This document shows positions 1 through 64,000 of a DNA stretch of 64,000 nucleotides, in pieces. The stretch is from Hypericibacter terrae. GTDB taxonomy: Bacteria > Pseudomonadota > Alphaproteobacteria > Dongiales > Dongiaceae. The notes beneath the pieces were generated by a model. It had not been told where the DNA came from. It worked only from the letters and a program-made list of their open reading frames with translations, and ran no database searches. Where the stretch lies: the NCBI RefSeq assembly GCF_008728855.1, contig NZ_CP042906.1:2294001-2358000 (forward strand). Direction: 5' to 3'. Each line of letters starts with the position of its first letter. Position 1 is the stretch's first letter. The translations under genes and the position numbers were made by a program.

Positions 1-80
1 GACACGCCACCGGGCAAAATTTCGATTTGCCCGCTGTCGTCGCTGCTGTTGCTGTTCTGGATTTCCAGGCTGTTACTCAT
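1..80 (-). CDS. 5' end of a protein running off the left edge
   Basis: An ATG at 78-80 on the minus strand opens a frame that stays open to the window edge, 26 codons, beginning MSNSLEIQNS and continuing through a Ser/Asp-rich stretch. A purine-rich AAGGA lies about 10 nt upstream. The start overlaps the stop of the preceding gene (73-75) by 8 nt, so it looks translationally coupled to it. Too little is visible to suggest a function. Confidence 0.5.
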   Translation of the reverse strand, partial: MSNSLEIQNSNSSDDSGQIEILPGGV

Positions 81-825
81 TCGTTGGTTTTCCTTCATTG
101 GTGCCGGCCCCTTGCCCACTGGCGAGGCTGGCAGTGCCGGCGAGGATCATGGTTAGAGCGGTTGGAACGGGGTTGGAGGCGTTGACCTTGGCGACGAGCT
201 TTCGCGCGACCGAAAGGGCCACGACGCCAACGTGTCTGTTGAGCGCCTCGCTCAGAAGGTCGCGAACGCCAGACGTTATGCGGTCGTGCCTTCGGTACTC
301 GTGGCATCCACGGTGCATGGTGGTGATACGCTCCGCACGAGCGAGGCGCAGGACGCGGATGGCGAGTTGGTGGTTGAAGTGGCGGTCACTGCGGAAGACC
401 TGGGGCGACCATTCCCGGTAGGCGCAAATCCCGATAGCAATGGCCAGCATCTCGACCGGGGAGACTTCCTGTCGCCGCAGCTTGACGAGCCAAGTCAACA
501 GACGGTCGTGGGCGGTTGACTTACGAGTGATCTCGGCCGGTGCGGCGCCACTCGCATAGACAAGCGCCTCTAGCCAACTCAGCGCTTTTGCAATGCGGGG
601 GTGGTCTTGGTGCCTGTCGAGGTAGCGCCGAGCGCCTTTGACGAACGGCTCAAACTCTCGTCGTCGAATGGTGCGGCCGAGAGGGTGACCGGTCTCCTGT
701 GCTCTGCGGTCGTGCGCTTCGCACCATTTGCCAAAGTGTTGCCGAGGTAAGTGGCAGCCTGAGACCTCACACGTCCGCGCCTTCGCTGCACATTCCGCCA
801 ACCGCTGGCGGATGGGCGTCGTCAT
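73..825 (-). CDS. Hypothetical protein with a small Cys/His cluster
   Basis: This 250-residue protein is not one I recognise. Near the N-terminus it has C19, C24, C35 and H38, a spacing that could hold one zinc ion, as in small HNH-like or zinc-ribbon proteins of phages and plasmids, although no HNH catalytic motif is evident. The rest is basic and mostly helical by eye. Its ATG overlaps the stop of the upstream gene (822-824) as ATGA, and its own end overlaps the start of the next gene, so the three form a leftward coupled operon inside the accessory element. Confidence 0.55.
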   Translation of the reverse strand: MTTPIRQRLAECAAKARTCEVSGCHLPRQHFGKWCEAHDRRAQETGHPLGRTIRRREFEPFVKGARRYLDRHQDHPRIAKALSWLEALVYASGAAPAEITRKSTAHDRLLTWLVKLRRQEVSPVEMLAIAIGICAYREWSPQVFRSDRHFNHQLAIRVLRLARAERITTMHRGCHEYRRHDRITSGVRDLLSEALNRHVGVVALSVARKLVAKVNASNPVPTALTMILAGTASLASGQGAGTNEGKPTNE

Positions 826-1019
826 CTTTCGAGCTTGGCGACCTTGCAGCGTGTCGCGCCGGGATGTTCAGCCTCGACCGCTGCAATCGCCGCGACGAAC
901 CGGTCGAGTAGGTGGGGCCGATGTTTCAAGCCCCTCAGCTTCATCAACACCTTTCCGGCCCTGTCGAGTTGGCGGGCGGCTGCTTCGCCCTCGGGAGACA
1001 CGGGCTTGTTGTCGGTCAT
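822..1019 (-). CDS. Small hypothetical protein, 65 aa
   Basis: The chosen start is the ATG at 1017-1019 (MTDNKPVSPEG), because AGGA lies 7 nt upstream; an ATG 6 nt earlier sits too close to that site. The protein is short, charged and ends KVAKLER. Its stop overlaps the next start in an ATGA junction, which supports that it is expressed. No family recognised; the operon setting suggests a role in the element's own biology. Confidence 0.5.
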   Translation of the reverse strand: MTDNKPVSPEGEAAARQLDRAGKVLMKLRGLKHRPHLLDRFVAAIAAVEAEHPGATRCKVAKLER

Positions 1020-1038
1020 GGTCATTTCCTTTGCATAG

Positions 1039-1455
1039 TTACGGATCGGGGAGAGCGGGCAGGGGATCACCAAAGAGGGGGCGGATGGGTTCCGCTTCAC
1101 TGTCCGCCTCGGGCAGCTGGTTCAGGACCTTTGCAAGGGCGACGTGTTTGCTCTCGCCGATACGGTCGAGGGATTCATTGGTGACCTTGTTGTCGGTGAG
1201 GAACTGGCGAGCCACGTTGATCATGGCCGCCTTGTGGTCTTCCTTTTCGGGAGACTCCAAGGACTGGGCGATGGCTTCGGCTGTGGCCCTCCAGATGCGC
1301 TCTAGGAGTGCCTCTCGGGCAGCCCGGCCAGTTAAAGGGGCGTCGGTACCTTGGCTGTTGCCAAGGCTGGTCCCTTGGCTTTCGCCAAGGCTGGTCCCTT
1401 GGCTTTCGCCAAGGCTGGTCGCGCCCTCCCCAGCCGGGGGTGGCGTTTCGGTCAT
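1039..1455 (-). CDS. Repeat-containing protein, possibly small-terminase-like
   Basis: This 138-residue protein starts at MTETPPPAGEG with GCAGGAAA upstream. Residues about 12-35 are three tandem copies of an eight-residue unit of the type SLGESQGT, encoded by three 24-bp DNA repeats. The C-terminal part contains the stretch MINVARQFLTDNKVTN, which resembles the conserved 'nvARQFLKDN' signature I associate with small terminase subunits of podophage-like viruses; an acidic Pro-rich tail follows. The similarity is from memory and short, so the terminase reading is tentative. If right, it would fit a phage-satellite type element. The upstream 299 nt carry no other gene. Confidence 0.4.
   Translation of the reverse strand: MTETPPPAGEGATSLGESQGTSLGESQGTSLGNSQGTDAPLTGRAAREALLERIWRATAEAIAQSLESPEKEDHKAAMINVARQFLTDNKVTNESLDRIGESKHVALAKVLNQLPEADSEAEPIRPLFGDPLPALPDP
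1351..1422. repeat. Three tandem 24-bp repeats inside a coding region
   Basis: Units start at 1351, 1375 and 1399; units 2 and 3 differ at one base. Each contains the inverted repeat CTTGGC-TTTC-GCCAAG (unit 1 has GTTG in the loop), so the array could fold as serial hairpins as well as encode the eight-residue protein repeat. A diverged fourth copy of the same core (TGGCTGTCGCCAAGG) is at 4025-4039 in a non-coding stretch of the same element. Confidence 0.85.
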
Positions 1456-1635
1456 GGTGTGTAGGTTTCCTGCTGTTGGGGGACCCGCCGTCACAACGGC
1501 AGGTGCACGGAATGTGACAAGGCGGGGGTAAGGGGCCTGTCGATCGACAGGGCCAGGTGGGGGCGGGGAAGGGGGCGACCCCCGAAGGGTGTATTTTGGG
1601 AGCACCCCCTTTGCTCATCTCCCTGAAAAGAACCC

Positions 1636-1737
1636 CTCCTGGGGATTTCCTATCAGGTGCGGTGCTTTTCCTCAGGTAGAACACCCCCGACATGGGGACG
1701 CTCAAACTGAACCGCTCCTGAGGGATTTCTTATCAGG
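1636..1737. repeat. Direct repeat of a 22-23 bp hairpin-forming motif
   Basis: Two copies, 1636-1657 and 1715-1737, share the core GGGATTTC-Y-TATCAGG preceded by CTCCTG. Each can pair CCTG(A) with (T)CAGG. The second is additionally embedded in an outer inverted repeat CTGAACCG (1707-1714) and CGGTTCAG (1740-1747). They sit in the 299-nt gap between the ATPase gene stop and the next leftward gene, so a transcript-processing, termination or element-specific promoter role is possible. No gene is seen in this gap. Confidence 0.6.
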
Positions 1738-1754
1738 GACGGTTCAGTTGCTGG

Positions 1755-3662
1755 TTAGAAGATGCGGACAAGGGAGTTACCCTCTACGCGCCACGGCGAC
1801 AGCTGCAAGGCTGCGTCCCTTGCGCGCCTGAACGACTGGTTCGGGACTCCCTCTAAGCCGGTCGCCTTCTTCAACTGCCGGACGGACACCTTGCTGGTCC
1901 CTTCCGGTAGCCGACCAAGGAACTCCGCGATGGTGGCCGCGGTCGTGTTCTCCTTGGCACCCCGGAAGGTGGCAGTTACCGACCGCCAGGGCTCGACCTT
2001 CACCCCAGGCATTACTTCCCTGAGGGTCTCGACAATCACCGGGTCAGCGTGCATGAGCCACAGCGTCATTGCCTCAGCATAGCCATTGACTGCTGTCCGG
2101 CAGGATCCCCGAGACGCCGCTTGATAGGCACAGTGCGCGGCCTCGGTCTGGATCAAGGCGCGGATGCGGTCGTTGTCGATGTTGACCCGGATGTTGCGGG
2201 TCTCCCCGACAAAGGCTGCGGCGACGTCTTCCTCTGCCCTCAGGAGCACGCCAGCAAGGATCACATGCTTGCAGTGGGAGTAGTGATTGCTGCTGGTCTC
2301 CTGGCCCCAGGTCAGGACGGTAATGCGGTCTCGCTGCGCTCCGCTGTGGTCTGTGACCTTCGCGGCCGTGTCGATCCCGGCATCTTCCAAGTCCGACAGG
2401 AGCACTGAAGCCATAGACCGCTTGTCCCTGGGTCGTGGCTTGTAGGTGAACACTAGGACCGCTTCATTCTCAGGGATGTTGCGGATCACCTCGACTAGCT
2501 CGCGAGAGACCGAGCGTTCCTCGCCTCGCTTGGTCTTGAGCAAGTCGCGGGTCATCTCGGTTCGGCTTCCCGACCGCTTCATGTACATGATGGTCGTTCG
2601 GTCAAAGCGCTTGATGCGAGAGAGGTTGATCCCGAGACCGGCAATGAGGGGGTGGTCTCGCTCCGCATCAATGACACCTTCAGTGGACCGAACAAGCTCA
2701 CGGATGGGGTGAGAGGCGTCCAGAATGACGATGTTCTCTATGTCGTCGGGAACGGCCAGCCGATACGACAGCACCCCACCTAACTTGGTGGGAATGTAGC
2801 GGATGGGCTCATTCACATAGTCGAGAAGGCGGGCGACGGTCTCGTATCGGCTCCCGATCAAGCCGCGGAATTTCTCCATGTAGTCGGCTGACAGGTTCGG
2901 GAAGCGAAAGACCGCTTCTTGTTCGCCATTCTCCTGTAGCTCCTCCATCTTGGCGTGGCAGAGACCAATGCAACTGTCGAGGTAGTCGGCAAGGTCTGCC
3001 ATCTCAGGCTTGTATCGGGCGACACGTTGGAGGGCGCCCGCGTCTTCATCAAGAGAGCACAGGGCAACGCCACTGGAGTCCGAGACGAATAGGCTTTCAT
3101 CCCAGATCAGCAGATCACGGCGCATGTAGTCGGCAACGGCGCCATTCTGTCCGCGGACCCGAGCGTGGCTCACCAAGAGGATGGGGCGGTCGTGTCCCTC
3201 TGATGGCTCACTCGCGTAGTCGTCCTTGGCAACCTCACCGGCTGCGATCTTGGCGGCAATCTTGGGGTCATAGCGCTTGCTGTGGATCAACCCGACATGT
3301 TCGGGGCTGACACCTTCCGCGATCATGGCGCGCTTCAACTCGCACAGCGCCTCGACCTTGGAGGCAGACACGGCAATGGTCTTGTTGCCGATCAGGTGTT
3401 GCACGTCTTCCATGGCCGCGCACAGGGCGACAATGGCAGTGGTCTTGCCCATGCCTGTCGGTAGTCCGAAGGCGAGGCGCCCGCGGTCGGTGCCTTCTAG
3501 GCGGGCGACCATGGACACGATAAGTGCCCACAGAGCGTTGTGGTGTTCCGCGCTCAGGCGGTTGCCGTGGCGCTCGAGGATGGACCGAAGGCGCCACATT
3601 GCGGTGACGCGAAGGTGTTCCCAGGTGTTGTCAGCGGTGGGGATAGCCAAGGGGCTACGCAT
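1755..3662 (-). CDS. DEAD-type helicase-like ATPase of the element
   Basis: This 635-residue protein has a Walker A motif GLPTGMGKTT at about residues 66-75 and a Walker B/DEAD-like LLIWDESL at about 184-191, followed by a superfamily-2-like second half (a VLVFTYKPRP stretch resembles motif IV). It probably uses ATP hydrolysis to move along or open nucleic acid, acting in replication or maintenance of the element. A primase-helicase role comparable to satellite replication proteins is possible, but no primase motif was seen. It lies 41 nt downstream of a small ribbon-helix-helix-like gene in the same direction. Function beyond ATPase is inferred. Confidence 0.7.
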   Translation of the reverse strand: MRSPLAIPTADNTWEHLRVTAMWRLRSILERHGNRLSAEHHNALWALIVSMVARLEGTDRGRLAFGLPTGMGKTTAIVALCAAMEDVQHLIGNKTIAVSASKVEALCELKRAMIAEGVSPEHVGLIHSKRYDPKIAAKIAAGEVAKDDYASEPSEGHDRPILLVSHARVRGQNGAVADYMRRDLLIWDESLFVSDSSGVALCSLDEDAGALQRVARYKPEMADLADYLDSCIGLCHAKMEELQENGEQEAVFRFPNLSADYMEKFRGLIGSRYETVARLLDYVNEPIRYIPTKLGGVLSYRLAVPDDIENIVILDASHPIRELVRSTEGVIDAERDHPLIAGLGINLSRIKRFDRTTIMYMKRSGSRTEMTRDLLKTKRGEERSVSRELVEVIRNIPENEAVLVFTYKPRPRDKRSMASVLLSDLEDAGIDTAAKVTDHSGAQRDRITVLTWGQETSSNHYSHCKHVILAGVLLRAEEDVAAAFVGETRNIRVNIDNDRIRALIQTEAAHCAYQAASRGSCRTAVNGYAEAMTLWLMHADPVIVETLREVMPGVKVEPWRSVTATFRGAKENTTAATIAEFLGRLPEGTSKVSVRQLKKATGLEGVPNQSFRRARDAALQLSPWRVEGNSLVRIF

Positions 3663-3703
3663 TGGGCGGGTCTAGGCTCCTCTGTTCTGCAGTGGTGTCG
3701 TGG

Positions 3704-3979
3704 TCAGTGGACGTGCTTCATGAGCGCCGCCACTTCGGCCGCTTCCTCCTCCGGGCTCTCCGCAGCGTCGAGACGGGCCATGAGCACCTCAAGCGCGCGG
3801 CGAACGATGATCGAGGCTGAGACCGCCCGGCCACCGATGCGTGCCAGCCGGGTCCGCGCGGCGACCAAGGCAATGTCGGCCGCAGGGTCGAGAGTGAAGT
3901 GATGGATGGTGTAGTTGCGGGTGCGCTTCCGCGAACCGATGCGGGCAGCGTTGCAGCTGATAGTCAGAGGGTTGTCCAT
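3704..3979 (-). CDS. Small ribbon-helix-helix-like protein
   Basis: This 91-residue basic protein begins MDNPLTISC with AAGGACC 8 nt upstream. After a basic N-terminal strand (TRNYTIHHFTLDP) it has VSASIIVRRALEVLMARLDA, the pattern of a RHH/MetJ-Arc type DNA-binding fold as found in plasmid partition and mobilisation accessory proteins. It precedes the helicase-like gene by 41 nt and is immediately downstream of the direct-repeat array, so it is a candidate repeat-binding or regulatory protein. The assignment rests on a short pattern. Confidence 0.45.
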   Translation of the reverse strand: MDNPLTISCNAARIGSRKRTRNYTIHHFTLDPAADIALVAARTRLARIGGRAVSASIIVRRALEVLMARLDAAESPEEEAAEVAALMKHVH

Positions 3980-4203
3980 GGGTGGTCCTTGAGTGGGGTT
4001 TGAGGTGGGCGTGAAGGTCCGGCCCTGGCTGTCGCCAAGGTTGCCTTGTCGGATTAGGAAAAAGGGGGAGACGGCCGCAGGGAGGGCCGTCCTGGGGTCG
4101 GGGAATCAAAGAGCGAAACGAGCGGCCAACTTTCGGCCGAAACGGGCCGCCGCCGGTTTGTCTATGGTCGAGGGTGCAAGGTAATGCGCGGCGCCTTCCT
4201 TCA

Positions 4204-4456
4204 GTCAAAGGTGCGCCCTAATCGACGCCTCGCCGCAACACGCGCCGCAACACCGGCCGGAAACTGGCGGGATCACCGGAGGCGCAGGGGATTTGTGATC
4301 CCTAGACCACCGCATTGGATCGAGGGCCGCGCTTAACCCACCGCGTTGCGTTTTCTCTCAAGTCGAAGGTGTTGCCTAATCCCCGGCGCGGTGTGTCTGA
4401 GTCGAGGATCGGCACTAATTGCCCTCGGTCTGGCTAGGTCGAGGATCAGCACTAAT
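4204..4456. repeat. Four 19-bp direct repeats, iteron-like
   Basis: Copies at 4204-4222, 4362-4380, 4401-4419 and 4438-4456 fit the consensus GTCRARGRTSNKSMCTAAT. Copies 3 and 4 differ at one base; copies 1 and 4 are both followed by CGACGCC. The last three are spaced 39 and 37 bp apart. The surrounding 3980-4566 stretch (587 nt) has no convincing gene. Spaced identical-orientation repeats next to helicase-like and RHH-like genes are typical of replication origins or regulatory arrays of mobile elements; the role here is inferred. Confidence 0.7.
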
Positions 4457-4566
4457 CGACGCCGCTCCAGCGCCACAGCGGACTCCCCAGGAAGCAAGAA
4501 GGGCGGCCCCCTTTGTTTGGAGACCGCCCCGAGCGAGACGCGCGCCAGTGACTCTCTAATGGACTC

Positions 4567-4755
4567 CTAGGCAGCCCTCTCAGCGGCCAGCACTGCGGCC
4601 GGTGTCCAAATCACGTCCCACCGGCCGGCCCACAGGAGCCACTCACCGCGCTCCCTGGCCCAGGACAGGAAGGGACTGGGTCGGCGCTGGCCTCGGTGCC
4701 CAACGAACAGGGCGCCGAGGAACGGAAGCTTGAGGTAGACGGAACGGGTGAACAT
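4567..4755 (-). CDS. Small hydrophobic/aromatic protein, 62 aa
   Basis: A strong ribosome binding site (GGAGGG, 8 nt before the ATG at 4753-4755) supports this short gene, which begins MFTRSVYLKLPFLGALF and is rich in Trp and Arg in its second half. No family recognised. It sits alone between the direct-repeat array and the serine recombinase, transcribed leftward like both. Confidence 0.45.
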   Translation of the reverse strand: MFTRSVYLKLPFLGALFVGHRGQRRPSPFLSWARERGEWLLWAGRWDVIWTPAAVLAAERAA

Positions 4756-4862
4756 GGCGAGACCCTCCTGTGGTCGATTGCTGGCCGCAGAGTTGCGACC
4801 GAGGGTCTCCCATATGAGTCATTCGGATTCGGCCGTCAACGAATACACAGGTGGATAGGATC

Positions 4863-5543
4863 TCACCCCAGGCGCGCTGCGGCTCTCCGCACTGCCGTTG
4901 CTGTCCATGATCCGCCCCGAGGCGAACGCACATGGTCATCATTGAGCCGGCGGGCGATGGCGTTGAGCGACAGCCCTTGGGCAATGTGGCCCCGCAGGTA
5001 GTCCGCCACGTCCGCCAGGCGCTCGGCCGCCTTCGCTTGGGCCGCCGCGACACCATCCCGCTGCCACCGCTTGATGTTCGGCGCGCCCTTGCGGCGCCCG
5101 CCTAGCTTTGTGCCGCGCCGCTTCGCTGCGGCCAGGGCCGCCTTGGTGCGAACTGAGATGGCTTCGCGCTCGTGCTGTGCGACCACGGCCATGACGCCAA
5201 CCGTCATCGTGTTGGCCTCGGGCAGATCGGCCGCGACGAACGCAACCCCGCTGTCCCGCAGGGTCATGAGGAACGCGACGTTGCGTGACAGGCGGTCCAA
5301 CTTGGCGACCACAAGAGTTGCGCCTGTCGCCCGACAGCGCTTCACAGCCTTGTCTAGCTCGGGGCGCGTGTTGACCTTACCGGACTCCACCTCGACGTAC
5401 TCGGGCGCAATGATGCGACCGCTGCGGCTGGCGACGAACCGTTGCACGGCCTCCCGCTGTGCCTCCATGCCCAGCCCCGAGCGGCCCTGGCGCGCGGTCG
5501 AGACGCGGAGGTAGGCAACGTATTTCCCTGCTTCCTGGCTCAT
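4863..5543 (-). CDS. Serine recombinase, resolvase/invertase family
   Basis: This 226-residue small serine recombinase starts at MSQEAGKYVAYLRVST, with Ser15 the expected nucleophile; the start is set by AGAGG about 10 nt upstream. The catalytic domain shows LRVST, the ARQGRSGLGMEAQ stretch and AKLDRLSRN, and residues about 130-150 form the E helix. The C-terminal part (GLSLNAIARRLNDD then RSPRGGSWTATAVRRA) is a helix-turn-helix DNA-binding domain. It would catalyse resolution or inversion between short palindromic sites. Its own translation start lies at the edge of a near-perfect 36-bp palindrome (5546-5581), a likely binding or crossover site, implying autoregulation. Confidence 0.88.
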   Translation of the reverse strand: MSQEAGKYVAYLRVSTARQGRSGLGMEAQREAVQRFVASRSGRIIAPEYVEVESGKVNTRPELDKAVKRCRATGATLVVAKLDRLSRNVAFLMTLRDSGVAFVAADLPEANTMTVGVMAVVAQHEREAISVRTKAALAAAKRRGTKLGGRRKGAPNIKRWQRDGVAAAQAKAAERLADVADYLRGHIAQGLSLNAIARRLNDDHVRSPRGGSWTATAVRRAAARLG

Positions 5544-5545
5544 TG

Positions 5546-5581
5546 TGTCGTTCCTCTCAACGAACGTTGTCAGGAATGACA
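5546..5581. promoter_or_regulatory. 36-bp near-perfect palindrome at the recombinase start
   Basis: The two 18-base halves pair at 14 of 18 positions: outer arm TGTC, then TTCCT paired with AGGAA, and inner arm CAACG paired with CGTTG around a central AA. The mismatches are one G-T, two positions between outer and inner arms, and the central AA. It begins 3 nt upstream of the recombinase ATG and includes its ribosome binding site. Size and dyad symmetry suit a resolvase subsite I or invertase crossover site, or an operator for the recombinase. Confidence 0.65.
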
Positions 5582-6166
5582 TAGGCGGCCAGGAGTCGGC
5601 AGTCAAGGTGCTGTGGTTCGGATCGACCGGCGCAAGGGCACGGGCTCGCGCGCTCGACCGCGTTGCACCGGCAGTTCACGCGCAGGGATCGAGCGAGTCA
5701 CGTGGTGCGGTGCTGGCCGTGGCCACCATGCGCCCACGCTGCGAGACGAGAGGCACCCCACGGGGGGAAGCGCCGGCCCGAGGGAACACGTATAGGCTCT
5801 CAGATTTTTTCGACCGAACTTTGGGGCGCCACGATAGAGGCCACTGAGGTTGTCGTTAGGGTGGAGTTGGGTGGTGCGTTGAGGGGGCCACGGGGGTAAG
5901 GCGCGCCTTCTCTATTAGTGATGGGCTCAAAGATTTTTCTCCACAAACTCCCAACCCATACGCGCCAAACACCAAACGATTTCAGAGATTTAGTAGGAGT
6001 CCCTCGATCCAGAGTTGCACTGAAGCCGCCCCAATGATAGAACACAACCAGAACCAAAGCCCGGGCCTTCAACGGAAAATTCAACATTTAGTGCGCAGGG
6101 GTCTTGAAAACAGCAAGTGTTGCGGCCAAGTGCCGCAGACCGAGGCAACGCAGCTAGAGAGGACGC
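5582..6166. other. Intergenic region, no gene recognised
   Basis: About 585 nt separate the leftward recombinase from the rightward cargo genes. Open frames here lack convincing starts or protein-like composition. A 15-base direct repeat of the form GGCTCNNAGATTTTT occurs at 5795-5809 and 5934-5948 (13 of 15 matching). The AT content rises from about 5900 onward, marking the transition into the lower-GC cargo. Confidence 0.5.
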
Positions 6167-6355
6167 ATGACTACCAAAAAGAGTGGGGGCACTCCGCCCC
6201 CTATCCGCCCGGGCCAGAAGGTTCCGGATTCCGGCATTTACAGCGACGGTGCGAAGCGGGCGACCATGGTTCGGGGCGAGCCCGCGCCTCCCACCAGCGA
6301 TCCCGGCCGCAAGTGGCGGCAGGTCGTCGATACCAACCCGAAAGACCGCAAGTAA
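6167..6355 (+). CDS. YjzC-like small protein
   Basis: This 62-residue protein starts at ATG 6167 with GAGAGGA upstream. The core PGQKVPDSGIYSDGAKR followed by a Pro-rich segment and GRKWRQV matches the pattern of the YjzC-like family (small proteins of unknown function, PGQkaP.sGiY...). Similar small proteins occur scattered beside defence genes in genomic islands. It is the first rightward gene of the cargo segment and 38 nt upstream of the Cys-rich gene. The family call is from memory of the motif. Confidence 0.55.
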   Translation: MTTKKSGGTPPPIRPGQKVPDSGIYSDGAKRATMVRGEPAPPTSDPGRKWRQVVDTNPKDRK

Positions 6356-6393
6356 CCGCGCAGCCCGTGTCGGCAAGGTGATCGTTAAATCGC

Positions 6394-7449
6394 ATGGCTG
6401 ATGATGGGCGAAACAATCGCGGGCGCTTTCCGACTCCCCCGTCTCAATTACAGAGAGACCTATTTCTCGCCTTCGTAGAGAAGACGGGGGAGCCGGAAAA
6501 ATATGCGCTGCTGTCAACAACCGCGCCGGACAAGACGGCGACAGGGCATCGGCTTGTGTGCCCGTTCTATGTGCCCCGCGCCAAGCGCCCCAACCATGAT
6601 TACATCCCGTGCTCGGCATGTGCGGGGCGCAAAAAATATTGCTACGGCTATCTCGTGTGGTGCCCTGATGGCGAAATTAGAATTGTCGGTAGTTGCTGCG
6701 GTCCTGAATATTTCGGGATCGAGAAGTTTCGGCAAATGGAGGCTGTCGCCAAAGAGGAAAGGCTAGAGCTGGAGAATCAGTATTTCCTAATCGACAACCT
6801 TGAACGCGTGCCGGACATGATTGCCGCCATTAAGCGGCTTGCTCCTGTCTGTGAAAAATATCTCATGGTGAGGGACGCACTAAACACGCGTCTACCATCC
6901 TTCGCAGCTTTGCTAAAGAACACTCAGAAGGATCAAGGTGGAATGTTGACCGTCGTTCGGCGAAAGAGCGGGACTCTTTCAGATGGGCCGAGTGGGTTTC
7001 GCGGCGACGATGGCGGACAGCAGAGCAAGTATGAAAGTGAGCAGGTCGCGCCGATAGTGGCAGCAGGATTTTTGAAGGAACGCTTTTACCCTGAGAAAGA
7101 GCTGGCTTGCGTCATCAAAGACCTTGAGTCCTTAGCTGTGCCCGATGCCTTAGATGCAGTAAGCGGTATGCCTCGGCACGAACTTAAAGCGCGAACCCAG
7201 CTTTTTAAAAAGTGCGTGTCACGCGGCAACGAATTGAGGGAGCAGCTTTTGCATCTCAGTGGTTTCTTTTCCGACGAACAGTTGCGCGGTTGGACCACGT
7301 GGGGCCAACATCCGGATAATGAAAGACGGCTGAATATCGCGGTGAGCGATCAAGAGATTCGGATTTCATATTCCTTTCGCGAAGTCTTGACGCTCAAAAA
7401 GGAATGGCTCTTGGCTCCGGCCGCTTTGTCGTCTTTTTCTCCTACATGA
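6394..7449 (+). CDS. Cys-rich protein of unknown function beside AbiTii gene
   Basis: This 351-residue protein has a dense N-terminal cysteine set within about residues 55-105: a CPFY stretch, CSACAGRKKYC, an isolated Cys in LVWC, and VGSCCGPEYFG, suggesting one or two structural zinc sites. A helical middle (KEERLELENQYFLIDNLERV) looks coiled-coil-like, and the C-terminal third is a mixed region. I do not recognise the family. Base composition is clearly more AT-rich than the chromosome, a sign of transfer. The stop at 7449 is 15 nt before the AbiTii-domain gene, so the two probably form an operon and may work together. Confidence 0.6.
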   Translation: MADDGRNNRGRFPTPPSQLQRDLFLAFVEKTGEPEKYALLSTTAPDKTATGHRLVCPFYVPRAKRPNHDYIPCSACAGRKKYCYGYLVWCPDGEIRIVGSCCGPEYFGIEKFRQMEAVAKEERLELENQYFLIDNLERVPDMIAAIKRLAPVCEKYLMVRDALNTRLPSFAALLKNTQKDQGGMLTVVRRKSGTLSDGPSGFRGDDGGQQSKYESEQVAPIVAAGFLKERFYPEKELACVIKDLESLAVPDALDAVSGMPRHELKARTQLFKKCVSRGNELREQLLHLSGFFSDEQLRGWTTWGQHPDNERRLNIAVSDQEIRISYSFREVLTLKKEWLLAPAALSSFSPT

Positions 7450-7464
7450 GTTGTGGCGAGCCGC

Positions 7465-8409
7465 ATGAGCGTGTCGAAGTCTGAGCTACTTCAGGAAATC
7501 ATCGGCCTCGCGGTGAGTGACAGAGAGTCATTGAGCGTCCTTCTGCGGAAGTGCCTCGTTTTAGCCGCCATGCTGAAAACTGATAAGCTGAAAGACTGGG
7601 CGCTGAAGGAGTTGAACGGCTATTCCGACACCGACGAGCTTCCTGAATACCGTGTCGCCAGCGTCTCTTCTAAGGGCCACTTCCGGGGGCCTTTTGGTGC
7701 AGCAATTATGAACCAACCGCTGCCGGCTTATATTCTGAAAGACGCACACAGAGATATCGCAAGAAAGCACTCGTTTTTTGATCCGATTGCCTCCTATGAC
7801 GTTCTTATCCGAGGGCATAGGGAAGGGAAAAATGATGCAGCCTTACAGGCGCCGTGGCCGCCAGATTTAGTTGCGGTCTATCAGGACAAATTTCTTAAAG
7901 GCTATTTGCTCGCGTCAGCATGGCAGGACATTCCTCCAAGCGCTCTTGTCTCGCTTTGCGACACAATTCGAAACCGAGTGCTAGCATTTGCATTAGAGCT
8001 GCAGGACGAGCTTGGAGATTCGATTGATCAGGGTACAACTAGGTTGCCAAATGAAAGGATCAACCAGTACGTGACAAACCTTATCTATGGTGGGAACAAC
8101 GTTTTTGCAGGTTCAGCAAAAGGCTTCGCCCAAATTGGCACCGTCAACGTTCATAAAGGCGACCTTGAGGGCCTCGCAAAGGTGTTGCAGGAAATCGGGA
8201 TCGGGGACGGCGAGATACGGACGCTCACTGAGGCAATTGAACTAGATTCGAAGGACGGAAGCGCGACGGACATTGGAGAGCGAACCTCAACGTGGCTCGG
8301 CAGGATGGTTACGAGCGCGGGAAAGCAGGGTCTAAAGGTCGCGGGAGACGTGGCCTCTACCATAATTACTAGGGCATTAATGGGCTATTTGGGTATGCCC
8401 GTTTCATAG
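7465..8409 (+). CDS. AbiTii-domain protein, candidate phage defence
   Basis: The 314-residue product has an N-terminal AbiTii-type domain in residues about 1-65: SELLQEIIGLAVSDRESLSV, then LLRKCLVLAAML, LKDWALKELNGY and DELPEYRV are the pattern of that family, which is found in abortive-infection-like proteins. The middle is unassigned, and the C-terminus (about 280-314) is a hydrophobic helix pair that may contact membrane. Start ATG 7465 is used; a GTG at 7453 is possible. It follows the Cys-rich gene closely and lies between two recombinases. Low-GC composition also supports recent acquisition. The defence role is inferred from the domain and setting. Confidence 0.72.
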   Translation: MSVSKSELLQEIIGLAVSDRESLSVLLRKCLVLAAMLKTDKLKDWALKELNGYSDTDELPEYRVASVSSKGHFRGPFGAAIMNQPLPAYILKDAHRDIARKHSFFDPIASYDVLIRGHREGKNDAALQAPWPPDLVAVYQDKFLKGYLLASAWQDIPPSALVSLCDTIRNRVLAFALELQDELGDSIDQGTTRLPNERINQYVTNLIYGGNNVFAGSAKGFAQIGTVNVHKGDLEGLAKVLQEIGIGDGEIRTLTEAIELDSKDGSATDIGERTSTWLGRMVTSAGKQGLKVAGDVASTIITRALMGYLGMPVS

Positions 8410-8437
8410 TCACCATAGAAAGCAACGTGCTTACTGA

Positions 8438-9700
8438 TTACATCGCCGGCAGCTTGATTGCCTTCACAGCCGCTACAAGCTGCTCCTCACTCGGCCCCTT
8501 AGAATACCGCCCAAGCCCCTCTCCGGGGCGCTTATGACCAATCAAGGCATCTGCCACCCAGGGCATTACGTCAGCATGTTCCATGAGCGTCCGCGCTCGG
8601 TGGCGCCAGGAGTGATCCGCGACTAGGTGAGGATCGGTTAGCCCGATGCTCCGCAGCTTGCGACCAACGCGCTTGCTCAGGGCGCTCCCGTAGTCTCCGA
8701 ACCTGTCGGGCTTCAATTCATGAAACAGCTTGGGTCCCCTGCCACCGGCAGGGCTGGCGTGACCCGCCGCTTTCCTGTCGAGCAACATCTTTCGCACCGA
8801 AGGGGCCACGACAGGCACACGGCGGGCGGCAGCTTTCGTCTTGCCCTCCCTTACCTCCAGCCACACCACCTTGCCATTAGCAGTCACGTCAGCTGGCTCT
8901 AGGCCGGTGATCTCCTCAAGGCGCATCCCCGTCACCGCGGCGACCGACACAACGTCGCGGTCTACACCGTCCAGGGCCGCCAAAAACCTGATGGCCTCCG
9001 CCTCGGTGAACGCGCGGCGGTCGCCATTGTCGCCCTTCACCGCGAGCCTCTGGTTGAGCCAGGGGTTGCCCTCGACGTGCCCACGGCGCTCAAGCCAGCG
9101 CCACAGGGCGGAGTAGGTCGAAATAATCCGGTTCGCGGTAGCGGCCTTCCTACCTTGCGCCAACACGTCAGTCACAAAGGCGCCGACAGTCTTGCGGTCC
9201 ATCTCGCCGACCGTCTTGTGGCGTGCGGTGAGCACCGCAAGCGCGCGGCGATGCTGATAGGCGCCCTTCTCTGGGTAGCCCGCCTCGGCAAGCCACTTGT
9301 CCGCCATGTCTTCGATCATGACCGCGTCACCGGTCGCTACTGAGTAGAACAGGCCGGCCGCCTCAGTGCCGTGTTTCTTTTCGATCTCCTCTGCCCGGTC
9401 GCCGAGAAGCAGGGGGACGATTGGGCCAAGCTCGTCGTCGTAGTTGCCGCGCTCTATCTCCTCCGTGATGCTCTGGCGCCACCGCTGGGCCTCTGCGATC
9501 AAGGGGGAGTTGCCGTTGGCCTTCTCAATCTGGCGCTTCCAGAGGGCGACTAGGGGGAGGGCGCGGCGGCGCGCTACCGTCTCACTCTCGGTTTGGAGGG
9601 ACTTGACGAAGCGGGGTTTGCCGACCGCCTCGCGGACGGCTTCGGGGATTTCAAGGACGGCGTACCAGCGACGGCGGCGTTTCTGAATGTAGGCGGGCAT
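8438..9700 (-). CDS. int: Tyrosine recombinase, phage-type integrase
   Basis: This 420-residue integrase starts at MPAYIQKRRRRWYA (ATG 9698-9700, GGAA 10 nt upstream; an earlier GTG exists). The N-terminal part resembles the DUF6538/SAM-like arm domain of proteobacterial island integrases. The catalytic domain shows Arg in AVTGMRLEEITGL, HSWRHR (His-x-x-Arg), GHKRPGEGLGRY with the nucleophile Tyr399, and the usual short tail. It would integrate and excise the element at an attachment site probably to its right. It is convergent with the AbiTii gene, 28 nt apart. Confidence 0.9.
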   Translation of the reverse strand: MPAYIQKRRRRWYAVLEIPEAVREAVGKPRFVKSLQTESETVARRRALPLVALWKRQIEKANGNSPLIAEAQRWRQSITEEIERGNYDDELGPIVPLLLGDRAEEIEKKHGTEAAGLFYSVATGDAVMIEDMADKWLAEAGYPEKGAYQHRRALAVLTARHKTVGEMDRKTVGAFVTDVLAQGRKAATANRIISTYSALWRWLERRGHVEGNPWLNQRLAVKGDNGDRRAFTEAEAIRFLAALDGVDRDVVSVAAVTGMRLEEITGLEPADVTANGKVVWLEVREGKTKAAARRVPVVAPSVRKMLLDRKAAGHASPAGGRGPKLFHELKPDRFGDYGSALSKRVGRKLRSIGLTDPHLVADHSWRHRARTLMEHADVMPWVADALIGHKRPGEGLGRYSKGPSEEQLVAAVKAIKLPAM

Positions 9701-9954
9701 GTGGCGTTCCGAATGGGCGTCGACCACACACGATTACCACACACGCACCCCCTTGAGAATCCCAGGAATGGCGCGGTTCCTAGCGTTTTTCTGTTGCTGG
9801 GTTTTCCTTCCCCTTGGGGACGCCAGCCATATCAATGGTTTAGAGAATTCTCCCTTCGCGCTGCCCAAGATTTGTCCAATATTGCAGGTGCTATGTTGGG
9901 GCTGATGCTGCGCTGCCTATATAGGCCGCCAGAGTGCCGGAAGCGGTGCCGAAT

Positions 9955-10005
9955 ATTCTCCATTAGAGAATTTTTTGCTTGATGAGAGATTCTCTATTGG
10001 AGAAA
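9955..10005. promoter_or_regulatory. Duplicated operator of the toxin-antitoxin pair
   Basis: Two inverted repeats of the form ATTCTC-N5-GAGAA(T/A) lie at 9955-9971 and 9989-10005, centres 34 bp apart, directly before the toxin gene. The second site overlaps the toxin ribosome binding region (GGAGA). A perfect palindrome GAGAATTCTC at 9843-9852 reuses the same half-sites. These are the expected binding sites for the XRE antitoxin or toxin-antitoxin complex. The rest of 9701-9954 has no gene that I can support. Confidence 0.7.
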
Positions 10006-10013
10006 ATACCTTC

Positions 10014-10268
10014 GTGCAGTTGATTATTGCCCCCGCCGCCCTGAAGAGCCTCGGCCTCCTGCCGAAGAAAGACGCCTTGGCCCTTCTGGCGAAGCTCGAA
10101 GAAGTGGCGGCCGATCCCTTCGGCTCGCATCCTTGGGCTACACGCCTTCAGGGATCGCGCGGTTATCGATGGCGGCATGGCAGCTGGCGGGCGATTTACC
10201 GCATCGACACGGTCGAGCGAACGGTCGTCGTCGAGGCGGTCGGCAATCGAAAGGAGATTTATCGATGA
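10014..10268 (+). CDS. RelE/HigB-like toxin
   Basis: This 84-residue protein starts at a GTG (10014) after GGAGA and shows the compact RelE/ParE pattern: LIIAPAALKSLGLLPKK, a helical middle, ATRLQGSRGYRWRHGSWRAIYRI and a final strand VVVEAVGNRKEIYR. RelE-type toxins cleave mRNA at the ribosome. The conserved basic residues around RWRHGSWR fit that family. The stop overlaps the antitoxin ATG (ATGA), giving the toxin-first order typical of HigBA-like modules. Duplicated operators lie just upstream. Confidence 0.85.
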   Translation: MQLIIAPAALKSLGLLPKKDALALLAKLEEVAADPFGSHPWATRLQGSRGYRWRHGSWRAIYRIDTVERTVVVEAVGNRKEIYR

Positions 10269-10687
10269 GCGGAACGGCAAAGAAAAAGAGCGCTGAGGGT
10301 GCCGAGCTCGTGACCCTGCCCCGGGCGGAATATGAGGCGCTGCTGGCCCGCATCGAGGATGCCGAAGACGCGGCCGTCGTGGCCGCGGCCGAGTTGCGCG
10401 AGCGCGCGGTCGGCAAACAACGGGCGCGACGCGACCATCTCTCCAGCGAGATGGCCAAGCGTATGATCCTGGGCGAGAGCCCGGTGAGGATCTGGCGCGA
10501 GCATCGCGGCCTGAAGGCCCTGGCGCTGGCCGAGAAAGCAGGACTACCGGCCGGCTATCTCTCCGAGATCGAGACCGGCAAGAAGCCCGGCTCGCTCGAT
10601 GCCATGAAGCGCATCGCCGACGCGCTCGAGGTGCCGCTCGATAATCTGGTGCGGACCGACGGGACGGCTGGCAAGCGAGGCCGGTGA
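10265..10687 (+). CDS. XRE-family antitoxin
   Basis: The 140-residue protein has an acidic, Ala-rich N-terminal half with a helical LPRAEYEALLARIEDAEDAA segment, probably the toxin-binding or dimer part, and a C-terminal Cro/CI helix-turn-helix at about residues 78-130 (LKALALAEKAGLPAGYLSEIETGKK). It would neutralise the upstream RelE-like toxin and repress the operon through the ATTCTC-N5-GAGAAT sites. The ATG overlaps the toxin stop, so the two are translationally coupled. Confidence 0.88.
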   Translation: MSGTAKKKSAEGAELVTLPRAEYEALLARIEDAEDAAVVAAAELRERAVGKQRARRDHLSSEMAKRMILGESPVRIWREHRGLKALALAEKAGLPAGYLSEIETGKKPGSLDAMKRIADALEVPLDNLVRTDGTAGKRGR

Positions 10688-10942
10688 CGGCGCCAAGTTG
10701 CCGTCGATCGGCGTCCCGGTGTTCTCATCGAGAATCCCGGGGCCTTGCAGTCGGGGTCTGGCGATGGGTGCTTCGGCGTCCAATAATCCCACTGTCGCGC
10801 TCAGCCTCACGGCTGTAGTTGTGAAAGACCGCGCGCGGCCATCCGGCCGTCCACGGGCTCGCCCGTCGCCCGATCGCGTCGCCCTGGCGACGCGTCAGCG
10901 GGCACTGGAAAACGCGACATCGGAAGGGGGCGCCGGAAGCCG

Positions 10943-11542
10943 ATGAAGACCTTCTTGATCAACATTCGTAATCTGGCGATCGCCGGTTTTTTCTTTCTGC
11001 TGCCCGTCGTCGTCGTCTTCGTCATCCTGACCAAGGCGTGGGTCGGGCTCACCTCGGTGGGCAAGAAAATCGCCCAGGTTTTCGGCCTGAATTCCTTCAT
11101 CGGATTCGGCGGAACGACCGTGGCCACGGGGGTGCTTCTGATCGCGCTCTGCCTGCTGTGCGACCTGCTGATGCGTTACGCCTTCCTGGCGGCGTTCCGT
11201 CAGTCCGTGGAAGGGCTGCTCCTCGAATACCTGCCCGGCTATGACACCTACAAATCCATGGCCGAAGAGAAACTGCAGCACAAACAACGGATCCTCCCTT
11301 ACGCGAGCGCCCTGATCAGGCGGCAGGATTACTGGCAGCCCGCTTACATCGTCGAGCCGGATGAAGATGGGGACTGCGTCCTGCTGGTTCCCGACATTCC
11401 CGACACGACCAAGGGAAGCCTGCTGATCGCGACGGTCGATCAGGTCAGGCTGCTGCCGCCGGTCCCCGCCAACGATCTCGATGCTTGCTTGAGAAGGTCG
11501 GGGAAGGGATTGTTGAGTGAGCTTCGCATTCACCGGCACTGA
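10943..11542 (+). CDS. DUF502 family membrane protein
   Basis: This 199-residue protein has two N-terminal membrane helices (about residues 11-33 and 58-80) followed by a cytoplasmic or periplasmic beta-rich domain. The order and spacing, the FFFLLPVVVVFVILTKAW first helix and the later EYLPGYDTYKSM and VPDIPDTTKGSLLI stretches match the DUF502 family, of unknown function in proteobacteria. The 255 nt upstream of it contain no gene. It is followed 73 nt later by a secreted metallo-beta-lactamase-fold gene, possibly co-transcribed. Confidence 0.75.
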   Translation: MKTFLINIRNLAIAGFFFLLPVVVVFVILTKAWVGLTSVGKKIAQVFGLNSFIGFGGTTVATGVLLIALCLLCDLLMRYAFLAAFRQSVEGLLLEYLPGYDTYKSMAEEKLQHKQRILPYASALIRRQDYWQPAYIVEPDEDGDCVLLVPDIPDTTKGSLLIATVDQVRLLPPVPANDLDACLRRSGKGLLSELRIHRH

Positions 11543-11615
11543 TCGACCGCGCTCAAGGTCCCGCCGCCGCCTTGCCCGGACGTCCGTCAGATCATCCATT
11601 GTCAGGAACCCCATC

Positions 11616-12602
11616 ATGACCCGTCACTCCGGCTCCCTCCGCAAGGTCTTGGCTGCCGCGATCGCCTTCGTCGCGTTCGGTCTGTTGGCGCAGGCCGACA
11701 GCTTCGCCGCGGCGCCGCAGGTGCGCACGCAGGCGCCGGGCTTCTACCGCCTGATGCTCGGCAGCTTCGAGATCACCGCGCTCAATGACGGCACCATCGA
11801 TTTCCCGATGGATCAGCTCCTGCTGAATGCCAAGCCGGGCGAAGTGGAGGCGGCGTTCAAGAACGCCTATCTCAGGCTGCCGGCCGAGACCTCGGTCAAC
11901 GCATTCCTGATCAACACCGCTACCAAGCTGATTCTGGTCGATACGGGGGCGGGGGCTCTCTACGGGCCGACCCTGGGCCATCTGCTCGACAATCTGCGTG
12001 CCGCCGGCTACCGACCGGAGGAGGTCGACACGATCCTGCTCACCCATCTCCATGGCGACCATGTCGGCGGGCTGTCGCTGAACGGGAAGATGGCCTTCCC
12101 CAACGCGACGCTCTATGTGAACCAGAAGGAAGTCAGCTACTGGCTCAATGAATCCAAGGAAGCCGGCGCGCCCGAGAGCCAGCAGGGGAATTTCAAGACC
12201 GCCCGGCAGACCATGGGCCTCTATCTCGCGGCCAACCGGATGAAGCCCTTCACCGGCGACACGCAGCTTTTCCCCGGCGTCAAGGCCGTGGACGCGCCGG
12301 GCCATTCTCCCGGCCACACGATGTATCAGATCGAAAGCGACGGGCAGAAGCTGCTGCTCTGGGGCGACCTGATCCATGCCGCCGCCGTGCAGTTCGCCGA
12401 TCCCGGCGTGGCGATCCAATGGGACAGCGACCCGAAGCAGGCGGTGGCGACGCGCCAGCAGGTCCTCGCCGATGCCGCCAAGAACGGCTATTGGATCGCG
12501 GGCGCCCATCTGCCCTATCCGGCCTTCGGCCATGTCCGCGCCGACGGCAAGGGCTATGTCTTCATTCCGATCAACTACACCCAGAACCGGCAGGTGCATT
12601 GA
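11616..12602 (+). CDS. Secreted metallo-beta-lactamase-fold hydrolase
   Basis: The 328-residue protein has a signal peptide (residues about 1-31, cleavage after FAA) and the metal motif THLHGDHVGG (H144, H146, D148, H149), then GHSPGHT and WGDLIH for the remaining ligands. This is an MBL-fold hydrolase exported to the periplasm; relatives include lactonases and other ester or lactam hydrolases, so the substrate cannot be told from sequence. Start at ATG 11616 is chosen because the signal peptide begins there and AGGAA lies upstream. It ends before a hairpin shared with the convergent hydroxylase gene. Confidence 0.85.
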   Translation: MTRHSGSLRKVLAAAIAFVAFGLLAQADSFAAAPQVRTQAPGFYRLMLGSFEITALNDGTIDFPMDQLLLNAKPGEVEAAFKNAYLRLPAETSVNAFLINTATKLILVDTGAGALYGPTLGHLLDNLRAAGYRPEEVDTILLTHLHGDHVGGLSLNGKMAFPNATLYVNQKEVSYWLNESKEAGAPESQQGNFKTARQTMGLYLAANRMKPFTGDTQLFPGVKAVDAPGHSPGHTMYQIESDGQKLLLWGDLIHAAAVQFADPGVAIQWDSDPKQAVATRQQVLADAAKNGYWIAGAHLPYPAFGHVRADGKGYVFIPINYTQNRQVH

Positions 12603-12616
12603 GATCGAAACGAGGC

Positions 12617-12647
12617 GGCGGCCGCTCCCGGGTTGAGAGCGGCCGCC
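12617..12647. terminator. Bidirectional hairpin terminator
   Basis: A perfect 11-bp stem (GGCGGCCGCTC with GAGCGGCCGCC, loop 9 nt) lies between two convergent genes ending at 12602 and 12689. There is no clear T-run, so it may act as a bidirectional or Rho-assisted stop. Confidence 0.6.
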
Positions 12648-12688
12648 CTGGTCGAATGCCGCGCCAGAGGTTGAGTAACGACCAAGCC

Positions 12689-13567
12689 TCACGCGGTGGT
12701 CGTTTCGGGCACGGACTTCACGGCACCTGGCGGGCCGAACAGTGCCAGCCACTTCATCTCGAGCGTATCGACCCGGCGGAAGTCCCGGACGAGCGCGATC
12801 CATTCGCCGAACGCGATGCGGAAGGGATTGAGCGTCCGGGCGCCGCCGACGAGGCCGAAGCGGAGCGGCTCGTCCTTCGGCGCCTCGGCAAAGGTGCCGA
12901 ACAGGCGATCGAACAGGATCAGCACGCCGCCATAGTTCTTGTCCAGGCAGGCCGCATTCGAGGCGTGATGAACGCTGTGATGCGCGGGCGTGTTGAGGAT
13001 CCATTCCAGGGGCCCGACCTTGGGCGCGATCTGGGTATGGATGAAGAACTGATAAAGCAGGTTGGCGCTCAGCATGCCGATGATGGCGACCGGGTGGAAG
13101 CCCAGCAGGGCGAGCGGCAGAAAGAACAGGAAATCGCCGGAGAGGCCCGCGGTCCAGCCGAGGCGCAGCGCCGCCGTGAGGTTGAACTTCGTCGGCGAAT
13201 GATGGACCGAATGGGTCGCCCACATCCAGCGGACGCGGTGCGCGGCGCGGTGATGCCAATAATAGACGAACTCGGTCGCGAGGAAGAGGGCGCCCAGCGC
13301 CAGCGGCGTCGTCGCGGAGAAGTCGAACAGGCGGTAGTGATAAGCGAAGGCGAAGGGGATCGCGAGCAGGCCGGCTCCGGCCGCGCGAAGGAGGCTGTGG
13401 CCGATGGCGACGCCCAGGGTGGCGGCGCTCTCGCCGAGGTCGTGGGTGTCCCGGTCGCGTTGGGCCAGGCGGCTCATCAGGAGCTCGAGGCCGATGAAAG
13501 CGGCGGCGATCCCCAGGACCATCAGATGCGTGGATGGGTCGGTGAAGACGGTGGTGTGAGCGGACAT
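12689..13567 (-). CDS. Fatty acid hydroxylase / sterol desaturase family membrane protein
   Basis: The 292-residue protein starts at MSAHTTVFTDPSTH after GAGGAGA. It has about four membrane helices and three His clusters typical of the di-iron hydroxylase family: HHRAAH, HSVHHS and HHSVHH. Members insert hydroxyl groups or double bonds into lipids or carotenoids at the membrane using oxygen; the exact lipid is not predictable. The gene is convergent with the MBL gene and divergent from the response regulator at 13761. Confidence 0.85.
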   Translation of the reverse strand: MSAHTTVFTDPSTHLMVLGIAAAFIGLELLMSRLAQRDRDTHDLGESAATLGVAIGHSLLRAAGAGLLAIPFAFAYHYRLFDFSATTPLALGALFLATEFVYYWHHRAAHRVRWMWATHSVHHSPTKFNLTAALRLGWTAGLSGDFLFFLPLALLGFHPVAIIGMLSANLLYQFFIHTQIAPKVGPLEWILNTPAHHSVHHASNAACLDKNYGGVLILFDRLFGTFAEAPKDEPLRFGLVGGARTLNPFRIAFGEWIALVRDFRRVDTLEMKWLALFGPPGAVKSVPETTTA

Positions 13568-13760
13568 CGTCCGATCTCCTCTGTTGCGGTTCTGGCCACC
13601 CGATGGGGGTTGAGGCCATGGCGAGGAGATTGCGCGCGGAATGTCAGCGCCGTTTGACCGGCCATTATCGTTTTGTCTGGTTTGGTCACGGGCAGGTAAC
13701 GGTGTGTAACAGGCCCCGCCCGCCTTGCGGGACGGCCGGGAATGGGCGAGAAATGCGGCC

Positions 13761-14477
13761 ATGAGCGCGAGCCCGGCCACCATTCTCATCGTGGAAGATG
13801 ATCCTGACATCCTCCGGCTGGTGGCGGATGTGATGCGCCGGGAAGGCTTCGGCGTCGAGACGGCGGAGGACGGGGCCGCCATGGATGCGGCCCTGGCCCG
13901 CGCGCATCCCGATCTGATCATTCTCGATATCATGCTGCCCGGCGAGGACGGCCTCTCCATCTGCCGGCGCCTCCGGGCGCAGAGTCAGCTCCCGATCCTG
14001 ATGCTGACCGCCAAGAGCGAGGAAATCGATCGGGTGGTAGGGCTCGAAATGGGCGCCGACGACTATCTCGTGAAACCCTTCGGCTCGCGTGAGCTGCTGG
14101 CCCGTGTCCGCGCGCTGTTGCGCCGCGTCAACGCCCAGCCGCTGGCCCCGGCGTCGCGGCGCTTCGCCTTCGACCGCTTCACGATCGACCTCGATGCGCG
14201 CCAGCTTGTCGATGAGCGCGGCAGTGGCCCGGCTCTCACCAGCGCCGAGTTCGACCTGCTCGCCTGCTTCGTGCAGCGGCCGCGCCGGGTGCTGACGCGC
14301 GACCAGATCCTGGACTGGACGCGCGGGCGCACGGCCGATCCGCTCGACCGCACCATCGACATGCTGGTCTCGCGCCTGCGCAAGAAGCTCGAGGCGGCGA
14401 GCCCGGGCTCCAATCCGATCAGCACGGTGCGCAATGGCGGTTATCTCTTCACGGCCGACGTCAAGCGAGTGCCGTGA
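13761..14477 (+). CDS. OmpR-family response regulator
   Basis: This 238-residue protein has a receiver domain with acidic pocket D14/D15, phosphoacceptor D56 (LIILDIMLPGEDG) and K105 (LVKPFG), then a winged-helix DNA-binding domain (TSAEFDLLACFVQRPRRVLTRDQ, DRTIDMLVSRLRKKLE, VRNGGYLF). It is paired with the downstream sensor kinase through a TGATG stop-start overlap. The signal and regulon are unknown; the divergent neighbour is a lipid hydroxylase. Confidence 0.92.
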   Translation: MSASPATILIVEDDPDILRLVADVMRREGFGVETAEDGAAMDAALARAHPDLIILDIMLPGEDGLSICRRLRAQSQLPILMLTAKSEEIDRVVGLEMGADDYLVKPFGSRELLARVRALLRRVNAQPLAPASRRFAFDRFTIDLDARQLVDERGSGPALTSAEFDLLACFVQRPRRVLTRDQILDWTRGRTADPLDRTIDMLVSRLRKKLEAASPGSNPISTVRNGGYLFTADVKRVP

Positions 14478-15850
14478 TGCTGCGGCTCAGCCTGGCCACG
14501 CGCATCACCCTGATCGTGCTGGTCATGCTGCTGGTCGCCTGGATCGGGGCTCTCGCGCTTTATTATCGGTCGCAGGCGGGCGCCGGAGAAAATGCCCGGC
14601 CCTTGCCGCACCAGATCGCGGCCCTGGTCGAGCTGGCCGAGCAGACGCCGCCGGATCAAAGACCGCTTTTCTATGAGGCCGTCTCGTCGAGCATCCTGAA
14701 CGTCCGGTCGGCTGACACCGCCAATCTTCCGTCGCCCGAAGCCCGTCCCGTCGTGGCGGCATTGCACGACAGTTACGCCGCGGCCCTGGGCGATCGCGCC
14801 TTCGTCATCACGACACGCCCCGTGACAGGCTCCTCCGGGCTCGCGACCCGCGGGCTCGAATTCAGGGTTGTGCTGAAGGATGGCGAGACTCTCGTTCTCG
14901 ACACGAAGAGTCCCTTGCCCCTCACGGTTTTCGGGCTGCCGGTCGGCTTCGGCGCCGGCCTCATTGGCACACTGATCGCCCTCGCGGCGTTGATCGTGAT
15001 GCATCGCGAGACCCGGCCGCTGGCCCGGCTGTCGGCGGCGGTCGACCGGATGGATCTCGCGGGCGAGCCCAGCCTTCTTCCTCAGGCACGCACCAGCGCG
15101 CCGGAGATTCAGACCCTCATCGCGGCCTTCAACCGGCTTCAGGAGCGCCTCTCCCGGCTGCTTCGCGCGCGCATGGCGATGCTGGGCGGCATCTCGCATG
15201 ACGTGCGGACTTTCGCGACCCGGCTGCGGCTTCGGGTCGATCACATCCCGGAAGGGACCGAGCGCGAGCGCGCGATCGGGGACATCGACGACATCGTCCG
15301 CCTCCTGGACGACGCGCTGCTCTCGAGCCGCGCGGGAGCCGGGGAGCTCTCGGAGGAGCTTGTGGATTTCGGCCGGATCGTCGAGGCCGAGGTCGAGGAT
15401 CGCAAGGCCGCCGGCGCGCCGGTCGATCTCCGCATGGGAGCGCCTGCGGCCGATGCCGCGATCCTCGGCGACCGGCTGGCGCTTCGCCGTATCGTCTCGA
15501 ACCTGATCGACAATGCCGTGAAATACGGCCAGGCCGCGCATTTATCTCTGGAAACCGATCCGGAGGCGGTCCTCCTGACGATCGATGATGAGGGCCCCGG
15601 CATCCCCGCCGAGCTGCGCGAGGAGCTGTTCGAGCCCTTCGTCCGCCTCGAGACTTCGCGCAACCGGCGCACGGGCGGCGCCGGCCTCGGCCTCGCGATC
15701 GTGCGCAACCTGGTCGAGGCCCAGGGCGGCAGCGTCGCGACCGGCGACGCCCCCGCGGGCGGGGCAAGATTTACGGTGAGGCTACCGCTGTTCCGGCATC
15801 GGGAAAGCCCCGACGACGGCGCTGCCATGCCGCCGGACTCTCGATCCTGA
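14477..15850 (+). CDS. Sensor histidine kinase, partner of the upstream regulator
   Basis: The 457-residue protein has a membrane helix at about residues 8-30, a short periplasmic region, a second helix at about 155-177, a HAMP-like linker, an H-box with H241 (GISHDVRTFATRL) and an ATPase domain (NLIDNAVKYG, DEGPGIP, GGAGLGLAIV). The H-box departs from the common SHDLRTPLTRL form by carrying Phe where Pro is usual. The start is the ATG at 14477 overlapping the regulator stop. It would phosphorylate the OmpR-type partner in response to an envelope signal. Confidence 0.9.
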   Translation: MLRLSLATRITLIVLVMLLVAWIGALALYYRSQAGAGENARPLPHQIAALVELAEQTPPDQRPLFYEAVSSSILNVRSADTANLPSPEARPVVAALHDSYAAALGDRAFVITTRPVTGSSGLATRGLEFRVVLKDGETLVLDTKSPLPLTVFGLPVGFGAGLIGTLIALAALIVMHRETRPLARLSAAVDRMDLAGEPSLLPQARTSAPEIQTLIAAFNRLQERLSRLLRARMAMLGGISHDVRTFATRLRLRVDHIPEGTERERAIGDIDDIVRLLDDALLSSRAGAGELSEELVDFGRIVEAEVEDRKAAGAPVDLRMGAPAADAAILGDRLALRRIVSNLIDNAVKYGQAAHLSLETDPEAVLLTIDDEGPGIPAELREELFEPFVRLETSRNRRTGGAGLGLAIVRNLVEAQGGSVATGDAPAGGARFTVRLPLFRHRESPDDGAAMPPDSRS

Positions 15851-15870
15851 GCCCTCCGCGGCCGACGACC

Positions 15871-16470
15871 TCAGAGCCCCAGCATGTCGTTGACGGCGTC
15901 CATGACCTTGTCGGTCACCGTCTTGTTGGCTGCATCTTCAAGCGAAGCCCGTTCGGCATCCTCGGCCGTCATTCCGGCCAGGCCGAGCCCATCGAGCAAG
16001 GATTGCGCGGCGGCCTTGTCCTCCGCCGAGGCGTTGGGATCGGCCAGGGTGTCCTCGGCGGCGACGACCTTTCCGTAAGTCGCGATCCTTCCGACGCGCG
16101 AGTTCGGGTTCGCCTTGTCGAGCGCCTTCGTCGAGGCGTTGGCCGCATTCAAGGCGCCGAGGCTGCTGGCAAGGGCGCCATGATTGCCCGGCGCGGATTC
16201 ATCATCGCTCGCGCTCGACAGCCCTTTGCCGGCATTGGCGTTCTTGCTCGCTCCGTTTGCGTTCCCGGCGCCATTGCCCTTGCCATTGCCACCGCCGTTC
16301 CCGTTGCCATTTCCGTTGCCACCGCCGCCACCCCCATTCTTTGCGTAAGCGGCGGCGCCATCGACCCAGTGTCCATCGGTTCCGAAACCGACGGGGGCCG
16401 CCACGAGGGCAGCAGCGAGGAGCACCGAGGCCAAAGTTCCGGAGCGGATCGAACGGGCGCTGTTCGTCAT
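15871..16470 (-). CDS. Secreted Gly/Asn-rich protein
   Basis: This 199-residue protein starts at MTNSARSIRSG after AAGGAGA. It has a signal peptide of about 25-30 residues, a run of Gly/Asn repeats (about residues 45-70, alternating GN and GG with Lys), then an Ala-rich helical C-terminal half (LDGLGLAGMTAEDAERASLE). Similar low-complexity secreted proteins are found in alphaproteobacteria without assigned function. It overlaps no neighbour and converges with the histidine kinase gene 21 nt away. Confidence 0.65.
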   Translation of the reverse strand: MTNSARSIRSGTLASVLLAAALVAAPVGFGTDGHWVDGAAAYAKNGGGGGGNGNGNGNGGGNGKGNGAGNANGASKNANAGKGLSSASDDESAPGNHGALASSLGALNAANASTKALDKANPNSRVGRIATYGKVVAAEDTLADPNASAEDKAAAQSLLDGLGLAGMTAEDAERASLEDAANKTVTDKVMDAVNDMLGL

Positions 16471-16650
16471 GGGGATGTCTCCTTCGGCAGGACAGGAACG
16501 ACATTGGACGTCGAGCCAACTTTGGCCTGACGCCGCCGCCCTGTAAACTCGACGATCGGTGCGGAACGGCAGAATGCCGCGACGCCACAAAGTGGCCACG
16601 GCCCCCAGGGAAGATCAGGCCCGAATTGATAGAGGGGAGGATTTCGGTCC

Positions 16651-16670
16651 TGGCGCCGTCACCGGCGCCA
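16651..16670. terminator. Hairpin downstream of the cytochrome c gene
   Basis: A perfect 8-bp stem (TGGCGCCG with CGGCGCCA, loop TCAC) lies 18 nt past the stop of the leftward cytochrome c gene, without a T-run. It probably ends the molybdoenzyme operon, possibly with Rho. Confidence 0.45.
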
Positions 16671-16687
16671 AGTGGCGAAGCTGTGCC

Positions 16688-17065
16688 TTAAGGAGCCGGA
16701 ATCGTCTTCAGGTAGGCGATGATGTCCGCGCGATCCTGGGCATTGGGCAGCTTGACCATCATCGTCGTGCCCGGCACCAGCTTGGCGGGATCGGTGAGGA
16801 AGCTGTCGAGGTTCTGATCGTCCCAGACGATCCCCGAAGCCGGCAGGGCTTTCGAATAGCGCGCACCCTCGACGGTGCCGGCCTTGCGGCCGACGACGCC
16901 GGCAAGGGTGGGGCCGACCTTGTTCTGGTTCGTGACGGTGTGACAGGTCGAGCAGCGGCTGAACAGCGTCTTGCCATGGGCGGCGTCGCCGTCGGCCCTC
17001 GCCGAACCGGCCGCGCCCAGCATCAGGGAGGAAGCGAGAAGCAACGAGAGGGGAATACGACGCAT
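16688..17065 (-). CDS. Class I cytochrome c
   Basis: The 125-residue protein has a Sec signal peptide (about residues 1-24, cleavage after ARA), one heme site CSTCH, a mid GPTLAGVVGRKAG stretch and an axial Met in TTMMVKLP. This is a small periplasmic c-type cytochrome, probably the electron acceptor of the molybdenum hydroxylase encoded just upstream in the same operon (51 nt gap). Such cytochromes accompany the IorAB-type enzymes in proteobacteria. Confidence 0.92.
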   Translation of the reverse strand: MRRIPLSLLLASSLMLGAAGSARADGDAAHGKTLFSRCSTCHTVTNQNKVGPTLAGVVGRKAGTVEGARYSKALPASGIVWDDQNLDSFLTDPAKLVPGTTMMVKLPNAQDRADIIAYLKTIPAP

Positions 17066-17115
17066 GAGGACCTCTGGAGATGGGTTCACGATAGGGCGGT
17101 CGATGTCGGATTGGT

Positions 17116-19320
17116 TCAGGCCGATTTGAGCTGGCTCGCATCGATCGGCAGTTTGCGCAGGCGCTTGCCCGTCGCGGCGAAGACGGCGTTGACGACGGCG
17201 GGGGCGATGCCGGAGGTCGCTGGCTCGCCCATGCCGCCCGGCGCCTCGCTGTTCTCGACGCGATAGACCTCGATCGCCGGCGCCTCGTTGATGCGAAGCA
17301 CCTGGTAGCTGTCGAAATTGCTCTGCTCGACACGGCCATCCTTGAGCGTGATCTCGCCATAAAGCGCGGCCGAGAGGCCATACATGATGCCACCCTCGAT
17401 CTGCGCCTTGATGGTGTCGGGATTGACGATCATGCCGCAATCATAGGCGCAGACCACGCGCTTCACCGCGACCTGGCCGTTTTTGTCGACGGCGACCTCG
17501 GCGACCTGCGCCATATAGGTGCCGAAGCCGAGCAGGAGCGAAATCCCGCGGCCGCTACCGGCCGGCATCGGCTGGCCCCAGCTGGACTTTTGCGCGGCGA
17601 GATCGAGGACCGCCCTGGCGCGGGGGTCCTTGTCGAGGAGGGCGCGTCGATATTCGACCGGGTCCTTGCCGGCGTTGTGCGCCAACTCGTCGATGAAGCC
17701 CTCGACGACAGCCGTGTTGCGCGTGACGCCGACGCCGCGCCAATTGCCGGTCGCCAGGCCGGTGGGCATCTCCTGGCGGACATAATCGATCCGCAGATTG
17801 GGATAGCCATAGGGACCAGCGGCATTGTCGACGATATCGAGATCGACGCCGTCCTTGAAGAGGACCGGAAGGAAGCGCGCCATCACCGCGGGCCCGACGA
17901 CGCGATGCTCGAAGCTGACCGGCATGCCATTGGCGTCGAGGCCGGCCGCGAAGCGGCTGAAATTATGGCCGCGATAGACGTCGTGCTGGATGTCCTCCTC
18001 GCGGGTCCAGATCACCTTCACCGGGCCATCGACCTGCTGTGCGATGCGCACCGCCTGCTCGACATAGTCGATCTCGAGGCGACGGCCGAATCCGCCGCCC
18101 AGGAAATAACTGTGATACTGGACCTTCTCGAAAGGCAGGCCGGTGATCCGGGCCGCCGCGGCGCGGGCGCGGTTCTGTACCTGGTTGCCGACCCAGACAT
18201 CGCAACTGTCCTTCTGCACATGGACGGTGCAGTTCAGCGGCTCCATGGTGGCGTGGGCCAGCAGGGGCAGATGGTAGTCGGCTTCGAACTTCGAGGCGGC
18301 GGTTTTGAGCGCGGCGTCGACGTCGCCTTCCTGCCGCGCCACCGCACCGGGCTTCGCCGCCGCCGCTTCGAGCTGGGCGACGATGTCGGCCGTCGAAACA
18401 TGAGCATTGGCGCCTTCGTCCCAGGTGATCTGCAGGGCGGCGAGGCCCTTCTTGGCGGCACCCATATGGTCGGCCACCACGGCGACCGCGTCATCGAGGC
18501 GGACGATCTGCCGGACGCCCTTGACCACCTTGGCCTGGCTGTCGTCGACCGAGCCCAGCTTGCCGCCGATGACGGGACAAGCGGCGACGGTCGCCACCTT
18601 CAATCCGGGTGGCCTGACATCGAGGCCGTACATGGCCGTGCCGTTGACCTTGCCCGGGGAATCGGTGCGCTTTGCCGGCGTACCGACCAGGGTGAAATCC
18701 TTCGGATCCTTCAACGCGACCTTGCCGGGGACCGGTAATCCCGCCGCCTTGTCCGCGAGATCGCCATAGGGTGCGCGGCGATTGCTGGCAGCATGGAAGA
18801 CGGTGCCTTTCTCGGCATGGCAATCCGTGGCCTCGACCTGCCAGGCCTGGGCCGCGGCCGCGATCAACATCATGCGTGCCGCCGCACCCGCTTGCCGCAT
18901 CGGATCCCAGGAGGCGCGGACGGCGGTCGAGCCGCCCGTCACCTGCTCGCCGATCAGCGGGTTGGTGTAAAGCTTGTCGTCGCCGGTCGCATGCTCGATC
19001 TGGACCTGATCCAGGCCCACCTCGAGTTCCTCGGCGATGAGCATGGCGATGCTGGTGTCGGTGCCCTGGCCCATCTCGGCATAGGGCATGACCAGCGTGA
19101 TCTTGTCGTCTCTGCCGATGCGGATGAAGGCGTTGGGAGCGAAGGAACCGGCCTCTGCCGCCTCGGCCGGGAGGATCGCGCGCGGCAGGCCGATGCTCAG
19201 CAGCAGGCCGCCGCCGGCCGCGGCGCTCGCGGTCAAAAAGGTCCGGCGGGAGAGGCCGGTCGCATCGATTGATGCGGCGGCCCGGTCGAGGAGGGAGTTG
19301 GCGAGACGATCGAGCAGCAT
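17116..19320 (-). CDS. Molybdopterin-binding subunit of an IorB-type oxidoreductase
   Basis: This 734-residue protein has a twin-arginine signal (SRRTFLTASAAAGGG at about residues 23-37) and motifs of the xanthine dehydrogenase/isoquinoline 1-oxidoreductase large subunit: MGQGTDT, GGGFGRRLE and GEPATSG near the C-terminus (the catalytic Glu of the family). It binds the molybdenum cofactor and hydroxylates an aldehyde or N-heterocycle. It is exported folded with its small iron-sulfur partner, whose gene ends 4 nt upstream. Electrons would pass through the 2Fe-2S subunit to the downstream cytochrome c. The substrate is not predictable. Confidence 0.9.
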   Translation of the reverse strand: MLLDRLANSLLDRAAASIDATGLSRRTFLTASAAAGGGLLLSIGLPRAILPAEAAEAGSFAPNAFIRIGRDDKITLVMPYAEMGQGTDTSIAMLIAEELEVGLDQVQIEHATGDDKLYTNPLIGEQVTGGSTAVRASWDPMRQAGAAARMMLIAAAAQAWQVEATDCHAEKGTVFHAASNRRAPYGDLADKAAGLPVPGKVALKDPKDFTLVGTPAKRTDSPGKVNGTAMYGLDVRPPGLKVATVAACPVIGGKLGSVDDSQAKVVKGVRQIVRLDDAVAVVADHMGAAKKGLAALQITWDEGANAHVSTADIVAQLEAAAAKPGAVARQEGDVDAALKTAASKFEADYHLPLLAHATMEPLNCTVHVQKDSCDVWVGNQVQNRARAAAARITGLPFEKVQYHSYFLGGGFGRRLEIDYVEQAVRIAQQVDGPVKVIWTREEDIQHDVYRGHNFSRFAAGLDANGMPVSFEHRVVGPAVMARFLPVLFKDGVDLDIVDNAAGPYGYPNLRIDYVRQEMPTGLATGNWRGVGVTRNTAVVEGFIDELAHNAGKDPVEYRRALLDKDPRARAVLDLAAQKSSWGQPMPAGSGRGISLLLGFGTYMAQVAEVAVDKNGQVAVKRVVCAYDCGMIVNPDTIKAQIEGGIMYGLSAALYGEITLKDGRVEQSNFDSYQVLRINEAPAIEVYRVENSEAPGGMGEPATSGIAPAVVNAVFAATGKRLRKLPIDASQLKSA

Positions 19321-19324
19321 GGGA

Positions 19325-19798
19325 TCAGCCCCCCTGCGTTGTGCTGCCGGAGGCAGCCTGTTTGATGGCCTCGCGGATGCGGACATAGGTCCCGCAGCGG
19401 CAGATGTTCCCCGACATCGCATCGTCGATATCCGCGTCGCTGGGGTTGGGATTGCCGGCCAGCAGGGCCGTGGCCGACATGATCTGTCCGGATTGGCAAT
19501 AGCCGCATTGGACCACCTCGCGGTCGAGCCAGGCCTGCTGGATCTTCTTGCCCGCGGGCGTTTCGCCGATGGCCTCGATCGTCACGATCTTCGACGCGCC
19601 GATGCTGTCGATGGTGGTGATGCAGGAGCGCGTCGCGGTGCCGTCGATCTGGACGGTGCAGGCGCCGCAAAGCGCCATGCCGCAACCGAACTTCGTGCCG
19701 GTCATGCCCAGCACGTCGCGCAGCACCCATAGCAGCGGCGTGTCGTCATCCACATCGACCGTGTGGTCTTGACCATTGACATTGATGCTGAAGGCCAT
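19325..19798 (-). CDS. 2Fe-2S subunit of an IorA-type oxidoreductase
   Basis: The 157-residue protein has the two 2Fe-2S domains of the family: the plant-ferredoxin type cluster with C39, C44, C47 and C59 ([11 protein letters not shown]), and the helical domain with C98, C101, C133 and C135 (CGYCQSGQ and CRCGTY). It carries electrons from the molybdenum centre. It has no signal of its own and is presumably co-exported with the Tat-type large subunit. It is the first gene of the three-gene operon (small subunit, large subunit, cytochrome c). The 253 nt upstream have no gene. Confidence 0.93.
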
Positions 19799-20051
19799 GG
19801 CGAGCTCCTGGCTGTCGGTTGGGTGTCACGAGCCTGTTGGACGACGCGGCCCGTGCAAGCCTGGCCCCATGCGAATCCCCATGATCGAGGGCCTGCCGCT
19901 CCGCCTCGCGCGAAGGTGCCCAAAACGTTAAACGGCGCTCCCGAGCGGGTTATTGAACATTCCTGCGCTGTCGTGAAGGCGCATGCCCGGCGTCGGCGGA
20001 TCTTGCGTCGAAGCCGGAACCGGGTTTCGATGGTCTTGGGAGCGGGGGGCG

Positions 20052-20342
20052 ATGCGAATCATCATCGGTATTGTCCTCGGCTGCGGTTTGGCCGCTTGTG
20101 CGCCGAGCACACATGTCCGCCAGTCCGCAGCCGATCTGGTCGTGCTGCAATCGGCCAGCGCCTATACGGGATGCGGCGGTACGACCGCGGGGTTGACCTT
20201 CCGCCGTGTGTTCCAGGACGGCAACGGCGCGTTACAGCCGTTTCAGATCCCGGCAGACCGCTCGCTCCTGATCACCGATGTCGATAGGCAGTACCGCCAT
20301 CCCAGCGGTGCCGCGGCGGCCGGCAGGCGCGCCGTTCCTTGA
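20052..20342 (+). CDS. Small putative lipoprotein
   Basis: This 96-residue protein begins MRIIIGIVLGCGLAACAPS with a lipobox (L13-A-A-C16), so it is probably anchored to a membrane by lipidated C16. The mature part includes FQIPADRSLLITDVD, a beta-rich stretch. The C-terminal Ala/Arg-rich end is short and may reflect a truncated or shifted frame, but no second copy is present for comparison. No family recognised. Confidence 0.5.
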   Translation: MRIIIGIVLGCGLAACAPSTHVRQSAADLVVLQSASAYTGCGGTTAGLTFRRVFQDGNGALQPFQIPADRSLLITDVDRQYRHPSGAAAAGRRAVP

Positions 20343-20464
20343 TCCATCGACCAATGAACTGACGCGCCGCGCTACCTATCCGGATATGGCGGTGTTGCGC
20401 CATTGCATTTTCTTCGAAAGGATTTCGCGCTACACTGCACGCATAAGGAGTGCGTCCGATTTTC

Positions 20465-20941
20465 ATGACTCGAGAATCCGCCTGTGAAGTCGCTTTGTGC
20501 GATCTCAAGTCCGGGCCGGTGAAGCGGTTCGATGTCTATTGGCGCAGCAAATGGCGCGGGGATGCATTACCCCGGCGCCAGGACATCGACCCTTCCGAGA
20601 TCCTGGACATCCTTCCGCTCTTCATCCTCGCCGACATCGAAGCGCAACCTTTCCGCGTCCGCTTCCGGCTCTGCGGCACCCGCGTCTCGCTGCTCGACGA
20701 GGAATTGACCGGTCGCTATCTCGACGATCTCAAGAACACGCCAGCCGACGAGAAGCAGCGGATCCAGATGATGTATGAGCGTGTCTGCTTCGACCGGCAG
20801 CCGCTCTATATGCGCGCCTCCAATCCCTCGCAGCAGACCGGGAATCTCCTGCGGCTGGAAGGCGCCATCTGGCCGCTGTCGAGCGACGGGGTCCGGGTGG
20901 ACAAATGCGCGGCGGTCGAGGATTTCCCCGACCTCGGCTGA
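20465..20941 (+). CDS. PAS-domain protein, PAS_5-like
   Basis: The 158-residue protein matches the single-domain PAS_5-like pattern common in Rhodospirillales: LPRRQDIDPSEILDILPLF, then RFRLCGTRVSLLDEELTGRYL, and a C-terminal segment on RLEGAIWPLSSDG. Such proteins are small sensors or binding modules without an output domain. Start ATG 20465 is chosen, with AAGGAG 15 nt upstream, which is long; GTG at 20450 is less likely because it abuts that site. Confidence 0.7.
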   Translation: MTRESACEVALCDLKSGPVKRFDVYWRSKWRGDALPRRQDIDPSEILDILPLFILADIEAQPFRVRFRLCGTRVSLLDEELTGRYLDDLKNTPADEKQRIQMMYERVCFDRQPLYMRASNPSQQTGNLLRLEGAIWPLSSDGVRVDKCAAVEDFPDLG

Positions 20942-21063
20942 TTCCGTTTCCCTCCGCTGGTTTCCGCGCCCGCGATTGCCTGTGGCAAGGTCCCGCCGGA
21001 TTTGCGACCTTGCGGGCCCGATCGAATCGCTCACCGGCCTGAAGCGGAGAAGCAATACCGGCC

Positions 21064-22317
21064 ATGTCGCGCGTCAAGGATCTGAACGGCGTCGTCGAAC
21101 ACGGTCTCTGCGCGGGCTGCGGCATCTGCGAGAGCATGGCCGGGCGCGACAAGGTCGAAATGCGCCTGACCTCCTTCAGCCAGGTCCGCCCGCAGGTCAA
21201 GGCGGCGTTGGATCCGGCGCTGCTCGACCGGGTGTTGCAGGTCTGTCCGGGCCTGCATATCACCGGGCCGGAAGGGCCCAGGGCCGGCGAGCCGGGGACG
21301 CTTGATCCGATCTGGGGGCCGATCCTGTCGCTCCATCGCGTCTGGGCCGGGCGGCCGGATATCCGTCATTGGGCCGCGGCCGGCGGATCGCTGACCGCGC
21401 TCGGCTGCTATCTGCTCGAGAGCGGCGAGGTCGATGCGGTCCTGCATGTGAAGGCCTCGGCCGAGGCGCCGGCCATGACCGACGCCCAGATCAGCTACAC
21501 CGCCGACGAGGTGATCGCGGGCGCGCAGTCGCGTTACGGCCCGGCGGCACCGCTGGTCCATGTGAACCATCTGCTCGATCGCGGCTTGCGTTTCGCGGTG
21601 ATGGCCAAGCCTTGCGACATCGCGGCGATCCGCAATCTCGCGAAGGTGGATGCGCGGGTGGAAAAACAGATCCCCTTTTGCCTGTCGATCTTCTGCGGCG
21701 GCGTGCCGACGATCCGCACCGCCCACAAGATCGCGGCCTACAAGGGCGTGAAGCCCGAGGAGCTGTCGGTTTTTCGCTGGCGGGGCAATGGCTGGCCGGG
21801 GCCGACCCATATCGAGACCAGGGACGGGCGCAGCCTCGACCTCAGCTATGACGAGGTCTGGTACAATTCCGACGCACTCTGGAGCTACGACATCCAGTTC
21901 CGCTGCAAGATCTGTCCCGACGCGATCGGCGAGCTGGCCGATGTCGCCTGTCCCGATGGCTGGGTGATGGTGGACGGCAAGCCGATCCACAAGGAGGCGC
22001 CCGGCGTCAACATCGCGATCGCGCGCACCGCCGCGGGGCAGGGCCTGGTGGAACGGGCCGTGAGGGAGGGCGCGCTGATTGCCGAGCCTTTCGACCGGCC
22101 GACGCTCCATGCGATGCATAGCGATCATCTGCCGCGCAAGCTCGGCCATCCGGCGCGCAATCTGGGATTGATGCTGTCGGGCCAGCCGCGCCTGCGGGCG
22201 CGCCGCTATCGCGCCTGGACGACCGCCTGGCGCGCGGGGCTCGCCGCGAACTGGCAGGCCTTCTGGGGTGCATTCACCCGGGCACGCGCCGGCGCCAATC
22301 GCGAGCCGCTGCAGTAA
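21064..22317 (+). CDS. FrhB/F420-hydrogenase beta-subunit-like iron-sulfur protein
   Basis: The 417-residue protein has an N-terminal ferredoxin-like HGLCAGCGICESM, a middle AAGGSLTALGCYLLESGEVDAV and MAKPCDIAAIRNL, and a C-terminal FRCKICPDAIGE, the layout of the coenzyme F420 hydrogenase/dehydrogenase beta subunit family. In bacteria this family also includes flavin and Fe-S proteins reducing prenyl-linked or glycan substrates. A polysaccharide or exopolymer-associated reductase is one option. It stands alone, ending before a perfect terminator hairpin. Confidence 0.8.
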   Translation: MSRVKDLNGVVEHGLCAGCGICESMAGRDKVEMRLTSFSQVRPQVKAALDPALLDRVLQVCPGLHITGPEGPRAGEPGTLDPIWGPILSLHRVWAGRPDIRHWAAAGGSLTALGCYLLESGEVDAVLHVKASAEAPAMTDAQISYTADEVIAGAQSRYGPAAPLVHVNHLLDRGLRFAVMAKPCDIAAIRNLAKVDARVEKQIPFCLSIFCGGVPTIRTAHKIAAYKGVKPEELSVFRWRGNGWPGPTHIETRDGRSLDLSYDEVWYNSDALWSYDIQFRCKICPDAIGELADVACPDGWVMVDGKPIHKEAPGVNIAIARTAAGQGLVERAVREGALIAEPFDRPTLHAMHSDHLPRKLGHPARNLGLMLSGQPRLRARRYRAWTTAWRAGLAANWQAFWGAFTRARAGANREPLQ

Positions 22318-22337
22318 GGCCGGCGGGAAAGAGGAGA

Positions 22338-22365
22338 ACCGGAATGCGGCCGTCCGCATTCCGGT
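22338..22365. terminator. Perfect 12-bp bidirectional hairpin
   Basis: The stem ACCGGAATGCGG pairs perfectly with CCGCATTCCGGT around a CCGT loop, between convergent genes ending at 22317 and 22385. It is the clearest convergent-gene terminator in the window, although T-runs are weak. Confidence 0.8.
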
Positions 22366-22384
22366 CGTTGCCGAATCCGTCGTC

Positions 22385-22708
22385 TCAGTTCTTCAGCAGA
22401 TAGCGGGCGATATAGCCTTCCCGGCCATCGACGCTGACATGCACCCACTTGCCGCCATCGACCATGTTGAGGACGGTGACCTTGGTGCCGCGCGGCAGCT
22501 TGGCGAGCACCTGGCTGCGGGTGCTGGGCTCGAGGCGCAGATTGACGTCGCCGCCGCCGCTGGCGACGGTCATGGTGCCGTCGGCGACCGTGACGATCGA
22601 GGGTTGGACCGGCGGTGCCGCCGGAACTGACAGCGGGCTCGCCAGCGCTGGGCCGGCGGCGAGCAGGCCCAGAACGAGGGCCGTGGAAACGGCAAGACGG
22701 GCAGACAT
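22385..22708 (-). CDS. Secreted bacterial SH3 protein, copy 1
   Basis: The 107-residue protein has a signal peptide (about 1-24) and one bacterial SH3 domain: VNLRLEPSTRSQVLAKLPRG, TKVTVLNMVDGGKW and VDGREGYIARYLLKN. Such domains usually bind cell wall or mediate envelope contacts. It starts after AAGGGGA. A paralogue of the same size and layout lies 273 nt upstream. Confidence 0.82.
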   Translation of the reverse strand: MSARLAVSTALVLGLLAAGPALASPLSVPAAPPVQPSIVTVADGTMTVASGGGDVNLRLEPSTRSQVLAKLPRGTKVTVLNMVDGGKWVHVSVDGREGYIARYLLKN

Positions 22709-22981
22709 GGTGGTTCCCCTTTTGGAATTGACGTCATCCCCACCAATCCGCCGAGCGCGCGCAGATCCAGCTGCGGGCAGAGTCGAAGCTGCCGAAGGGA
22801 ACCGACGGCGAGCACGGGGGAGATCGGGCCTTTTCGCGAACCTAAGACAATAGTCCGCGCCCGATCATAGCGCCGGATTGCGAGCCGTCGACTCCCAGAT
22901 TTGCCGGGGAGCGGCGGGCGGGGAGATGATGGCGCCTGCGCAGTCTCGGGGTGAGAGGCGCAGGCCGCCATCAATGCTGCG

Positions 22982-23302
22982 CTACTTCAAGAGATTGCGG
23001 GCGATATAGCCTTCCTTGTCGCCGACCTTCACATGGTACCACTTGCCGCCCGCGGCCTTGCCGAGGATGGTCACCTTGGTGCCGGCAGGCAGTTTCTCGA
23101 TCAACGCGCTGTGGCTGGTCGGCTCCTTGCGGAGATTGGCATAACCCGCCGAATTCGAGACCGTCATCGTAACATCGGCCACGGTGATGTAGCCCTGCTG
23201 GGCCGGCAGCACCGGGGTCGCCAGGGGGCTCGCCTGGGCGAGGGGGCTGGTGGCGAGAAGGCCGACAAAAGCGGCGATCGCAACCGGGGAGAGGGGACGC
23301 AT
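22982..23302 (-). CDS. Secreted bacterial SH3 protein, copy 2
   Basis: The 106-residue protein is a paralogue of the gene at 22385-22708: signal peptide (about 1-24), then ANLRKEPTSHSALIEKLPAG, TKVTILGKAAGGKWYH and GDKEGYIARNLLK. Start ATG 23300-23302 is where the signal peptide begins. The two copies form a tandem duplication in the same direction. It is divergent from the GntR regulator, with 345 nt between them holding the regulator's operator and no other gene. Confidence 0.82.
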   Translation of the reverse strand: MRPLSPVAIAAFVGLLATSPLAQASPLATPVLPAQQGYITVADVTMTVSNSAGYANLRKEPTSHSALIEKLPAGTKVTILGKAAGGKWYHVKVGDKEGYIARNLLK

Positions 23303-23601
23303 TCGGGTTCCTTTCAATCGGGTTTCAAAAAACATTGAGCGTGCCAGGGGGTCGGACAAAGCGGGGACGCGTCGGCGCGGGCGGCTTCAACCGCCCGATT
23401 GTCGATGCCGTGCCGATGCCGTCGGCGACCTCCGCGATTCGGACCTTGTGAACACCGGGTCATGCTGCGCGCATCGACCCTCGGGCGCGTAGTGACGAAC
23501 GCGTAATCTTGAAAGGCCGGGGCGGTTGAACCTGGTCCGCCGGCGCGCCCAGGAAAGCCTGTGGAAATCCGTCTCGAGGCTCTCGCCAGGGCGGAAGTTA
23601 T

Positions 23602-23637
23602 CTGGCATTCTTCTGGTATTGCACTGGTATTATCCAG
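23602..23637 (+). promoter_or_regulatory. Phased CTGGYATT repeats before the GntR gene
   Basis: Three copies of CTGGYATT start at 23602, 23613 and 23624, exactly 11 bp apart, and the last is part of a CTGG-N6-CCAG dyad (23624-23637). The array ends 10 nt before the regulator ATG. HutC-subfamily GntR regulators bind CTGG/CCAG-containing sites of this kind, so this is a probable autoregulatory operator controlling the whole operon. Confidence 0.65.
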
Positions 23638-23647
23638 CCTGGAAGCC

Positions 23648-24406
23648 ATGGCCAAGCCGCAACTCGCGACCACCGGTACGCTCGCCCAAGTCCTGCCCCG
23701 TTACATGACGGTGGCGGAGACCTTGGCGGGACAGATCGGTGCCGGCGAGCTCAAGCCGGGCGCCCAGCTTCTCGGCGAGCGCGAGCTGTGCAAGCGCTTC
23801 GATGTCAGCCGCGTCACGATCCGCCGCGCGCTGGCGGAATTGCGCGACCGGGGAATGATCGATTCCGACGGCGCACGCGGCTGGTTCGTCAACGCGCCCA
23901 GCTTCGGGGAGCCCAACGAGCTGATGGGCTTCAGCGAGATGGCGCGCGGCCGGGGGCTCGATCCGCGCTCGGTGGTGCTGGTGGCGAGGACAAGGGCCGC
24001 CGAGATCGACGAAGCCGACGATCTGCACATCGCGCCCGGCAGCGATCTCTTCGAGCTGAAGCGCGTGCGCAAGCTCGACGGCATCCCGGTCGCGATCGAG
24101 CATAGCCGGATTCCGCTGCGCTATGCGCCGGGCCTGCCGAAACTCGATTTCACCGGCTCGTCGCTCTATGACGCGCTGCGCGAGGCGGGTTGCGCGCCGG
24201 CCTTCGCCGAATACACCTTGCAGGCGGTCGCGACCAGCGCCGAGCAGGCGCCGCTCCTCGGCGTGGAGACGGGCTGGCCGCTGCTGGTGGCGAGCGCCAT
24301 CACCCACGATCGCGGCGGCCGACCGATCGAGCTCAGCCACAGTCTCTTCCGCGGCGACCGCTATCGGTTCCGCACCACGCTCTATCGCTCGCGTCGAGAC
24401 GCATGA
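23648..24406 (+). CDS. GntR/HutC-family transcriptional regulator with UTRA domain
   Basis: The 252-residue protein has a GntR winged helix (about residues 20-75: LAGQIGAGELKPGAQLLGERELCKRF split over the motif, then VSRVTIRRALAELRDRGMI) and a C-terminal UTRA ligand-binding domain with IPVAIEHSRIPL and GRPIELSHSLFRGDRYRFR. It probably represses the downstream kinase-aldolase-transporter operon until a pathway sugar or phosphate binds. Start ATG 23648 follows the operator repeats. Its stop overlaps the kinase ATG (ATGA). Confidence 0.9.
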   Translation: MAKPQLATTGTLAQVLPRYMTVAETLAGQIGAGELKPGAQLLGERELCKRFDVSRVTIRRALAELRDRGMIDSDGARGWFVNAPSFGEPNELMGFSEMARGRGLDPRSVVLVARTRAAEIDEADDLHIAPGSDLFELKRVRKLDGIPVAIEHSRIPLRYAPGLPKLDFTGSSLYDALREAGCAPAFAEYTLQAVATSAEQAPLLGVETGWPLLVASAITHDRGGRPIELSHSLFRGDRYRFRTTLYRSRRDA

Positions 24407-25821
24407 CCGGCTGCTATCTCGGCATCGATCTTGGCATCTCCGGCGCGCGCGCCTCGGTGGTGAACGCCACGGGTCGCCCGCTCGGCCAGGGCCGCAGCGC
24501 GCGCCGTGCCGGGGCGAACCGGCGCTTCGAGTTCGAACGCGAACCGCTCGACTGGAGCCTTCAGGTGGTCGAGGCCTGCCGCCAGGCGATCCAGGAGGCG
24601 GGGCACCCCCGGATCGAGGCCATCGGCATCGGCGCTCTGGGCCCTTGCCCCGTGCTGCTCGATCGCGATCGCCGGCCGCTCGGACCGTCGCCCCTGTTCT
24701 CGATCGACGGTCGCGCGGAGCCGACGCGGCTGGCGCTCCGCGATGCCCATGGCTTGAGCGACGAGACCCTGGGGCCGGATCACGTGATCCCGCGGCTCTA
24801 TTGGATTCGCGAGCGGGAACCGGAACGTTTCGCCAAGGCTGCCTGCTGCGTCGATGCCGCGGGCTATCTGGTGAGCGACCTGACGGACGCGCTCGTGATC
24901 GATCCGATCACGCTGGACGATCATGCGGCACCCGGCCTGCCGTCGCCTTTGCCGTCGCCGCCGACCCGGCCCGCCGATGCGATCGCTGGTGGTCTCACGC
25001 CCGGTGCCGCCGAGAGGCTCGGTCTTCCAGCCGGGATCCCCGTCACGGTCGGCACCTATGACAGCTTCGTCGATATCGCCGGCAGCGGCGTCACCGAGCC
25101 TGGCGAGGCCTGCATGCTGCTGGGCTCGACCCTGGTGATGGGCCGCGTGGTCGAGAACGATCGCTGCGGCGAAGGGATGCGGCTGACCCGCCATGTCGGC
25201 AAAGGCGGTTTCCTCGGCGGCTGGACCTCCGCCTGCGGCAGCCTGATCGATTGGGCGCAGCAACTCTACGGGCCCGCGGCCTTTGCCGCCGCCGAGGCCC
25301 TGCCGCCCGGCGCTGGCGATCTGGTCATGCTGCCTTATCTGGCGGGGGAGCGGACGCCGGTCTGGGATCCCGATGCGCGCGGCGTCATTCTCGGACTCTC
25401 GCTGGCCAACGATGCCAGCCATCTCGCGCGCGCCGCAATCGATGCGGTGGCGCTGTCGGCGATGGACCTGACGCGGCGGCTGACAACGCTGTCGGGCTCG
25501 CTTCCCGGCTTTCGCGTCAATGGCGGCGGCGCTCGCAATGCCGGGCTGGTGCAGGCGATCGCCGATGCCACGGCGACGCCGCTCGAGATCGTCGCCCATG
25601 CGGGCGAAGCCTGCGCGCCGGCCTGGCTGGCGGCGCGGGCCGTCGGCCACCGGCTGGAGCCGGGGCTCGATCGCATCGTCCGGCCCCGGCCTGAGAACAG
25701 CCGGCGCTATGAGGAACTGTTCGAGATCTATCGCGAGCTCTATCCGCGTCTCGCACCCGTGATGCACGACCTGGCTGCCTCGGTGCAGCCGCCACGGAAA
25801 ATTCAGAAGGAGACAGAATGA
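24403..25821 (+). CDS. FGGY-family carbohydrate kinase
   Basis: The 472-residue protein has the FGGY features: CYLGIDLGISGARASVV at the N-terminus, GTYDSFVDIAGSGV, LGSTLVMG, GGWTSACGSLIDW and NGGGARNAGLVQ for nucleotide binding. It would phosphorylate a sugar, polyol or related hydroxylated substrate as the first committed step of the operon. Both ends overlap neighbours as ATGA. The specific substrate is not deducible; xylulokinase-like and LsrK-like subfamilies are both possible. Confidence 0.9.
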   Translation: MTGCYLGIDLGISGARASVVNATGRPLGQGRSARRAGANRRFEFEREPLDWSLQVVEACRQAIQEAGHPRIEAIGIGALGPCPVLLDRDRRPLGPSPLFSIDGRAEPTRLALRDAHGLSDETLGPDHVIPRLYWIREREPERFAKAACCVDAAGYLVSDLTDALVIDPITLDDHAAPGLPSPLPSPPTRPADAIAGGLTPGAAERLGLPAGIPVTVGTYDSFVDIAGSGVTEPGEACMLLGSTLVMGRVVENDRCGEGMRLTRHVGKGGFLGGWTSACGSLIDWAQQLYGPAAFAAAEALPPGAGDLVMLPYLAGERTPVWDPDARGVILGLSLANDASHLARAAIDAVALSAMDLTRRLTTLSGSLPGFRVNGGGARNAGLVQAIADATATPLEIVAHAGEACAPAWLAARAVGHRLEPGLDRIVRPRPENSRRYEELFEIYRELYPRLAPVMHDLAASVQPPRKIQKETE

Positions 25822-26825
25822 ACGCGACCTCATCGCCGCAGCGAACCATGCGCGTGGCCCGGCTCCACGGCATCCGCGACATGCGGGTGGAGGAGATCCC
25901 CGTGCCGGCGACGCCGGCGGGCCAGCTTTTGGTCAAGGTCGAGGCCTGCGGCGTCTGCGCCACGGATTCGCGCAAATATGAGATCGGCGTCAATGACGGC
26001 GAATATCCGTTCAATCCGGGCCATGAATGGCTGGGGCGCGTCGCCGCCGTCGGCGAGGGCGTGTCGGGCTGGAAGGTCGGCGACCGGCTCTATGGCGATG
26101 TCTATGGCGGCTATGCCGACTATGCGCTGATCCCGGTCGATCCGATCGCCTGGTCGCGGGGACCCTTGCGCCTGCCCGACGATCTGCCGCTCGAGCGCGC
26201 CATCCTGATCGAGCCGCTGGCCGATTGCCTGCATGCGGTCCATGACCAGGCCCGGCTCAAAGCGGGCGATTACGCCATCGTCATCGCGGCCGGGGTCATG
26301 GGCCTGAAGATGGTGGCCGAGGCCGCGCGCATCGGCGTCCGTGTGATGGTGGTCGAGCCGCTCGAGGTGCGGCGCAGGCTGGCGCAGGAGTTCGGCGCCG
26401 AGCAGGTGGTGCCGGCCGAGGGCTGGCAGGAGGCGGCGAAAGCCTGGGCTGGCGAGCATAAGGGCGCCGATGCCGTGATCCTCACCATCGGCGATCCCGA
26501 CATGGTGATGCCTTGCGTCCAGGCCTGCCGTCCGGGCGGGCGCGTGGTGCTCTTCGCCGGCTTCGGCAACCGGCCGGAGGCCAAGATCAATGTCAACGAT
26601 CTGCATTACCGCGAGATCGCGATCGTCGGCAGCGAATGGGTCGGTACGCCGCCCAATCAGTGCCGCAACCGCTACGACCAGGCGCTCGAATTGCTGAGCG
26701 ATCCGAAGCTGCCGTTCCAGAGCCTCATCACCTCGCGCTGCGGCTTCGCCGATGTCGAGGCCGCGATCGTCCGCCGGCAGAGCTTCGCCGGCCTCAAATC
26801 CATGTTCGTTCCGGAGTCCCATTGA
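25818..26825 (+). CDS. Zinc-type MDR dehydrogenase without the structural zinc loop
   Basis: The 335-residue protein belongs to the medium-chain dehydrogenase family: C47 (GVCATD), GHE at H69-E70 for catalytic zinc and a Rossmann AAGVMGLKMVAEAARIGV. The four-Cys structural zinc segment found in most relatives is absent; the chain goes straight from VGDRLYG to GGYADYALIP. It would oxidise an alcohol of the pathway substrate or product with NAD(P). It overlaps the kinase stop (ATGA) and shares a TGATG junction with the aldolase. Confidence 0.88.
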   Translation: MNATSSPQRTMRVARLHGIRDMRVEEIPVPATPAGQLLVKVEACGVCATDSRKYEIGVNDGEYPFNPGHEWLGRVAAVGEGVSGWKVGDRLYGDVYGGYADYALIPVDPIAWSRGPLRLPDDLPLERAILIEPLADCLHAVHDQARLKAGDYAIVIAAGVMGLKMVAEAARIGVRVMVVEPLEVRRRLAQEFGAEQVVPAEGWQEAAKAWAGEHKGADAVILTIGDPDMVMPCVQACRPGGRVVLFAGFGNRPEAKINVNDLHYREIAIVGSEWVGTPPNQCRNRYDQALELLSDPKLPFQSLITSRCGFADVEAAIVRRQSFAGLKSMFVPESH

Positions 26826-27586
26826 TGCATTCGCCCGATTTCCTCGCCGCCGACGGCAAGAGCGTCATCATCGCCATCGACCACACGCTCTATTCCTGGC
26901 CCTGTCCCGGCCTCGAGGATCGCGGGCAGATCATCGACCAGGTCGCGGAAGCGGGTGCGGACGGCATCATCGCGAGCTATGGCACGATCCGCGACTTCCG
27001 CCAGCGCTTCGGCCGCGCGGCGCCGATTCTCAAGATGGACATCACGACGCTGACCATGGGCACCAACTACGCGCTCACGGAATATGTGATGGCCTACACG
27101 ATCGAGGATGCGCAGCGCCTCGGCGTGAAGACCACGCTGACCTATATCCAGCTGGGCGCGCCCTTCGAGCTCGAGGCGCTGCGCCAGGCGGCGATATTGG
27201 CCGCGCGCTGCGACAAGGCGGGGATGAGCTATCTCTGCGAGATCATGCCGGTCGAGAGCAAGACCTATCCCGACCCCGCGGCACCCGAGGCGATCATCGC
27301 CGCCTGCCGCACCGGCGCCGAGCTCGGCGGGCATGCGATCAAGACCACCATGCCGGTGCCGTCGACCGCGATCGCGGAAGCCGTGAAGGCCTGCGGCGTG
27401 CCGGTCATCCTGGCGGGCGGCGCCTTTGCCAAGGACCGCCAACAGCTCATGAAGGATGTCGCGACGGCGATCGGGCAGGGGGCGGCCGGTGTCGCCTTCG
27501 GGCGCAATGCCTGGGGCGCGCCGGATCCGGGCGCCGTGGTGAGCGCGCTCCGCGATATCATCCATCCGAGAACGAAGCGAGGGTAG
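26825..27586 (+). CDS. Class I aldolase, DeoC/LacD/LsrF type
   Basis: The 253-residue TIM-barrel protein has IIAIDHTLYSWPC near the start (D19, H20), LKMDITTLTMG, a Schiff-base Lys173 in GHAIKTTMPVPS and a phosphate-binding end GVPVILAGGAF and GVAFGRN. This is the layout of the DhnA/LacD/LsrF aldolase group. Following a kinase in the operon, it probably cleaves or transforms a phosphorylated intermediate. The exact reaction is open: a retro-aldol split or an LsrF-like thiolysis are both compatible. Confidence 0.85.
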   Translation: MHSPDFLAADGKSVIIAIDHTLYSWPCPGLEDRGQIIDQVAEAGADGIIASYGTIRDFRQRFGRAAPILKMDITTLTMGTNYALTEYVMAYTIEDAQRLGVKTTLTYIQLGAPFELEALRQAAILAARCDKAGMSYLCEIMPVESKTYPDPAAPEAIIAACRTGAELGGHAIKTTMPVPSTAIAEAVKACGVPVILAGGAFAKDRQQLMKDVATAIGQGAAGVAFGRNAWGAPDPGAVVSALRDIIHPRTKRG

Positions 27587-27595
27587 GGTCCGGAG

Positions 27596-28375
27596 ATGGC
27601 GGCCAGCGGCGCACAAGAACTTCAGGGTCGGGTCGCGATCGTGACCGGTGCCAGCAGCGGCATCGGTCGGGCGACCGCGGCGCTCCTCTGCCGGCGCGGT
27701 GCCCGCGTCCTGGCGGTGGCGCGCGACGAGGTGAAGCTGCGCGCCCTGTCGAAGGAGACCGGTGCCGAGATCTTTGCCATCTCCCTCGACAATGCCGCGG
27801 CCTGCGAGGCCGTCGTGGCCACGGCGCGCAAGCTGGGGCCGATCGCGATCCTGGTCAACAATGCGGGGCGGGGTGGGCATGAGGATGGTCCGATCTTCGA
27901 CCAGTCGTCCGCGGAATGGCGCGCCACCATGGCGGTCAATCTCGACGCGCCCTTCGAGCTCACGCGCCTCGCCAGCCGCGACATGCGCGACCGGCGCTGG
28001 GGCCGCATCGTGATGGTGAGCTCGACGGCCGGCGAGGTGGGGGCGCCGGCGATGTCGGCCTATTGCGCCTCCAAGCATGGGCTGATCGGGCTGATGCGGT
28101 CGGTGGCGCATGACGTCGCCCCGTATAACTGCACCTGCAATGCGGTGCTGCCGGGCTGGGTCAAGACCGAGATGGCCGATCGCGACGCCGAGAAAGAAGC
28201 GGCCAAGCGCGGCCTGACGGCGGCCCAGGTCTGGAAGGAACGCGCCGACGCCTATCCGGCCAAGCGCGTGCTGGCACCTGAGGAGATCGCGGAGGTGATC
28301 GGGTTTCTCGCCTCGGATGCCGCCAGCGGCGTCAATGGCGAGGCGATGACGGTCTCGCTGGGGAGCGTCTGGTGA
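27596..28375 (+). CDS. SDR oxidoreductase of the kinase-aldolase operon
   Basis: The 259-residue short-chain dehydrogenase has TGASSGIG (17-24), NNAG (88-91), S142/S143, Y156 and K160, the full classical SDR set. It oxidises or reduces a carbonyl or alcohol with NAD(P). It begins 9 nt after the aldolase and its stop overlaps the ABC ATPase ATG (TGATG). Together with the MDR enzyme it gives the operon two dehydrogenases, suggesting a substrate that is oxidised at two positions or epimerised through a ketone. Confidence 0.88.
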   Translation: MAASGAQELQGRVAIVTGASSGIGRATAALLCRRGARVLAVARDEVKLRALSKETGAEIFAISLDNAAACEAVVATARKLGPIAILVNNAGRGGHEDGPIFDQSSAEWRATMAVNLDAPFELTRLASRDMRDRRWGRIVMVSSTAGEVGAPAMSAYCASKHGLIGLMRSVAHDVAPYNCTCNAVLPGWVKTEMADRDAEKEAAKRGLTAAQVWKERADAYPAKRVLAPEEIAEVIGFLASDAASGVNGEAMTVSLGSVW

Positions 28376-29436
28376 TGGCCGAGCGCGAGGAAAGTCCCAT
28401 CGTCGCCTGCCGCGGTGTCTGGAAGCTCTTCGGCGCCCGGGTCGAGGAGGCCCTGGCCGCCATGCAGAAGGAGCAGCTCCGCAAGGCCGAACTGCTGTCC
28501 CGGTTCGACTGCGTGGTCGGCGTCGCCGACGCCACCTTCGATGTCCGCCGCGGCGAGATCTTCTGCATCATGGGGCTCTCCGGCAGCGGCAAATCGACCC
28601 TGGTGCGCCATATCAACGGGCTGATCCAGCCGACCGTGGGTCAGGTGCTGATCGACGGCGAGGATATTGCCAAGAAGGATCCGGCGACCCTGCGCCGCCT
28701 GCGGGCCGAGAAGATCGGCATGGTGTTCCAGAATTTCGCGCTGCTGCCGCACCGCACCGTGATCGAGAACGTCGCCTTCGGGCTGGAGCTGCGCAAGATG
28801 CCGCGCGCCCAGCGCATGGCCCGCGCCGAGGAGGTGCTGGAGACGGTCCAGCTCACCGGCTGGGCCCATCGCTGGCCCGACGAATTGTCCGGCGGCATGC
28901 AGCAGCGCGTGGGCCTCGCCCGCGCGCTCGCGGGCGACCCCGAGATCCTGCTGATGGACGAGCCCTTCGGCGCGCTCGATCCCCTGATCCGCCGCCAGTT
29001 GCAGGATCAGTTCCTCGAGCTGTCGCGCGCGGTGCGCAAGACAACGGTCTTCATCACCCATGACCTGGAAGAGGCCTTCCGGGTCGGCTCGCGGGTCGCG
29101 ATCATGCGCGACGGCCGCATCGTCCAGATCGGCACGCCGGTCGAGATCCTGCGCAATCCCGCCGACGATTACGTGGCCGAGTTCCTGAGCGGCCTTTCAC
29201 CCGCCAAGGTCCTTCGGGCTTCCGACATCATGACGCCGCTGAACGGTCAGGCTCTGCCGGCCGAGGCGGCGAACTGGCCCAAGGCCCAGCTCGACAGCGA
29301 TCTCGCCTTGCTGGCGGAGTTGCTGGCCGTGCAGGGGGACAAGGTGGTGATCGCCGACGGCACGGCGCGCGCGGTGGGATTGGTGGACCGGGCCGCGGTC
29401 CTGAAGACATTGGCACGGAGGCAGCATCATGCTTGA
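28375..29436 (+). CDS. Glycine-betaine-type ABC transporter ATPase (ProV/OpuAA-like)
   Basis: The 353-residue protein has the ProV/OpuAA layout: an N-terminal helical extension (ALAAMQKEQLRKAELLSR) before Walker A GLSGSGKST (67-75), Q-loop VFQNFALLPHRT, signature LSGGMQQR (171-178) and Walker B ILLMDEP. The C-terminus carries about 80 residues resembling a shortened CBS region. It energises import of a quaternary amine or similar compound. A GTG 3 nt earlier is an alternative start. It overlaps the permease gene by 8 nt. Confidence 0.88.
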   Translation: MAEREESPIVACRGVWKLFGARVEEALAAMQKEQLRKAELLSRFDCVVGVADATFDVRRGEIFCIMGLSGSGKSTLVRHINGLIQPTVGQVLIDGEDIAKKDPATLRRLRAEKIGMVFQNFALLPHRTVIENVAFGLELRKMPRAQRMARAEEVLETVQLTGWAHRWPDELSGGMQQRVGLARALAGDPEILLMDEPFGALDPLIRRQLQDQFLELSRAVRKTTVFITHDLEEAFRVGSRVAIMRDGRIVQIGTPVEILRNPADDYVAEFLSGLSPAKVLRASDIMTPLNGQALPAEAANWPKAQLDSDLALLAELLAVQGDKVVIADGTARAVGLVDRAAVLKTLARRQHHA

Positions 29437-30697
29437 GAACCCCTCGGCCGAGGCGAGCCGGTTCGCCGGATCCGCGGAGCCCTCGACCTTGATGGCGGGC
29501 GCCCGGGCCTTCCTGCTGGGGCCCCTCTGGGCGGCGCAGCGCAGCCGCTGGTTCGTGTTCGCCATGGCCGCCATCGGCGAGGTCACCGGGCTGGTGTTAC
29601 TGGTCCAGGGCTTCACCCCGCCGATCGAGGATGTCGTGCCGATGCCGGGCCGCGGCCTCGTCCTCATCATCCTGGTCCGCATTGCCCTGGGGCTGGTCGG
29701 CGCCTATGGCTCCTCGACCGCGGAGCGCGTGGCCGACAGCCGGCTCACGCCGCACCAGGCGCTGCTCATCGGCATCGCCATCCTGCTCTTCGCCTATCCG
29801 CTGATCGTCTATCGCTTTACCGCCCCGCAGCCCTGGAGCCTGCTGGTCAATTTCCCGACCTTCGACGGGCTCGACAGCGGCACCGCCTATCTCTTCGACG
29901 TCACGGTCGACTGGATGAAGCGGAGCTGGGTCGATTTCTTCGACGCCTTCACCGCGGGCCTGCGCGCCACCTTGAACGCGATCGAGACCGCTTTCGTGCT
30001 GACGCCTTGGCCGGTGGTGGCGATGACGGCGATGCTGGCTGCCTGGTATCTCTCGGGCCTGCGCGCGGTCGTCTTCGTGGGCTTGAGCCTGCTCTATCTC
30101 GGCATGTTCAATTTCTGGGAAAAGAGCATGTCGACTATGGCGCTGGTCGCGACCTCGGTCATCATCTGCGTCGTCATCGGCATCCCGATCGGCATCCTCT
30201 GCGCCAAGAACCGGCGCGCCAACACGATCATCGAGCCCCTGCTCGATATCATGCAGACCCTCCCGACCTTCGTTTACCTGATCCCGGCCGTGGCCTTCTT
30301 CTCGATCGGCAAGCCGCCCGGCGTCATCGCCACGGTGATCTTCGCGCTGCCCTCGATCGTGCGGCTGACGACGCTGGGCATCCGCCAAGTGCCGGCCCAT
30401 GTGCGCGAGGCGGCCGACGCCTTCGGCGCCACGCCGGCGCAGCTGCTGCTCAAGGTCGAGCTGCCGCTGGCGATCCCGTCGATCCGGCTCGGCATCAACC
30501 AGACCATCATGATGAGCCTGTCCATGGTCGTCGTCGCCGCCATGATCGGCGCGGGCGGGCTCGGGCTCGAAGTGATCCACTCGCTGCAGCATCTGAAGAC
30601 CGGCCAGGGAATGCTGGCCGGTATCGCCATCGTGGTCTGCGCCATGGCGCTCGACCGCATGGTCAGGCGCGAAGGCAGAGAGCGGCGACGGAAGTAG
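29429..30697 (+). CDS. Glycine-betaine-type ABC transporter permease (ProW-like)
   Basis: The 422-residue protein is longer than usual ProW because of an N-terminal extension with extra hydrophobic helices (about residues 40-125). The C-terminal half holds the binding-protein-dependent permease fold: IPIGILCAKNRRANTIIEPLLD, then DIMQTLPTFVYLIP and the EAA-type loop REAADAFGATPAQLLLKVELPLA. It forms the membrane channel with the upstream ATPase, which it overlaps by 8 nt. The gene is followed by 72 nt and then the binding protein. Confidence 0.88.
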   Translation: MLENPSAEASRFAGSAEPSTLMAGARAFLLGPLWAAQRSRWFVFAMAAIGEVTGLVLLVQGFTPPIEDVVPMPGRGLVLIILVRIALGLVGAYGSSTAERVADSRLTPHQALLIGIAILLFAYPLIVYRFTAPQPWSLLVNFPTFDGLDSGTAYLFDVTVDWMKRSWVDFFDAFTAGLRATLNAIETAFVLTPWPVVAMTAMLAAWYLSGLRAVVFVGLSLLYLGMFNFWEKSMSTMALVATSVIICVVIGIPIGILCAKNRRANTIIEPLLDIMQTLPTFVYLIPAVAFFSIGKPPGVIATVIFALPSIVRLTTLGIRQVPAHVREAADAFGATPAQLLLKVELPLAIPSIRLGINQTIMMSLSMVVVAAMIGAGGLGLEVIHSLQHLKTGQGMLAGIAIVVCAMALDRMVRREGRERRRK

Positions 30698-30769
30698 AAC
30701 CCTCCACCGGGCCCTCTCTCGAAAAGAAGCCCGGGGAGACAGTGAGGAAGCAAACCCAGGAGAGGAGCT

Positions 30770-31798
30770 ATGTTGAGACGTCTGACAATGCTGGCCACTG
30801 CCGCGATCGCCGTCCTGGCGCTCGCCGGCACGGCCGAGGCCAAGACCAAGGTGGTCATCGGCCAGCTGGACTGGCCGGGATCGACGGCGATCGAAGAAGT
30901 CCTGAAGCAGATCATGACCCAGTATCTCGACGCCGATGTCGAGACCATCGCGGCCGCGCAGGAAGCGCTCTACGAGGCGCTCGACAAGGGCGACGGGTCG
31001 GTCGACATCGTGGCCGACATGTGGACCGACCACCTGCCCGAGCAGATGAAGAACTACGTGCTGCCGGGCGGCCACCAGTCGATCCTGCTGAATGCCAAGC
31101 CCTATCTCGGCACCGAGGGCATCTTCATCCCCGCCTATGTGCAGGAGAAATACGGCGTGAAGGACCTGGCCGATCTGGCGAAACCGGACGTCGCCAAGCT
31201 GTTCGACAGCGACGGCAACGGCAAGGGCGAGATCTGGGCGGGTGCCGTGGGCTGGGAATCGACCAACCACACGCAGGTCCGCGCCAAGTCCTATGGCTTC
31301 GACAAGACGATGGAACTGACCACCGTCGACCAGGCCGTGTTCCTGGCGCAGCTCAAGGACGCCGAGGAGAAGCAGAAGCCGATCGTCTTCTATTACTGGA
31401 CGCCGGAATGGATCTTCGCGGCCTACAAGATCGTCGAGCTGCAGCAGCCGCCCTTCGACGGCTACACCACCGAGGATGCGAAGGGCACAGACCGCTATAA
31501 TCCGAACGGTTGCTACACCTTCTATCAGCCGGCGCAGCGCAACGATTGGCTCGAAGCCAGCAACATCAAATGCGGCCAGCCGCCGACCCGCGTGAACATC
31601 GCCTATTCGAGCGCCCTCAACAAGCGCGACCCCAAGATCGGGCAGTTCCTGAAGCAGGTGGCGCTCGACGCCAATGTCGTCAATCAGTGGATCCTGGCGA
31701 TGGAAGTCGATCAGACTCCGGTGGAGCAGGTGGCGAAGGATTGGATCGCCAAGAACAAGGACATCGTCGAGAAGCAGTGGCTGGCCGGCGTGATGTAA
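30770..31798 (+). CDS. Glycine-betaine-type substrate-binding protein (OpuAC/ProX-like)
   Basis: The 342-residue periplasmic protein has a signal peptide (about 1-24, ending GTAEA) and an OpuAC-like fold: VVIGQLDWPGSTAIEEVL, VDIVADMWTDHLPEQM, WAGAVGWESTNHTQ and VFYYWTPEWIFAAY. Trp and Tyr residues in these stretches are of the kind that cage a quaternary ammonium in this family, which suggests a cationic or betaine-like ligand. It closes the operon, followed by a strong terminator at 31829-31864. Confidence 0.9.
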   Translation: MLRRLTMLATAAIAVLALAGTAEAKTKVVIGQLDWPGSTAIEEVLKQIMTQYLDADVETIAAAQEALYEALDKGDGSVDIVADMWTDHLPEQMKNYVLPGGHQSILLNAKPYLGTEGIFIPAYVQEKYGVKDLADLAKPDVAKLFDSDGNGKGEIWAGAVGWESTNHTQVRAKSYGFDKTMELTTVDQAVFLAQLKDAEEKQKPIVFYYWTPEWIFAAYKIVELQQPPFDGYTTEDAKGTDRYNPNGCYTFYQPAQRNDWLEASNIKCGQPPTRVNIAYSSALNKRDPKIGQFLKQVALDANVVNQWILAMEVDQTPVEQVAKDWIAKNKDIVEKQWLAGVM

Positions 31799-31828
31799 GG
31801 CCAGTCTCTTGAAACTTGGATGACATGA

Positions 31829-31864
31829 GGGGAGGGGCGGGCGACCGCACCCTCCCCTTTTCTT
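31829..31864 (+). terminator. Rho-independent terminator of the catabolic operon
   Basis: A stem of GGGGAGGG with CCCTCCCC (loop about 13 nt) is followed directly by TTTTCTT, 31 nt past the binding-protein stop. This is the one terminator in the window with a good T-run and sets the operon end. Confidence 0.85.
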
Positions 31865-31893
31865 AACGCCGTGTCGGCTTTCGAGGCGCGCCC

Positions 31894-32484
31894 ATGATCT
31901 ATGCCGAATATATCGCCCGCGACCGCTCCATCGCGCTCGAGATCTTTCGCCATCTCGGTCATCAGGACTGGGTCTCGGACGAGGACGATCGGGTGCTGAA
32001 TATCGGCCGGACCATGAAGATCGGGCCCGAGCCGCATTACATGTGCTGGTGGCGTATCAAATCGATGGCCCGGATGGATGGGTGGGAGGATTACTTCCGC
32101 ACGCCCGAGGGCCGACGCTATGCCCAGACCTCGCCCGTGCCGCGGGCCATGAGCTTCTATCGCTGCGGCCTCTATGACGAGATCATCGGCGAAGGCCGCC
32201 TGCCGGGCGGGCTTCATCTCGTGGAGTTTTTCGCTGCCGACGAGGCGAGCGATGCCGAGCTGGCCGGCTGGTTTCGCGAGCGCGCCAAGTCGAAGGACGC
32301 CGGCCGGCTCGGGCATGTCATCCGCCGCGTCGGACTGACGGGGCCCGATCCCGGCGGCATGGCGGTCTGGACCTTCCAGACCTATGTCGAGGCGGAGCCC
32401 TTCCTGCGGCGGCGGCACAAGGGCGGCCCGGCCAGGCTGGTCGATGTCGGGCTCTATCGCAATTTTGGCGAAGACATCGCATAG
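31894..32484 (+). CDS. Hypothetical protein, 196 aa
   Basis: The protein starts MIYAEYIARDRSIALEIF and has a hydrophilic, Trp- and Arg-rich sequence with MKIGPEPHYMCWWRIKSM and VWTFQTYVEAEPFLRRR; the general pattern suggests a dimeric alpha-beta barrel-like small protein but no family is recognised. It lies just after the catabolic operon terminator, so it is a separate transcript. Its 3' end overlaps the 3' end of the opposite ROK kinase gene by 31 nt. Confidence 0.6.
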   Translation: MIYAEYIARDRSIALEIFRHLGHQDWVSDEDDRVLNIGRTMKIGPEPHYMCWWRIKSMARMDGWEDYFRTPEGRRYAQTSPVPRAMSFYRCGLYDEIIGEGRLPGGLHLVEFFAADEASDAELAGWFRERAKSKDAGRLGHVIRRVGLTGPDPGGMAVWTFQTYVEAEPFLRRRHKGGPARLVDVGLYRNFGEDIA

Positions 32485-33374
32485 GCGCGGAGGCCCGCGC
32501 CGATCAGCGCCGCATCGCCGGTCATGGCGCCCTTGAGGATCGGCAGCGGCCGGGTCTCGGGGCTCCAGATATGGGCGCGGGTCTCCCGCAGGATCGCCTC
32601 CCAGAACAGGCCTTCGGATCGCGCCAGCCCGCCACCGACGATGACGGCTTCCGGATCCAGGATGTTGACGGCCTGGCCGAGGGCCACGCCGATGGCGCGC
32701 GCGGCGTCGAGGATCAGTTCGCGTGCCGGTCCGGCACTTGTCTGGGCGAGCGCGATCAGTTCCTTGGCCGAGCGCGCAGACAGGCCGGCCTTCGCGGCGA
32801 GTTTCGCCAGGCCTTCGCCGCCGGCGACATCCTCGAGAACCTGGGTGACGATCTCGCCGCTCGGCGCGCGCAGCGAGATCGGGCTGCTGGCGATGGCAAG
32901 CGCATTGCCGCGATGGCCGGCATGGGGTTCGCGATCGAGCACGAGGGCCGAGCTGATGCCAGTCCCGAGATTGAGATAGAAAAATTGCTGGTAGCGCTTG
33001 CCGGCGCCCAAACGCGCTTCTGCCAATGCTGCGGCCCGCACATCGGATTCCAGGACGGTCGGCAGGATCTCGGCGAAGCGGGTGAGGGGATCGAGCCCTT
33101 CCCAGCGGACGCGATGGCCGCTGCGGACCCGGCCCTGGAGATCGACCAGTTCGCAGATCGAGATGCCGATCGCGCGGGGATTGTCGGCCCGATGTTCGAT
33201 GAAGGCGCCAACCTGCCGGACCAGATCGTCGAGGAAGGCCGCGCCGCTCGCGGCAGCGGTAGGCGTTGGCAGCAGGATTTTCTCGAGCAGCTCGCCGCCC
33301 GGCAGCCGCACCGCGCCGATGGCGGTCTTGGTGCCGCCGATATCGACGCCGATCACGGTCGCGGGGTCTGTCAT
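32454..33374 (-). CDS. ROK-family sugar kinase
   Basis: The 306-residue protein has the ROK start VIGVDIGGTKTAIGAV, LNLGTGISSALVL, and GGGLARSEGLFW. The catalytic Asp lies in ESDVRAAALAEA, where the family usually has NDANAAALGE. The usual zinc-binding His/Cys block is missing: after GHRGNALAIASS there are no cysteines. It phosphorylates a hexose, N-acylamino sugar or similar. Its 3' end overlaps the neighbouring hypothetical gene. It has no other operon partners. Confidence 0.8.
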   Translation of the reverse strand: MTDPATVIGVDIGGTKTAIGAVRLPGGELLEKILLPTPTAAASGAAFLDDLVRQVGAFIEHRADNPRAIGISICELVDLQGRVRSGHRVRWEGLDPLTRFAEILPTVLESDVRAAALAEARLGAGKRYQQFFYLNLGTGISSALVLDREPHAGHRGNALAIASSPISLRAPSGEIVTQVLEDVAGGEGLAKLAAKAGLSARSAKELIALAQTSAGPARELILDAARAIGVALGQAVNILDPEAVIVGGGLARSEGLFWEAILRETRAHIWSPETRPLPILKGAMTGDAALIGAGLRAYAMSSPKLR

Positions 33375-33400
33375 TGCGACGGCTTGCGGATAAAAGAAGA

Positions 33401-33445
33401 ATCACGCCCCCTCCCGTTGCGGGAGGGAGTAGGGGGAGGGGTGAT
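33401..33445. repeat. REP-like G/C-run palindrome, copy 1
   Basis: This element (CCCTCCCG-TTGC-GGGAGGG core, followed by a G-run) is the reverse complement of the copy at 33573-33615 with only two differing bases over the shared 43. It is of the kind of dispersed intergenic repeat widespread in alphaproteobacteria. The pair lies in the 255-nt gap between the leftward cupin gene and the ROK gene. Confidence 0.75.
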
Positions 33446-33572
33446 GCCGCACGAGGTCGTGGTAAAAAGTGTCGAGCCTGGGCTACGCGTGTTCGCCCGT
33501 CCGTAGCTTAACCCCAGCCTGCTGCTTTCAGGGCGTTGATCAATCGTAAGTGTGGCCGTCAGCGCGCCCATG

Positions 33573-33615
33573 TCACCCCTCCCCCTACCCCCTCCCGCAA
33601 GGGGAGGGGGCGTGA
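33573..33615. repeat. REP-like G/C-run palindrome, copy 2
   Basis: The second copy in inverted orientation to the first, 127 nt further on. The two arms could pair into a long cruciform. It lies just past the stop of the cupin gene and may also act as its terminator. Confidence 0.75.
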
Positions 33616-33628
33616 GGTTTTTTTAAGT

Positions 33629-34486
33629 TCACGCGCTCTTCTGATAATGCGGCGCGATGCCGAACAGGAACTCGGCCGGTTCGGATCCCATGTTGTGATA
33701 CTGGTGACCGACGCCCTCCGGCACGAAGAAGCCGTCCTTGGGGTGCAGCTCGAACCAGCGCTGACCCTCGGCTTCGGGCGTCAGGAGATTGAGCTCGCCC
33801 GAGAGGACATAGAGCCCTTCGTCGCCGCCATGAATTTCGAGATCGGATTTCTGCCCGGGCAGGAGGCGCATGCGCCCGACCGTCAGCTGGTCGGTCGCGG
33901 CATAGAGCCCGACGAGCGCGCCTTGCGTCTTGCCCTGGAGGCGCCAATGGAGATCGCTGTCGCGCAGGACCGTCATGCCTTCGCTTTTGCGCAAGGCCGC
34001 CGCTTCCATGGGAAAGTGGCCGAACACCTCGGGCCGCTCATAACGTGACTCCGTCAGGTAGGGCTTGGTGCGGGCATAGGCGCCCGAGGTGCCCTTGGAG
34101 GGCGGCGGCGCATAGAACTCCAGCACGCGCAGGGGCTCGGTGCCGAGGCTGAAGCCGTGATGCCAGGTGTCCTTGCGGAAGAACACGGCCTCGCCTTTCT
34201 GCGCGACCTGGACCTCGCCGGTCTCGGGATTGGCACAGCCGAATATCCCCTGCAGCACATAGAGCACCTCGTCGGCGCCGAAGACGGTCCGGTACTCCTC
34301 GGAATGGCGGAAGGCGCCGCCCGACGGCAGGCCGAACACGAGCTGATGGATCTTGTCGCTCGAGGCATAGATCCAGTCGTCGACTTGGGCCGATTGCTCG
34401 TCGCCCCAGAGATGGCGCGTGACCTGGTCGTAGCGGATATGGGTCGGGCGATCGAAGGTCGGCCGGGGCGAAGGGCGATAGCTCAT
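33629..34486 (-). CDS. Bicupin protein
   Basis: The 285-residue protein has two cupin domains: the first (about residues 50-130) with FRHSEEYRTVFGADEVLYVLQG and DTWHHGF, the second (about 195-285) with LEIHGGDEGLYVLSGELN and PEGVGHQYHNM. Both contain candidate metal-binding His/Glu residues. Cupins of this type include dioxygenases and isomerases, so the reaction is open. It begins after GAGAGGA, 33 nt from the stop of an alpha/beta hydrolase in the same direction, so the two probably form an operon. Confidence 0.8.
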   Translation of the reverse strand: MSYRPSPRPTFDRPTHIRYDQVTRHLWGDEQSAQVDDWIYASSDKIHQLVFGLPSGGAFRHSEEYRTVFGADEVLYVLQGIFGCANPETGEVQVAQKGEAVFFRKDTWHHGFSLGTEPLRVLEFYAPPPSKGTSGAYARTKPYLTESRYERPEVFGHFPMEAAALRKSEGMTVLRDSDLHWRLQGKTQGALVGLYAATDQLTVGRMRLLPGQKSDLEIHGGDEGLYVLSGELNLLTPEAEGQRWFELHPKDGFFVPEGVGHQYHNMGSEPAEFLFGIAPHYQKSA

Positions 34487-34519
34487 GATGTCCTCTCGGG
34501 CGATCGGGATCGGGGCCGA

Positions 34520-35527
34520 TCAGGTGGGAAGGGATTTGACGAAGGCCGCGATATCCCCCGCCAGCTCATTGGCGGCCTGCCAGGGCACGGCATGACCGAC
34601 ATCGTGGCGGCCATTGTCGCTGCTGGCGACGGCGCGATAGACGTTGCAGCGCCAGGGCGTGCCGTGGCGGCGATGGGCCTCGCTCATGGCATGCTCCATC
34701 ACCCGCTGGTCGGGCTCGATCGGGAAGATCTCGTCGCGCGCGGCCGAGACAACGAGGCTCGGTACGCGCAGATCCATCAGCCGCTCGGACGTCTCCATCT
34801 CGAGCAGGCCGGTGAAGGCGCCGAACCAGGTGGCGAGCGGGATGTCCGCCGTCCATTCGACCGCGGCGGCACAGAGCGCGGGATCGACATTGGGCGTCAC
34901 GCACCAGACGTCGCGCAGCCAGGTCATCATCGAGGAGTCGAGCTGGCGCATCGTGAAGCCGGCGAGGCCTTGCGGGTAACGGAGGCCCTTGGCCTCGGCC
35001 AGGCCGGGCAGTCGGCGGCCGAAGAGCTCACCCATGACATCGCGGACGAAGAGCGGGTTGTCGCGCGAGTTGGTCGTGGTCGCGACCATCGCCAGCCCTC
35101 GCAGGCGGTCGGGATAGGTCAGCGCCACCTCCTGGCCGATCAGCCCGCCCAGCGAATGGCCGACCAGGATGGCGCGCCCGATCCCGAGGGCGTCGAGCAG
35201 CCCCACCGCATCCGCCGCGTAATCGGCGAGCCGGAAGCCCTCCGAAGTGATGTGGTTCGAGGGCGCCAGCACCGGCAGCGAGGAATCGCCATGGCCGCGA
35301 AGATCCATGCTGATCCAGGGGATCTCCGGCGCCACTTCATGGAGCGCGTTGCGGAAGGGCTCCCAGGTCGCGCGGTTGTCGGTGATGCCATGGATCAGCA
35401 GCAGCGGCGTGGCGGTACCGTCACCGGACCGCGACCAGGCGATCTCCATGCCCGAGCGCAGCGTCGCGACGCCGTGGGCGAACGGATGCTGGGCGAAGGC
35501 AAGCGCTCGGGGAGCATTCGCGGTCAT
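34520..35527 (-). CDS. Alpha/beta hydrolase
   Basis: The 335-residue protein has the alpha/beta-hydrolase core: LLLIHGITDNRATW (oxyanion region), DLRGHGDS, nucleophile elbow VGHSLGG, an acidic residue in SAARDEIFP and a His near the C-terminus (NGRHDVGHAV). It is a serine hydrolase of unknown substrate, for example an esterase or C-C hydrolase. It is upstream of, and probably co-transcribed with, the bicupin gene; together they might act on a ring-cleavage or carboxylate intermediate. Confidence 0.85.
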   Translation of the reverse strand: MTANAPRALAFAQHPFAHGVATLRSGMEIAWSRSGDGTATPLLLIHGITDNRATWEPFRNALHEVAPEIPWISMDLRGHGDSSLPVLAPSNHITSEGFRLADYAADAVGLLDALGIGRAILVGHSLGGLIGQEVALTYPDRLRGLAMVATTTNSRDNPLFVRDVMGELFGRRLPGLAEAKGLRYPQGLAGFTMRQLDSSMMTWLRDVWCVTPNVDPALCAAAVEWTADIPLATWFGAFTGLLEMETSERLMDLRVPSLVVSAARDEIFPIEPDQRVMEHAMSEAHRRHGTPWRCNVYRAVASSDNGRHDVGHAVPWQAANELAGDIAAFVKSLPT

Positions 35528-35586
35528 GGGGAAGGGTCACTGCCGTGTTAGATACCAGTTAGATACCACAATAGGTCCAGGAAAAA

Positions 35587-36435
35587 CTAGGGTGCTGGCG
35601 CACTGCAGACGCAGTCATGGTCAGCCGGGTGAAACTGCGGGCAATCGGCCGGAAGCAGCCAGGCGAGCTGATAGCCGCCTCCGGTTGGGACAAGGCGCAC
35701 CAGGAAATGGCGCATGCCGATATAGATGACACCGTCTGCCATTTCGACGATCGAGTTCGGGAACAATCCTCTGAAATCGACTCTGAGGATGGTTTCCGCG
35801 GAACCCGACGGGGAAAGGCGGATGACCTGCGCCGACGTGACGATCACGATGCTCCCATCAGGGGAGAGGAACGAGGCCCGAGGGGCTCCCTCGAGGTTTG
35901 CAACAAGCACTGCGTTCGGAGGGCTCACGCTCTCGTCGCTCAGGCGCCAGATCTTCCCCTCGCCAACAGTGCCCCAGCCATCGACGGCGACGCCCCAACC
36001 ATCGCTACCCGTCAGCAGAAAGTTGCCGGTGGGACTGCGAACGAGCGATTGCGTATTCTCTGCGAGGATCGGCGAACGCATAGAGCCTTCGGGGGCAATC
36101 CACTCGAGTCTTCCACCCCACTCGCCCAGATCCTGCCCAACGAGACGCCCGCCGGCGTAGGGAACGTCCAAAGGCCCCGGCATGACGACCGGGCCGCTGC
36201 TCAGCTTGAGAACTCCGTTTGACACCCTGGCAAATCGGTTCACCCAAGCCTGACCCACGCATTCACGATCTGGGTCGCTCAATTCGCTAATCTTGTAGAC
36301 TCGCCAGCCGTCGGGCGGCGCCAGGAGATCGGTGGCCAAGGCCGTCGAGTGCTTAACGAACAGGCAAACCAACATCGCGGCCGCAACGGTCAGTCCGAGA
36401 TGGCGGGCGAAAGCAGCAACGATCGATCTCGTCAT
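35587..36435 (-). CDS. Secreted hypothetical protein, beta-propeller-like
   Basis: The 282-residue protein has a signal peptide or anchor (about 1-34) and repeated beta-strand blades with patterns such as LVRSPTGNFLLTGSDGWG, FLSPDGSIVIVTSAQV and GVIYIGMRHFLVRLV, consistent with a small propeller. Four Cys residues, two in CVCSAP at the end, suggest disulfides. No family is recognised. Base composition is slightly lower in GC than its neighbours. It lies 23 nt after the amidohydrolase gene in the same direction. Confidence 0.6.
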   Translation of the reverse strand: MTRSIVAAFARHLGLTVAAAMLVCLFVKHSTALATDLLAPPDGWRVYKISELSDPDRECVGQAWVNRFARVSNGVLKLSSGPVVMPGPLDVPYAGGRLVGQDLGEWGGRLEWIAPEGSMRSPILAENTQSLVRSPTGNFLLTGSDGWGVAVDGWGTVGEGKIWRLSDESVSPPNAVLVANLEGAPRASFLSPDGSIVIVTSAQVIRLSPSGSAETILRVDFRGLFPNSIVEMADGVIYIGMRHFLVRLVPTGGGYQLAWLLPADCPQFHPADHDCVCSAPAP

Positions 36436-36458
36436 GACGCTTTTCGCTTCCTGCCGTC

Positions 36459-37655
36459 TCAGAGCCGGCTGTCGATGAATTTTCCATCCTTGGCAATGAC
36501 CTTGCCCCGCGCGATCACGACGCGGTCGGCCGGGCGGCGTACCACGGCATCGCCAACCGTCTCGGCATCGATGAGGAGGAGATTGGCCGGGTGGCCGACG
36601 GCAATTCCGTAGTCGTGCAAGCCCAGCGCCTTGGCGCCGTTCTCGGTCACCGTGGCGAGGGCGGCGGACAGCATCTCGTCCTTCGACCAGTCGAGCCGGT
36701 AGGCCAGCAGCATGGCGCGCTCCAACATGTCGCCATTGCCGAAGGGCGACCAGGCATCGCGGATTCCGTCCGAGCCGCAGCAGAGATTGACGCCGGCCTC
36801 GCGCAACCAGGTGGCCGGTGGGATCTCCGTGTCGGCGGGCGCCGAGGTCATCAGGCTGATGTCGAGATCGGCGAGACGCTGCGCGAGCTTCTCGATCCGC
36901 ACGCGCGGCACCTGGCCGAGGCAGTAGGCATGGCTGACCATAACCTTGCCCTTGAGGCCGTTCGCCGCCGTGAAATCGGCGATGCGCTCGATCTGCCAGA
37001 CGCCGGACTCCTCGCGGTCATGGAGATGGATATCGACGCCGCGGCCATATCGGGTCGCGAGGCCGAAGACAGTCTCGAGATGGCGGATCGGGTCGCGGTC
37101 GATGCCCGCGGGATCGAGCCCGCCCACGGTCTCGACGCCGAGCTTGAGCGCCTCTTCCATCAATTCGGCCGTGCCCGGGCGGATCAGCAGTCCGGTCTGC
37201 GGGAACACCACGAACTGCATCTCGGCGATGTCGCGATAGCGCTCGCGTAGCGCCAGCATGGCCTCGACATGCTTGAGCCCGAACTCGGGATCGATATCGA
37301 TATGGGAGCGGAGATGGAGCGTGCCCTTGGCGATGAAGGTCTCGAGCAGGCCGCCGGCACGCTTCGCGATCGGGACCGTGACCTCGCGCAGGATGCGGCG
37401 CTCGTTGTCGATATAGTCCTTGAGCGTCGGGCCGGCGCTGTTGGGGCGCCAGGGCATGCCCCAGAGCGTCTTGTCGAGATGGGTATGGCTCTCGACCAGC
37501 CCCGGCAGCAACAGCCGGCCCTTGCCGTCGAGCGTCTCGATGCCGGGCGCGGCGAGACCCAGCCCGATCGCCGCGATGCGGCCCTCGCGGATCACCAGAT
37601 CGATGGCGGGGCCGCCCAGGATATGGACGTTGCGGATCGCGAGATTGCCCGGCAT
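36459..37655 (-). CDS. Amidohydrolase, cytosine-deaminase-like
   Basis: The 398-residue protein has the amidohydrolase superfamily layout: VESHTHLDKTLWG (first metal His pair), DIHLHDREE, MVSHAYCLG and GSDGIRDAWSPFG with the catalytic Asp, closing with a small beta domain VVRRPADRVVIARGKVI. This is the pattern of cytosine deaminase-like enzymes, hydrolysing an amidine or amide on a ring. Start ATG 37653-37655 is chosen; a GTG 30 nt upstream is possible. The 430 nt upstream to the next gene carry TTCATGA repeats. Confidence 0.82.
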   Translation of the reverse strand: MPGNLAIRNVHILGGPAIDLVIREGRIAAIGLGLAAPGIETLDGKGRLLLPGLVESHTHLDKTLWGMPWRPNSAGPTLKDYIDNERRILREVTVPIAKRAGGLLETFIAKGTLHLRSHIDIDPEFGLKHVEAMLALRERYRDIAEMQFVVFPQTGLLIRPGTAELMEEALKLGVETVGGLDPAGIDRDPIRHLETVFGLATRYGRGVDIHLHDREESGVWQIERIADFTAANGLKGKVMVSHAYCLGQVPRVRIEKLAQRLADLDISLMTSAPADTEIPPATWLREAGVNLCCGSDGIRDAWSPFGNGDMLERAMLLAYRLDWSKDEMLSAALATVTENGAKALGLHDYGIAVGHPANLLLIDAETVGDAVVRRPADRVVIARGKVIAKDGKFIDSRL

Positions 37656-37896
37656 GACGGGATCAGGTCGCCGGCAACACCACAACGCGATGCATCACGC
37701 AGGTCTGCTGAGGCGGGCGGCGCATGGGGCGAGACTCCCTGTTGATGCCCGCCTCGGCTGACGGGCCTGCAAGACAGATTCGTCTTCGCCAGAATGCCAG
37801 CAGCCGGGGAACGCCGGTAGAGGTCGCAAATCGCCTTCGATCGGCGGCGGCCACGAAAGCGGTCCCTGGTTTCTTCCAAGAGATCGTGAGGCAATA

Positions 37897-37954
37897 TTCA
37901 TGAGGTCCTGGTCATTGTTCTTAATTTCATGAATAGAGCCTGGGGATTTCATGA
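37897..37954. promoter_or_regulatory. Three TTCATGA motifs in an intergenic region
   Basis: TTCATGA occurs at 37897, 37926 and 37948; the last lies within a perfect 14-bp palindrome GATTTCATGAAATC (37945-37958). They lie between the leftward amidohydrolase gene and the rightward secreted-protein gene. Spacings of 29 and 22 bp place the last two on one helix face. An operator role is inferred. The rest of 37656-38085 shows no gene. Confidence 0.45.
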
Positions 37955-38085
37955 AATCGGCGCCATAGGACCTTAATCCCCAAGAAATGACACAATCACG
38001 GTCGAAATCAGGGCCGCCGCGGACGCGTCGCGATGGGCCCGTCCGGCGGCATCAGAAACATAGATGCCATTGGAGGCAGCCAATC

Positions 38086-38493
38086 ATGACCATCCGTATG
38101 TCCAAAGGGCTTCGCGTTCTCGGGTTCGGGGCCGTCAGCCTGATCGCCGTCGCCACTGCCGCGCTCGCGGCCGATCTCTCCAAGGAAGCCGCGACCGCCG
38201 GCCAGCATGCCGGCATGGCCGCCAGCGCCACCGACCTCAAGACCGTCGAGACCCATCTTCACATGACGATCAATTGTCTGGTCGGCCCGAAGGGCAAGGG
38301 CTTCGACGCCCAAGTCGCCAATCCCTGCAAGGATTTGGGCAATGGCGCCCTGACCGAGAACACCACCCCCGCCAACAAGAAGCTGCTGAAGCAGGCGCTG
38401 GCCAAGGCCGAAACCGGCGCCGCGACCTCCGATCTCGCCAAGGCGAAATCCGATGCCAAAGCGGCCCAGACCCTGCTCGATAAGGTGATGTGA
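38086..38493 (+). CDS. Small secreted protein with conserved Cys pair
   Basis: The 135-residue protein starts after GGAGG (9 nt) and has a signal peptide ending AALAADLSKE. The mature part is helical with HLHMTINCLVGPKGKGFD and NPCKDLGNGAL, so one disulfide is likely, and an Ala/Lys-rich C-terminal helix. A His-rich segment before the first Cys could bind metal or heme, but there is no CXXCH. No family recognised. Confidence 0.6.
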   Translation: MTIRMSKGLRVLGFGAVSLIAVATAALAADLSKEAATAGQHAGMAASATDLKTVETHLHMTINCLVGPKGKGFDAQVANPCKDLGNGALTENTTPANKKLLKQALAKAETGAATSDLAKAKSDAKAAQTLLDKVM

Positions 38494-38630
38494 TCCGGCG
38501 TCACGACCACTCTTGACGGCCTGCGAGTGCCCGGCCGATTCTTGACACCTCGATCCCGGCGGCGCGGTTTGGCAGCCCTTCCGGATGCCCCACCGTCCTG
38601 GTGCCGCCCTGAAACGAAGGGTGTCCCGGT

Positions 38631-39104
38631 ATGACTCGCAAGCCGAAGGCGATGTCTTCCAAGGCCAAGTCCGAGGCCGTCAAACCTCAGGCGGCCAAGG
38701 CCAAGGCGTCGGAGACAGCGAAGCCCGCAGCCCGGCGTTCGGCGGCGAAACCGCCGTCGGCGCCGGGCGCGGATGACGGCGGGGAGTTCGCCTCGCCGGC
38801 CTGCTCGGCCCATGAGGTCGACCCCGCCTATATGATGGCGCCAGCCAAGCCGGCCGCGTCGAGCGCGGCGGCCGCGAAGCCTGCCCCGTCGGAAAAGCCG
38901 AAGGCCGAACCCGCTGCGCCGGCGGCTCCAGCGGCCGGCCATGACCCGGCTGCGGCGAAGGCGCATGCCCCGAACCCCTCGCGCGTGCCCTTCAATCAGG
39001 GTCCCAAGCCCGGTTGGGCAGACCGCCATACGAAATCGCCTCACAATCAGGGGCGGGGCCGCATGCGCGTCGGCCGGCCGCATGGGCGCGGGCAGGGTGG
39101 CTGA
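38631..39104 (+). CDS. Ala/Pro/Lys-rich low-complexity protein
   Basis: The 157-residue protein follows GAAGGG at 9 nt and is dominated by Ala-Lys-Pro repeats (AKPAASSAAAAKPAPSEKPK) and ends in a basic Gly/Arg tail. No domain is visible. Disordered proteins like this occur as DNA-binding or scaffold tails, but I cannot assign a function. It has the same direction as the neighbouring secreted protein and ArfB genes. Confidence 0.5.
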   Translation: MTRKPKAMSSKAKSEAVKPQAAKAKASETAKPAARRSAAKPPSAPGADDGGEFASPACSAHEVDPAYMMAPAKPAASSAAAAKPAPSEKPKAEPAAPAAPAAGHDPAAAKAHAPNPSRVPFNQGPKPGWADRHTKSPHNQGRGRMRVGRPHGRGQGG

Positions 39105-39171
39105 TCGCCTGACCTCGCTGCGGCAGCACGACGGCTGACGCGAGCCCGACGCATGGGCTAGCGTGCCGCCC

Positions 39172-39594
39172 ATGATTCGGGTCACGCGCAGCATCGCCCT
39201 CGACGAGTCGGAGATCTCGGAGAGCTTCATCCGCGCCTCCGGCCCCGGCGGCCAGAACGTCAACAAGCTCTCGACCGCGGTGCAGCTGCGCTTCGACGTG
39301 CGTCATTCGCCGTCCTTCTCGGACGAGGTTCGAGTGCGGCTGGAGCGGCTGGCGGGCAAGCGGCTGACCCGCGACGGGGTGATCGTCATCACCGCGCAGC
39401 GTCACCGCGAGCGGGAGCGGAATCGGACCGATGCGCTCGAAAGGCTGCTGGAGCTCATCCGTCAGGCGGCCGAGCGGCCGATCCCGCGTCGCCCGACCCG
39501 GCCCACGCTGGCCTCGAAGCGGCGCCGCCTCGAGGGCAAGAAACGCACGTCGGGGATCAAGAACCTCAGGCGCAATCAATCGGATGGGGACTGA
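39172..39594 (+). CDS. arfB: Peptidyl-tRNA hydrolase ArfB (ribosome rescue)
   Basis: The 140-residue protein has the class I release-factor-like GGQ motif (GPGGQNVNKLSTAVQLRFD, GGQ at 26-28) and a basic C-terminal tail (RPTLASKRRRLEGKKRTSGI) that enters the mRNA channel. ArfB hydrolyses peptidyl-tRNA on ribosomes stalled without a stop codon. Length and both elements match the family. Start ATG 39172 is chosen over a GTG 9 nt upstream. Confidence 0.93.
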   Translation: MIRVTRSIALDESEISESFIRASGPGGQNVNKLSTAVQLRFDVRHSPSFSDEVRVRLERLAGKRLTRDGVIVITAQRHRERERNRTDALERLLELIRQAAERPIPRRPTRPTLASKRRRLEGKKRTSGIKNLRRNQSDGD

Positions 39595-39779
39595 TTCGTA
39601 GGCCAGGGGATGAAGATCCCCGCAGCAATCGCCAGTGCCCCGGGCGGTTCCGCCGGCCTGCGCGAAAGGGCCGCGAATGCCCTGATTGGAAAAGCAATCC
39701 GGCCATATTATGGTCCGGCTCGTGAGTGCCGCCGGGGCTCAGGCTCCGGCCGGTTGGGCGTCTTAGAGGGACGGGTTCG

Positions 39780-40550
39780 ATGGCGGGTTTGAAGCGGTCA
39801 TGGCTCGGCAAGCGCGTGGTGCGCTACGGCAAGAAGGCCCGGTTTCGCCTGGGGCGGCTGCTGGCGGCGCAGTCCACCGTGCCCAACAGCCCCGTGCTCG
39901 ACCTGAAGCTGTTCCCCTTCCTGGCGCCACTCGAGGAACATTGGCAGGACGTCCGCGCCGAGTTCGACCGGATCTATGCCGACCCCGAAAAGCTGCCCTC
40001 GTTCCACGAGATCTCGCCCGACCAGAAGCGCATCTCGAAGGCCGGCCATTGGAAGGCGTTCGTGTTCTACGGTTTCGGCGAGCGCAGCGAGCGCAATTGC
40101 GGGGTCTGCCCCAAGACCGCGGCGCTCCTGGCCGGCATTCCCAACCTGCAATCCGCCTGGTTCTCGATCATCGGGCCGAACTATCACATCCCGGCGCATA
40201 GCGGCGTCACCAAGGGCATCCTGCGCGCCCATCTGGGGCTGAAGGTCCCGGCCGAGGCGGAGCGTTGCTCCATGCGGGTGGAGAAGGAGAAGATCGTCTG
40301 GCGCGAGGGACGCTGCATCGTGTTCGACGATTCCTACGAGCATGAGGTCTCGAACGACACCGGCGAGACCCGGGCCATCCTTCTGCTCGATTTCGATCGG
40401 CCGATGCGGCCTCTGGGCCGGGCCGCCCACCGCTTCTCGATCTGGGCGCTCAAGCAGTCGCCCTATTTCCGCGACGCCAAGCGCAACATGATCCAGTGGG
40501 AGGATCGGTTCGAGGCCAACTATCACGATTGGGAAGCGGCGGCGCGCTAG
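39780..40550 (+). CDS. Aspartyl/asparaginyl beta-hydroxylase family, LpxO-like
   Basis: The 256-residue protein carries the iron/2-oxoglutarate site of the family: His in IPAHSGVTKGILRAHLGL and the downstream FDDSYEHEVSN with a second His, followed by RAILLLDFDRP (Arg for 2-oxoglutarate). The basic N-terminal region suits a membrane-associated enzyme. LpxO, which hydroxylates lipid A acyl chains, belongs to this family and is the best-supported guess, but protein-acting members exist. It precedes an SDR gene by 36 nt, probably in one operon. Confidence 0.82.
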   Translation: MAGLKRSWLGKRVVRYGKKARFRLGRLLAAQSTVPNSPVLDLKLFPFLAPLEEHWQDVRAEFDRIYADPEKLPSFHEISPDQKRISKAGHWKAFVFYGFGERSERNCGVCPKTAALLAGIPNLQSAWFSIIGPNYHIPAHSGVTKGILRAHLGLKVPAEAERCSMRVEKEKIVWREGRCIVFDDSYEHEVSNDTGETRAILLLDFDRPMRPLGRAAHRFSIWALKQSPYFRDAKRNMIQWEDRFEANYHDWEAAAR

Positions 40551-40586
40551 CGCCATCCTTCGCAAGCCCTCGCGAAGGGATCCCTC

Positions 40587-41351
40587 ATGAACGCGGACAT
40601 CCCTTCCTCCGTTACCGTCGTCACCGGGGCCTCGGGCGGGATCGGCCGCTCCCTCGCGCTGGCGTTGGCACGGCGCGGCGAAGCCGTGGTGCTGATCGCG
40701 CGCCGCAAGTCGCTGCTCGACGAAGCGGTCGACGAGATCACCAAGGCGGGCGGCCGGGCGCTGGCGATCGCTTGCGACGTCACGGACAGGGAGGCCCTGC
40801 GCGCCGCGGTCGCGGAGACCGAGCAATATTTCGGCCCGATCGGAAGAGTCATCGCGAATGCCGGCGGCGGCAAGCGGGCGGCGGGCTCGACGCTGAACGC
40901 CGAAGCCATCGAGGCGACGATGCGGCTCAACTATATGGGCACGGTGCATATCGTCGAGGCCGTGCTGCCTTACATGCTGGCGCGCGGGCAGGGGCATCTG
41001 GTCTTCGTGAGCAGCCTTGCCGCCTTGCTGGGATTGCCCGGTGCGGCCGGCTATAGCGCGGCCAAGGCGGCGGTGGCGCGGCTGGCCGAAAGCCTGCAGA
41101 TCGATCTCGCGCCCCAGGGCATCGATGTGACGCTGCTCTATCCGGGCTTCGTCGACAAGGGCAACAAGAAGAAGCGCAAGCCCCTGTCGATGTCCCTGTC
41201 GCGCATGACCGACCTGACGGTCAGGGCGATCCTGGCGCGCCGGCGCTGCTACATCTACCCGCTGAGCCTGCGCTTGGCGCTGGGGCTGGTCCGATGCCTG
41301 CCGGCGGGCCTGCGGATCGCGCTGCTCGGCCGCTTCGCGAAGAAGAGCTGA
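40587..41351 (+). CDS. SDR oxidoreductase
   Basis: The 254-residue protein has VVTGASGGIG, IANAGGG in place of the usual NNAG, SSLAALLG and YSAAKAAV (Tyr-x-x-x-Lys), the classical SDR active site. The C-terminal end (CYIYPLSLRLALGLVRCLPAGLRIAL) is hydrophobic, suggesting membrane or lipid contact. It follows the LpxO-like gene and may act on a related lipid. It converges with the VOC gene, stops 3 nt apart. Confidence 0.85.
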   Translation: MNADIPSSVTVVTGASGGIGRSLALALARRGEAVVLIARRKSLLDEAVDEITKAGGRALAIACDVTDREALRAAVAETEQYFGPIGRVIANAGGGKRAAGSTLNAEAIEATMRLNYMGTVHIVEAVLPYMLARGQGHLVFVSSLAALLGLPGAAGYSAAKAAVARLAESLQIDLAPQGIDVTLLYPGFVDKGNKKKRKPLSMSLSRMTDLTVRAILARRRCYIYPLSLRLALGLVRCLPAGLRIALLGRFAKKS

Positions 41352-41354
41352 CGC

Positions 41355-41753
41355 TCAGTCGCCTTCGGCCGCCGCGAAGTCGAGTTCGATACGCGCGCCG
41401 TTGGGATCGTAGAAGAACACCTGCCAGGTGCCGGCATGGCCGGCCTGCTTGCGCTTCATATATTTGACCCCATGCGCGTCGAGCTTGGCCACGGTCGCCG
41501 CCATGCCCTTGGCGGTATAGGCCATATGGTCGATCACGCCGGAGCGCGGATTGGGCATGGGCCGCCCGGCGATGATATGGAGCACGGCCTGGCCGGTATG
41601 GTCGGTCGGCGCCTGCGCATACATCCAGGCGCCCGGAAAACCAAGGTCGGGCCGATAGCCGTCCTTGAGCCCCAGAAACTCCGTATAGAACGTCACGGTG
41701 GCCCCGAGGTCTTCGGCGAGGATCGTGAAATGGTTCATGCCTTGGGCTGTCAT
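41355..41753 (-). CDS. VOC-family protein (glyoxalase/bleomycin resistance fold)
   Basis: The 132-residue protein has the VOC pattern: MNHFTILAEDLGATVTFYTEFLG, GLLDH-like GVIDHMAYT and FFYDPNGARIELDF with candidate metal His/Glu residues. It could be a dioxygenase, glyoxalase-like or resistance protein; the family does not decide. It is divergent from the M55 peptidase gene with 131 nt between. Confidence 0.82.
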   Translation of the reverse strand: MTAQGMNHFTILAEDLGATVTFYTEFLGLKDGYRPDLGFPGAWMYAQAPTDHTGQAVLHIIAGRPMPNPRSGVIDHMAYTAKGMAATVAKLDAHGVKYMKRKQAGHAGTWQVFFYDPNGARIELDFAAAEGD

Positions 41754-41884
41754 GGCGTCCTTCCCGGGTGAGCGCATCGCTTCCGCCGTTCGGGCAGCAT
41801 CGCCCGCCGCCGGCGCGATTGACAAGACCGGGCTTCTCGCGGAACGGTGCGGGTCGGAACCGGTCCCGTTACGGAGTATCCCCC

Positions 41885-42688
41885 TTGAAAGTCTATATCA
41901 GCGCCGATATCGAAGGCACCGCCGGCATCACCCATTGGGATGAGGCCGACCGCAACAACCCCGCCTATCCCGAATTCCGCGAGGAAATGACGCGCGAGGT
42001 GGTGGCGGCCTGCGACGGCGCCGTGGCGGCGGGGGCGACCGACATCCTGATCAAGGACGCGCATGATTCCGGCCGCAACATCTATGTAAGCCAGCTGCCG
42101 GAATGCGCGCGCATCGTGCGCGGCTGGAGCGGCCATCCTTATTCGATGGTGCAGGAGCTCGACGAGAGCTTCGACGCGCTGGTCCTGGTCGGCTATCACT
42201 CGCGCGCCGGCGCCGAGGGCAACCCGCTCGCCCACACCATGTCGCTGAACGTGGCCGAGATGCGCATCAATGGCGAGCCGGCCTCGGAATTCATGCTCCA
42301 CACCTACGCCGCCGCCACGCTCGGCGTGCCGGTCGCTTTCGTCTCCGGCGACGAGGGCCTCTGCGCCGACGTCAAGAAGGTGAACCCGAAGATCGGGACC
42401 TTCGCCACCAGCCGCGGCGTCGGGCCTTCGAGCGTCAGCGTCTCGCCAGCGCGCGCCCAGCGCGGCATCCGCGAGGGCGTCAATGCGGCCCTGCAGGAGG
42501 ATCTGGCCTCGATGAAGATCCGCCTGCCCAACGCCTTCACGCTGCAGATCAAATACACCAACCCGGTGAATGCCTATCAGGCCTCGTTCTATCCGGGCGC
42601 CAAGCATCTGGGGGACCGCACCATCGGCTTCGAGACCGGCGATTTCTTCGAGGTGATGCGCGCGGTGAAGTTCACGCTCCGGGATTAG
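41885..42688 (+). CDS. M55 D-aminopeptidase (DppA-like)
   Basis: The 267-residue protein starts at a TTG (41885) with GGAG 8 nt upstream, because the conserved fold begins at KVYISADIEGTAGITHWDEA. Zinc ligands of the family are present: D and E in ADIEG, H in IKDAHDSGRN, H in GYHSRAG and E in GEPASEF. DppA cleaves D-amino acid peptides. The usual decameric assembly cannot be seen. It is a stand-alone gene. Confidence 0.88.
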   Translation: MKVYISADIEGTAGITHWDEADRNNPAYPEFREEMTREVVAACDGAVAAGATDILIKDAHDSGRNIYVSQLPECARIVRGWSGHPYSMVQELDESFDALVLVGYHSRAGAEGNPLAHTMSLNVAEMRINGEPASEFMLHTYAAATLGVPVAFVSGDEGLCADVKKVNPKIGTFATSRGVGPSSVSVSPARAQRGIREGVNAALQEDLASMKIRLPNAFTLQIKYTNPVNAYQASFYPGAKHLGDRTIGFETGDFFEVMRAVKFTLRD

Positions 42689-42762
42689 GGCGCGCGCTTT
42701 TTCTGGATGCGTGAATTTCCGGCTGCAGATTTCTGGATATGCAGCCGAGGAGATGTAGGCGA

Positions 42763-43308
42763 ATGTCATCGGCAGAATCAGCGTTGGTCGTCCTGGTACC
42801 GGACGCCGAGCCGTTGGTGGATTCCTTTCGACAAAAGTACGACCCTTCTGCCGCGGAGGGCATACCGGCCCACATCACAATATTGTACCCGTTCCTGTCA
42901 CCCGACCGAATCGATACGGCAGTGCTCGGCTTTCTTCGACAATGCTTTGCGCGCGTTGCTCCGTTTCGCTTTTCCCTCGCGAAGACGGAGCGGCTCGCTG
43001 CAGAAGTCCTGTATTTGGCACCAGATCCCGCCGAGCCGTTTCGCGAACTGACTTTGGCCGTCTGGAATCGGTATCCGCAGACGCCGCCCTACGGCGGAAA
43101 GCATACTAACATCGTGCCGCACCTGACCGTTGCCCAACTTGCAGACGAGCGGGAATTGGACCGAGTTGCCGAGGAGTTCGCGAAAGCATCTCCGGAAAAG
43201 CTGCCGATCCATGCAGCAGCGACCGAAGTCGCGTTGATGGATAACAAATCGGGCCGGTGGCAGGTCCGCGCCAGCCTGGGGCTGGGCGGATCGATCGAAA
43301 ACCTATAA
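42763..43308 (+). CDS. 2H phosphoesterase (2'-5' RNA ligase-like)
   Basis: The 181-residue protein has the two HxT motifs of the family, HITILYPF and HLTVAQL, placed on either side of a compact fold. Members hydrolyse or ligate cyclic phosphates in RNA or small molecules. Start ATG 42763 is chosen with GAGGAG upstream. Base composition is a little lower in GC than neighbours. Confidence 0.8.
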   Translation: MSSAESALVVLVPDAEPLVDSFRQKYDPSAAEGIPAHITILYPFLSPDRIDTAVLGFLRQCFARVAPFRFSLAKTERLAAEVLYLAPDPAEPFRELTLAVWNRYPQTPPYGGKHTNIVPHLTVAQLADERELDRVAEEFAKASPEKLPIHAAATEVALMDNKSGRWQVRASLGLGGSIENL

Positions 43309-43346
43309 GCCGCACCAGCTCAACCAAGCATATTCGTCCCGCTGGT

Positions 43347-44759
43347 CTAGGACGCGCGTGCGGTGACCTGTGCCGCCGGCACCGGAATCAGCCGTGCCGC
43401 CAGCTGCTCGCAGGTCACCCGGATATCGGGAACGGCGACGATCTCCCAGAAGGTGCCCTTGGTGATCGGGCCGATCGCGAAGAGATCGGTGGCGGCTCTG
43501 CCGTTGCGCCCGACGACCGCGCCGTCCGGCTCGACCTCGATCCCGAGCCGCAGCGGATCGGGACGGATCCGCCCCTCGCGCAGGAGCTGGCGCAGCAGCG
43601 GCTGATCGATCTTGGTGCAATCGGTGCGCGGGCCCGAGCAGTCGATGATGCGATCGACCACCAGCGAGAGCGGCGGCAGGCCGCCGCGCGGCGCCACGGT
43701 CACGGCGAATCCTCCGGGCCGGCGGTCCTTGCTGGCGATGCGTCCGGTCAGGAGGCGAAGCTGGCCGCTGTCGCGGGCCTCGAGGATGCGCTCCATGATC
43801 TGCGGCGCGGTGCGGTGACGATGGACATCCCACCAGGGCCGGAGATGACGCAGGAACCGCGCCCGTTCCCGAAGCGACAGCTCCTGCCAGAGCCGTTGCG
43901 TGTGCGGGCGAAGCCCGTCGATCACCACGCGCCAGCCTCGGCCTTGCGCTTCGGCTTCCCGGCAGGTCGCGCGCACCAGGCGCAGGAGTTTTACCAGGGA
44001 GGTTCCGCGCGGGGCTTCCTCGAACACCCAGGGGGCGGGGAGCGCGCCGCCTTGCGTGCGCAGATGGACGCGCGGCAGCAGGCCCCGGCGCGAGAGCGCA
44101 TAGATCGGTCCGCGATGACCCCGATCGAGCAGCGAGATCACCGTATCGATCATGGTGAGGCCCGTGCCCAGAGTCAGCACAGCGCGGTCCGGCGCGAGGC
44201 CGGCGAGCGCGTTCGCGTCCCAGGGATCGCCGTGATAGCCCGGCGTCGAGCCCGCGGGCGGGAAATTTCCGATCGCCAGCACCGCCTCGTCGACCGCGAG
44301 CCTGCGGCCCATTGCCAGCTCCACCTCCCAGCCACGGTCCCGGCGATGCAGGGCCACGGCCTCGTCGGTCACGAGATCGAGCTGCCGGCTGCGGCCTTCG
44401 CGCCAGATCCGGTCGCCCAGCAGATGCTGGATGTAGCGGCCGAAGAGGCCGCGCGGGACGAAGCCCGTCGGCCCCGGCGGCTCGGCCAGCTGTGCCAGCT
44501 CTTCGGCCTGCAGGCCGCGCAGCCACTCGACGAAATGCGAGGGCCGCTCCGAGAACGCGCTCATATTGCCGGCCCGCACATTCAGCAGATGATTCGAGTT
44601 GCCGGTCGAGTAGGCGAGCCCGAGCCCGAAGCGGCGATTGCGCTCGATCAGGAGAATGCGGTCCTGCGGACCGCAGCGGTTGAGAAGATGAAAGGCGAGC
44701 AGCGATCCGCTGAACCCGCCGCCGACGATCGCGATGGTCTTGCCTTCTTGGCCGGCCAT
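43347..44759 (-). CDS. FAD/NAD(P)-binding protein, NAD_binding_9 type
   Basis: The 470-residue protein has an N-terminal dinucleotide fold IAIVGGGFSGSLLAFHLL, the RNRRFGLGLAYST stretch and a second nucleotide region AVLTLGTGLTMIDTVISL. This is the hydroxyacylglutathione-independent FAD-NAD(P) type found beside sulfur- or nitrogen-compound oxygenases. Start ATG 44757-44759 follows AAGGGG. It is 29 nt downstream of a TauD-like dioxygenase gene in the same direction, so the two probably make one operon. The exact reaction is unknown. Confidence 0.82.
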   Translation of the reverse strand: MAGQEGKTIAIVGGGFSGSLLAFHLLNRCGPQDRILLIERNRRFGLGLAYSTGNSNHLLNVRAGNMSAFSERPSHFVEWLRGLQAEELAQLAEPPGPTGFVPRGLFGRYIQHLLGDRIWREGRSRQLDLVTDEAVALHRRDRGWEVELAMGRRLAVDEAVLAIGNFPPAGSTPGYHGDPWDANALAGLAPDRAVLTLGTGLTMIDTVISLLDRGHRGPIYALSRRGLLPRVHLRTQGGALPAPWVFEEAPRGTSLVKLLRLVRATCREAEAQGRGWRVVIDGLRPHTQRLWQELSLRERARFLRHLRPWWDVHRHRTAPQIMERILEARDSGQLRLLTGRIASKDRRPGGFAVTVAPRGGLPPLSLVVDRIIDCSGPRTDCTKIDQPLLRQLLREGRIRPDPLRLGIEVEPDGAVVGRNGRAATDLFAIGPITKGTFWEIVAVPDIRVTCEQLAARLIPVPAAQVTARAS

Positions 44760-44788
44760 GGCAGCACCCCTTGGAGTCGGTGGAAGGA

Positions 44789-45643
44789 TCAGCGCGGACG
44801 GTCGCCGAGGATCGTGGCGCGGTGCATCACGCGGCGGTGCGGCAGATAGTCGGCCAGCGCGTAATGCTGGGTGCAGCGGTTGTCCCACATCGCGACCGTG
44901 TTCGGCTTCCAGCGATGGCGCACAGTGAATTCCGGCCGCGCGACGTGGGTGAAGATATAGCGCAGCAGGCTTTCGCTCTCGCCGCGGGTGAGCTCGTTGA
45001 TATGGGTGGTGAAGCCCTCATTGACGAACAGGCCCTTGCGCCCGGTCTGGGGATGGGTGCGGACCACCGGATGGACGACGGGGCGATGGGTCGCGCGCGT
45101 CCGCAGCCATTTCGCCTCGTCGTCGGGAGTCGTCGCATAGCGCGAGCGAGGGAACGACTTCTCGAAATCGTGGGTCGCGGTCAGCCCGTCGAGAAGGGTG
45201 CGCATCGAGGTCGAGAGCGTCTCGTAAGCCGCGATGCTGTTCGACCAGATCGTGTCGCCGCCGAGGGGCGGGAGCTGCTTGGCATAGAGCACAGCGCCCA
45301 GCGGCGGCGTCTCGATGAAGGTCACGTCGGTGTGCCAAGTGTCGTTGTCCGGCGGGTTGCCTTCATGGGTGTCAAGCACCAGGACCTCGGGCGTGCCTTC
45401 GACCGTCGGATAGATCGGGTGGATATGAAGCTTGCCGAACCGCGCAGCGAAATCGCGATGCTGGTCGGGCGTGAGGTTCTGGTCCTCGAAGAAGATGACT
45501 TTATGGGCCAGGAGGGCCTGCTCGATCCGGGCCTGGTTCTGGGCATCCAGGGGCCGGGCCAGGTTGACGCCGTCGATGACGGCACCGATGGCGGGGCTGA
45601 GGGGCGTCACGGTCAGACGGCGGGCCAGAAGGATGTGGTTCAT
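44789..45643 (-). CDS. TauD-family 2-oxoglutarate dioxygenase
   Basis: The 284-residue protein has the facial triad HTD (H104, D106; WHTDVTF) and a distal His260 in [10 protein letters not shown], then Arg in HRATILGD for 2-oxoglutarate. TauD relatives release sulfite from taurine or alkyl sulfonates, or oxidise herbicide ethers and alkyl sulfates. It begins after GGGAGC and is divergent from the LysR gene at 45822, which probably controls it. It is followed by the flavoprotein gene. Confidence 0.9.
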
Positions 45644-45821
45644 CGGAAGCTCCCGTTGGCGTGGGTGAAATCGACCCCGGCTTAAGCGGACGGTTCCCCT
45701 TGGCGGCCCTGGTGAAATCGAGCTTGAGCCTGGGAATCCGTCTTTGGCCTTGCCCTTCTTTTTAATCACTACTAAACTGATCGGCAATTAAGAGATTCTT
45801 TCGGATAGCGGGAGGTTCACG

Positions 45822-46913
45822 ATGGCTGCTGGTTCCCGACGCCTTCCCTCGCTCAACGCCCTCCGGGCCTTTTGGGCGGCAGCCCGCCACGGCAGCCTGG
45901 TTCAGGCCGCGGGGGAGCTCCATGTCACGGCCGCGGCTGTCAGCCAGCAGGTCCGGCTTCTCGAAGATTCCCTGGGGGTTCCGCTGTTCGAGCGGACCAA
46001 GAAGGGGCTGGTCCTGACCGAAACCGGCTCCCGGATTCTGCCCGGCATCGACGATGCCTTCGGGCAGCTCCATGACACCTTGGCCTTGCTGGATGCCGGC
46101 AGCGAGGATGAAGGCTCGCTCACGATTTCCGTGGCGCCGTCCTTCGCCACGAAATGGTTACTGCCGCGCCTCAGCCGTTTCATGGCGCGCCATCCGGGCA
46201 TCGAGGTGAACGTCAAGGCGAGCGCCGACCTCACCGATTTCGAGACCGACCGCATCGATCTGGCGATTCGCTATGGCCGCGGTGGCTATCCGGGGCTGAC
46301 GGCGGAGCAGTTTCTGCGCGACCGGCTGTTCCCGGTCTGCAGTCCGGCCCTCGTCGCACGCCACGAGCCCGGCGACCTGGCGCAGTTTCTCCAGACCGTG
46401 ACGCTGCTTCATGACGACAGCAGCGACCAGCACAAGGCCTTTCCGGGCTGGAAGATGTGGCTCAAGGCGGCCGGCATCGACGATGTCGTCGACTGGCGCA
46501 AGGGCCCGCATTTCGATCATTCGGTCCTGGCGATCGAGGCGGCGCTCGCCGGCCTGGGCGTGGCGCTGGCGGCGCCCTCGCTGGTCGGCGCGGATATCGA
46601 CGCCGGACGGCTGGTGCGGTTGCCGGGCAAGGCGATGGAGATGGAGTTCGCCTATTTCCTCGTCTATCCGCCCAATCGCGCCTCCTCGCCGAAATTGCAG
46701 GCGATGCGACAATGGATCTTCGACGAGCTCACCGGCAGCGACGACACCATCGCCGGCGCCGAGGTCGTGGTCACGCCCGATGCGGTGTTCGATCAGTCCG
46801 GGATGGCGGCCGCCGGAATCTCGCCCGTGGCGCGGCGCGGCTTGCGCAGCAGCAGCAAGAGCGGGGCCGCGAGCAACGTCACCCACATCATCAGCAGGAA
46901 ATCGTCCACATAG
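45822..46913 (+). CDS. LysR-family regulator with extended C-terminus
   Basis: The 363-residue protein has a winged helix (LNALRAFWAAARHGSLVQAA, TAAAVSQQVRLLEDSLGVPLFERTK) and a GcvA-like effector domain (SLTISVAPSFATKWLLPRL, IDLAIRYGRGGYPGL). Members are usually about 300 residues; here the last 40 or so residues (SGMAAAGISPVARRGLRSSS onward) have a composition unlike the family and run 121 nt into the opposite MFS gene, suggesting loss of an earlier stop. It is divergent from the TauD operon, its likely target. The 178-nt gap between them would hold the shared promoter. Confidence 0.85.
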   Translation: MAAGSRRLPSLNALRAFWAAARHGSLVQAAGELHVTAAAVSQQVRLLEDSLGVPLFERTKKGLVLTETGSRILPGIDDAFGQLHDTLALLDAGSEDEGSLTISVAPSFATKWLLPRLSRFMARHPGIEVNVKASADLTDFETDRIDLAIRYGRGGYPGLTAEQFLRDRLFPVCSPALVARHEPGDLAQFLQTVTLLHDDSSDQHKAFPGWKMWLKAAGIDDVVDWRKGPHFDHSVLAIEAALAGLGVALAAPSLVGADIDAGRLVRLPGKAMEMEFAYFLVYPPNRASSPKLQAMRQWIFDELTGSDDTIAGAEVVVTPDAVFDQSGMAAAGISPVARRGLRSSSKSGAASNVTHIISRKSST

Positions 46914-48361
46914 GCGATGGCCGAGGCCTGGCGCGTCACCTCGCTATTCAGGGCAGCGATGCCGGTCTGCGTCGCCGGCGACCAGAAGGACGGCAGCCAG
47001 GGCGACTGCATCATCATGCCGTAGGGCGTGACCTGCTCCGCGATCTCGGAATGCACGATCTGGGTGTTGCGCGACAGCATCGCGATCACGACCGAGATGC
47101 CGATCGAGCTGCCGACATTGCGCATCAGGCTGAAGAGGCCGGCGGCCTCGGTGCGGTAGCGCGGCGCCAGCGTCGAGAAGGTGATCGTGCTCAAGGGCAC
47201 GAAGATGAAGCCCAGCCCCAGCCCCTGGATGACGCCGCTCTCGATCAGCGTGTATTGCGACACGTCGGGCGTGAAGCCCGCCATCTGCCAGAGCGAATAG
47301 GCCGCGAGCGCCAGGCCGAAGGCGATCAGCGCACGCTGGTCGAACTTGTTGATCAGCCTGCCCACCACCATCATGGCGATCATCGTGCCGACGCCGCGCG
47401 GCGCCAGGATGAAGCCCGTGGTGATGACCGGGTAATCCATGAGGTTCTGCAAGTAGGGCGGCAGCAGCGCCATGGTCGCCAGCAGGATCACGCCCACCAT
47501 GAAGATGATGACCAGCCCGATCGAGAGATTGCGGTCATGGAAGATCGCGGGCTCGAGGAACGGGTGCTCGTGGGTGAAGGTCTGGACCAGGAACAGGGCG
47601 AAGCAGGTGCCCGCCACCACGGTCTCGATAATGATCTCGGTCGAGCCGAACCAGTCGAGCAGCTCGCCGCGGTCGAGCATCATCTGCAAAGCGCCGATCG
47701 CGATGCTGAGCATGGCGAAACCGAAAATATCGAAGCGGCGCTTATGGTCGCGCTCGGTCTCGGGCAGGAAGGCCATGATGCCCAGAAGCGCCAGGATGCC
47801 GAAGGGCAGGTTGATGTAGAAGACCCAGCGCCAGTTGTAGATCTCGGTCAGGTAGCCGCCGAGCGTCGGGCCCAGGATCGGGCCCACCATCACGCCCACG
47901 CCCCAGAGCGCCATGGCCTGGCCATGCTTCTCGCGCGGATAGGTATCGAGCAGCACCGATTGCGAAAGCGGGACGAGGGCAGCTCCGAAGACGCCTTGCA
48001 GCAGCCGGAACACCACCATCTCCTCGAGCGAGGTGGCGATGCCGCAGAGCATCGAGGCCACGGTGAAGCCGCTGACGGCCCACATGAAGAGGCGCTTGCG
48101 GCCGAACTTGGCCGCGAGCACGCCGGTCGGCGGCGTCATGATCGCCGCCGCCACGATATAGGAGGTCAGCACCCAGGAGATCTGGTCCTGGGTGGCCGAC
48201 AGGCTGCCCTGCATATGCGGGAGCGCGACATTGGCGATGGTCGTGTCGAGCGCCTGCATGATGGTCGCGAGCATCACGCAGACGGTGATGAACCCGACAT
48301 GGCCGATCCGCCCGGCGGGCGCAGCGGCCGCGCCGGCAGAACCGGCGGCGGCGCTGCTCAT
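46793..48361 (-). CDS. emrB: DHA2-family multidrug efflux protein (EmrB-like)
   Basis: The 522-residue protein has 14 predicted membrane helices and the DHA2 motifs VMLATIMQALDTTIANVALP, SWVLTSYIVAAAIMTPPTG, GRKRLFMW and a later GPILGPTLGGYL. It exports drugs or toxic organics by proton antiport, coupled to the adjacent membrane-fusion protein. It overlaps the EmrA gene stop by 4 nt and its 3' end overlaps the LysR gene by 121 nt on the other strand. Confidence 0.93.
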   Translation of the reverse strand: MSSAAAGSAGAAAAPAGRIGHVGFITVCVMLATIMQALDTTIANVALPHMQGSLSATQDQISWVLTSYIVAAAIMTPPTGVLAAKFGRKRLFMWAVSGFTVASMLCGIATSLEEMVVFRLLQGVFGAALVPLSQSVLLDTYPREKHGQAMALWGVGVMVGPILGPTLGGYLTEIYNWRWVFYINLPFGILALLGIMAFLPETERDHKRRFDIFGFAMLSIAIGALQMMLDRGELLDWFGSTEIIIETVVAGTCFALFLVQTFTHEHPFLEPAIFHDRNLSIGLVIIFMVGVILLATMALLPPYLQNLMDYPVITTGFILAPRGVGTMIAMMVVGRLINKFDQRALIAFGLALAAYSLWQMAGFTPDVSQYTLIESGVIQGLGLGFIFVPLSTITFSTLAPRYRTEAAGLFSLMRNVGSSIGISVVIAMLSRNTQIVHSEIAEQVTPYGMMMQSPWLPSFWSPATQTGIAALNSEVTRQASAIAYVDDFLLMMWVTLLAAPLLLLLRKPRRATGEIPAAAIPD

Positions 48362-49524
48362 TGAGAAACTCCGCTATCGGCGCCGACCCACGCCAGGGCC
48401 GAGCGGACGACGCTCGGCAGCAGGCGGTGATGCTGCGTGTCGATATCGACCAGCACGCTCATGCCGGACTTCAAGGCGGGCAGGTCGTCGTTGGGCTGCA
48501 GCACCAATCGGACCGGAATGCGCTGCACCACCTTGACCCAATTGCCGGAGGAGTTCTGCGGCGGAAGGATGCTGAATTCGGCGCCCGTGGCGGCGCCGAT
48601 GCTGTCCACGACGGCGGGAAACTCGACGCCCGGATAGGTGTCAACCGTGATCGTCGCCTTGTCGCCAGGCTTCACATAGGTGAGGTCCGTCTCCTTCATG
48701 TTGGCTTCGATCCACAGCGAATCCGCAGCGACCAGGCTGAAGGCGGGGGCACCCTTGTTCACATAGTCGCCGGGCCGCAGGTGATCGACCATGCTGACGA
48801 TGCCGGCGATGGGGGCGAGCACCGTGGCCCGCTTGAGATCGAGCGCCGCCTGGTTGACCTGGGCCAGCGCCGCCAGATATTGCGGATGATTCTCCGGCGC
48901 GATGTCCGGATCCCCGCCGAGTTCCGCCATGATGCGCTGAATATCCTGCTTCACGCTGCCGGCGGCGCTGATCGCGACCTGATACTGCGTTCGCGCCTGG
49001 TCGTAGTCGGATTCGGAGACGACATGCGTCTCCACCATCTTGGCGCGGCGCTTATATTCGCGCTCGGCGAAGTCGATCTGCGTCTGCGCGGACTGGAGAT
49101 CCTCCTGGCGCTGATGATAAGCGGCCTTGAGCGCGACGATGTTGTTGCGGACATTGTCGAGATTGGCCTGGGCCTGATCGAGGGCGATCTGCAGCGGCTC
49201 CTTGTCGAGCTCGAACAGAGGCTGACCGGCCGCGACCTGCTCGTTCTCATGGACCAGGACGTGGGTCACGCGGGCCGAGATGTCGGCGCTGACCGAGACC
49301 ATATGGGCGCGCACATAGGCATTGTCGGTCCCGACATAGCGGCCGCCGGTGACATAGATATAGCCGGCGACCAGCAGCACCAGCAGCGGAATCGCGGGCA
49401 GTAGGACGCGCCGCCAGAAACGGCGTCGGGCGAGGCGGCGCCGGGTGGCGGCTTCGCGTTGTGCCGCAATGACGTCTTCAGCGTCGTGGGGAGAGGAGAC
49501 GCTGCTATTGGATCCGTCAGGCAT
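48358..49524 (-). CDS. emrA: Membrane-fusion protein of the efflux pump (EmrA-like)
   Basis: The 388-residue protein has one N-terminal membrane helix (LLPAIPLLVLLVAGYIYV), a lipoyl-like half (NEQVAAGQPLFELDKEPL), a coiled-coil hairpin (LKAAYHQRQEDLQSAQTQID) and the beta-barrel MKETDLTYVKPGDKATI. It links the EmrB transporter to the outer membrane. It overlaps the MarR gene by 8 nt and the EmrB gene by 4 nt, one operon. Confidence 0.93.
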   Translation of the reverse strand: MPDGSNSSVSSPHDAEDVIAAQREAATRRRLARRRFWRRVLLPAIPLLVLLVAGYIYVTGGRYVGTDNAYVRAHMVSVSADISARVTHVLVHENEQVAAGQPLFELDKEPLQIALDQAQANLDNVRNNIVALKAAYHQRQEDLQSAQTQIDFAEREYKRRAKMVETHVVSESDYDQARTQYQVAISAAGSVKQDIQRIMAELGGDPDIAPENHPQYLAALAQVNQAALDLKRATVLAPIAGIVSMVDHLRPGDYVNKGAPAFSLVAADSLWIEANMKETDLTYVKPGDKATITVDTYPGVEFPAVVDSIGAATGAEFSILPPQNSSGNWVKVVQRIPVRLVLQPNDDLPALKSGMSVLVDIDTQHHRLLPSVVRSALAWVGADSGVSQ

Positions 49525-50014
49525 GATTCACGGCCACTTCGGGTTCTGCCGCACCGTTCGTCGTTTTCTCGGCGGCGAGGTCGCGGCTGGTGAGATTGGC
49601 CCGCACCTTGATGAGGGCCTCGATGAGAAAGTCCTGCTCCCGTTCGTCGATGCCGGCTAGCGCGACGGCGCGGGTCTCCGCGGCCAGCGCCATCAGCTGG
49701 TCGAGCACGGGTCGCGCCTTGTCCTTCAGGAACAGCTGGCGGGCACGGCGGTCGTCCGGATCGGGCCGGCGCTCGACCCAGCCCGCGGCTTCCAACCGGT
49801 CGAGCAGGCGAACCAGCGTGATCGGTTCGAGCTCGAGCGTGTCGGCGACAGAGGCCTGGTTCGAGCCTTCGTTGCGCTTGAGATGCGCCAGCACCGACCA
49901 TTGAGCGCGCGTGAGCCCCAGGCTTCGGGCGCGGCGATCGAAATCGCGCCGCAGGAGACGGGCCGCGTCATAGAGCAGAAAACCGAAACTGCGTTCGGGA
50001 TTGTATCCGGTCAT
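49517..50014 (-). CDS. MarR-family repressor of the efflux operon
   Basis: The 165-residue protein has the MarR winged helix (LTRAQWSVLAHLKRNEGSNQ, ITLVRLLDRLEAAGWVERRPDPDDRRARQ) and helical ends for dimerisation. It probably represses the operon and releases DNA when a drug binds. A perfect 28-bp palindrome lies 20 nt before its start, a strong candidate operator. It is translationally coupled to the EmrA gene. Confidence 0.93.
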   Translation of the reverse strand: MTGYNPERSFGFLLYDAARLLRRDFDRRARSLGLTRAQWSVLAHLKRNEGSNQASVADTLELEPITLVRLLDRLEAAGWVERRPDPDDRRARQLFLKDKARPVLDQLMALAAETRAVALAGIDEREQDFLIEALIKVRANLTSRDLAAEKTTNGAAEPEVAVNHA

Positions 50015-50033
50015 GCAGGGGATCCTTGGTGAA

Positions 50034-50061
50034 GCATATTATGAGTGTGCTCATAATATGC
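50034..50061. promoter_or_regulatory. Perfect 28-bp palindromic MarR operator
   Basis: The 12-base arms GCATATTATGAG and CTCATAATATGC are exact reverse complements around a 4-base TGTG centre. The A/T-rich arms also supply -10-like sequences, so a bound repressor would block transcription directly. It stands 20 nt upstream of the MarR start and 220 nt from modA in the other direction. Confidence 0.85.
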
Positions 50062-50280
50062 CATCATGAAAGTTTCAAGAGAAATCATAGTTATCCATAA
50101 TAAACAGTCACGTATGGGATTCCTGCCACCCGCCGCCGAACCGCATCGACGCCCCGTTATGTAAAGGAGCTGCCATTTTTGCGGGGAGGGGGGCCGGGGA
50201 TCCCGCCGTCGTTATTCCCAACCGGCTACAACGTGCGATATGGTCGCGCAGCTATATGGAACCTCAAAGGGGGATCGAGC

Positions 50281-51075
50281 ATGCCGTTGCGGAGTGAGAA
50301 TCGTCGCCGGTTCGTGGCGTCGCTGATGGCCGGCGTTGTTGCGGTGGGTTTGACGGTCGCGCCGGTCGTGGCGTGGGCCGCCGATCCGGTGATCTTCGCC
50401 GCCGCCAGCCTCAAGAATGCGCTGGATGATGTGGCCAAGGCCTACGAAGCCAAGACCGGCCACAAGGTGACGATCTCCTATGCCGGCAGCTCCGCGCTGG
50501 CGAAACAGATCGAGCAGGGGGCGCCCGCCGACATCTTCATCTCGGCCGATCTCGATTGGATGGATTACCTCGCCAACAAGAATCTCATCAGGAACGACAC
50601 CCGCCGCAATCTGCTGGGCAACACGCTCGTGCTGGTGGCGCCCGCCGACAGCAGCGTCTCGCTCAAGATCGCGCCGGGTTTCGACCTGGCGAAGGCGCTG
50701 GGCGACGGCAGGCTCGCGGTGGCCGATCCGGCGTCGGTGCCGGCCGGCAAATATGCCAAGGCGTCGCTGGAAAAGCTGGGCGCGTGGGACAGCGTGAAGG
50801 ACAAGCTGGCCCAGGCCGAGAATGTCCGGGCCGCGCTCGCCTTCATCGCCCAGGGCGAGGCGCCGCTCGGCATCGTCTATCAGACCGACGCGACCGCCGA
50901 GCCCAAGGTCAAGGTCGTGGACACCTTCCCCGCCGACAGCCACGCGCCGATCATCTATCCTGTCGCCCAGACGGCCTCCTCGACCAACCCCGACGCAGCC
51001 GCTTTCCTGCAGTTCCTGGGGACCGAGGACGCCCACAAGCTGTTCGAGGGGCAGGGCTTCGAGGTCCTGAAATAG
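50281..51075 (+). CDS. modA: Molybdate-binding protein ModA
   Basis: The 264-residue periplasmic protein has a signal peptide (about 1-33) and the ModA pattern: [60 protein letters not shown] and [12 protein letters not shown]. It captures molybdate for the ModBC transporter. The gene starts the modABC operon, with 6 nt to modB. Molybdate supply is relevant to the molybdenum hydroxylase encoded at 17-20 kb. Confidence 0.94.
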
Positions 51076-51081
51076 GCCAGA

Positions 51082-51780
51082 GTGTCGTTCTCCTTCAGTC
51101 CTGAAGAACTTGTCGCAATCGGCCTCAGCCTGAAGGTGGCTCTCTGGGCCGTGGTCGCCAGCACGCCGGTCGGCGTGCTGGTAGCCCTGCTGCTGGCGCG
51201 ATGCGAGTTCTGGGGCAAGTCGCTCGTCAATGGGCTGGTGCATCTGCCGCTGATCCTGCCGCCCGTGGTGACCGGCTACATCTTGCTGCTGCTGTTCGGA
51301 CGCCGCGGTCCCCTGGGCGAGTTTCTCGAAGCCAGCTTCGGGATCGTCTTCGCCTTCCGCTGGACCGGCGCCGCCCTCGCCGCGGCCGTGATGGGTTTTC
51401 CCTTCCTGGTGCGCGCCGTGCGGCTCTCGATCGAGGCGGTCGACCGGCGGCTTGAATCCGCGGCCGGCACCCTCGGCGCGCGGCCGGCCTGGGTGTTCCT
51501 CACGGTGACCCTGCCGCTCTCCGTGCCCGGCCTGCTCGCCGGCATGACCCTCATGTTCGGCAAGGCGCTCGGCGAGTTCGGCGCCACCATCACCTTCGTC
51601 TCCAACATCCCGGGCGAGACCCAGACGCTGCCGACGGCGATCTATGCCTTCACCCAAGTTCCGGGCGGAGAGGCGCAGGCACTGCGCCTGGTGCTGGTGT
51701 CGGTCGCCATCTCGCTTGCGGCTTTGATGCTGTCGGAAGTCTTCGCGCGTCGTCTGGCGCGCCGGGTCGTCGCCGCGTGA
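51082..51780 (+). CDS. modB: Molybdate ABC transporter permease ModB
   Basis: The 232-residue protein starts at a GTG and has five to six membrane helices with the EAA-type loop ESAAGTLGARPAWVFLTVTL and the ALGEFGATI motif typical of ModB. It overlaps the modC GTG start (GTGA). Confidence 0.94.
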   Translation: MSFSFSPEELVAIGLSLKVALWAVVASTPVGVLVALLLARCEFWGKSLVNGLVHLPLILPPVVTGYILLLLFGRRGPLGEFLEASFGIVFAFRWTGAALAAAVMGFPFLVRAVRLSIEAVDRRLESAAGTLGARPAWVFLTVTLPLSVPGLLAGMTLMFGKALGEFGATITFVSNIPGETQTLPTAIYAFTQVPGGEAQALRLVLVSVAISLAALMLSEVFARRLARRVVAA

Positions 51781-52901
51781 CGCTCGAGGTCGATGTCGCG
51801 CTGTCGCGCCCCGCATTCGCGCTGGCGGCGTCCTTCCGCACCGGCCCGGGCGTCACTGCGCTCTTCGGGCAGTCGGGATCGGGCAAGACCACGCTGGTCA
51901 ATATGGTCGCCGGCCTGGTGAAGCCTGACCGGGGCAGGATCCTGGTGGATGGCCGTGCGCTCTACGACAGCGACGCGCGCATCGATCTGCCGAGCCATCG
52001 CCGGCGCGTCGGCTATGTGTTCCAGGAGAGCCGGCTCTTCCCCCATCTGACGGTGCGCCAGAACCTGCTCTACGGCTCCTGGTTCCGGGGCCGGCGGTTC
52101 CGGTTGGGCTCGGTCGACCAGATCGTGGAGCTCCTCGGCATCGGCGACCTGATGAGCCGGCGGCCCTCATCCTTGTCGGGCGGCGAGAAGCAGCGCGTTG
52201 CGATCGGTCGCGCCATCCTCTCGGATCCGGCGATCCTCCTGATGGATGAGCCGCTGGCCTCGCTTGACGACGCGCGCAAGGGCGAAATCCTTCCCTATCT
52301 CGAGCGTCTGCGCGACGGGCTCGACCTCCCGATCCTCTATGTCAGCCACGCGCTGCCCGAGGTGGTGCGACTCGCCACCACCATGATCCTGCTCTCCGCC
52401 GGCAAGGTCGTCGCGAGCGGGCCGGTCGAGGAGGTGATGGGCCGTTCCGATCTCTTTACGGCCGCCGGCCGTTACGAAGCGGGCTCGGTGCTGGATGCCC
52501 AGGTCGCCGCGCATGACCAGGAATTCGGCCTGACCGAGCTGGCCACCGCCGGCGGTCCGCTGCGGGTGCCGCGGCTCGACAATCCGGTGGGCAGCCGGTT
52601 GCGGGTGCTGATCCGCGCGCGCGACGTGATGATCGCGACAGAGCGGCCCGGTCACATCAGCGCGCTGAACATCCTCGCCGGCCGGATCGTGGCGCTCCAG
52701 GACGATGGGCGTCCGATCGGCGAAGTTACCATCGCGGTGGGCGAGGGCAGAATCCAGGCGCGGATCACGCGCCGCTCCATGAGCCAGCTCGGCCTGGCGA
52801 CCGGCCGCGAGGTCTTCGCCGTAGTCAAGACCGTCTCCATCGACCATAAGAGCTTCGGCCAGTATCCGGAGCGGTCCGGTCCCGAACGGCAAGAGATCTG
52901 A
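51777..52901 (+). CDS. modC: Molybdate ABC transporter ATPase ModC
   Basis: The 374-residue protein starts at a GTG and has Walker A GQSGSGKTTLV, signature LSGGEKQRVAIGRAI and Walker B ILLMDEPLASL, then a C-terminal molybdate/TOBE-like domain (SALNILAGRIVALQDDGRPI, ITRRSMSQLGL) of the ModC type. It energises ModB. The gene stops 16 nt before the convergent modE stop. Confidence 0.94.
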   Translation: MTLEVDVALSRPAFALAASFRTGPGVTALFGQSGSGKTTLVNMVAGLVKPDRGRILVDGRALYDSDARIDLPSHRRRVGYVFQESRLFPHLTVRQNLLYGSWFRGRRFRLGSVDQIVELLGIGDLMSRRPSSLSGGEKQRVAIGRAILSDPAILLMDEPLASLDDARKGEILPYLERLRDGLDLPILYVSHALPEVVRLATTMILLSAGKVVASGPVEEVMGRSDLFTAAGRYEAGSVLDAQVAAHDQEFGLTELATAGGPLRVPRLDNPVGSRLRVLIRARDVMIATERPGHISALNILAGRIVALQDDGRPIGEVTIAVGEGRIQARITRRSMSQLGLATGREVFAVVKTVSIDHKSFGQYPERSGPERQEI

Positions 52902-52916
52902 CGTCCCGGGCGGCCG

Positions 52917-53345
52917 TCAGCCGCGCGCCGCGCGCTTGCGCAACTGCGGGCGGAGGTCGGCGAACTGGGTGTGGAAGTTGCGAAGCGACGCTTCTTCGAG
53001 CGCGCGATAGGCCCGGATCAGCTCCAGCCCGATGTCGCTCAGCAGCGCACCCCCGCCGGTCTTGCCGCCCTTGGTCGTGACCACGGGGGGCTTGGTGAAG
53101 GTCGAGTTCATCTCGTCGACCAGCTCCCAGGCGCGCTTATAGCTCATCCCCATGGCCCGCGCGGCGGCGGAGATCGACCCTTCGGTGCGGACGTTCTCGA
53201 GCAGCGCGATCTTGCCGGGCCCGATCATCAGGCCCGGCGCCAGGGTGAGCCGGATGGCCAGCTCATGCTTGGATTTCAAGCTGGACAGCGGTTCCGAGAC
53301 GGGTCCCTTGGAAGCGGACCGATGGCGGGCCGGTGCAGTGGTCAA
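52917..53345 (-). CDS. modE: Molybdate-responsive regulator ModE (DNA-binding part only)
   Basis: The 142-residue protein has the ModE N-terminal winged helix: ISAAARAMGMSYKRAWELVD and a following wing with GGKTGGGALLSDIGLELI. It lacks the C-terminal molybdate-binding TOBE pair of full ModE. Short ModE-like forms occur in proteobacteria. No ATG fits; TTG at 53343-53345 after AGGGGG is the best start. It is convergent with modABC, which it probably controls. Confidence 0.82.
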   Translation of the reverse strand: MTTAPARHRSASKGPVSEPLSSLKSKHELAIRLTLAPGLMIGPGKIALLENVRTEGSISAAARAMGMSYKRAWELVDEMNSTFTKPPVVTTKGGKTGGGALLSDIGLELIRAYRALEEASLRNFHTQFADLRPQLRKRAARG

Positions 53346-53632
53346 GATAATCCCCCTGTTGGCCGGAAGGGTCGCCTCCCGGCACCCGCCCGGTCTGTCC
53401 GCCAAGCTTAAGGGAGCGGGGGCTTCCTGACCAAGCGGCCATCCGGGCCTTCCGTTCCCCGGCGGAGGCTTATCCCAAGGTCCTCGAGGTCGCCATCGAA
53501 ATCCGCGCCCGTCATTGGAAGAAGGCCGAAAACGCTGGCTTTTCCGGGCATTTAAGCCTCTGGTTTCATCCTTCATCAACCATTCTCGGGCAGGCTTCAA
53601 TTGCCCCTTTCCGTCTGGAACCGCGAGCACCT

Positions 53633-55324
53633 GTGACGTCGCAGACGATTCGCTACATGGCCTTCGCCTTCGCCGCGGCCGATCTTCTGATCGAGCTGGA
53701 TGGGGAGGGCCGCGTCTCGTTCGCCATCGGGGCCGCCAACATTTTCTTCGACGAGGACGAGAAGACGCTCGAGGGTCGCCTCTGGCGCGATCTGGTGGCC
53801 GAGGATGATTCGCCGCTGGTCGAGGCGCTGGTCGAAGCCCTCGATGTCGGCGGCCGCTACGGGCCGGTGATGATCCGCCTGCGTGGCCGCCGGCCCGAGG
53901 TGAACCGTCGCGTGCTGTTCAATGCCTGCCGCCTGCCGCAGCAGCCCGATCGCATCGCCTGCGCGATCTCGCAGCTCACGGCCAGCGCATTCTCCTCGAT
54001 CAAGACGCCCGAGGCCACCGGGCCCGGCGGATTGCTGGGCAAGGATGCGTTGAGCGACCGGACTGCGGAGATCGTGGCCGCCTCGAAGGCGCTCGATCTG
54101 CGTCTCGCTTTGACGTTCCTCGAATTGCCGGGCCTGACCCGCCTCAAAGGCAGCCTCGACCACCAGAGTGCGCGCAGCCTGATGCAGCGGATCGGTGCCG
54201 CCCTGCGCGCCGGGTCGCTGGACGGTCAGACCGCCGGTCAGTTCGCGGATGAGCAGTTCGGCTATCTGCACGAAGCCAACAAGCCCACCCATGCGGTGGT
54301 CCACGCCATCGAGAAGCTGACCAAGGACGCCGACCATGAGGGGCAGGGTATCGTCCCGCTGACCCGGAACGTCGAGATGACGGCAGGCGAGCTCAGCCCC
54401 GAGGGCATCATGCGCGCGGTCAAATACAGCATCGACAAGCTGACGGAAGGCGGCAGCGACGCCGCGATCGACGGCGGCCTGGCGGCGACGTTCGACGCGC
54501 TGGTGAATGCCACCATGGAGCGGATCGACGCCTTCGGTCGCATGGTCAAGCATGACGACTTCAAGATCGTCTATCAGCCGATCGTGGCGCTCTCCGACAA
54601 GTCGCTGCATCACTTCGAGGTGCTGAGCCGGTTCGAGGCCGAGACCTCGCCCTATGAGGCGATCCGCTTCGCCGAAGAGACGGGCCTGGTCGAGGATTTC
54701 GACATCGCCGTGCTGATGAAGGTCTGCGCCATGCTGGAGGCGGCCGAGACCGATCCCCGCCTGATCGTCGCCGTCAATATCTCCGGCCGGTCGCTGGGAA
54801 GCGATCTCTTCGCCGGCCTGGTGCAGCGCGAGCTCGCCCAGCATCCGAAGCTTGCCCGCCGCCTGGCGCTGGAGATCACCGAAAGCGCCGAGATCAAGGA
54901 TCTCTCGCGGCTCGATGCCATCGTCCAGCGAATCCGCCAGCGCGGCTTCGAGGTCTGCCTCGACGATTTCGGCGCCGGCTCGGCGTCGTTCCAATATCTG
55001 CGCGCCCTCAAGGTCGATTGGGTCAAGATCGACGGGCTTTATATCCGGCGCGTGCTGAAGGACAGCCGCGATCGCGCCATGATCGAGAGCCTGGTCGATC
55101 TTTGCAAGAAGCTCGGCGTGCGCACCGTGGCCGAGCAGATCGAGAACCCCGACGAGGCGGCGGCACTCCGCAAGATCGGCGTGGAGCTGGGCCAGGGCTG
55201 GCTGTTCGGAAAGCCGACCGATCGTCCGACCTACAAGCCGCCGCTGGGTCTTCCGGCGGTCGAGACGCCCACCGCGCCGCGTGTCCGTGCGCGGCGCGGC
55301 GGCTTTCGCGAAACCTGGGGCTGA
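53633..55324 (+). CDS. PAS, degenerate GGDEF and EAL-domain protein
   Basis: The 563-residue protein starts at a GTG. It has a PAS-like N-terminus (about 1-120), a GGDEF-like middle (about 135-215) whose catalytic loop is changed to ADEQF and is therefore probably inactive, and a C-terminal EAL domain (about 305-535). The EAL residues are kept: E329 (HFEVLSRF), N382, E414, DDFGAGS (D444, D445), K465, E501 and Q521, so c-di-GMP hydrolysis is expected. It is upstream of a hybrid kinase, 206 nt away. Confidence 0.85.
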   Translation: MTSQTIRYMAFAFAAADLLIELDGEGRVSFAIGAANIFFDEDEKTLEGRLWRDLVAEDDSPLVEALVEALDVGGRYGPVMIRLRGRRPEVNRRVLFNACRLPQQPDRIACAISQLTASAFSSIKTPEATGPGGLLGKDALSDRTAEIVAASKALDLRLALTFLELPGLTRLKGSLDHQSARSLMQRIGAALRAGSLDGQTAGQFADEQFGYLHEANKPTHAVVHAIEKLTKDADHEGQGIVPLTRNVEMTAGELSPEGIMRAVKYSIDKLTEGGSDAAIDGGLAATFDALVNATMERIDAFGRMVKHDDFKIVYQPIVALSDKSLHHFEVLSRFEAETSPYEAIRFAEETGLVEDFDIAVLMKVCAMLEAAETDPRLIVAVNISGRSLGSDLFAGLVQRELAQHPKLARRLALEITESAEIKDLSRLDAIVQRIRQRGFEVCLDDFGAGSASFQYLRALKVDWVKIDGLYIRRVLKDSRDRAMIESLVDLCKKLGVRTVAEQIENPDEAAALRKIGVELGQGWLFGKPTDRPTYKPPLGLPAVETPTAPRVRARRGGFRETWG

Positions 55325-55530
55325 CCTTCGCGGTCGGCGGGCTGCGCGGATTTTCCATCGATGTTGCCAAGACGGAGGCCGGCCCGCGCCGAAGCGGCCG
55401 GGACGCGGGTTGACCGGGCGGCGGATCGAGCCGACCATGGCACGAGGGCCGGGTTTGGGCTTCGGCAGGCGACGCCTCGGGCGGCATCGCGGCGGAAGCG
55501 GATCGGCATGTCCGTTCGTGAGGACAGGCG

Positions 55531-58113
55531 ATGAAAGCTCCTCCCGGCACCCGGCTCGGCCGTTGGATGCCGATCATGCTGACGGTGTTTCTGGGCCTGC
55601 TGGCATCGGCGGCAGGGGCCTACCTGTTCTATGACGGGGAGGGCGAGCGGCTCCATCTGGCGCTCGATTATCGCGCGGAATGGCGCGCCAAGGATCTGGA
55701 ATCGAAATTGCGGGCGGTCGGATCGCCGGTCGGAGCCTTTGCGACCTTTCTCGCGACCGAGCGTTCCGACGGCAAGCCGCTGGATGGCGCCATCTTCGCG
55801 CGCTGGGCGAGCATTCGCGGCAACTACATCGACAACAAGCCCCGCGCCTATTACTGGTGGCCTTATCTCTCGGCCCAGCCGGGTCCTGTCGAAGCATCCA
55901 CCCCGACCTCGGATCCCGGTTTTCAGACGCCGCTGCGATACATCCCCGGCGACGCATCGGACTCGGACAGGCCGCCGGCGCTCGATGCCGATGCCCAGGC
56001 CGCGATCCGCGAGGTCCTGATCCGCGCCTGGTTCAGCGGCGCTGTCCGCGTTTCCCGTCCCTATCGCGGCGTGGGCTGGCCCGATGAACGGGCCACCGAG
56101 ATTATGTTCGCGGCCCCCGTCTATCGGGGCGGCCGCGTTCCCAGCACGATCGCCGATCGGCAAGCCAACATCGCCGGCGTCGTCGGCGCGTCTTTCTCGT
56201 TGCACGATGTCTTGGAGAACGCGATCAAGGGCACGCCCCGCCTGACCGAGGTGGTCTATATTTCCGAGCAGCCTTGGCCCGCAAACGAGGCACGCCAGTA
56301 TTTTACCCGCTTCGATCCGGCGACCCAGCATTTCATCATGGAGGTCGGCACGGTGCGGCCGAGCGATCTCGATGGCATGGTGATCGCCAAGCGGGTCGAA
56401 GGGCCGGGGGTCAACGCCTATCTGCTGTTCCAGTTCCTTCCGGCCGAGGTGCAATCCAATCGCACGCCGGGTCCCTGGCTGTTCCTTTTCGCCGGCCTGG
56501 TCCTGACCGCGGCGGCGACCAGCTATGTGCGGCGCTCCTTGCGTCGCCGCGACGCCTTGACGGTCGCCGTGAGCGTGAGCGACGCCAGGCTGCGCCGGAC
56601 CCATCGCGAGCTGGAAGCCGTCATTCAATCTTCGCCCGCGGCCATCGTCTGCATCGACAACCGGCATGCGGTCACCGTCTGGAACATGGCGGCGGAGCGG
56701 CTTTTCGGCATCCCGGCGGTCGATGCCGTGGGCAAGCCCTACAGCCCGCCGGCGACGACGCATGACGAGACGGATGCGCCGGATCTGGGGCGCGCCATTG
56801 CCGAAGGCCGAATGATCGACGGCACGGCGAGCCTGGTGACGCATGACCGGCGCCGCCGTGACGTCTCCGTGCGATCGGCGACATTGACCAGCGACGAAGA
56901 CGAACAGCCCGGCGCGGTCTACGTCGTCAGCGATGTGACCGAGGTGATCTTGCTCGAGGATCAGCTTCGTCAGGCGCAGAAGATGGAGGCCGTGGGCCAG
57001 CTGACCGGCGGCGTCGCGCACGACTTCAACAATCTTCTGGCGGTCGTCATCGGCAATCTGGACCTGATCGGCGCCGCGTTCAGCGCCGAGAGCCGGAATG
57101 CGAGATTGCTCGAGGGTGCGCTGCGGGCGGCGTTGCGCGGCGCCGATCTGACCCGCGCGCTCCTGGCCTTCGCGCGGCGTCAGCCGCTGGAGCCGGCACG
57201 GGTCGACGTCAACCAGCTCATCGGCAATGTCTGCGAGTTGCTCGAGCATTCCCTCGGCGAAACGATCGCCGTGGAGAGGGAACTGCAGGCCGATCTATGG
57301 CCGGTCAATATCGATGCCGTGCAGCTTGAAAGCGCGCTCACGAATCTCGCCATCAACGCGCGCGATGCGATGCCGTCGGGCGGGCGCCTGCTGATCCAGA
57401 CCCGCAACACGCGTCTCGACAAGGATTACGCGTCCCGCGAACCGGGGCTTCTGGCGGGCGATTATGTCGTCATCGAGGTGACCGACAGCGGCCATGGCAT
57501 GCCGCCGGACGTGCTGGCCCATGCCGCGGAACCTTTCTTCACGACCAAGAAGGAAGGAAAGGGTACCGGCCTGGGGCTGGCGATGGTCTATGGCTTCGTC
57601 AAGCAATCCTCGGGCCATATGAAGATCTATAGCGAGGTCGGCCGCGGCACCACGATCCGTCTCTACCTGCCGCGCCTGAGCGGAAAATTCAGGGAGACCG
57701 GCGTTTCCGCGCCGCCGCCCTCGGCGGTCCAGGTTCACGAGACGGTGCTGGTCGTCGAGGACAATCTCGAGTTGCGCCGCCTCGTGGTCAGCCAGCTTCG
57801 CGATCTCGGCTACCGGGTTATCGAGGCCGCCGACGGCGCCCAGGCTCTCGAGATCGCCAACGGCCCGGAAAAGATCGATCTGGTCTTCTCGGATGTGGTG
57901 ATGAGCGGCCATGTCAGCGGCCTCGATCTGGTGCGGGAGTTCCGCCGCCGCCGCCCGGGCGCGAAGCTCCTGCTCACCTCCGGATTCCCCGGCGCCATGA
58001 GCGCCAAGGAACGCGAGCTCGAGCCCGGTTTCGTCGTGCCGATTCTCACCAAACCCTACCGTCGCGAGGAGCTGGCCCGGCAATTGCGCGCCGTCCTGGA
58101 TCAAGCGGGCTGA
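55531..58113 (+). CDS. Hybrid histidine kinase with CHASE and PAS domains
   Basis: The 860-residue protein has a first membrane helix (about 10-30), an extracellular CHASE domain to about residue 300, a second helix at [18 protein letters not shown], a PAS domain (about 365-475), a HisKA with H497 in GGVAHDFNN, an ATPase ([13 protein letters not shown]) and a C-terminal receiver with D788 in VFSDVVMSG and Lys in [10 protein letters not shown]. No output domain or partner regulator is encoded nearby. CHASE domains sense small extracellular ligands. It directly precedes the microcompartment locus, so it may sense that pathway's substrate; that link is inferred. Confidence 0.88.
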
Positions 58114-58181
58114 TCCCGGAGGGCCCCTCCCGTCAGGCGCCGCCGTGGACGCCCTGGGAGCGCCCGGCCCTGCAACCCGCT

Positions 58182-58209
58182 TGTCAAATTGGCGCCATCT
58201 GCGGTCAAG
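58182..58209. promoter_or_regulatory. GTCAA-repeat element before the kinase gene
   Basis: Two GTCAA half-sites (58183 and 58204, 21 bp apart) flank a GC-rich centre. It matches the element at 60283-60311 at 21 of 28 aligned positions with a one-base gap and lies 70 nt before the kinase ATG. Probably a shared regulator site of the microcompartment locus. Confidence 0.5.
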
Positions 58210-58278
58210 TGCCCCTGGCAACCTCCCTCTAAGAGTGGAGGCAGACGGCTCTGCCGGACGACGGCCGGGGGATCGGGC

Positions 58279-59286
58279 ATGGCGACGACGGAAGTGCTGC
58301 CGGCGACGGAGCTGCTGGCACGGATCGGACGAATGGTGGAACGATCGCTCCCGCTCTGGGGGCTTTCGCCCTCCGCCCGCGCGACCATGATCAATCATTC
58401 CGAGAATGTGACCTACCGGGTCGACGACCCGGCCAGCGGCGGGCGGTCGATCCTGCGGGTCCACCGCGTCGGCTACCACAGTCAGGACGCGATCCGGTCC
58501 GAACTGCAATGGATGGAGGCGTTGCGCCGCGAGGCGGGGGTGGAGACGCCCGAGACCATCCCGGCCAAGGATGGCTCGATCATCCAGATCTTGCGCAGCC
58601 CCGAGCTGGACCATCCGCGCCACGCCGTGATGTTTACCTTCCTCGACGGCAAGGAGCCGGCCGAGGATGAGCTGCTGGGCCCGTTCGAGCGGTTGGGCGA
58701 GGTCTCGGCCCGGATGCACCGCCATGCCGCCGGCTGGGCGCTTCCGCCGGGCTTCACCCGCCATGTCTGGGATTTCGAGACCGCCTTCGGCGCCAACCCG
58801 ACCTGGGGCCGCTGGCAGGACAGTTTCGGCGTGGACAAGCCGACCCTGGAGATCCTGGGTCGGATGGAAAAGACCATCGGGCGGCGCCTCGAGCGCTTCG
58901 GCAAATCGCGCGAGCGCTTCGGGCTTTGTCACGCCGACATCCGTCTGGCCAATCTTCTGATCGACGGGACCCGCACCAAGGTCATCGATTTCGACGATTG
59001 CGGCATCAGCTGGTATCTCTACGACCTCGGCACGGCGTTGAGCTTCATCGAGCATCGTCCGGACGTGCCCGACCTGGTTCAGTCCTGGCTCAGGGGATAC
59101 AGCAAGGTGATCCGGCTCTCGCGCGAGGAGGAGGCCGAGATTCCGACCTTCATCATGTTCCGCCGCCTGCTGCTGGTGGCCTGGATCGGATCGCATGCCG
59201 AGACCGACCTCGCCAAGAGCCTGGGCGCACCCTATACGCAGGGAAGTTGCCGCCTGGCGGAGCGATATCTCAGCCGTTTCGCCTGA
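58279..59286 (+). CDS. Aminoglycoside-phosphotransferase-fold kinase of the microcompartment pathway
   Basis: The 335-residue protein has the APH/choline-kinase-like catalytic core: HADIRLANLL (H218, D220) and a metal-binding VIDFDDCG (D237). Known members phosphorylate small hydroxyls. In the RMM-type locus a kinase of this family phosphorylates 1-amino-2-propanol, giving the substrate of the aminotransferase-like phospholyase. Start ATG 58279 is taken inside a longer open frame because an upstream GTCAA element and the conserved start fit. It precedes the SDR gene by 46 nt. Confidence 0.8.
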   Translation: MATTEVLPATELLARIGRMVERSLPLWGLSPSARATMINHSENVTYRVDDPASGGRSILRVHRVGYHSQDAIRSELQWMEALRREAGVETPETIPAKDGSIIQILRSPELDHPRHAVMFTFLDGKEPAEDELLGPFERLGEVSARMHRHAAGWALPPGFTRHVWDFETAFGANPTWGRWQDSFGVDKPTLEILGRMEKTIGRRLERFGKSRERFGLCHADIRLANLLIDGTRTKVIDFDDCGISWYLYDLGTALSFIEHRPDVPDLVQSWLRGYSKVIRLSREEEAEIPTFIMFRRLLLVAWIGSHAETDLAKSLGAPYTQGSCRLAERYLSRFA

Positions 59287-59332
59287 CACCGAAATCGATC
59301 GCAGGGACGAACCCTGCGGGCCATGGGAGGAA

Positions 59333-60127
59333 ATGAACATGCTGACTTCGATCGCAGGACGTTCCGTCGTCGTTACCGGCGCCAGCAAGGGCATCGGCAA
59401 GGGCATCGCCCGCGTCTTCGCCAGCAAGGGCGGCAAGGTGCTGGTGGTTTCGCGCCACCTGGCCGAGGCGGAGAAGGCCGCCGACGAGATCAAGCGTGCC
59501 GGCGGTACGGCAGCGGCCTTCGCCGGCGACGTCTCCAAGCCCGCCGACATGGAGAAGATGGCCGAGGCCGCTCTCTCGCGTCATGGCGGGATCGACATCC
59601 TCTGCACCAATGCCGGGATCTTTCCGGCCGCCAAGATCAAGGACATGACAGCCGAGGATTTCGACAATGTGATCGGCGTCAATCTCAAAGGCACCTTCCT
59701 CGCGATCAAGGCCTGCCTGCCGGCGATGAAGCGCAAGGGGCAGGGCCGGATCGTGATCACCTCCTCGATCACCGGCCCGATCACGGGCTATCCCGGCTGG
59801 ACCCACTACGGCGCCTCGAAGGCGGGTCAGCTCGGCTTCATGCGCACGGCCGCGATTGAACTGGCACCCTTGAAGATCACGGTCAATGCGGTGTTGCCGG
59901 GCAATATCCGGACCGAGGGGTTGGACAGCATGGGGCCGGAATACGCGAAGAAGATGAGCGATTCGGTGCCACAGGGCCGATTGGGCTCGGTCGAGGACAT
60001 CGCCTACGCGGCGCTCTTCCTCGCCTCCGACGAAGCCGCTTATATCACAGGGCAGACCATCATCATCGATGGCGGGCAGATCCTTCCGGAATCCCTGATG
60101 GCGCTGGAGGAAATGGCCGTTTCCTGA
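59333..60127 (+). CDS. SDR, probable 1-amino-2-propanol/aminoacetone dehydrogenase
   Basis: The 264-residue protein has VVVTGASKGIG (GASKGIG at 16-22), TNAG, SS at 144-145, Y159 and K163 (HYGASKAG), and a C-terminal IDGGQILPESL. Start ATG 59333 follows GGAGG. In the RMM-type microcompartment an SDR reduces aminoacetone to 1-amino-2-propanol; that assignment is by context and is not proven by sequence alone. The gene is the second of the locus. Confidence 0.75.
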   Translation: MNMLTSIAGRSVVVTGASKGIGKGIARVFASKGGKVLVVSRHLAEAEKAADEIKRAGGTAAAFAGDVSKPADMEKMAEAALSRHGGIDILCTNAGIFPAAKIKDMTAEDFDNVIGVNLKGTFLAIKACLPAMKRKGQGRIVITSSITGPITGYPGWTHYGASKAGQLGFMRTAAIELAPLKITVNAVLPGNIRTEGLDSMGPEYAKKMSDSVPQGRLGSVEDIAYAALFLASDEAAYITGQTIIIDGGQILPESLMALEEMAVS

Positions 60128-60282
60128 GAGATCGGTTGAGCGTCGGCGGCGGCCGCGCTCGGCCCAGGGGCTCCGCGCCGGATCTTCGGATTCGGCCGGG
60201 GCCCTTTTCATTGCCGCTCGATGACGGTCCCGCGCAAAAGCGTTTGATAGCAATCTAACAAAATTGGCAGCGTCGCAGCCGC

Positions 60283-60311
60283 TGTCAAAAGCGGCACCGG
60301 TTGCTGTCAAG
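60283..60311. promoter_or_regulatory. GTCAA-repeat element before the phospholyase gene
   Basis: GTCAA half-sites at 60284 and 60306 (22 bp apart); the first lies inside an inverted repeat GCCGCT/AGCGGC. It lies 104 nt before the ATG in a 287-nt gap, so a second promoter of the locus is likely. Compare 58182-58209. Confidence 0.5.
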
Positions 60312-60414
60312 CCGCCGCGAACCGATGCGGCGCATCTTGCCTCCCACCCGTCGCCGGCGATTCCGACGCTTCCGGTCCTGCCGGCGGGGAAGAGTCCCCG
60401 AGGGAGCGCGCGCG

Positions 60415-61707
60415 ATGTACGACTACGGCTTCTTCTCCTACGACTCCAAGGAAGAGTTCATCGAGAAATCGAAGAGCTTCTGGAATCCGGGAAAGACCCA
60501 GTCCTGGCAGGATTTCGGCGTCGATCTCGTGATCGATCGCCGTGAGGAATATTTCCTCTGGGACATGAGCGGCAAGCGGCTGATCGACGTTCACCTGAAC
60601 GGCGGCACCTACAGCCTCGGCCATCGCAATCCCGAGCTCATCGCCACCATCGAGCTGGCGATGAAGCATTTCGACATGGGCAACCATCATTTCCCGAGCC
60701 TGGCGCGCACGGCGCTGGCCGAGGCGCTGCTCAAGACCTGCGCGCCCAACATGCAGTATGTGATCTATGGCAGCGGCGGCGGCGAGGCGATCGACATCGC
60801 CATCAAGTCGGCGCGCCATGCCAAGCAGCGCCGCAAGATCGTCTCGGTCATCAAGGCCTATCACGGCCATACCGGCCTCGCCGTCTGTGCCGGCGACCAG
60901 CGCTTCTCCGAGCTGTTCCTGTCCGATCGGCCCGACGAATTCATCCAGGTGCCGTTCAACGATCTGACGGCGATGGAGGATGCGCTGCGCAAGCGCGATG
61001 TCGCCGCCGTCATCATGGAGACGATCCCCGCGACCTACGGCTTCCCGATGCCGAAGGAAGGCTATCTGACGGGCGTCAAGCGCCTCTGCGAGAAATATGA
61101 CGCGCTCTACATCGCCGACGAGGTGCAGACCGGCCTGATGCGCACCGGCGAGATGTGGGGCTGCTACAAATACGGCGTCGAGCCCGACATCCTGGTCACC
61201 GGAAAGGGTATCTGCGGCGGCATGTATCCGATCGGCTGCGTGGTCGTCACCGAGGAGTCCGGCGCCTGGCTGCACAAGGATGGCTTCGGCCATATGTCCA
61301 CCATGGGTGGCGCCGAGCTCGGTTGCATCGTGGCGATCAAGGTGCTCGAGATCTGCAACCGTCCCGAAGTGCGCTCGATGGTGAATTACATCTCCAGCCT
61401 GATCGGGCGGCGGCTCGAGCAGATCAAGGCGATCTATGGCGATTTCTTCGTCGGCATCCGCCAGAACGGCGTGGTGATGGGGCTCGAGTTCGACCATCCC
61501 AAGGGCGCCATGTATGTGATGAAGGCGCTCTACCGGAACGGCGTCTGGGCGATCTTCTCGACCCTCGATCCGCGGGTGCTCCAGTTCAAACCGGGTCTCC
61601 TGCTGACGCGCGATCTGAGCGAGGAGCTGATGGATCGCGTCGAGGTCTCGATCGCGCAGGCCCGGGCCGAGGTTCTCGGCCTCAAGGGCAAGCGGGCGGC
61701 AGCGTGA
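60415..61707 (+). CDS. Class III aminotransferase-like phospholyase
   Basis: The 430-residue protein has the class III PLP fold: GSGGGEAIDIAIKSAR, YHGHTGLAV, DEVQTGLMRTG and the PLP lysine K264 in VTGKGICGG. In the RMM-type locus a member of this family acts as a phospholyase, splitting phosphorylated 1-amino-2-propanol into propanal, ammonia and phosphate; ethanolamine-phosphate lyase is a related activity. A longer frame extends upstream but MYDYGFFSYDSKEEF at 60415 is the natural start. Its stop overlaps the ALDH GTG start. Confidence 0.82.
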   Translation: MYDYGFFSYDSKEEFIEKSKSFWNPGKTQSWQDFGVDLVIDRREEYFLWDMSGKRLIDVHLNGGTYSLGHRNPELIATIELAMKHFDMGNHHFPSLARTALAEALLKTCAPNMQYVIYGSGGGEAIDIAIKSARHAKQRRKIVSVIKAYHGHTGLAVCAGDQRFSELFLSDRPDEFIQVPFNDLTAMEDALRKRDVAAVIMETIPATYGFPMPKEGYLTGVKRLCEKYDALYIADEVQTGLMRTGEMWGCYKYGVEPDILVTGKGICGGMYPIGCVVVTEESGAWLHKDGFGHMSTMGGAELGCIVAIKVLEICNRPEVRSMVNYISSLIGRRLEQIKAIYGDFFVGIRQNGVVMGLEFDHPKGAMYVMKALYRNGVWAIFSTLDPRVLQFKPGLLLTRDLSEELMDRVEVSIAQARAEVLGLKGKRAAA

Positions 61708-63320
61708 GCTCGGCCATGTCACGGATGCAGCGACGGACGGACGAAAAGGCGCCCGGCGGCCCGCCCGATCTGGTGATCAAGGCCGCCAGCGCCAGCGAGA
61801 CCATGAAGGACGAAGCCCGCCTTGCGCGCGCCGGCATGATGCTGGAGCGGGGCCGCTGGGCCGCGGCCGCTTTCGCCCGGCTCGACCGGGACAGCACCTT
61901 GCGGATCGCCAAGGCCGCCGCCGATGCCGGCTTCGCCAAGGCCCAGCATTATGCGGAGTGGGTGGTCAAGGAGACCGGCTTCGGCGTCGTCGAGCACAAG
62001 AAGATCAAGAACGAGCTTTGCAGCCGCGGCATCTACGACTACTACCGCGACGAACCGCTGACCGGCCTCAAGATCGACGCCGAGCGCAAGATCGTGGAAG
62101 TGGCGCGGCCGGCGGGCGTGGTGTTCGCGCTGACGCCGTCGACCAATCCGGTTTCCACCGTCTTCTTCAAGATCATGATTGCGCTGCTCAGCCGCAACGC
62201 GATCATCGTCAGCCCGCATCCCATGGCCAAGGCCTGCTGCGCCGATGCGGTGCGCTGCATGGCGGAAGCCGCCATGGCCGCGGGCGCGCCCGACGGCGTG
62301 GTGCAGGTGATCGACGAACCCAGCATCCCCCTGGTCACGGCCCTGATGGCCGATCCGCGCACGGACGTGATCCTGGCGACCGGCGGCTCGCCCATGGTCC
62401 GCGCGGCCTATTCCTCGGGCAATCCCGCGATCGGCGTCGGGCCCAGCAATGTCCCGGTGCTGGTCGATGCGACGGCCGACCTGGCCAAGGCCGCCAAGCG
62501 CATCGTCGTCAGCAAGTCCTTCGACAATTCGGTGCTCTGCACCAACGAGTCGGTGCTGATCGCCGAAGCGGCCATCGCCGACAAGCTGCTGCGGCATATG
62601 CAGAACGAGGGGGCCTATCTCTGCTCTGAGGAGGAGACCGAGCGGCTTCGCGCCTATCTCTTCCCGGGCGGAAAGTTCAATCTCCGGGCGCTGGGCCGGG
62701 ATGCGAACACGATCGCCGGGGAAGCCGGCATTCGTGCGCCCGCAAAAACCAGGATACTTCTGGCGCCCTTCGATCTGCCGATGCCGGAGGAGGTCTTCGC
62801 GCGCGAGAAGCTCTGCCCCGTGCTGGGCTTCCTGAGGGTGCCCAACGCGCAGCGTGGGGTCGAGGCGGCGCGGGCCTTGTTGCGCTATAGCGGCGGCGGC
62901 CATTCGGCCGCGATCCACAGCAAGGATTCGCGGACCGTCCTGGCCTTCACCATGGCCGTCAATGTGCTTCGCGTCGTGGTCAATGCGCCTTGCAGCCAGG
63001 GGGCGGCGGGGTTCGACACCAATCTCGCGCCGACCATGACGATCGGAACCGGCTTCTTTGGGCGCAGCTCCATCGGGGAGAATGTCGGGCCGCAGCATCT
63101 CGTGCACTGGACCCGCATCGCCTACAACAAGGACGCGAGCGAGGTCTTCGGCGACTATACGCATCTCGAGCCCTGGGACGTGCAGGCGCCGGACGGGACG
63201 GAAGGGCTGGCGATGCCGGCACCCCGCCAGGGCGGCAGCGGCGACGATCTCGGCGAGATGCGGGAAGAGATCCGCCAGGTCATCATCGAAGAGTTGCGCA
63301 GCCTCTTCATGGGTTCCTGA
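61704..63320 (+). CDS. CoA-acylating aldehyde dehydrogenase of the microcompartment
   Basis: The 538-residue protein has the BMC aldehyde dehydrogenase layout: PSTNPVSTVFFKIMIALLSR, ATGGSPMVRAAYSSGNP, catalytic C279 in FDNSVLCTNES and a C-terminal extension after a Gly/Ser-rich linker. The last 20 or so residues (EMREEIRQVIIEELRSLF) form an amphipathic helix of the encapsulation-peptide type that directs cargo into the shell. It would convert propionaldehyde to propionyl-CoA. The GTG start overlaps the phospholyase stop; ATG 61716 is an alternative. Confidence 0.88.
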   Translation: MSSAMSRMQRRTDEKAPGGPPDLVIKAASASETMKDEARLARAGMMLERGRWAAAAFARLDRDSTLRIAKAAADAGFAKAQHYAEWVVKETGFGVVEHKKIKNELCSRGIYDYYRDEPLTGLKIDAERKIVEVARPAGVVFALTPSTNPVSTVFFKIMIALLSRNAIIVSPHPMAKACCADAVRCMAEAAMAAGAPDGVVQVIDEPSIPLVTALMADPRTDVILATGGSPMVRAAYSSGNPAIGVGPSNVPVLVDATADLAKAAKRIVVSKSFDNSVLCTNESVLIAEAAIADKLLRHMQNEGAYLCSEEETERLRAYLFPGGKFNLRALGRDANTIAGEAGIRAPAKTRILLAPFDLPMPEEVFAREKLCPVLGFLRVPNAQRGVEAARALLRYSGGGHSAAIHSKDSRTVLAFTMAVNVLRVVVNAPCSQGAAGFDTNLAPTMTIGTGFFGRSSIGENVGPQHLVHWTRIAYNKDASEVFGDYTHLEPWDVQAPDGTEGLAMPAPRQGGSGDDLGEMREEIRQVIIEELRSLFMGS

Positions 63321-63323
63321 TCC

Positions 63324-63929
63324 ATGGCCGAGTTGCGCTCCTTCATCTTCATCGACCAGTTGCAGCCGCGCACCATGTGCTATCTCGGCAGCTGGATCCG
63401 CGGGAGCCTGCCGCGCACCAACATGGCGGCGCAGATCATCGAAGTGGCGCCGGGGCTCGATATCGAGCCAATCACCGACGTGGCCCTGAAACATGCCGAG
63501 GTGCAGAGCGGCATCCTCGTGGTCGAACGCCAGTTCGGCTATCTGGAGATCCATTCGCGCTCGACCGCAGCGGTCCGGGCCGCCAGCCAGGCGGTGCTCG
63601 AGTTCCTCGACACCACGGCAGACAAGGCGACCAAGCCGCAGATCCTGGCCTCCAAGATCATCACCCGCATCGATCATCTCCATGCCTTCCTGATCAACCG
63701 GAACAAGCTGGGCTCGATGATCCTGCCGGGCGAATCCCTGTTCGTGCTGGAGATGCAGCCGGCGGCCTACGCCATCCTCGCCACCAACGAGGCGGAGAAG
63801 GCGGCGGACATCAAGGTCATCGACTACCGGATGATGGGTGCTACCGGCCGGGTCTATCTCAGCGGCACCGAGGACAATGTGCGGGCGGCCTCGATCGCCG
63901 CCCAGCAGGCGTTGGAGGCATTGCAGTGA
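63324..63929 (+). CDS. Tandem BMC-domain shell protein (BMC-T)
   Basis: The 201-residue protein is a two-repeat microcompartment shell protein: the first half (about 1-98) holds RSFIFIDQLQPRTMCYLGSW, AAQIIEVAPGLDIEPITDVALKHAEVQSGILVVERQFG, read in parts, and the second half (about 100-201) has SMILPGESLFVLEMQPAAYA and VIDYRMMGATGRVYLSG. Such proteins trimerise into pseudohexagons with a central pore. It begins 3 nt after the ALDH gene and overlaps the next start (GTGA). It is the marker gene that identifies the locus. Confidence 0.88.
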   Translation: MAELRSFIFIDQLQPRTMCYLGSWIRGSLPRTNMAAQIIEVAPGLDIEPITDVALKHAEVQSGILVVERQFGYLEIHSRSTAAVRAASQAVLEFLDTTADKATKPQILASKIITRIDHLHAFLINRNKLGSMILPGESLFVLEMQPAAYAILATNEAEKAADIKVIDYRMMGATGRVYLSGTEDNVRAASIAAQQALEALQ

Positions 63930-64000
63930 GCGATCGGAAATCGGGCCTGGATCGCGAGGCGATGCGCCGGATGGTTCGCGAGGTGTTGCGCGACGCCCTG
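63926..64000 (+). CDS. 5' end of a further microcompartment-locus gene
   Basis: A GTG at 63926 overlaps the shell-protein stop (GTGA) and opens a frame to the window end, 25 codons. The visible start MSDRKSGLDREAMRRMVREV is an amphipathic helix like an encapsulation peptide or the N-terminus of an associated protein. The product cannot be identified from this piece. Confidence 0.6.
   Translation, partial: MSDRKSGLDREAMRRMVREVLRDAL

Follow-up and report, generated by a model that had tools for sequence, protein, structure and literature searches.

The DNA analysed here, a stretch of 64,000 nucleotides from Hypericibacter terrae (the window), breaks off within a group of genes for enzymes and shell proteins, which raises the question of whether a whole microcompartment is encoded, of what kind, and what it might break down. 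The locus is complete, with the window holding the first half of the full organelle gene set. The five genes named in a preliminary description (kinase, SDR, PLP enzyme, CoA-type ALDH and BMC-T) were all found on the plus strand by domain matches. Beyond the window edge the operon runs on, as had been anticipated, through a PduM-like gene X and further genes that complete the shell set, followed by a convergent AraC gene. The possibility raised at that stage that no further shell genes follow can be set aside, as BMC-P, BMC-H and a second BMC-T lie directly downstream. The features are as follows (window position = L003 position + 55999):

58279..59286, plus strand: AutD, amino-alcohol kinase (APH fold), predicted (S)-1-amino-2-propanol kinase (Pfam APH, 1.2e-26)
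59333..60127, plus strand: AutB, SDR, predicted 1-amino-2-propanol dehydrogenase (aminoacetone/aminopropanol interconversion; Pfam adh_short_C2, 3.5e-63)
60415..61707, plus strand: AutA, class III PLP enzyme, predicted amino-alcohol-phosphate phospholyase (Pfam Aminotran_3, 5.8e-67)
61716..63320, plus strand: AutC, CoA-acylating aldehyde dehydrogenase with a C-terminal encapsulation-peptide-like helix (Pfam Aldedh, 1.7e-22)
63324..63929, plus strand: BMC-T shell protein 1 (T1), MSM0275 type (BMC-T match 6.8e-8; PDB 5l39)
63926..64000, plus strand: first 25 codons of gene X, PduM-like predicted core-to-shell assembly protein, ending outside the window at 64474 (L003:7927-8475)
L003:8475-8744, plus strand, outside the window: BMC-P (EutN_CcmL, 1.2e-17)
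L003:8784-9062, plus strand, outside the window: BMC-H (BMC, 4.4e-27)
L003:9142-9771, plus strand, outside the window: BMC-T2 (T2; PDB 5suh)
L003:9802-10884, minus strand, outside the window: AraC regulator, convergent to the operon (NF049968)

The overlapping starts reported earlier do not hold up to T1, where the genes are separated by gaps of 46, 287, 8 and 3 bases; they do occur after T1, with overlaps of 4 bases and 1 base. The 287-base stretch between the SDR and PLP genes gave short matches only (the best of 18 bases). No sigma-70-like promoters were found in the scanned region (1.0 expected), and the five terminators in the same region (5.3 expected) are no excess.

The best PDB match of T1 was 5l39, 'RMM microcompartment shell protein MSM0275' (9e-94, next 1.8e-50), and that of T2 was 5suh, 'MSM0271 protein' (3.9e-92, next 2.4e-44). 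The locus has both BMC-T types that are specific to RMM, MSM0275 and MSM0271, as well as genes for BMC-H and BMC-P. The kinase, which shows HxDxxxxN and DFD motifs, best matched chain 6ef6 (2.6e-85, next sequence 1.6e-12), and the SDR best matched 6ci8 (2.4e-98) and 6ci9 (1.2e-97; next 2.9e-86); these three chains, like 5l39 and 5suh, are RMM proteins of Mycobacterium smegmatis.

The locus is filed as a putative RMM1-type (AAUM/Aut) locus, a known kind of microcompartment. Its core enzyme is a CoA-acylating ALDH, accompanied by a class III PLP enzyme, an SDR and an APH-type phosphotransferase. Diol dehydratase, the absence of which separates RMM1 from RMM2 according to excerpts of PMC4207490, was not found in a scan of the regulator and the nine proteins of the operon. 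A GntR regulator and an amino acid permease are called ancillary in the same excerpts and are therefore not counted as defining RMM1. An EUT or choline type was rejected: a genome search found no EutB (ethanolamine ammonia-lyase), and the ALDH and PLP enzyme are closest to RMM among the sequences compared. The nearness of these two enzymes to actinobacterial RMM orthologues was borne out by identities of 64-74% for the PLP enzyme (to the nearly full-length orthologues) and 61% for the ALDH (Nocardioides RMM). Values for the PLP enzyme were lower against the Rhodococcus jostii pRHL2 aminotransferase (25%) and the genome's own second, kinase-linked, phospholyase-like PLP enzyme (25%), as were those for the ALDH against pRHL2 (47%) and the Methylibium BMC ALDH (36%).

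The EPIQGEGG motif of putrescine aminotransferase reads ETIPATYG in the PLP enzyme, and the Arg of TIRIEPP is a Gln in VLQFKPG, while the lysine of the TGKG stretch is retained. Residues E, P, A, T, G and F of the first motif and Q, K, P and G of the second are invariant in all 68 PLP orthologues, a count that includes near-copies and the window's own enzyme. The phospholyases 6tor and 5g4i likewise lack the QGEG glutamate and the Arg, though they carry Lys-x-Lys or Lys-x-Arg where the PLP enzyme differs in having Gln-x-Lys. As Gln stands for Arg in 68/68 orthologues, phospholyase chemistry (aminopropanol phosphate to propionaldehyde) is favoured, and the enzyme is predicted to be a phospholyase rather than an aminotransferase. 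In the same RMM-type organelle a true aminotransferase would instead convert aminopropanol or aminoacetone to lactaldehyde or methylglyoxal, as in scenarios proposed in excerpts of PMC4207490 and PMC6620236. This is very unlikely: although the protein belongs to the class III aminotransferase family and its best PDB matches are of that kind (putrescine aminotransferase 4.9e-47, ahead of phospholyase 6tor at 1.9e-26), the invariant Arg to Gln change and the lost QGEG glutamate argue against it, and the kinase would require another role, such as the lactyl-CoA to phospholactate step proposed in part of PMC6620236. The invariant residues offer a direct test between the two published chemistries.

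With the PLP enzyme acting as a phospholyase, the likely reading of the locus is an RMM1-type (AAUM/Aut) metabolosome with an SDR–kinase–phospholyase–ALDH route to propionyl-CoA inside the shell. If the genes are expressed and an organelle forms, it would probably break down 1-amino-2-propanol within a shell built from two BMC-T proteins together with one BMC-H and one BMC-P. The SDR would interconvert aminoacetone and 1-amino-2-propanol, the kinase would phosphorylate the latter to 1-amino-2-propanol phosphate, and the phospholyase would release propionaldehyde, ammonia and phosphate. The tagged ALDH would then form propionyl-CoA inside the shell, which could enter central metabolism via methylmalonyl-CoA. 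Genes for a methylmalonyl-CoA-mutase-type enzyme and a threonine dehydrogenase were found above cut-off in the genome. Threonine dehydrogenase is a source of aminoacetone; a Kbl gene above cut-off adjoins its gene and counts against this reading of the locus, Kbl normally consuming the precursor of aminoacetone. A route from aminoacetone to propionyl-CoA has been proposed for RMM in a passage of PMC8156839.

Another amino alcohol, such as ethanolamine broken down via ethanolamine phosphate and acetaldehyde, is a distinctly unlikely substrate. An ethanolamine permease gene lies near the R. jostii pRHL2 BMC locus, and among NCBIfam models the ALDH scores best with acetaldehyde-type ones (acetaldehyde-CoA dehydrogenase AdhE, 445 bits; acetylating ALDH, 398 bits), though below the cut-off of each. 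Against this, 6ci8/6ci9 are the nearest matches of the SDR in the operon, identity to the pRHL2 PLP enzyme is only 25%, and a separate kinase-PLP frame in the genome has the ethanolamine-phosphate phospholyase 6tor as its best PDB match.

The cargo-tag-like tail ascribed to the ALDH is real as a conserved feature: a strict helix motif was present in 70 of 80 C-termini and helix variants in 8, with L068 and L115 reading into other sequence. For the ALDH tail in the window, the hydrophobic moment did not exceed that of shuffles (p 0.26), and p <= 0.05 was reached in only 9/78 tails, so the tag reading rests on conservation.

Frames of gene X were extracted from 76 of 81 loci. Compared by hhalign with a profile of 10 PduM proteins (extracted from 10 of 14 PduM loci), X aligned end-to-end over 142 columns (prob 85, score 40.5, 18% identity); none of 100 column shuffles reached 40.5 (best 23.2), and the reversed control scored 21.0. 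With a single PduM as partner, the alignment shrank to 26 C-terminal columns (prob 57). Like PduM of the Pdu microcompartment, X has an N-terminal helix, a C-terminal motif and a gene directly before BMC-P, the last also seen in actinobacterial RMM rows; unlike it, the window X is not matched by Pfam PF15953 (PduM), the identity being 18%. That model matched nothing in the bacterium's own genome at E 0.01 and gave weak matches in 2/45 X relatives (best 0.0018). By profile comparison X is a remote PduM relative; as a predicted organelle assembly factor, it probably links the shell to the enzymes of the core. The N-termini of X exceeded shuffles in hydrophobic moment at p <= 0.05 in 40/76 cases. 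PduM is described as without homologues outside Pdu organelles, and deletion of pduM reportedly makes core and shell come apart. A role for it in linking core and shell is given in parts of PMC9132943 and PMC12108088, and the PduM link makes RMM cargo-to-shell attachment a testable idea. An X profile search of the PDB gave no match under E 0.09, the predicted X model (pTM 0.37) found no Foldseek match at E 0.001, and R. jostii was the sole match in plasmids. VIA-align placed the last domain of the X model near Cas1 N-terminal domains (Z <= 6.9, 53-58 residues), which may reflect a common arrangement only.

Of 356 stretches that matched in a genome scan, the best 80 were retained, so that no tree row is named Mycobacterium; 78 of 87 candidate loci, to which three f65 loci with the TauD gene did not belong, entered the tree. 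Within this scope, 75/78 related loci of Actinomycetota and Pseudomonadota retain the ALDH–T1–X–P–H–T2 block. Since gene order is conserved across phyla, a chance collection of unrelated neighbours was ruled out. Recent transfer of the locus from an actinobacterium appears unlikely. T1 scores 315.7 bits against MSM0275 and 318-324 against four own-family genomes (different searches, roughly comparable only), a tree holding the window pair with actinobacterial rows was not rejected (p-AU 0.178), and the pair stands apart from eight other loci of its own family (p-AU 2e-50). On the other side, all 31 proteobacterial rows, the window pair included, lie on one side of a branch with SH-aLRT 96 in the 78-row tree, and the window's gene order and AraC homologue occur in no actinobacterial row (both among the best 80 of 356).

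Control of the operon probably lies with the adjacent AraC gene (NF049968, 302.7 bits, cut-off 250; AraC/QhpR-like), a homologue of which is present in 17/31 proteobacterial vs 0/47 other rows (best 80 of 356). The adjoining CHASE hybrid kinase was confirmed (CHASE, HisKA, HATPase and receiver domains). A functional link to it was rejected, as it lies beside the locus in 1/15 loci of relatives, the same-genus one only.

In four genomes of two families, related loci have, in place of kinase and phospholyase, a TauD-family dioxygenase that carries an extra helix at its C-terminus; the TauD protein matched at least 80 records in plasmids. These variants suggest a single shell chassis serving several pathways, perhaps with further front ends. 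The reading of ALDH–T1–X–P–H–T2 as a shared chassis for interchangeable aldehyde-producing front ends, with X as common core-to-shell linker, is about as likely as not. If true, metabolosome classes would share an assembly part that had been considered exclusive to Pdu organelles, and a metabolosome with the dioxygenase front end would be one that uses oxygen.

The RMM-type set described from this proteobacterial setting stands, while the setting itself is less surprising than was thought, with proteobacterial loci in print (excerpts of PMC6620236 and PMC8156839) and the T1 gene in 12 of 17 genomes searched within the bacterium's own family (in one of the 12, G389, the locus lacks PLP enzyme and kinase). 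Passages of the literature report a proteobacterial Aut/RMM locus in Verminephrobacter eiseniae (PMC6620236), RMM2 in Paracoccus yeei (PMC8156839) and an RMM2 outlier in Epsilonproteobacteria (PMC8217296). The type is already known, proteobacteria included, and this example adds the regulator swap, the PLP residue evidence and a conserved PduM-like X. It provides a full RMM1 gene set from outside the actinobacteria, one whose cluster includes the kinase, in environmental Alphaproteobacteria that are open to study. In the relevant part of PMC6620236 (two proteobacterial genomes) the kinase gene was not found in the cluster, whereas here 24/31 proteobacterial rows of the 78-row tree have it (best 80 of 356). 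RMM1 as described in excerpts of PMC4207490 has a GntR regulator and a permease; here AraC takes the place of GntR, and no permease was found among the operon proteins scanned. Compared with RMM1/AAUM/Aut of M. smegmatis and Rhodococcus, the locus shares the kinase, SDR, PLP enzyme, CoA-ALDH, MSM0275/MSM0271-type BMC-T, BMC-H and BMC-P, but its kinase and SDR lie upstream, whereas they are downstream in 39/47 actinobacterial-side rows (best 80 of 356).

The host genome is a single contig of 5.89 Mb in which the window covers bases 2294001-2358000. Window coordinates equal those of L003, the same locus extended beyond the window edge, plus 55999. Within the window, the kinase, SDR, class III PLP enzyme (a predicted phospholyase), CoA-type ALDH and BMC-T (T1) genes are present in this order, as the preliminary description had it, followed by the start of a conserved gene, here called X. 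The view in that description that the locus continues past the window was also borne out; the BMC-H and BMC-P genes it proposed to look for are there, together with a second BMC-T gene (T2). Beyond the window edge lie:

64474, end of gene X
64474-64743, BMC-P
64783-65061, BMC-H
65141-65770, BMC-T2
65801-66883, AraC gene, convergent to the operon

The successive gaps from the kinase through to the AraC gene are 46, 287, 8, 3, -4, -1, 39, 79 and 30 bases. The 287-base gap between the SDR and PLP enzyme genes leaves room for a second promoter, although the promoter scan predicted none. A BMC family search of the genome pointed to two places, H and T1, and T2 was located with T1 as the query. Adjoining the locus is a minus-strand frame of 2313 residues (L003:11040-17981); it contains many near-identical repeats and, judged by eye, resembles a large, repetitive adhesin or other surface protein.

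The RMM-type reading is supported, and with it the assignment of the locus to the already known RMM1 (AAUM, Aut) type. The closest PDB match of T1 is 'RMM microcompartment shell protein MSM0275' (9e-94; next 1.8e-50) and that of T2 is 'MSM0271 protein' (3.9e-92; next 2.4e-44). The kinase is closest to chain 6ef6 (2.6e-85; next 1.6e-12) and the SDR to 6ci8 (2.4e-98) and 6ci9 (1.2e-97; next 2.9e-86), which we take to be the aminopropanol kinase and the aminopropanol dehydrogenase of M. smegmatis, respectively. The top models for the ALDH were AdhE-type (445 bits) and EutH_ACDH acetylating (398 bits), both under cut-off, with 256 bits against PRK15398.

Two chemistries, lyase and transaminase, have been proposed for the RMM PLP enzyme. 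Overall similarity does not show lyase chemistry. In an alignment with putrescine aminotransferase, EPIQGEGG of that enzyme corresponds to ETIPATYG in the window enzyme, and TIRIEPP to VLQFKPG. Each of the following residues is invariant in 68/68 orthologues: E, P, A, T, G and F in the first motif, Q, K, P and G in the second, and the lysine in the TGKG stretch. Two phospholyases of solved structure, 6tor and 5g4i, were aligned to a second kinase-linked PLP enzyme of this genome; they likewise lack the QGEG glutamate and have Lys in place of the Arg, whereas the isoleucine epimerase listed alongside them keeps the Arg and reads QGDG. The Arg at this position binds the acceptor carboxylate. We take this residue pattern as support for a putative lyase rather than transaminase chemistry. 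The second kinase-phospholyase pair lies away from the microcompartment locus (G000:C1:4852279-4854606), with APH-kinase and PLP-domain matches side by side in 824-residue frames; the closest PDB match of its PLP part is ethanolamine-phosphate phospholyase (6.5e-118). Since the genome has a methylmalonyl-CoA-mutase-type gene, its product would give propionyl-CoA an outlet. Threonine dehydrogenase could be a source of aminoacetone; the adjoining Kbl gene counts against such a supply. EutB was looked for in the genome and not found.

T1 relatives were detected in 11/385 genomes of the class, 3/398 of the phylum (the window's own included), 3/72,556 plasmid records (E 1e-40) and 12 of 61 relatives searched. 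All 12 are from Dongiaceae (17 family genomes searched), a family in which RMM loci are common. Across 84,980 species, with one genome each, 356 stretches encode a T1 relative, and the best 80 comprise 49 from Actinomycetota, 28 from Pseudomonadota, 1 from Spirochaetota and 2 others.

A tree of ALD, T1, P, H and T2 (ALD being the ALDH) from 78 loci, built by a quick method, is unrooted and drew a program warning of long branches. All 31 proteobacterial rows fall on one side of a short branch (SH-aLRT 96); opposite are 43 Actinomycetota, 1 row labelled Spirochaetota, 2 others and R. jostii pRHL2. The window locus and that of its genus mate form a separate branch. Constraining this pair with eight other loci of the family was rejected (p-AU 2e-50), and constraining it with the actinobacterial rows was not (p-AU 0.178); the family may therefore have acquired RMM loci more than once, and the pair may be linked to Actinomycetota. 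An actinobacterial origin with transfer to Proteobacteria is argued for RMM in PMC6620236; our tree neither supports nor refutes it, because the root is undefined.

The order ALD-T1-X-P-H-T2 is kept in 75/78 rows, the other three lacking T2 alone, at contig ends. PLP-ALD-T1-X-P-H-T2-kinase-SDR is the order in 39/47 actinobacterial-side rows, none of which has an AraC homologue. The 31 proteobacterial rows have the PLP enzyme in 26, the kinase in 24, the SDR in 18 and an AraC homologue in 17. This in-cluster kinase qualifies a printed statement resting on two proteobacterial genomes. The order kinase-SDR-PLP-ALD-T1-X-P-H-T2 with a convergent AraC gene is peculiar to the window and its genus mate. 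On R. jostii RHA1 plasmid pRHL2 (L133:7560-14490), T1, a hypothetical protein, BMC-P and BMC-H each occur twice with identical accessions, adjoining a distant class III aminotransferase, with an ethanolamine permease nearby.

The wider interest of the analysis lies in X and in variants led by a TauD-family dioxygenase directly before the ALDH, found in three genomes of one genus and one of another class. These and a second variant are:

L040:7126-12430 (also L041, L045) and L157:6746-11609, TauD-led ALDH and shell operon, four genomes, two families
L042:2880-11524, second-variant locus, followed by a flavoprotein resembling sarcosine/dimethylglycine dehydrogenase and an APH protein resembling choline kinase

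The dioxygenases of L040 and L157 match PF02668 (4.8e-60 and 1.2e-58) and are 47% identical. The closest PDB match of the latter, taurine dioxygenase (7.1e-66), ends at residue 268 of 361; past it each protein continues with a linker and a C-terminal stretch that is similar in the two. The TauD-led loci keep X and the shell genes, and no kinase, PLP enzyme or SDR homologues were found in the ~19.5 kb stretches. The operon is possibly an oxygen-using, sulfonate-related metabolosome. Among the literature matches listed for a microcompartment with TauD or taurine dioxygenase, only one, on anaerobic sulfonate cleavage, mentions a microcompartment. Three further loci of the class of L157 have the PLP enzyme in two cases and match in shell genes only in the third. 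The X frame of L040 (9693-11180) carries a ~120-residue insert, SnoaL/NTF2-like by eye.

The second variant (L042, L080, L110, L111) is one proteobacterial clade (SH-aLRT 100) with ALDH, X and shell genes, and AraC in 3/4. No RMM PLP enzyme or kinase was found nearby; part of this absence may be missing sequence, as 3/4 contigs are < 10.1 kb. ABC transporter genes flank L080 and L111.

Gene X is a member of the conserved block. Its N-terminus is leucine/arginine-rich in 74/76 frames and its C-terminus is T-P-L-A-R-D-like in 73/76 (T-A-L-A-R-D in the other 3). In the structure predicted for the X orthologue from Dongia deserti (mean pLDDT 84, pTM 0.37), residues 4-23 form an N-terminal helix, and a linker and two small domains follow. 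Pfam and NCBIfam gave no match to X at E 0.001, and membership of PF15953 was rejected for the X of the window on the Pfam result; 2/45 relatives weakly matched Pfam PDU_like. A literature search found no published PduM homologue in RMM microcompartments. PduM is described as carrying a signal sequence and having no known homology outside Pdu organelles (PMC12108088) and as taking part in core-shell binding (PMC9132943). By hhalign, X aligned with one PduM over the last 26 columns only (prob 57), and with 10 PduM proteins end-to-end (prob 85, score 40.5, 18% identity). Controls scored lower: 100 column shuffles averaged 12.2 (maximum 23.2), the reversed profile gave 21.0, and none of four other RMM proteins exceeded 16.1. 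The controlled alignment, the BMC-P neighbour and the lack of a Pfam match argue that X is, by predicted remote homology, PduM-like and outside PF15953. Each of the 10 PduM loci has, directly after PduM, a frame recognised by eye as PduN (BMC-P), and X likewise directly precedes P in RMM.
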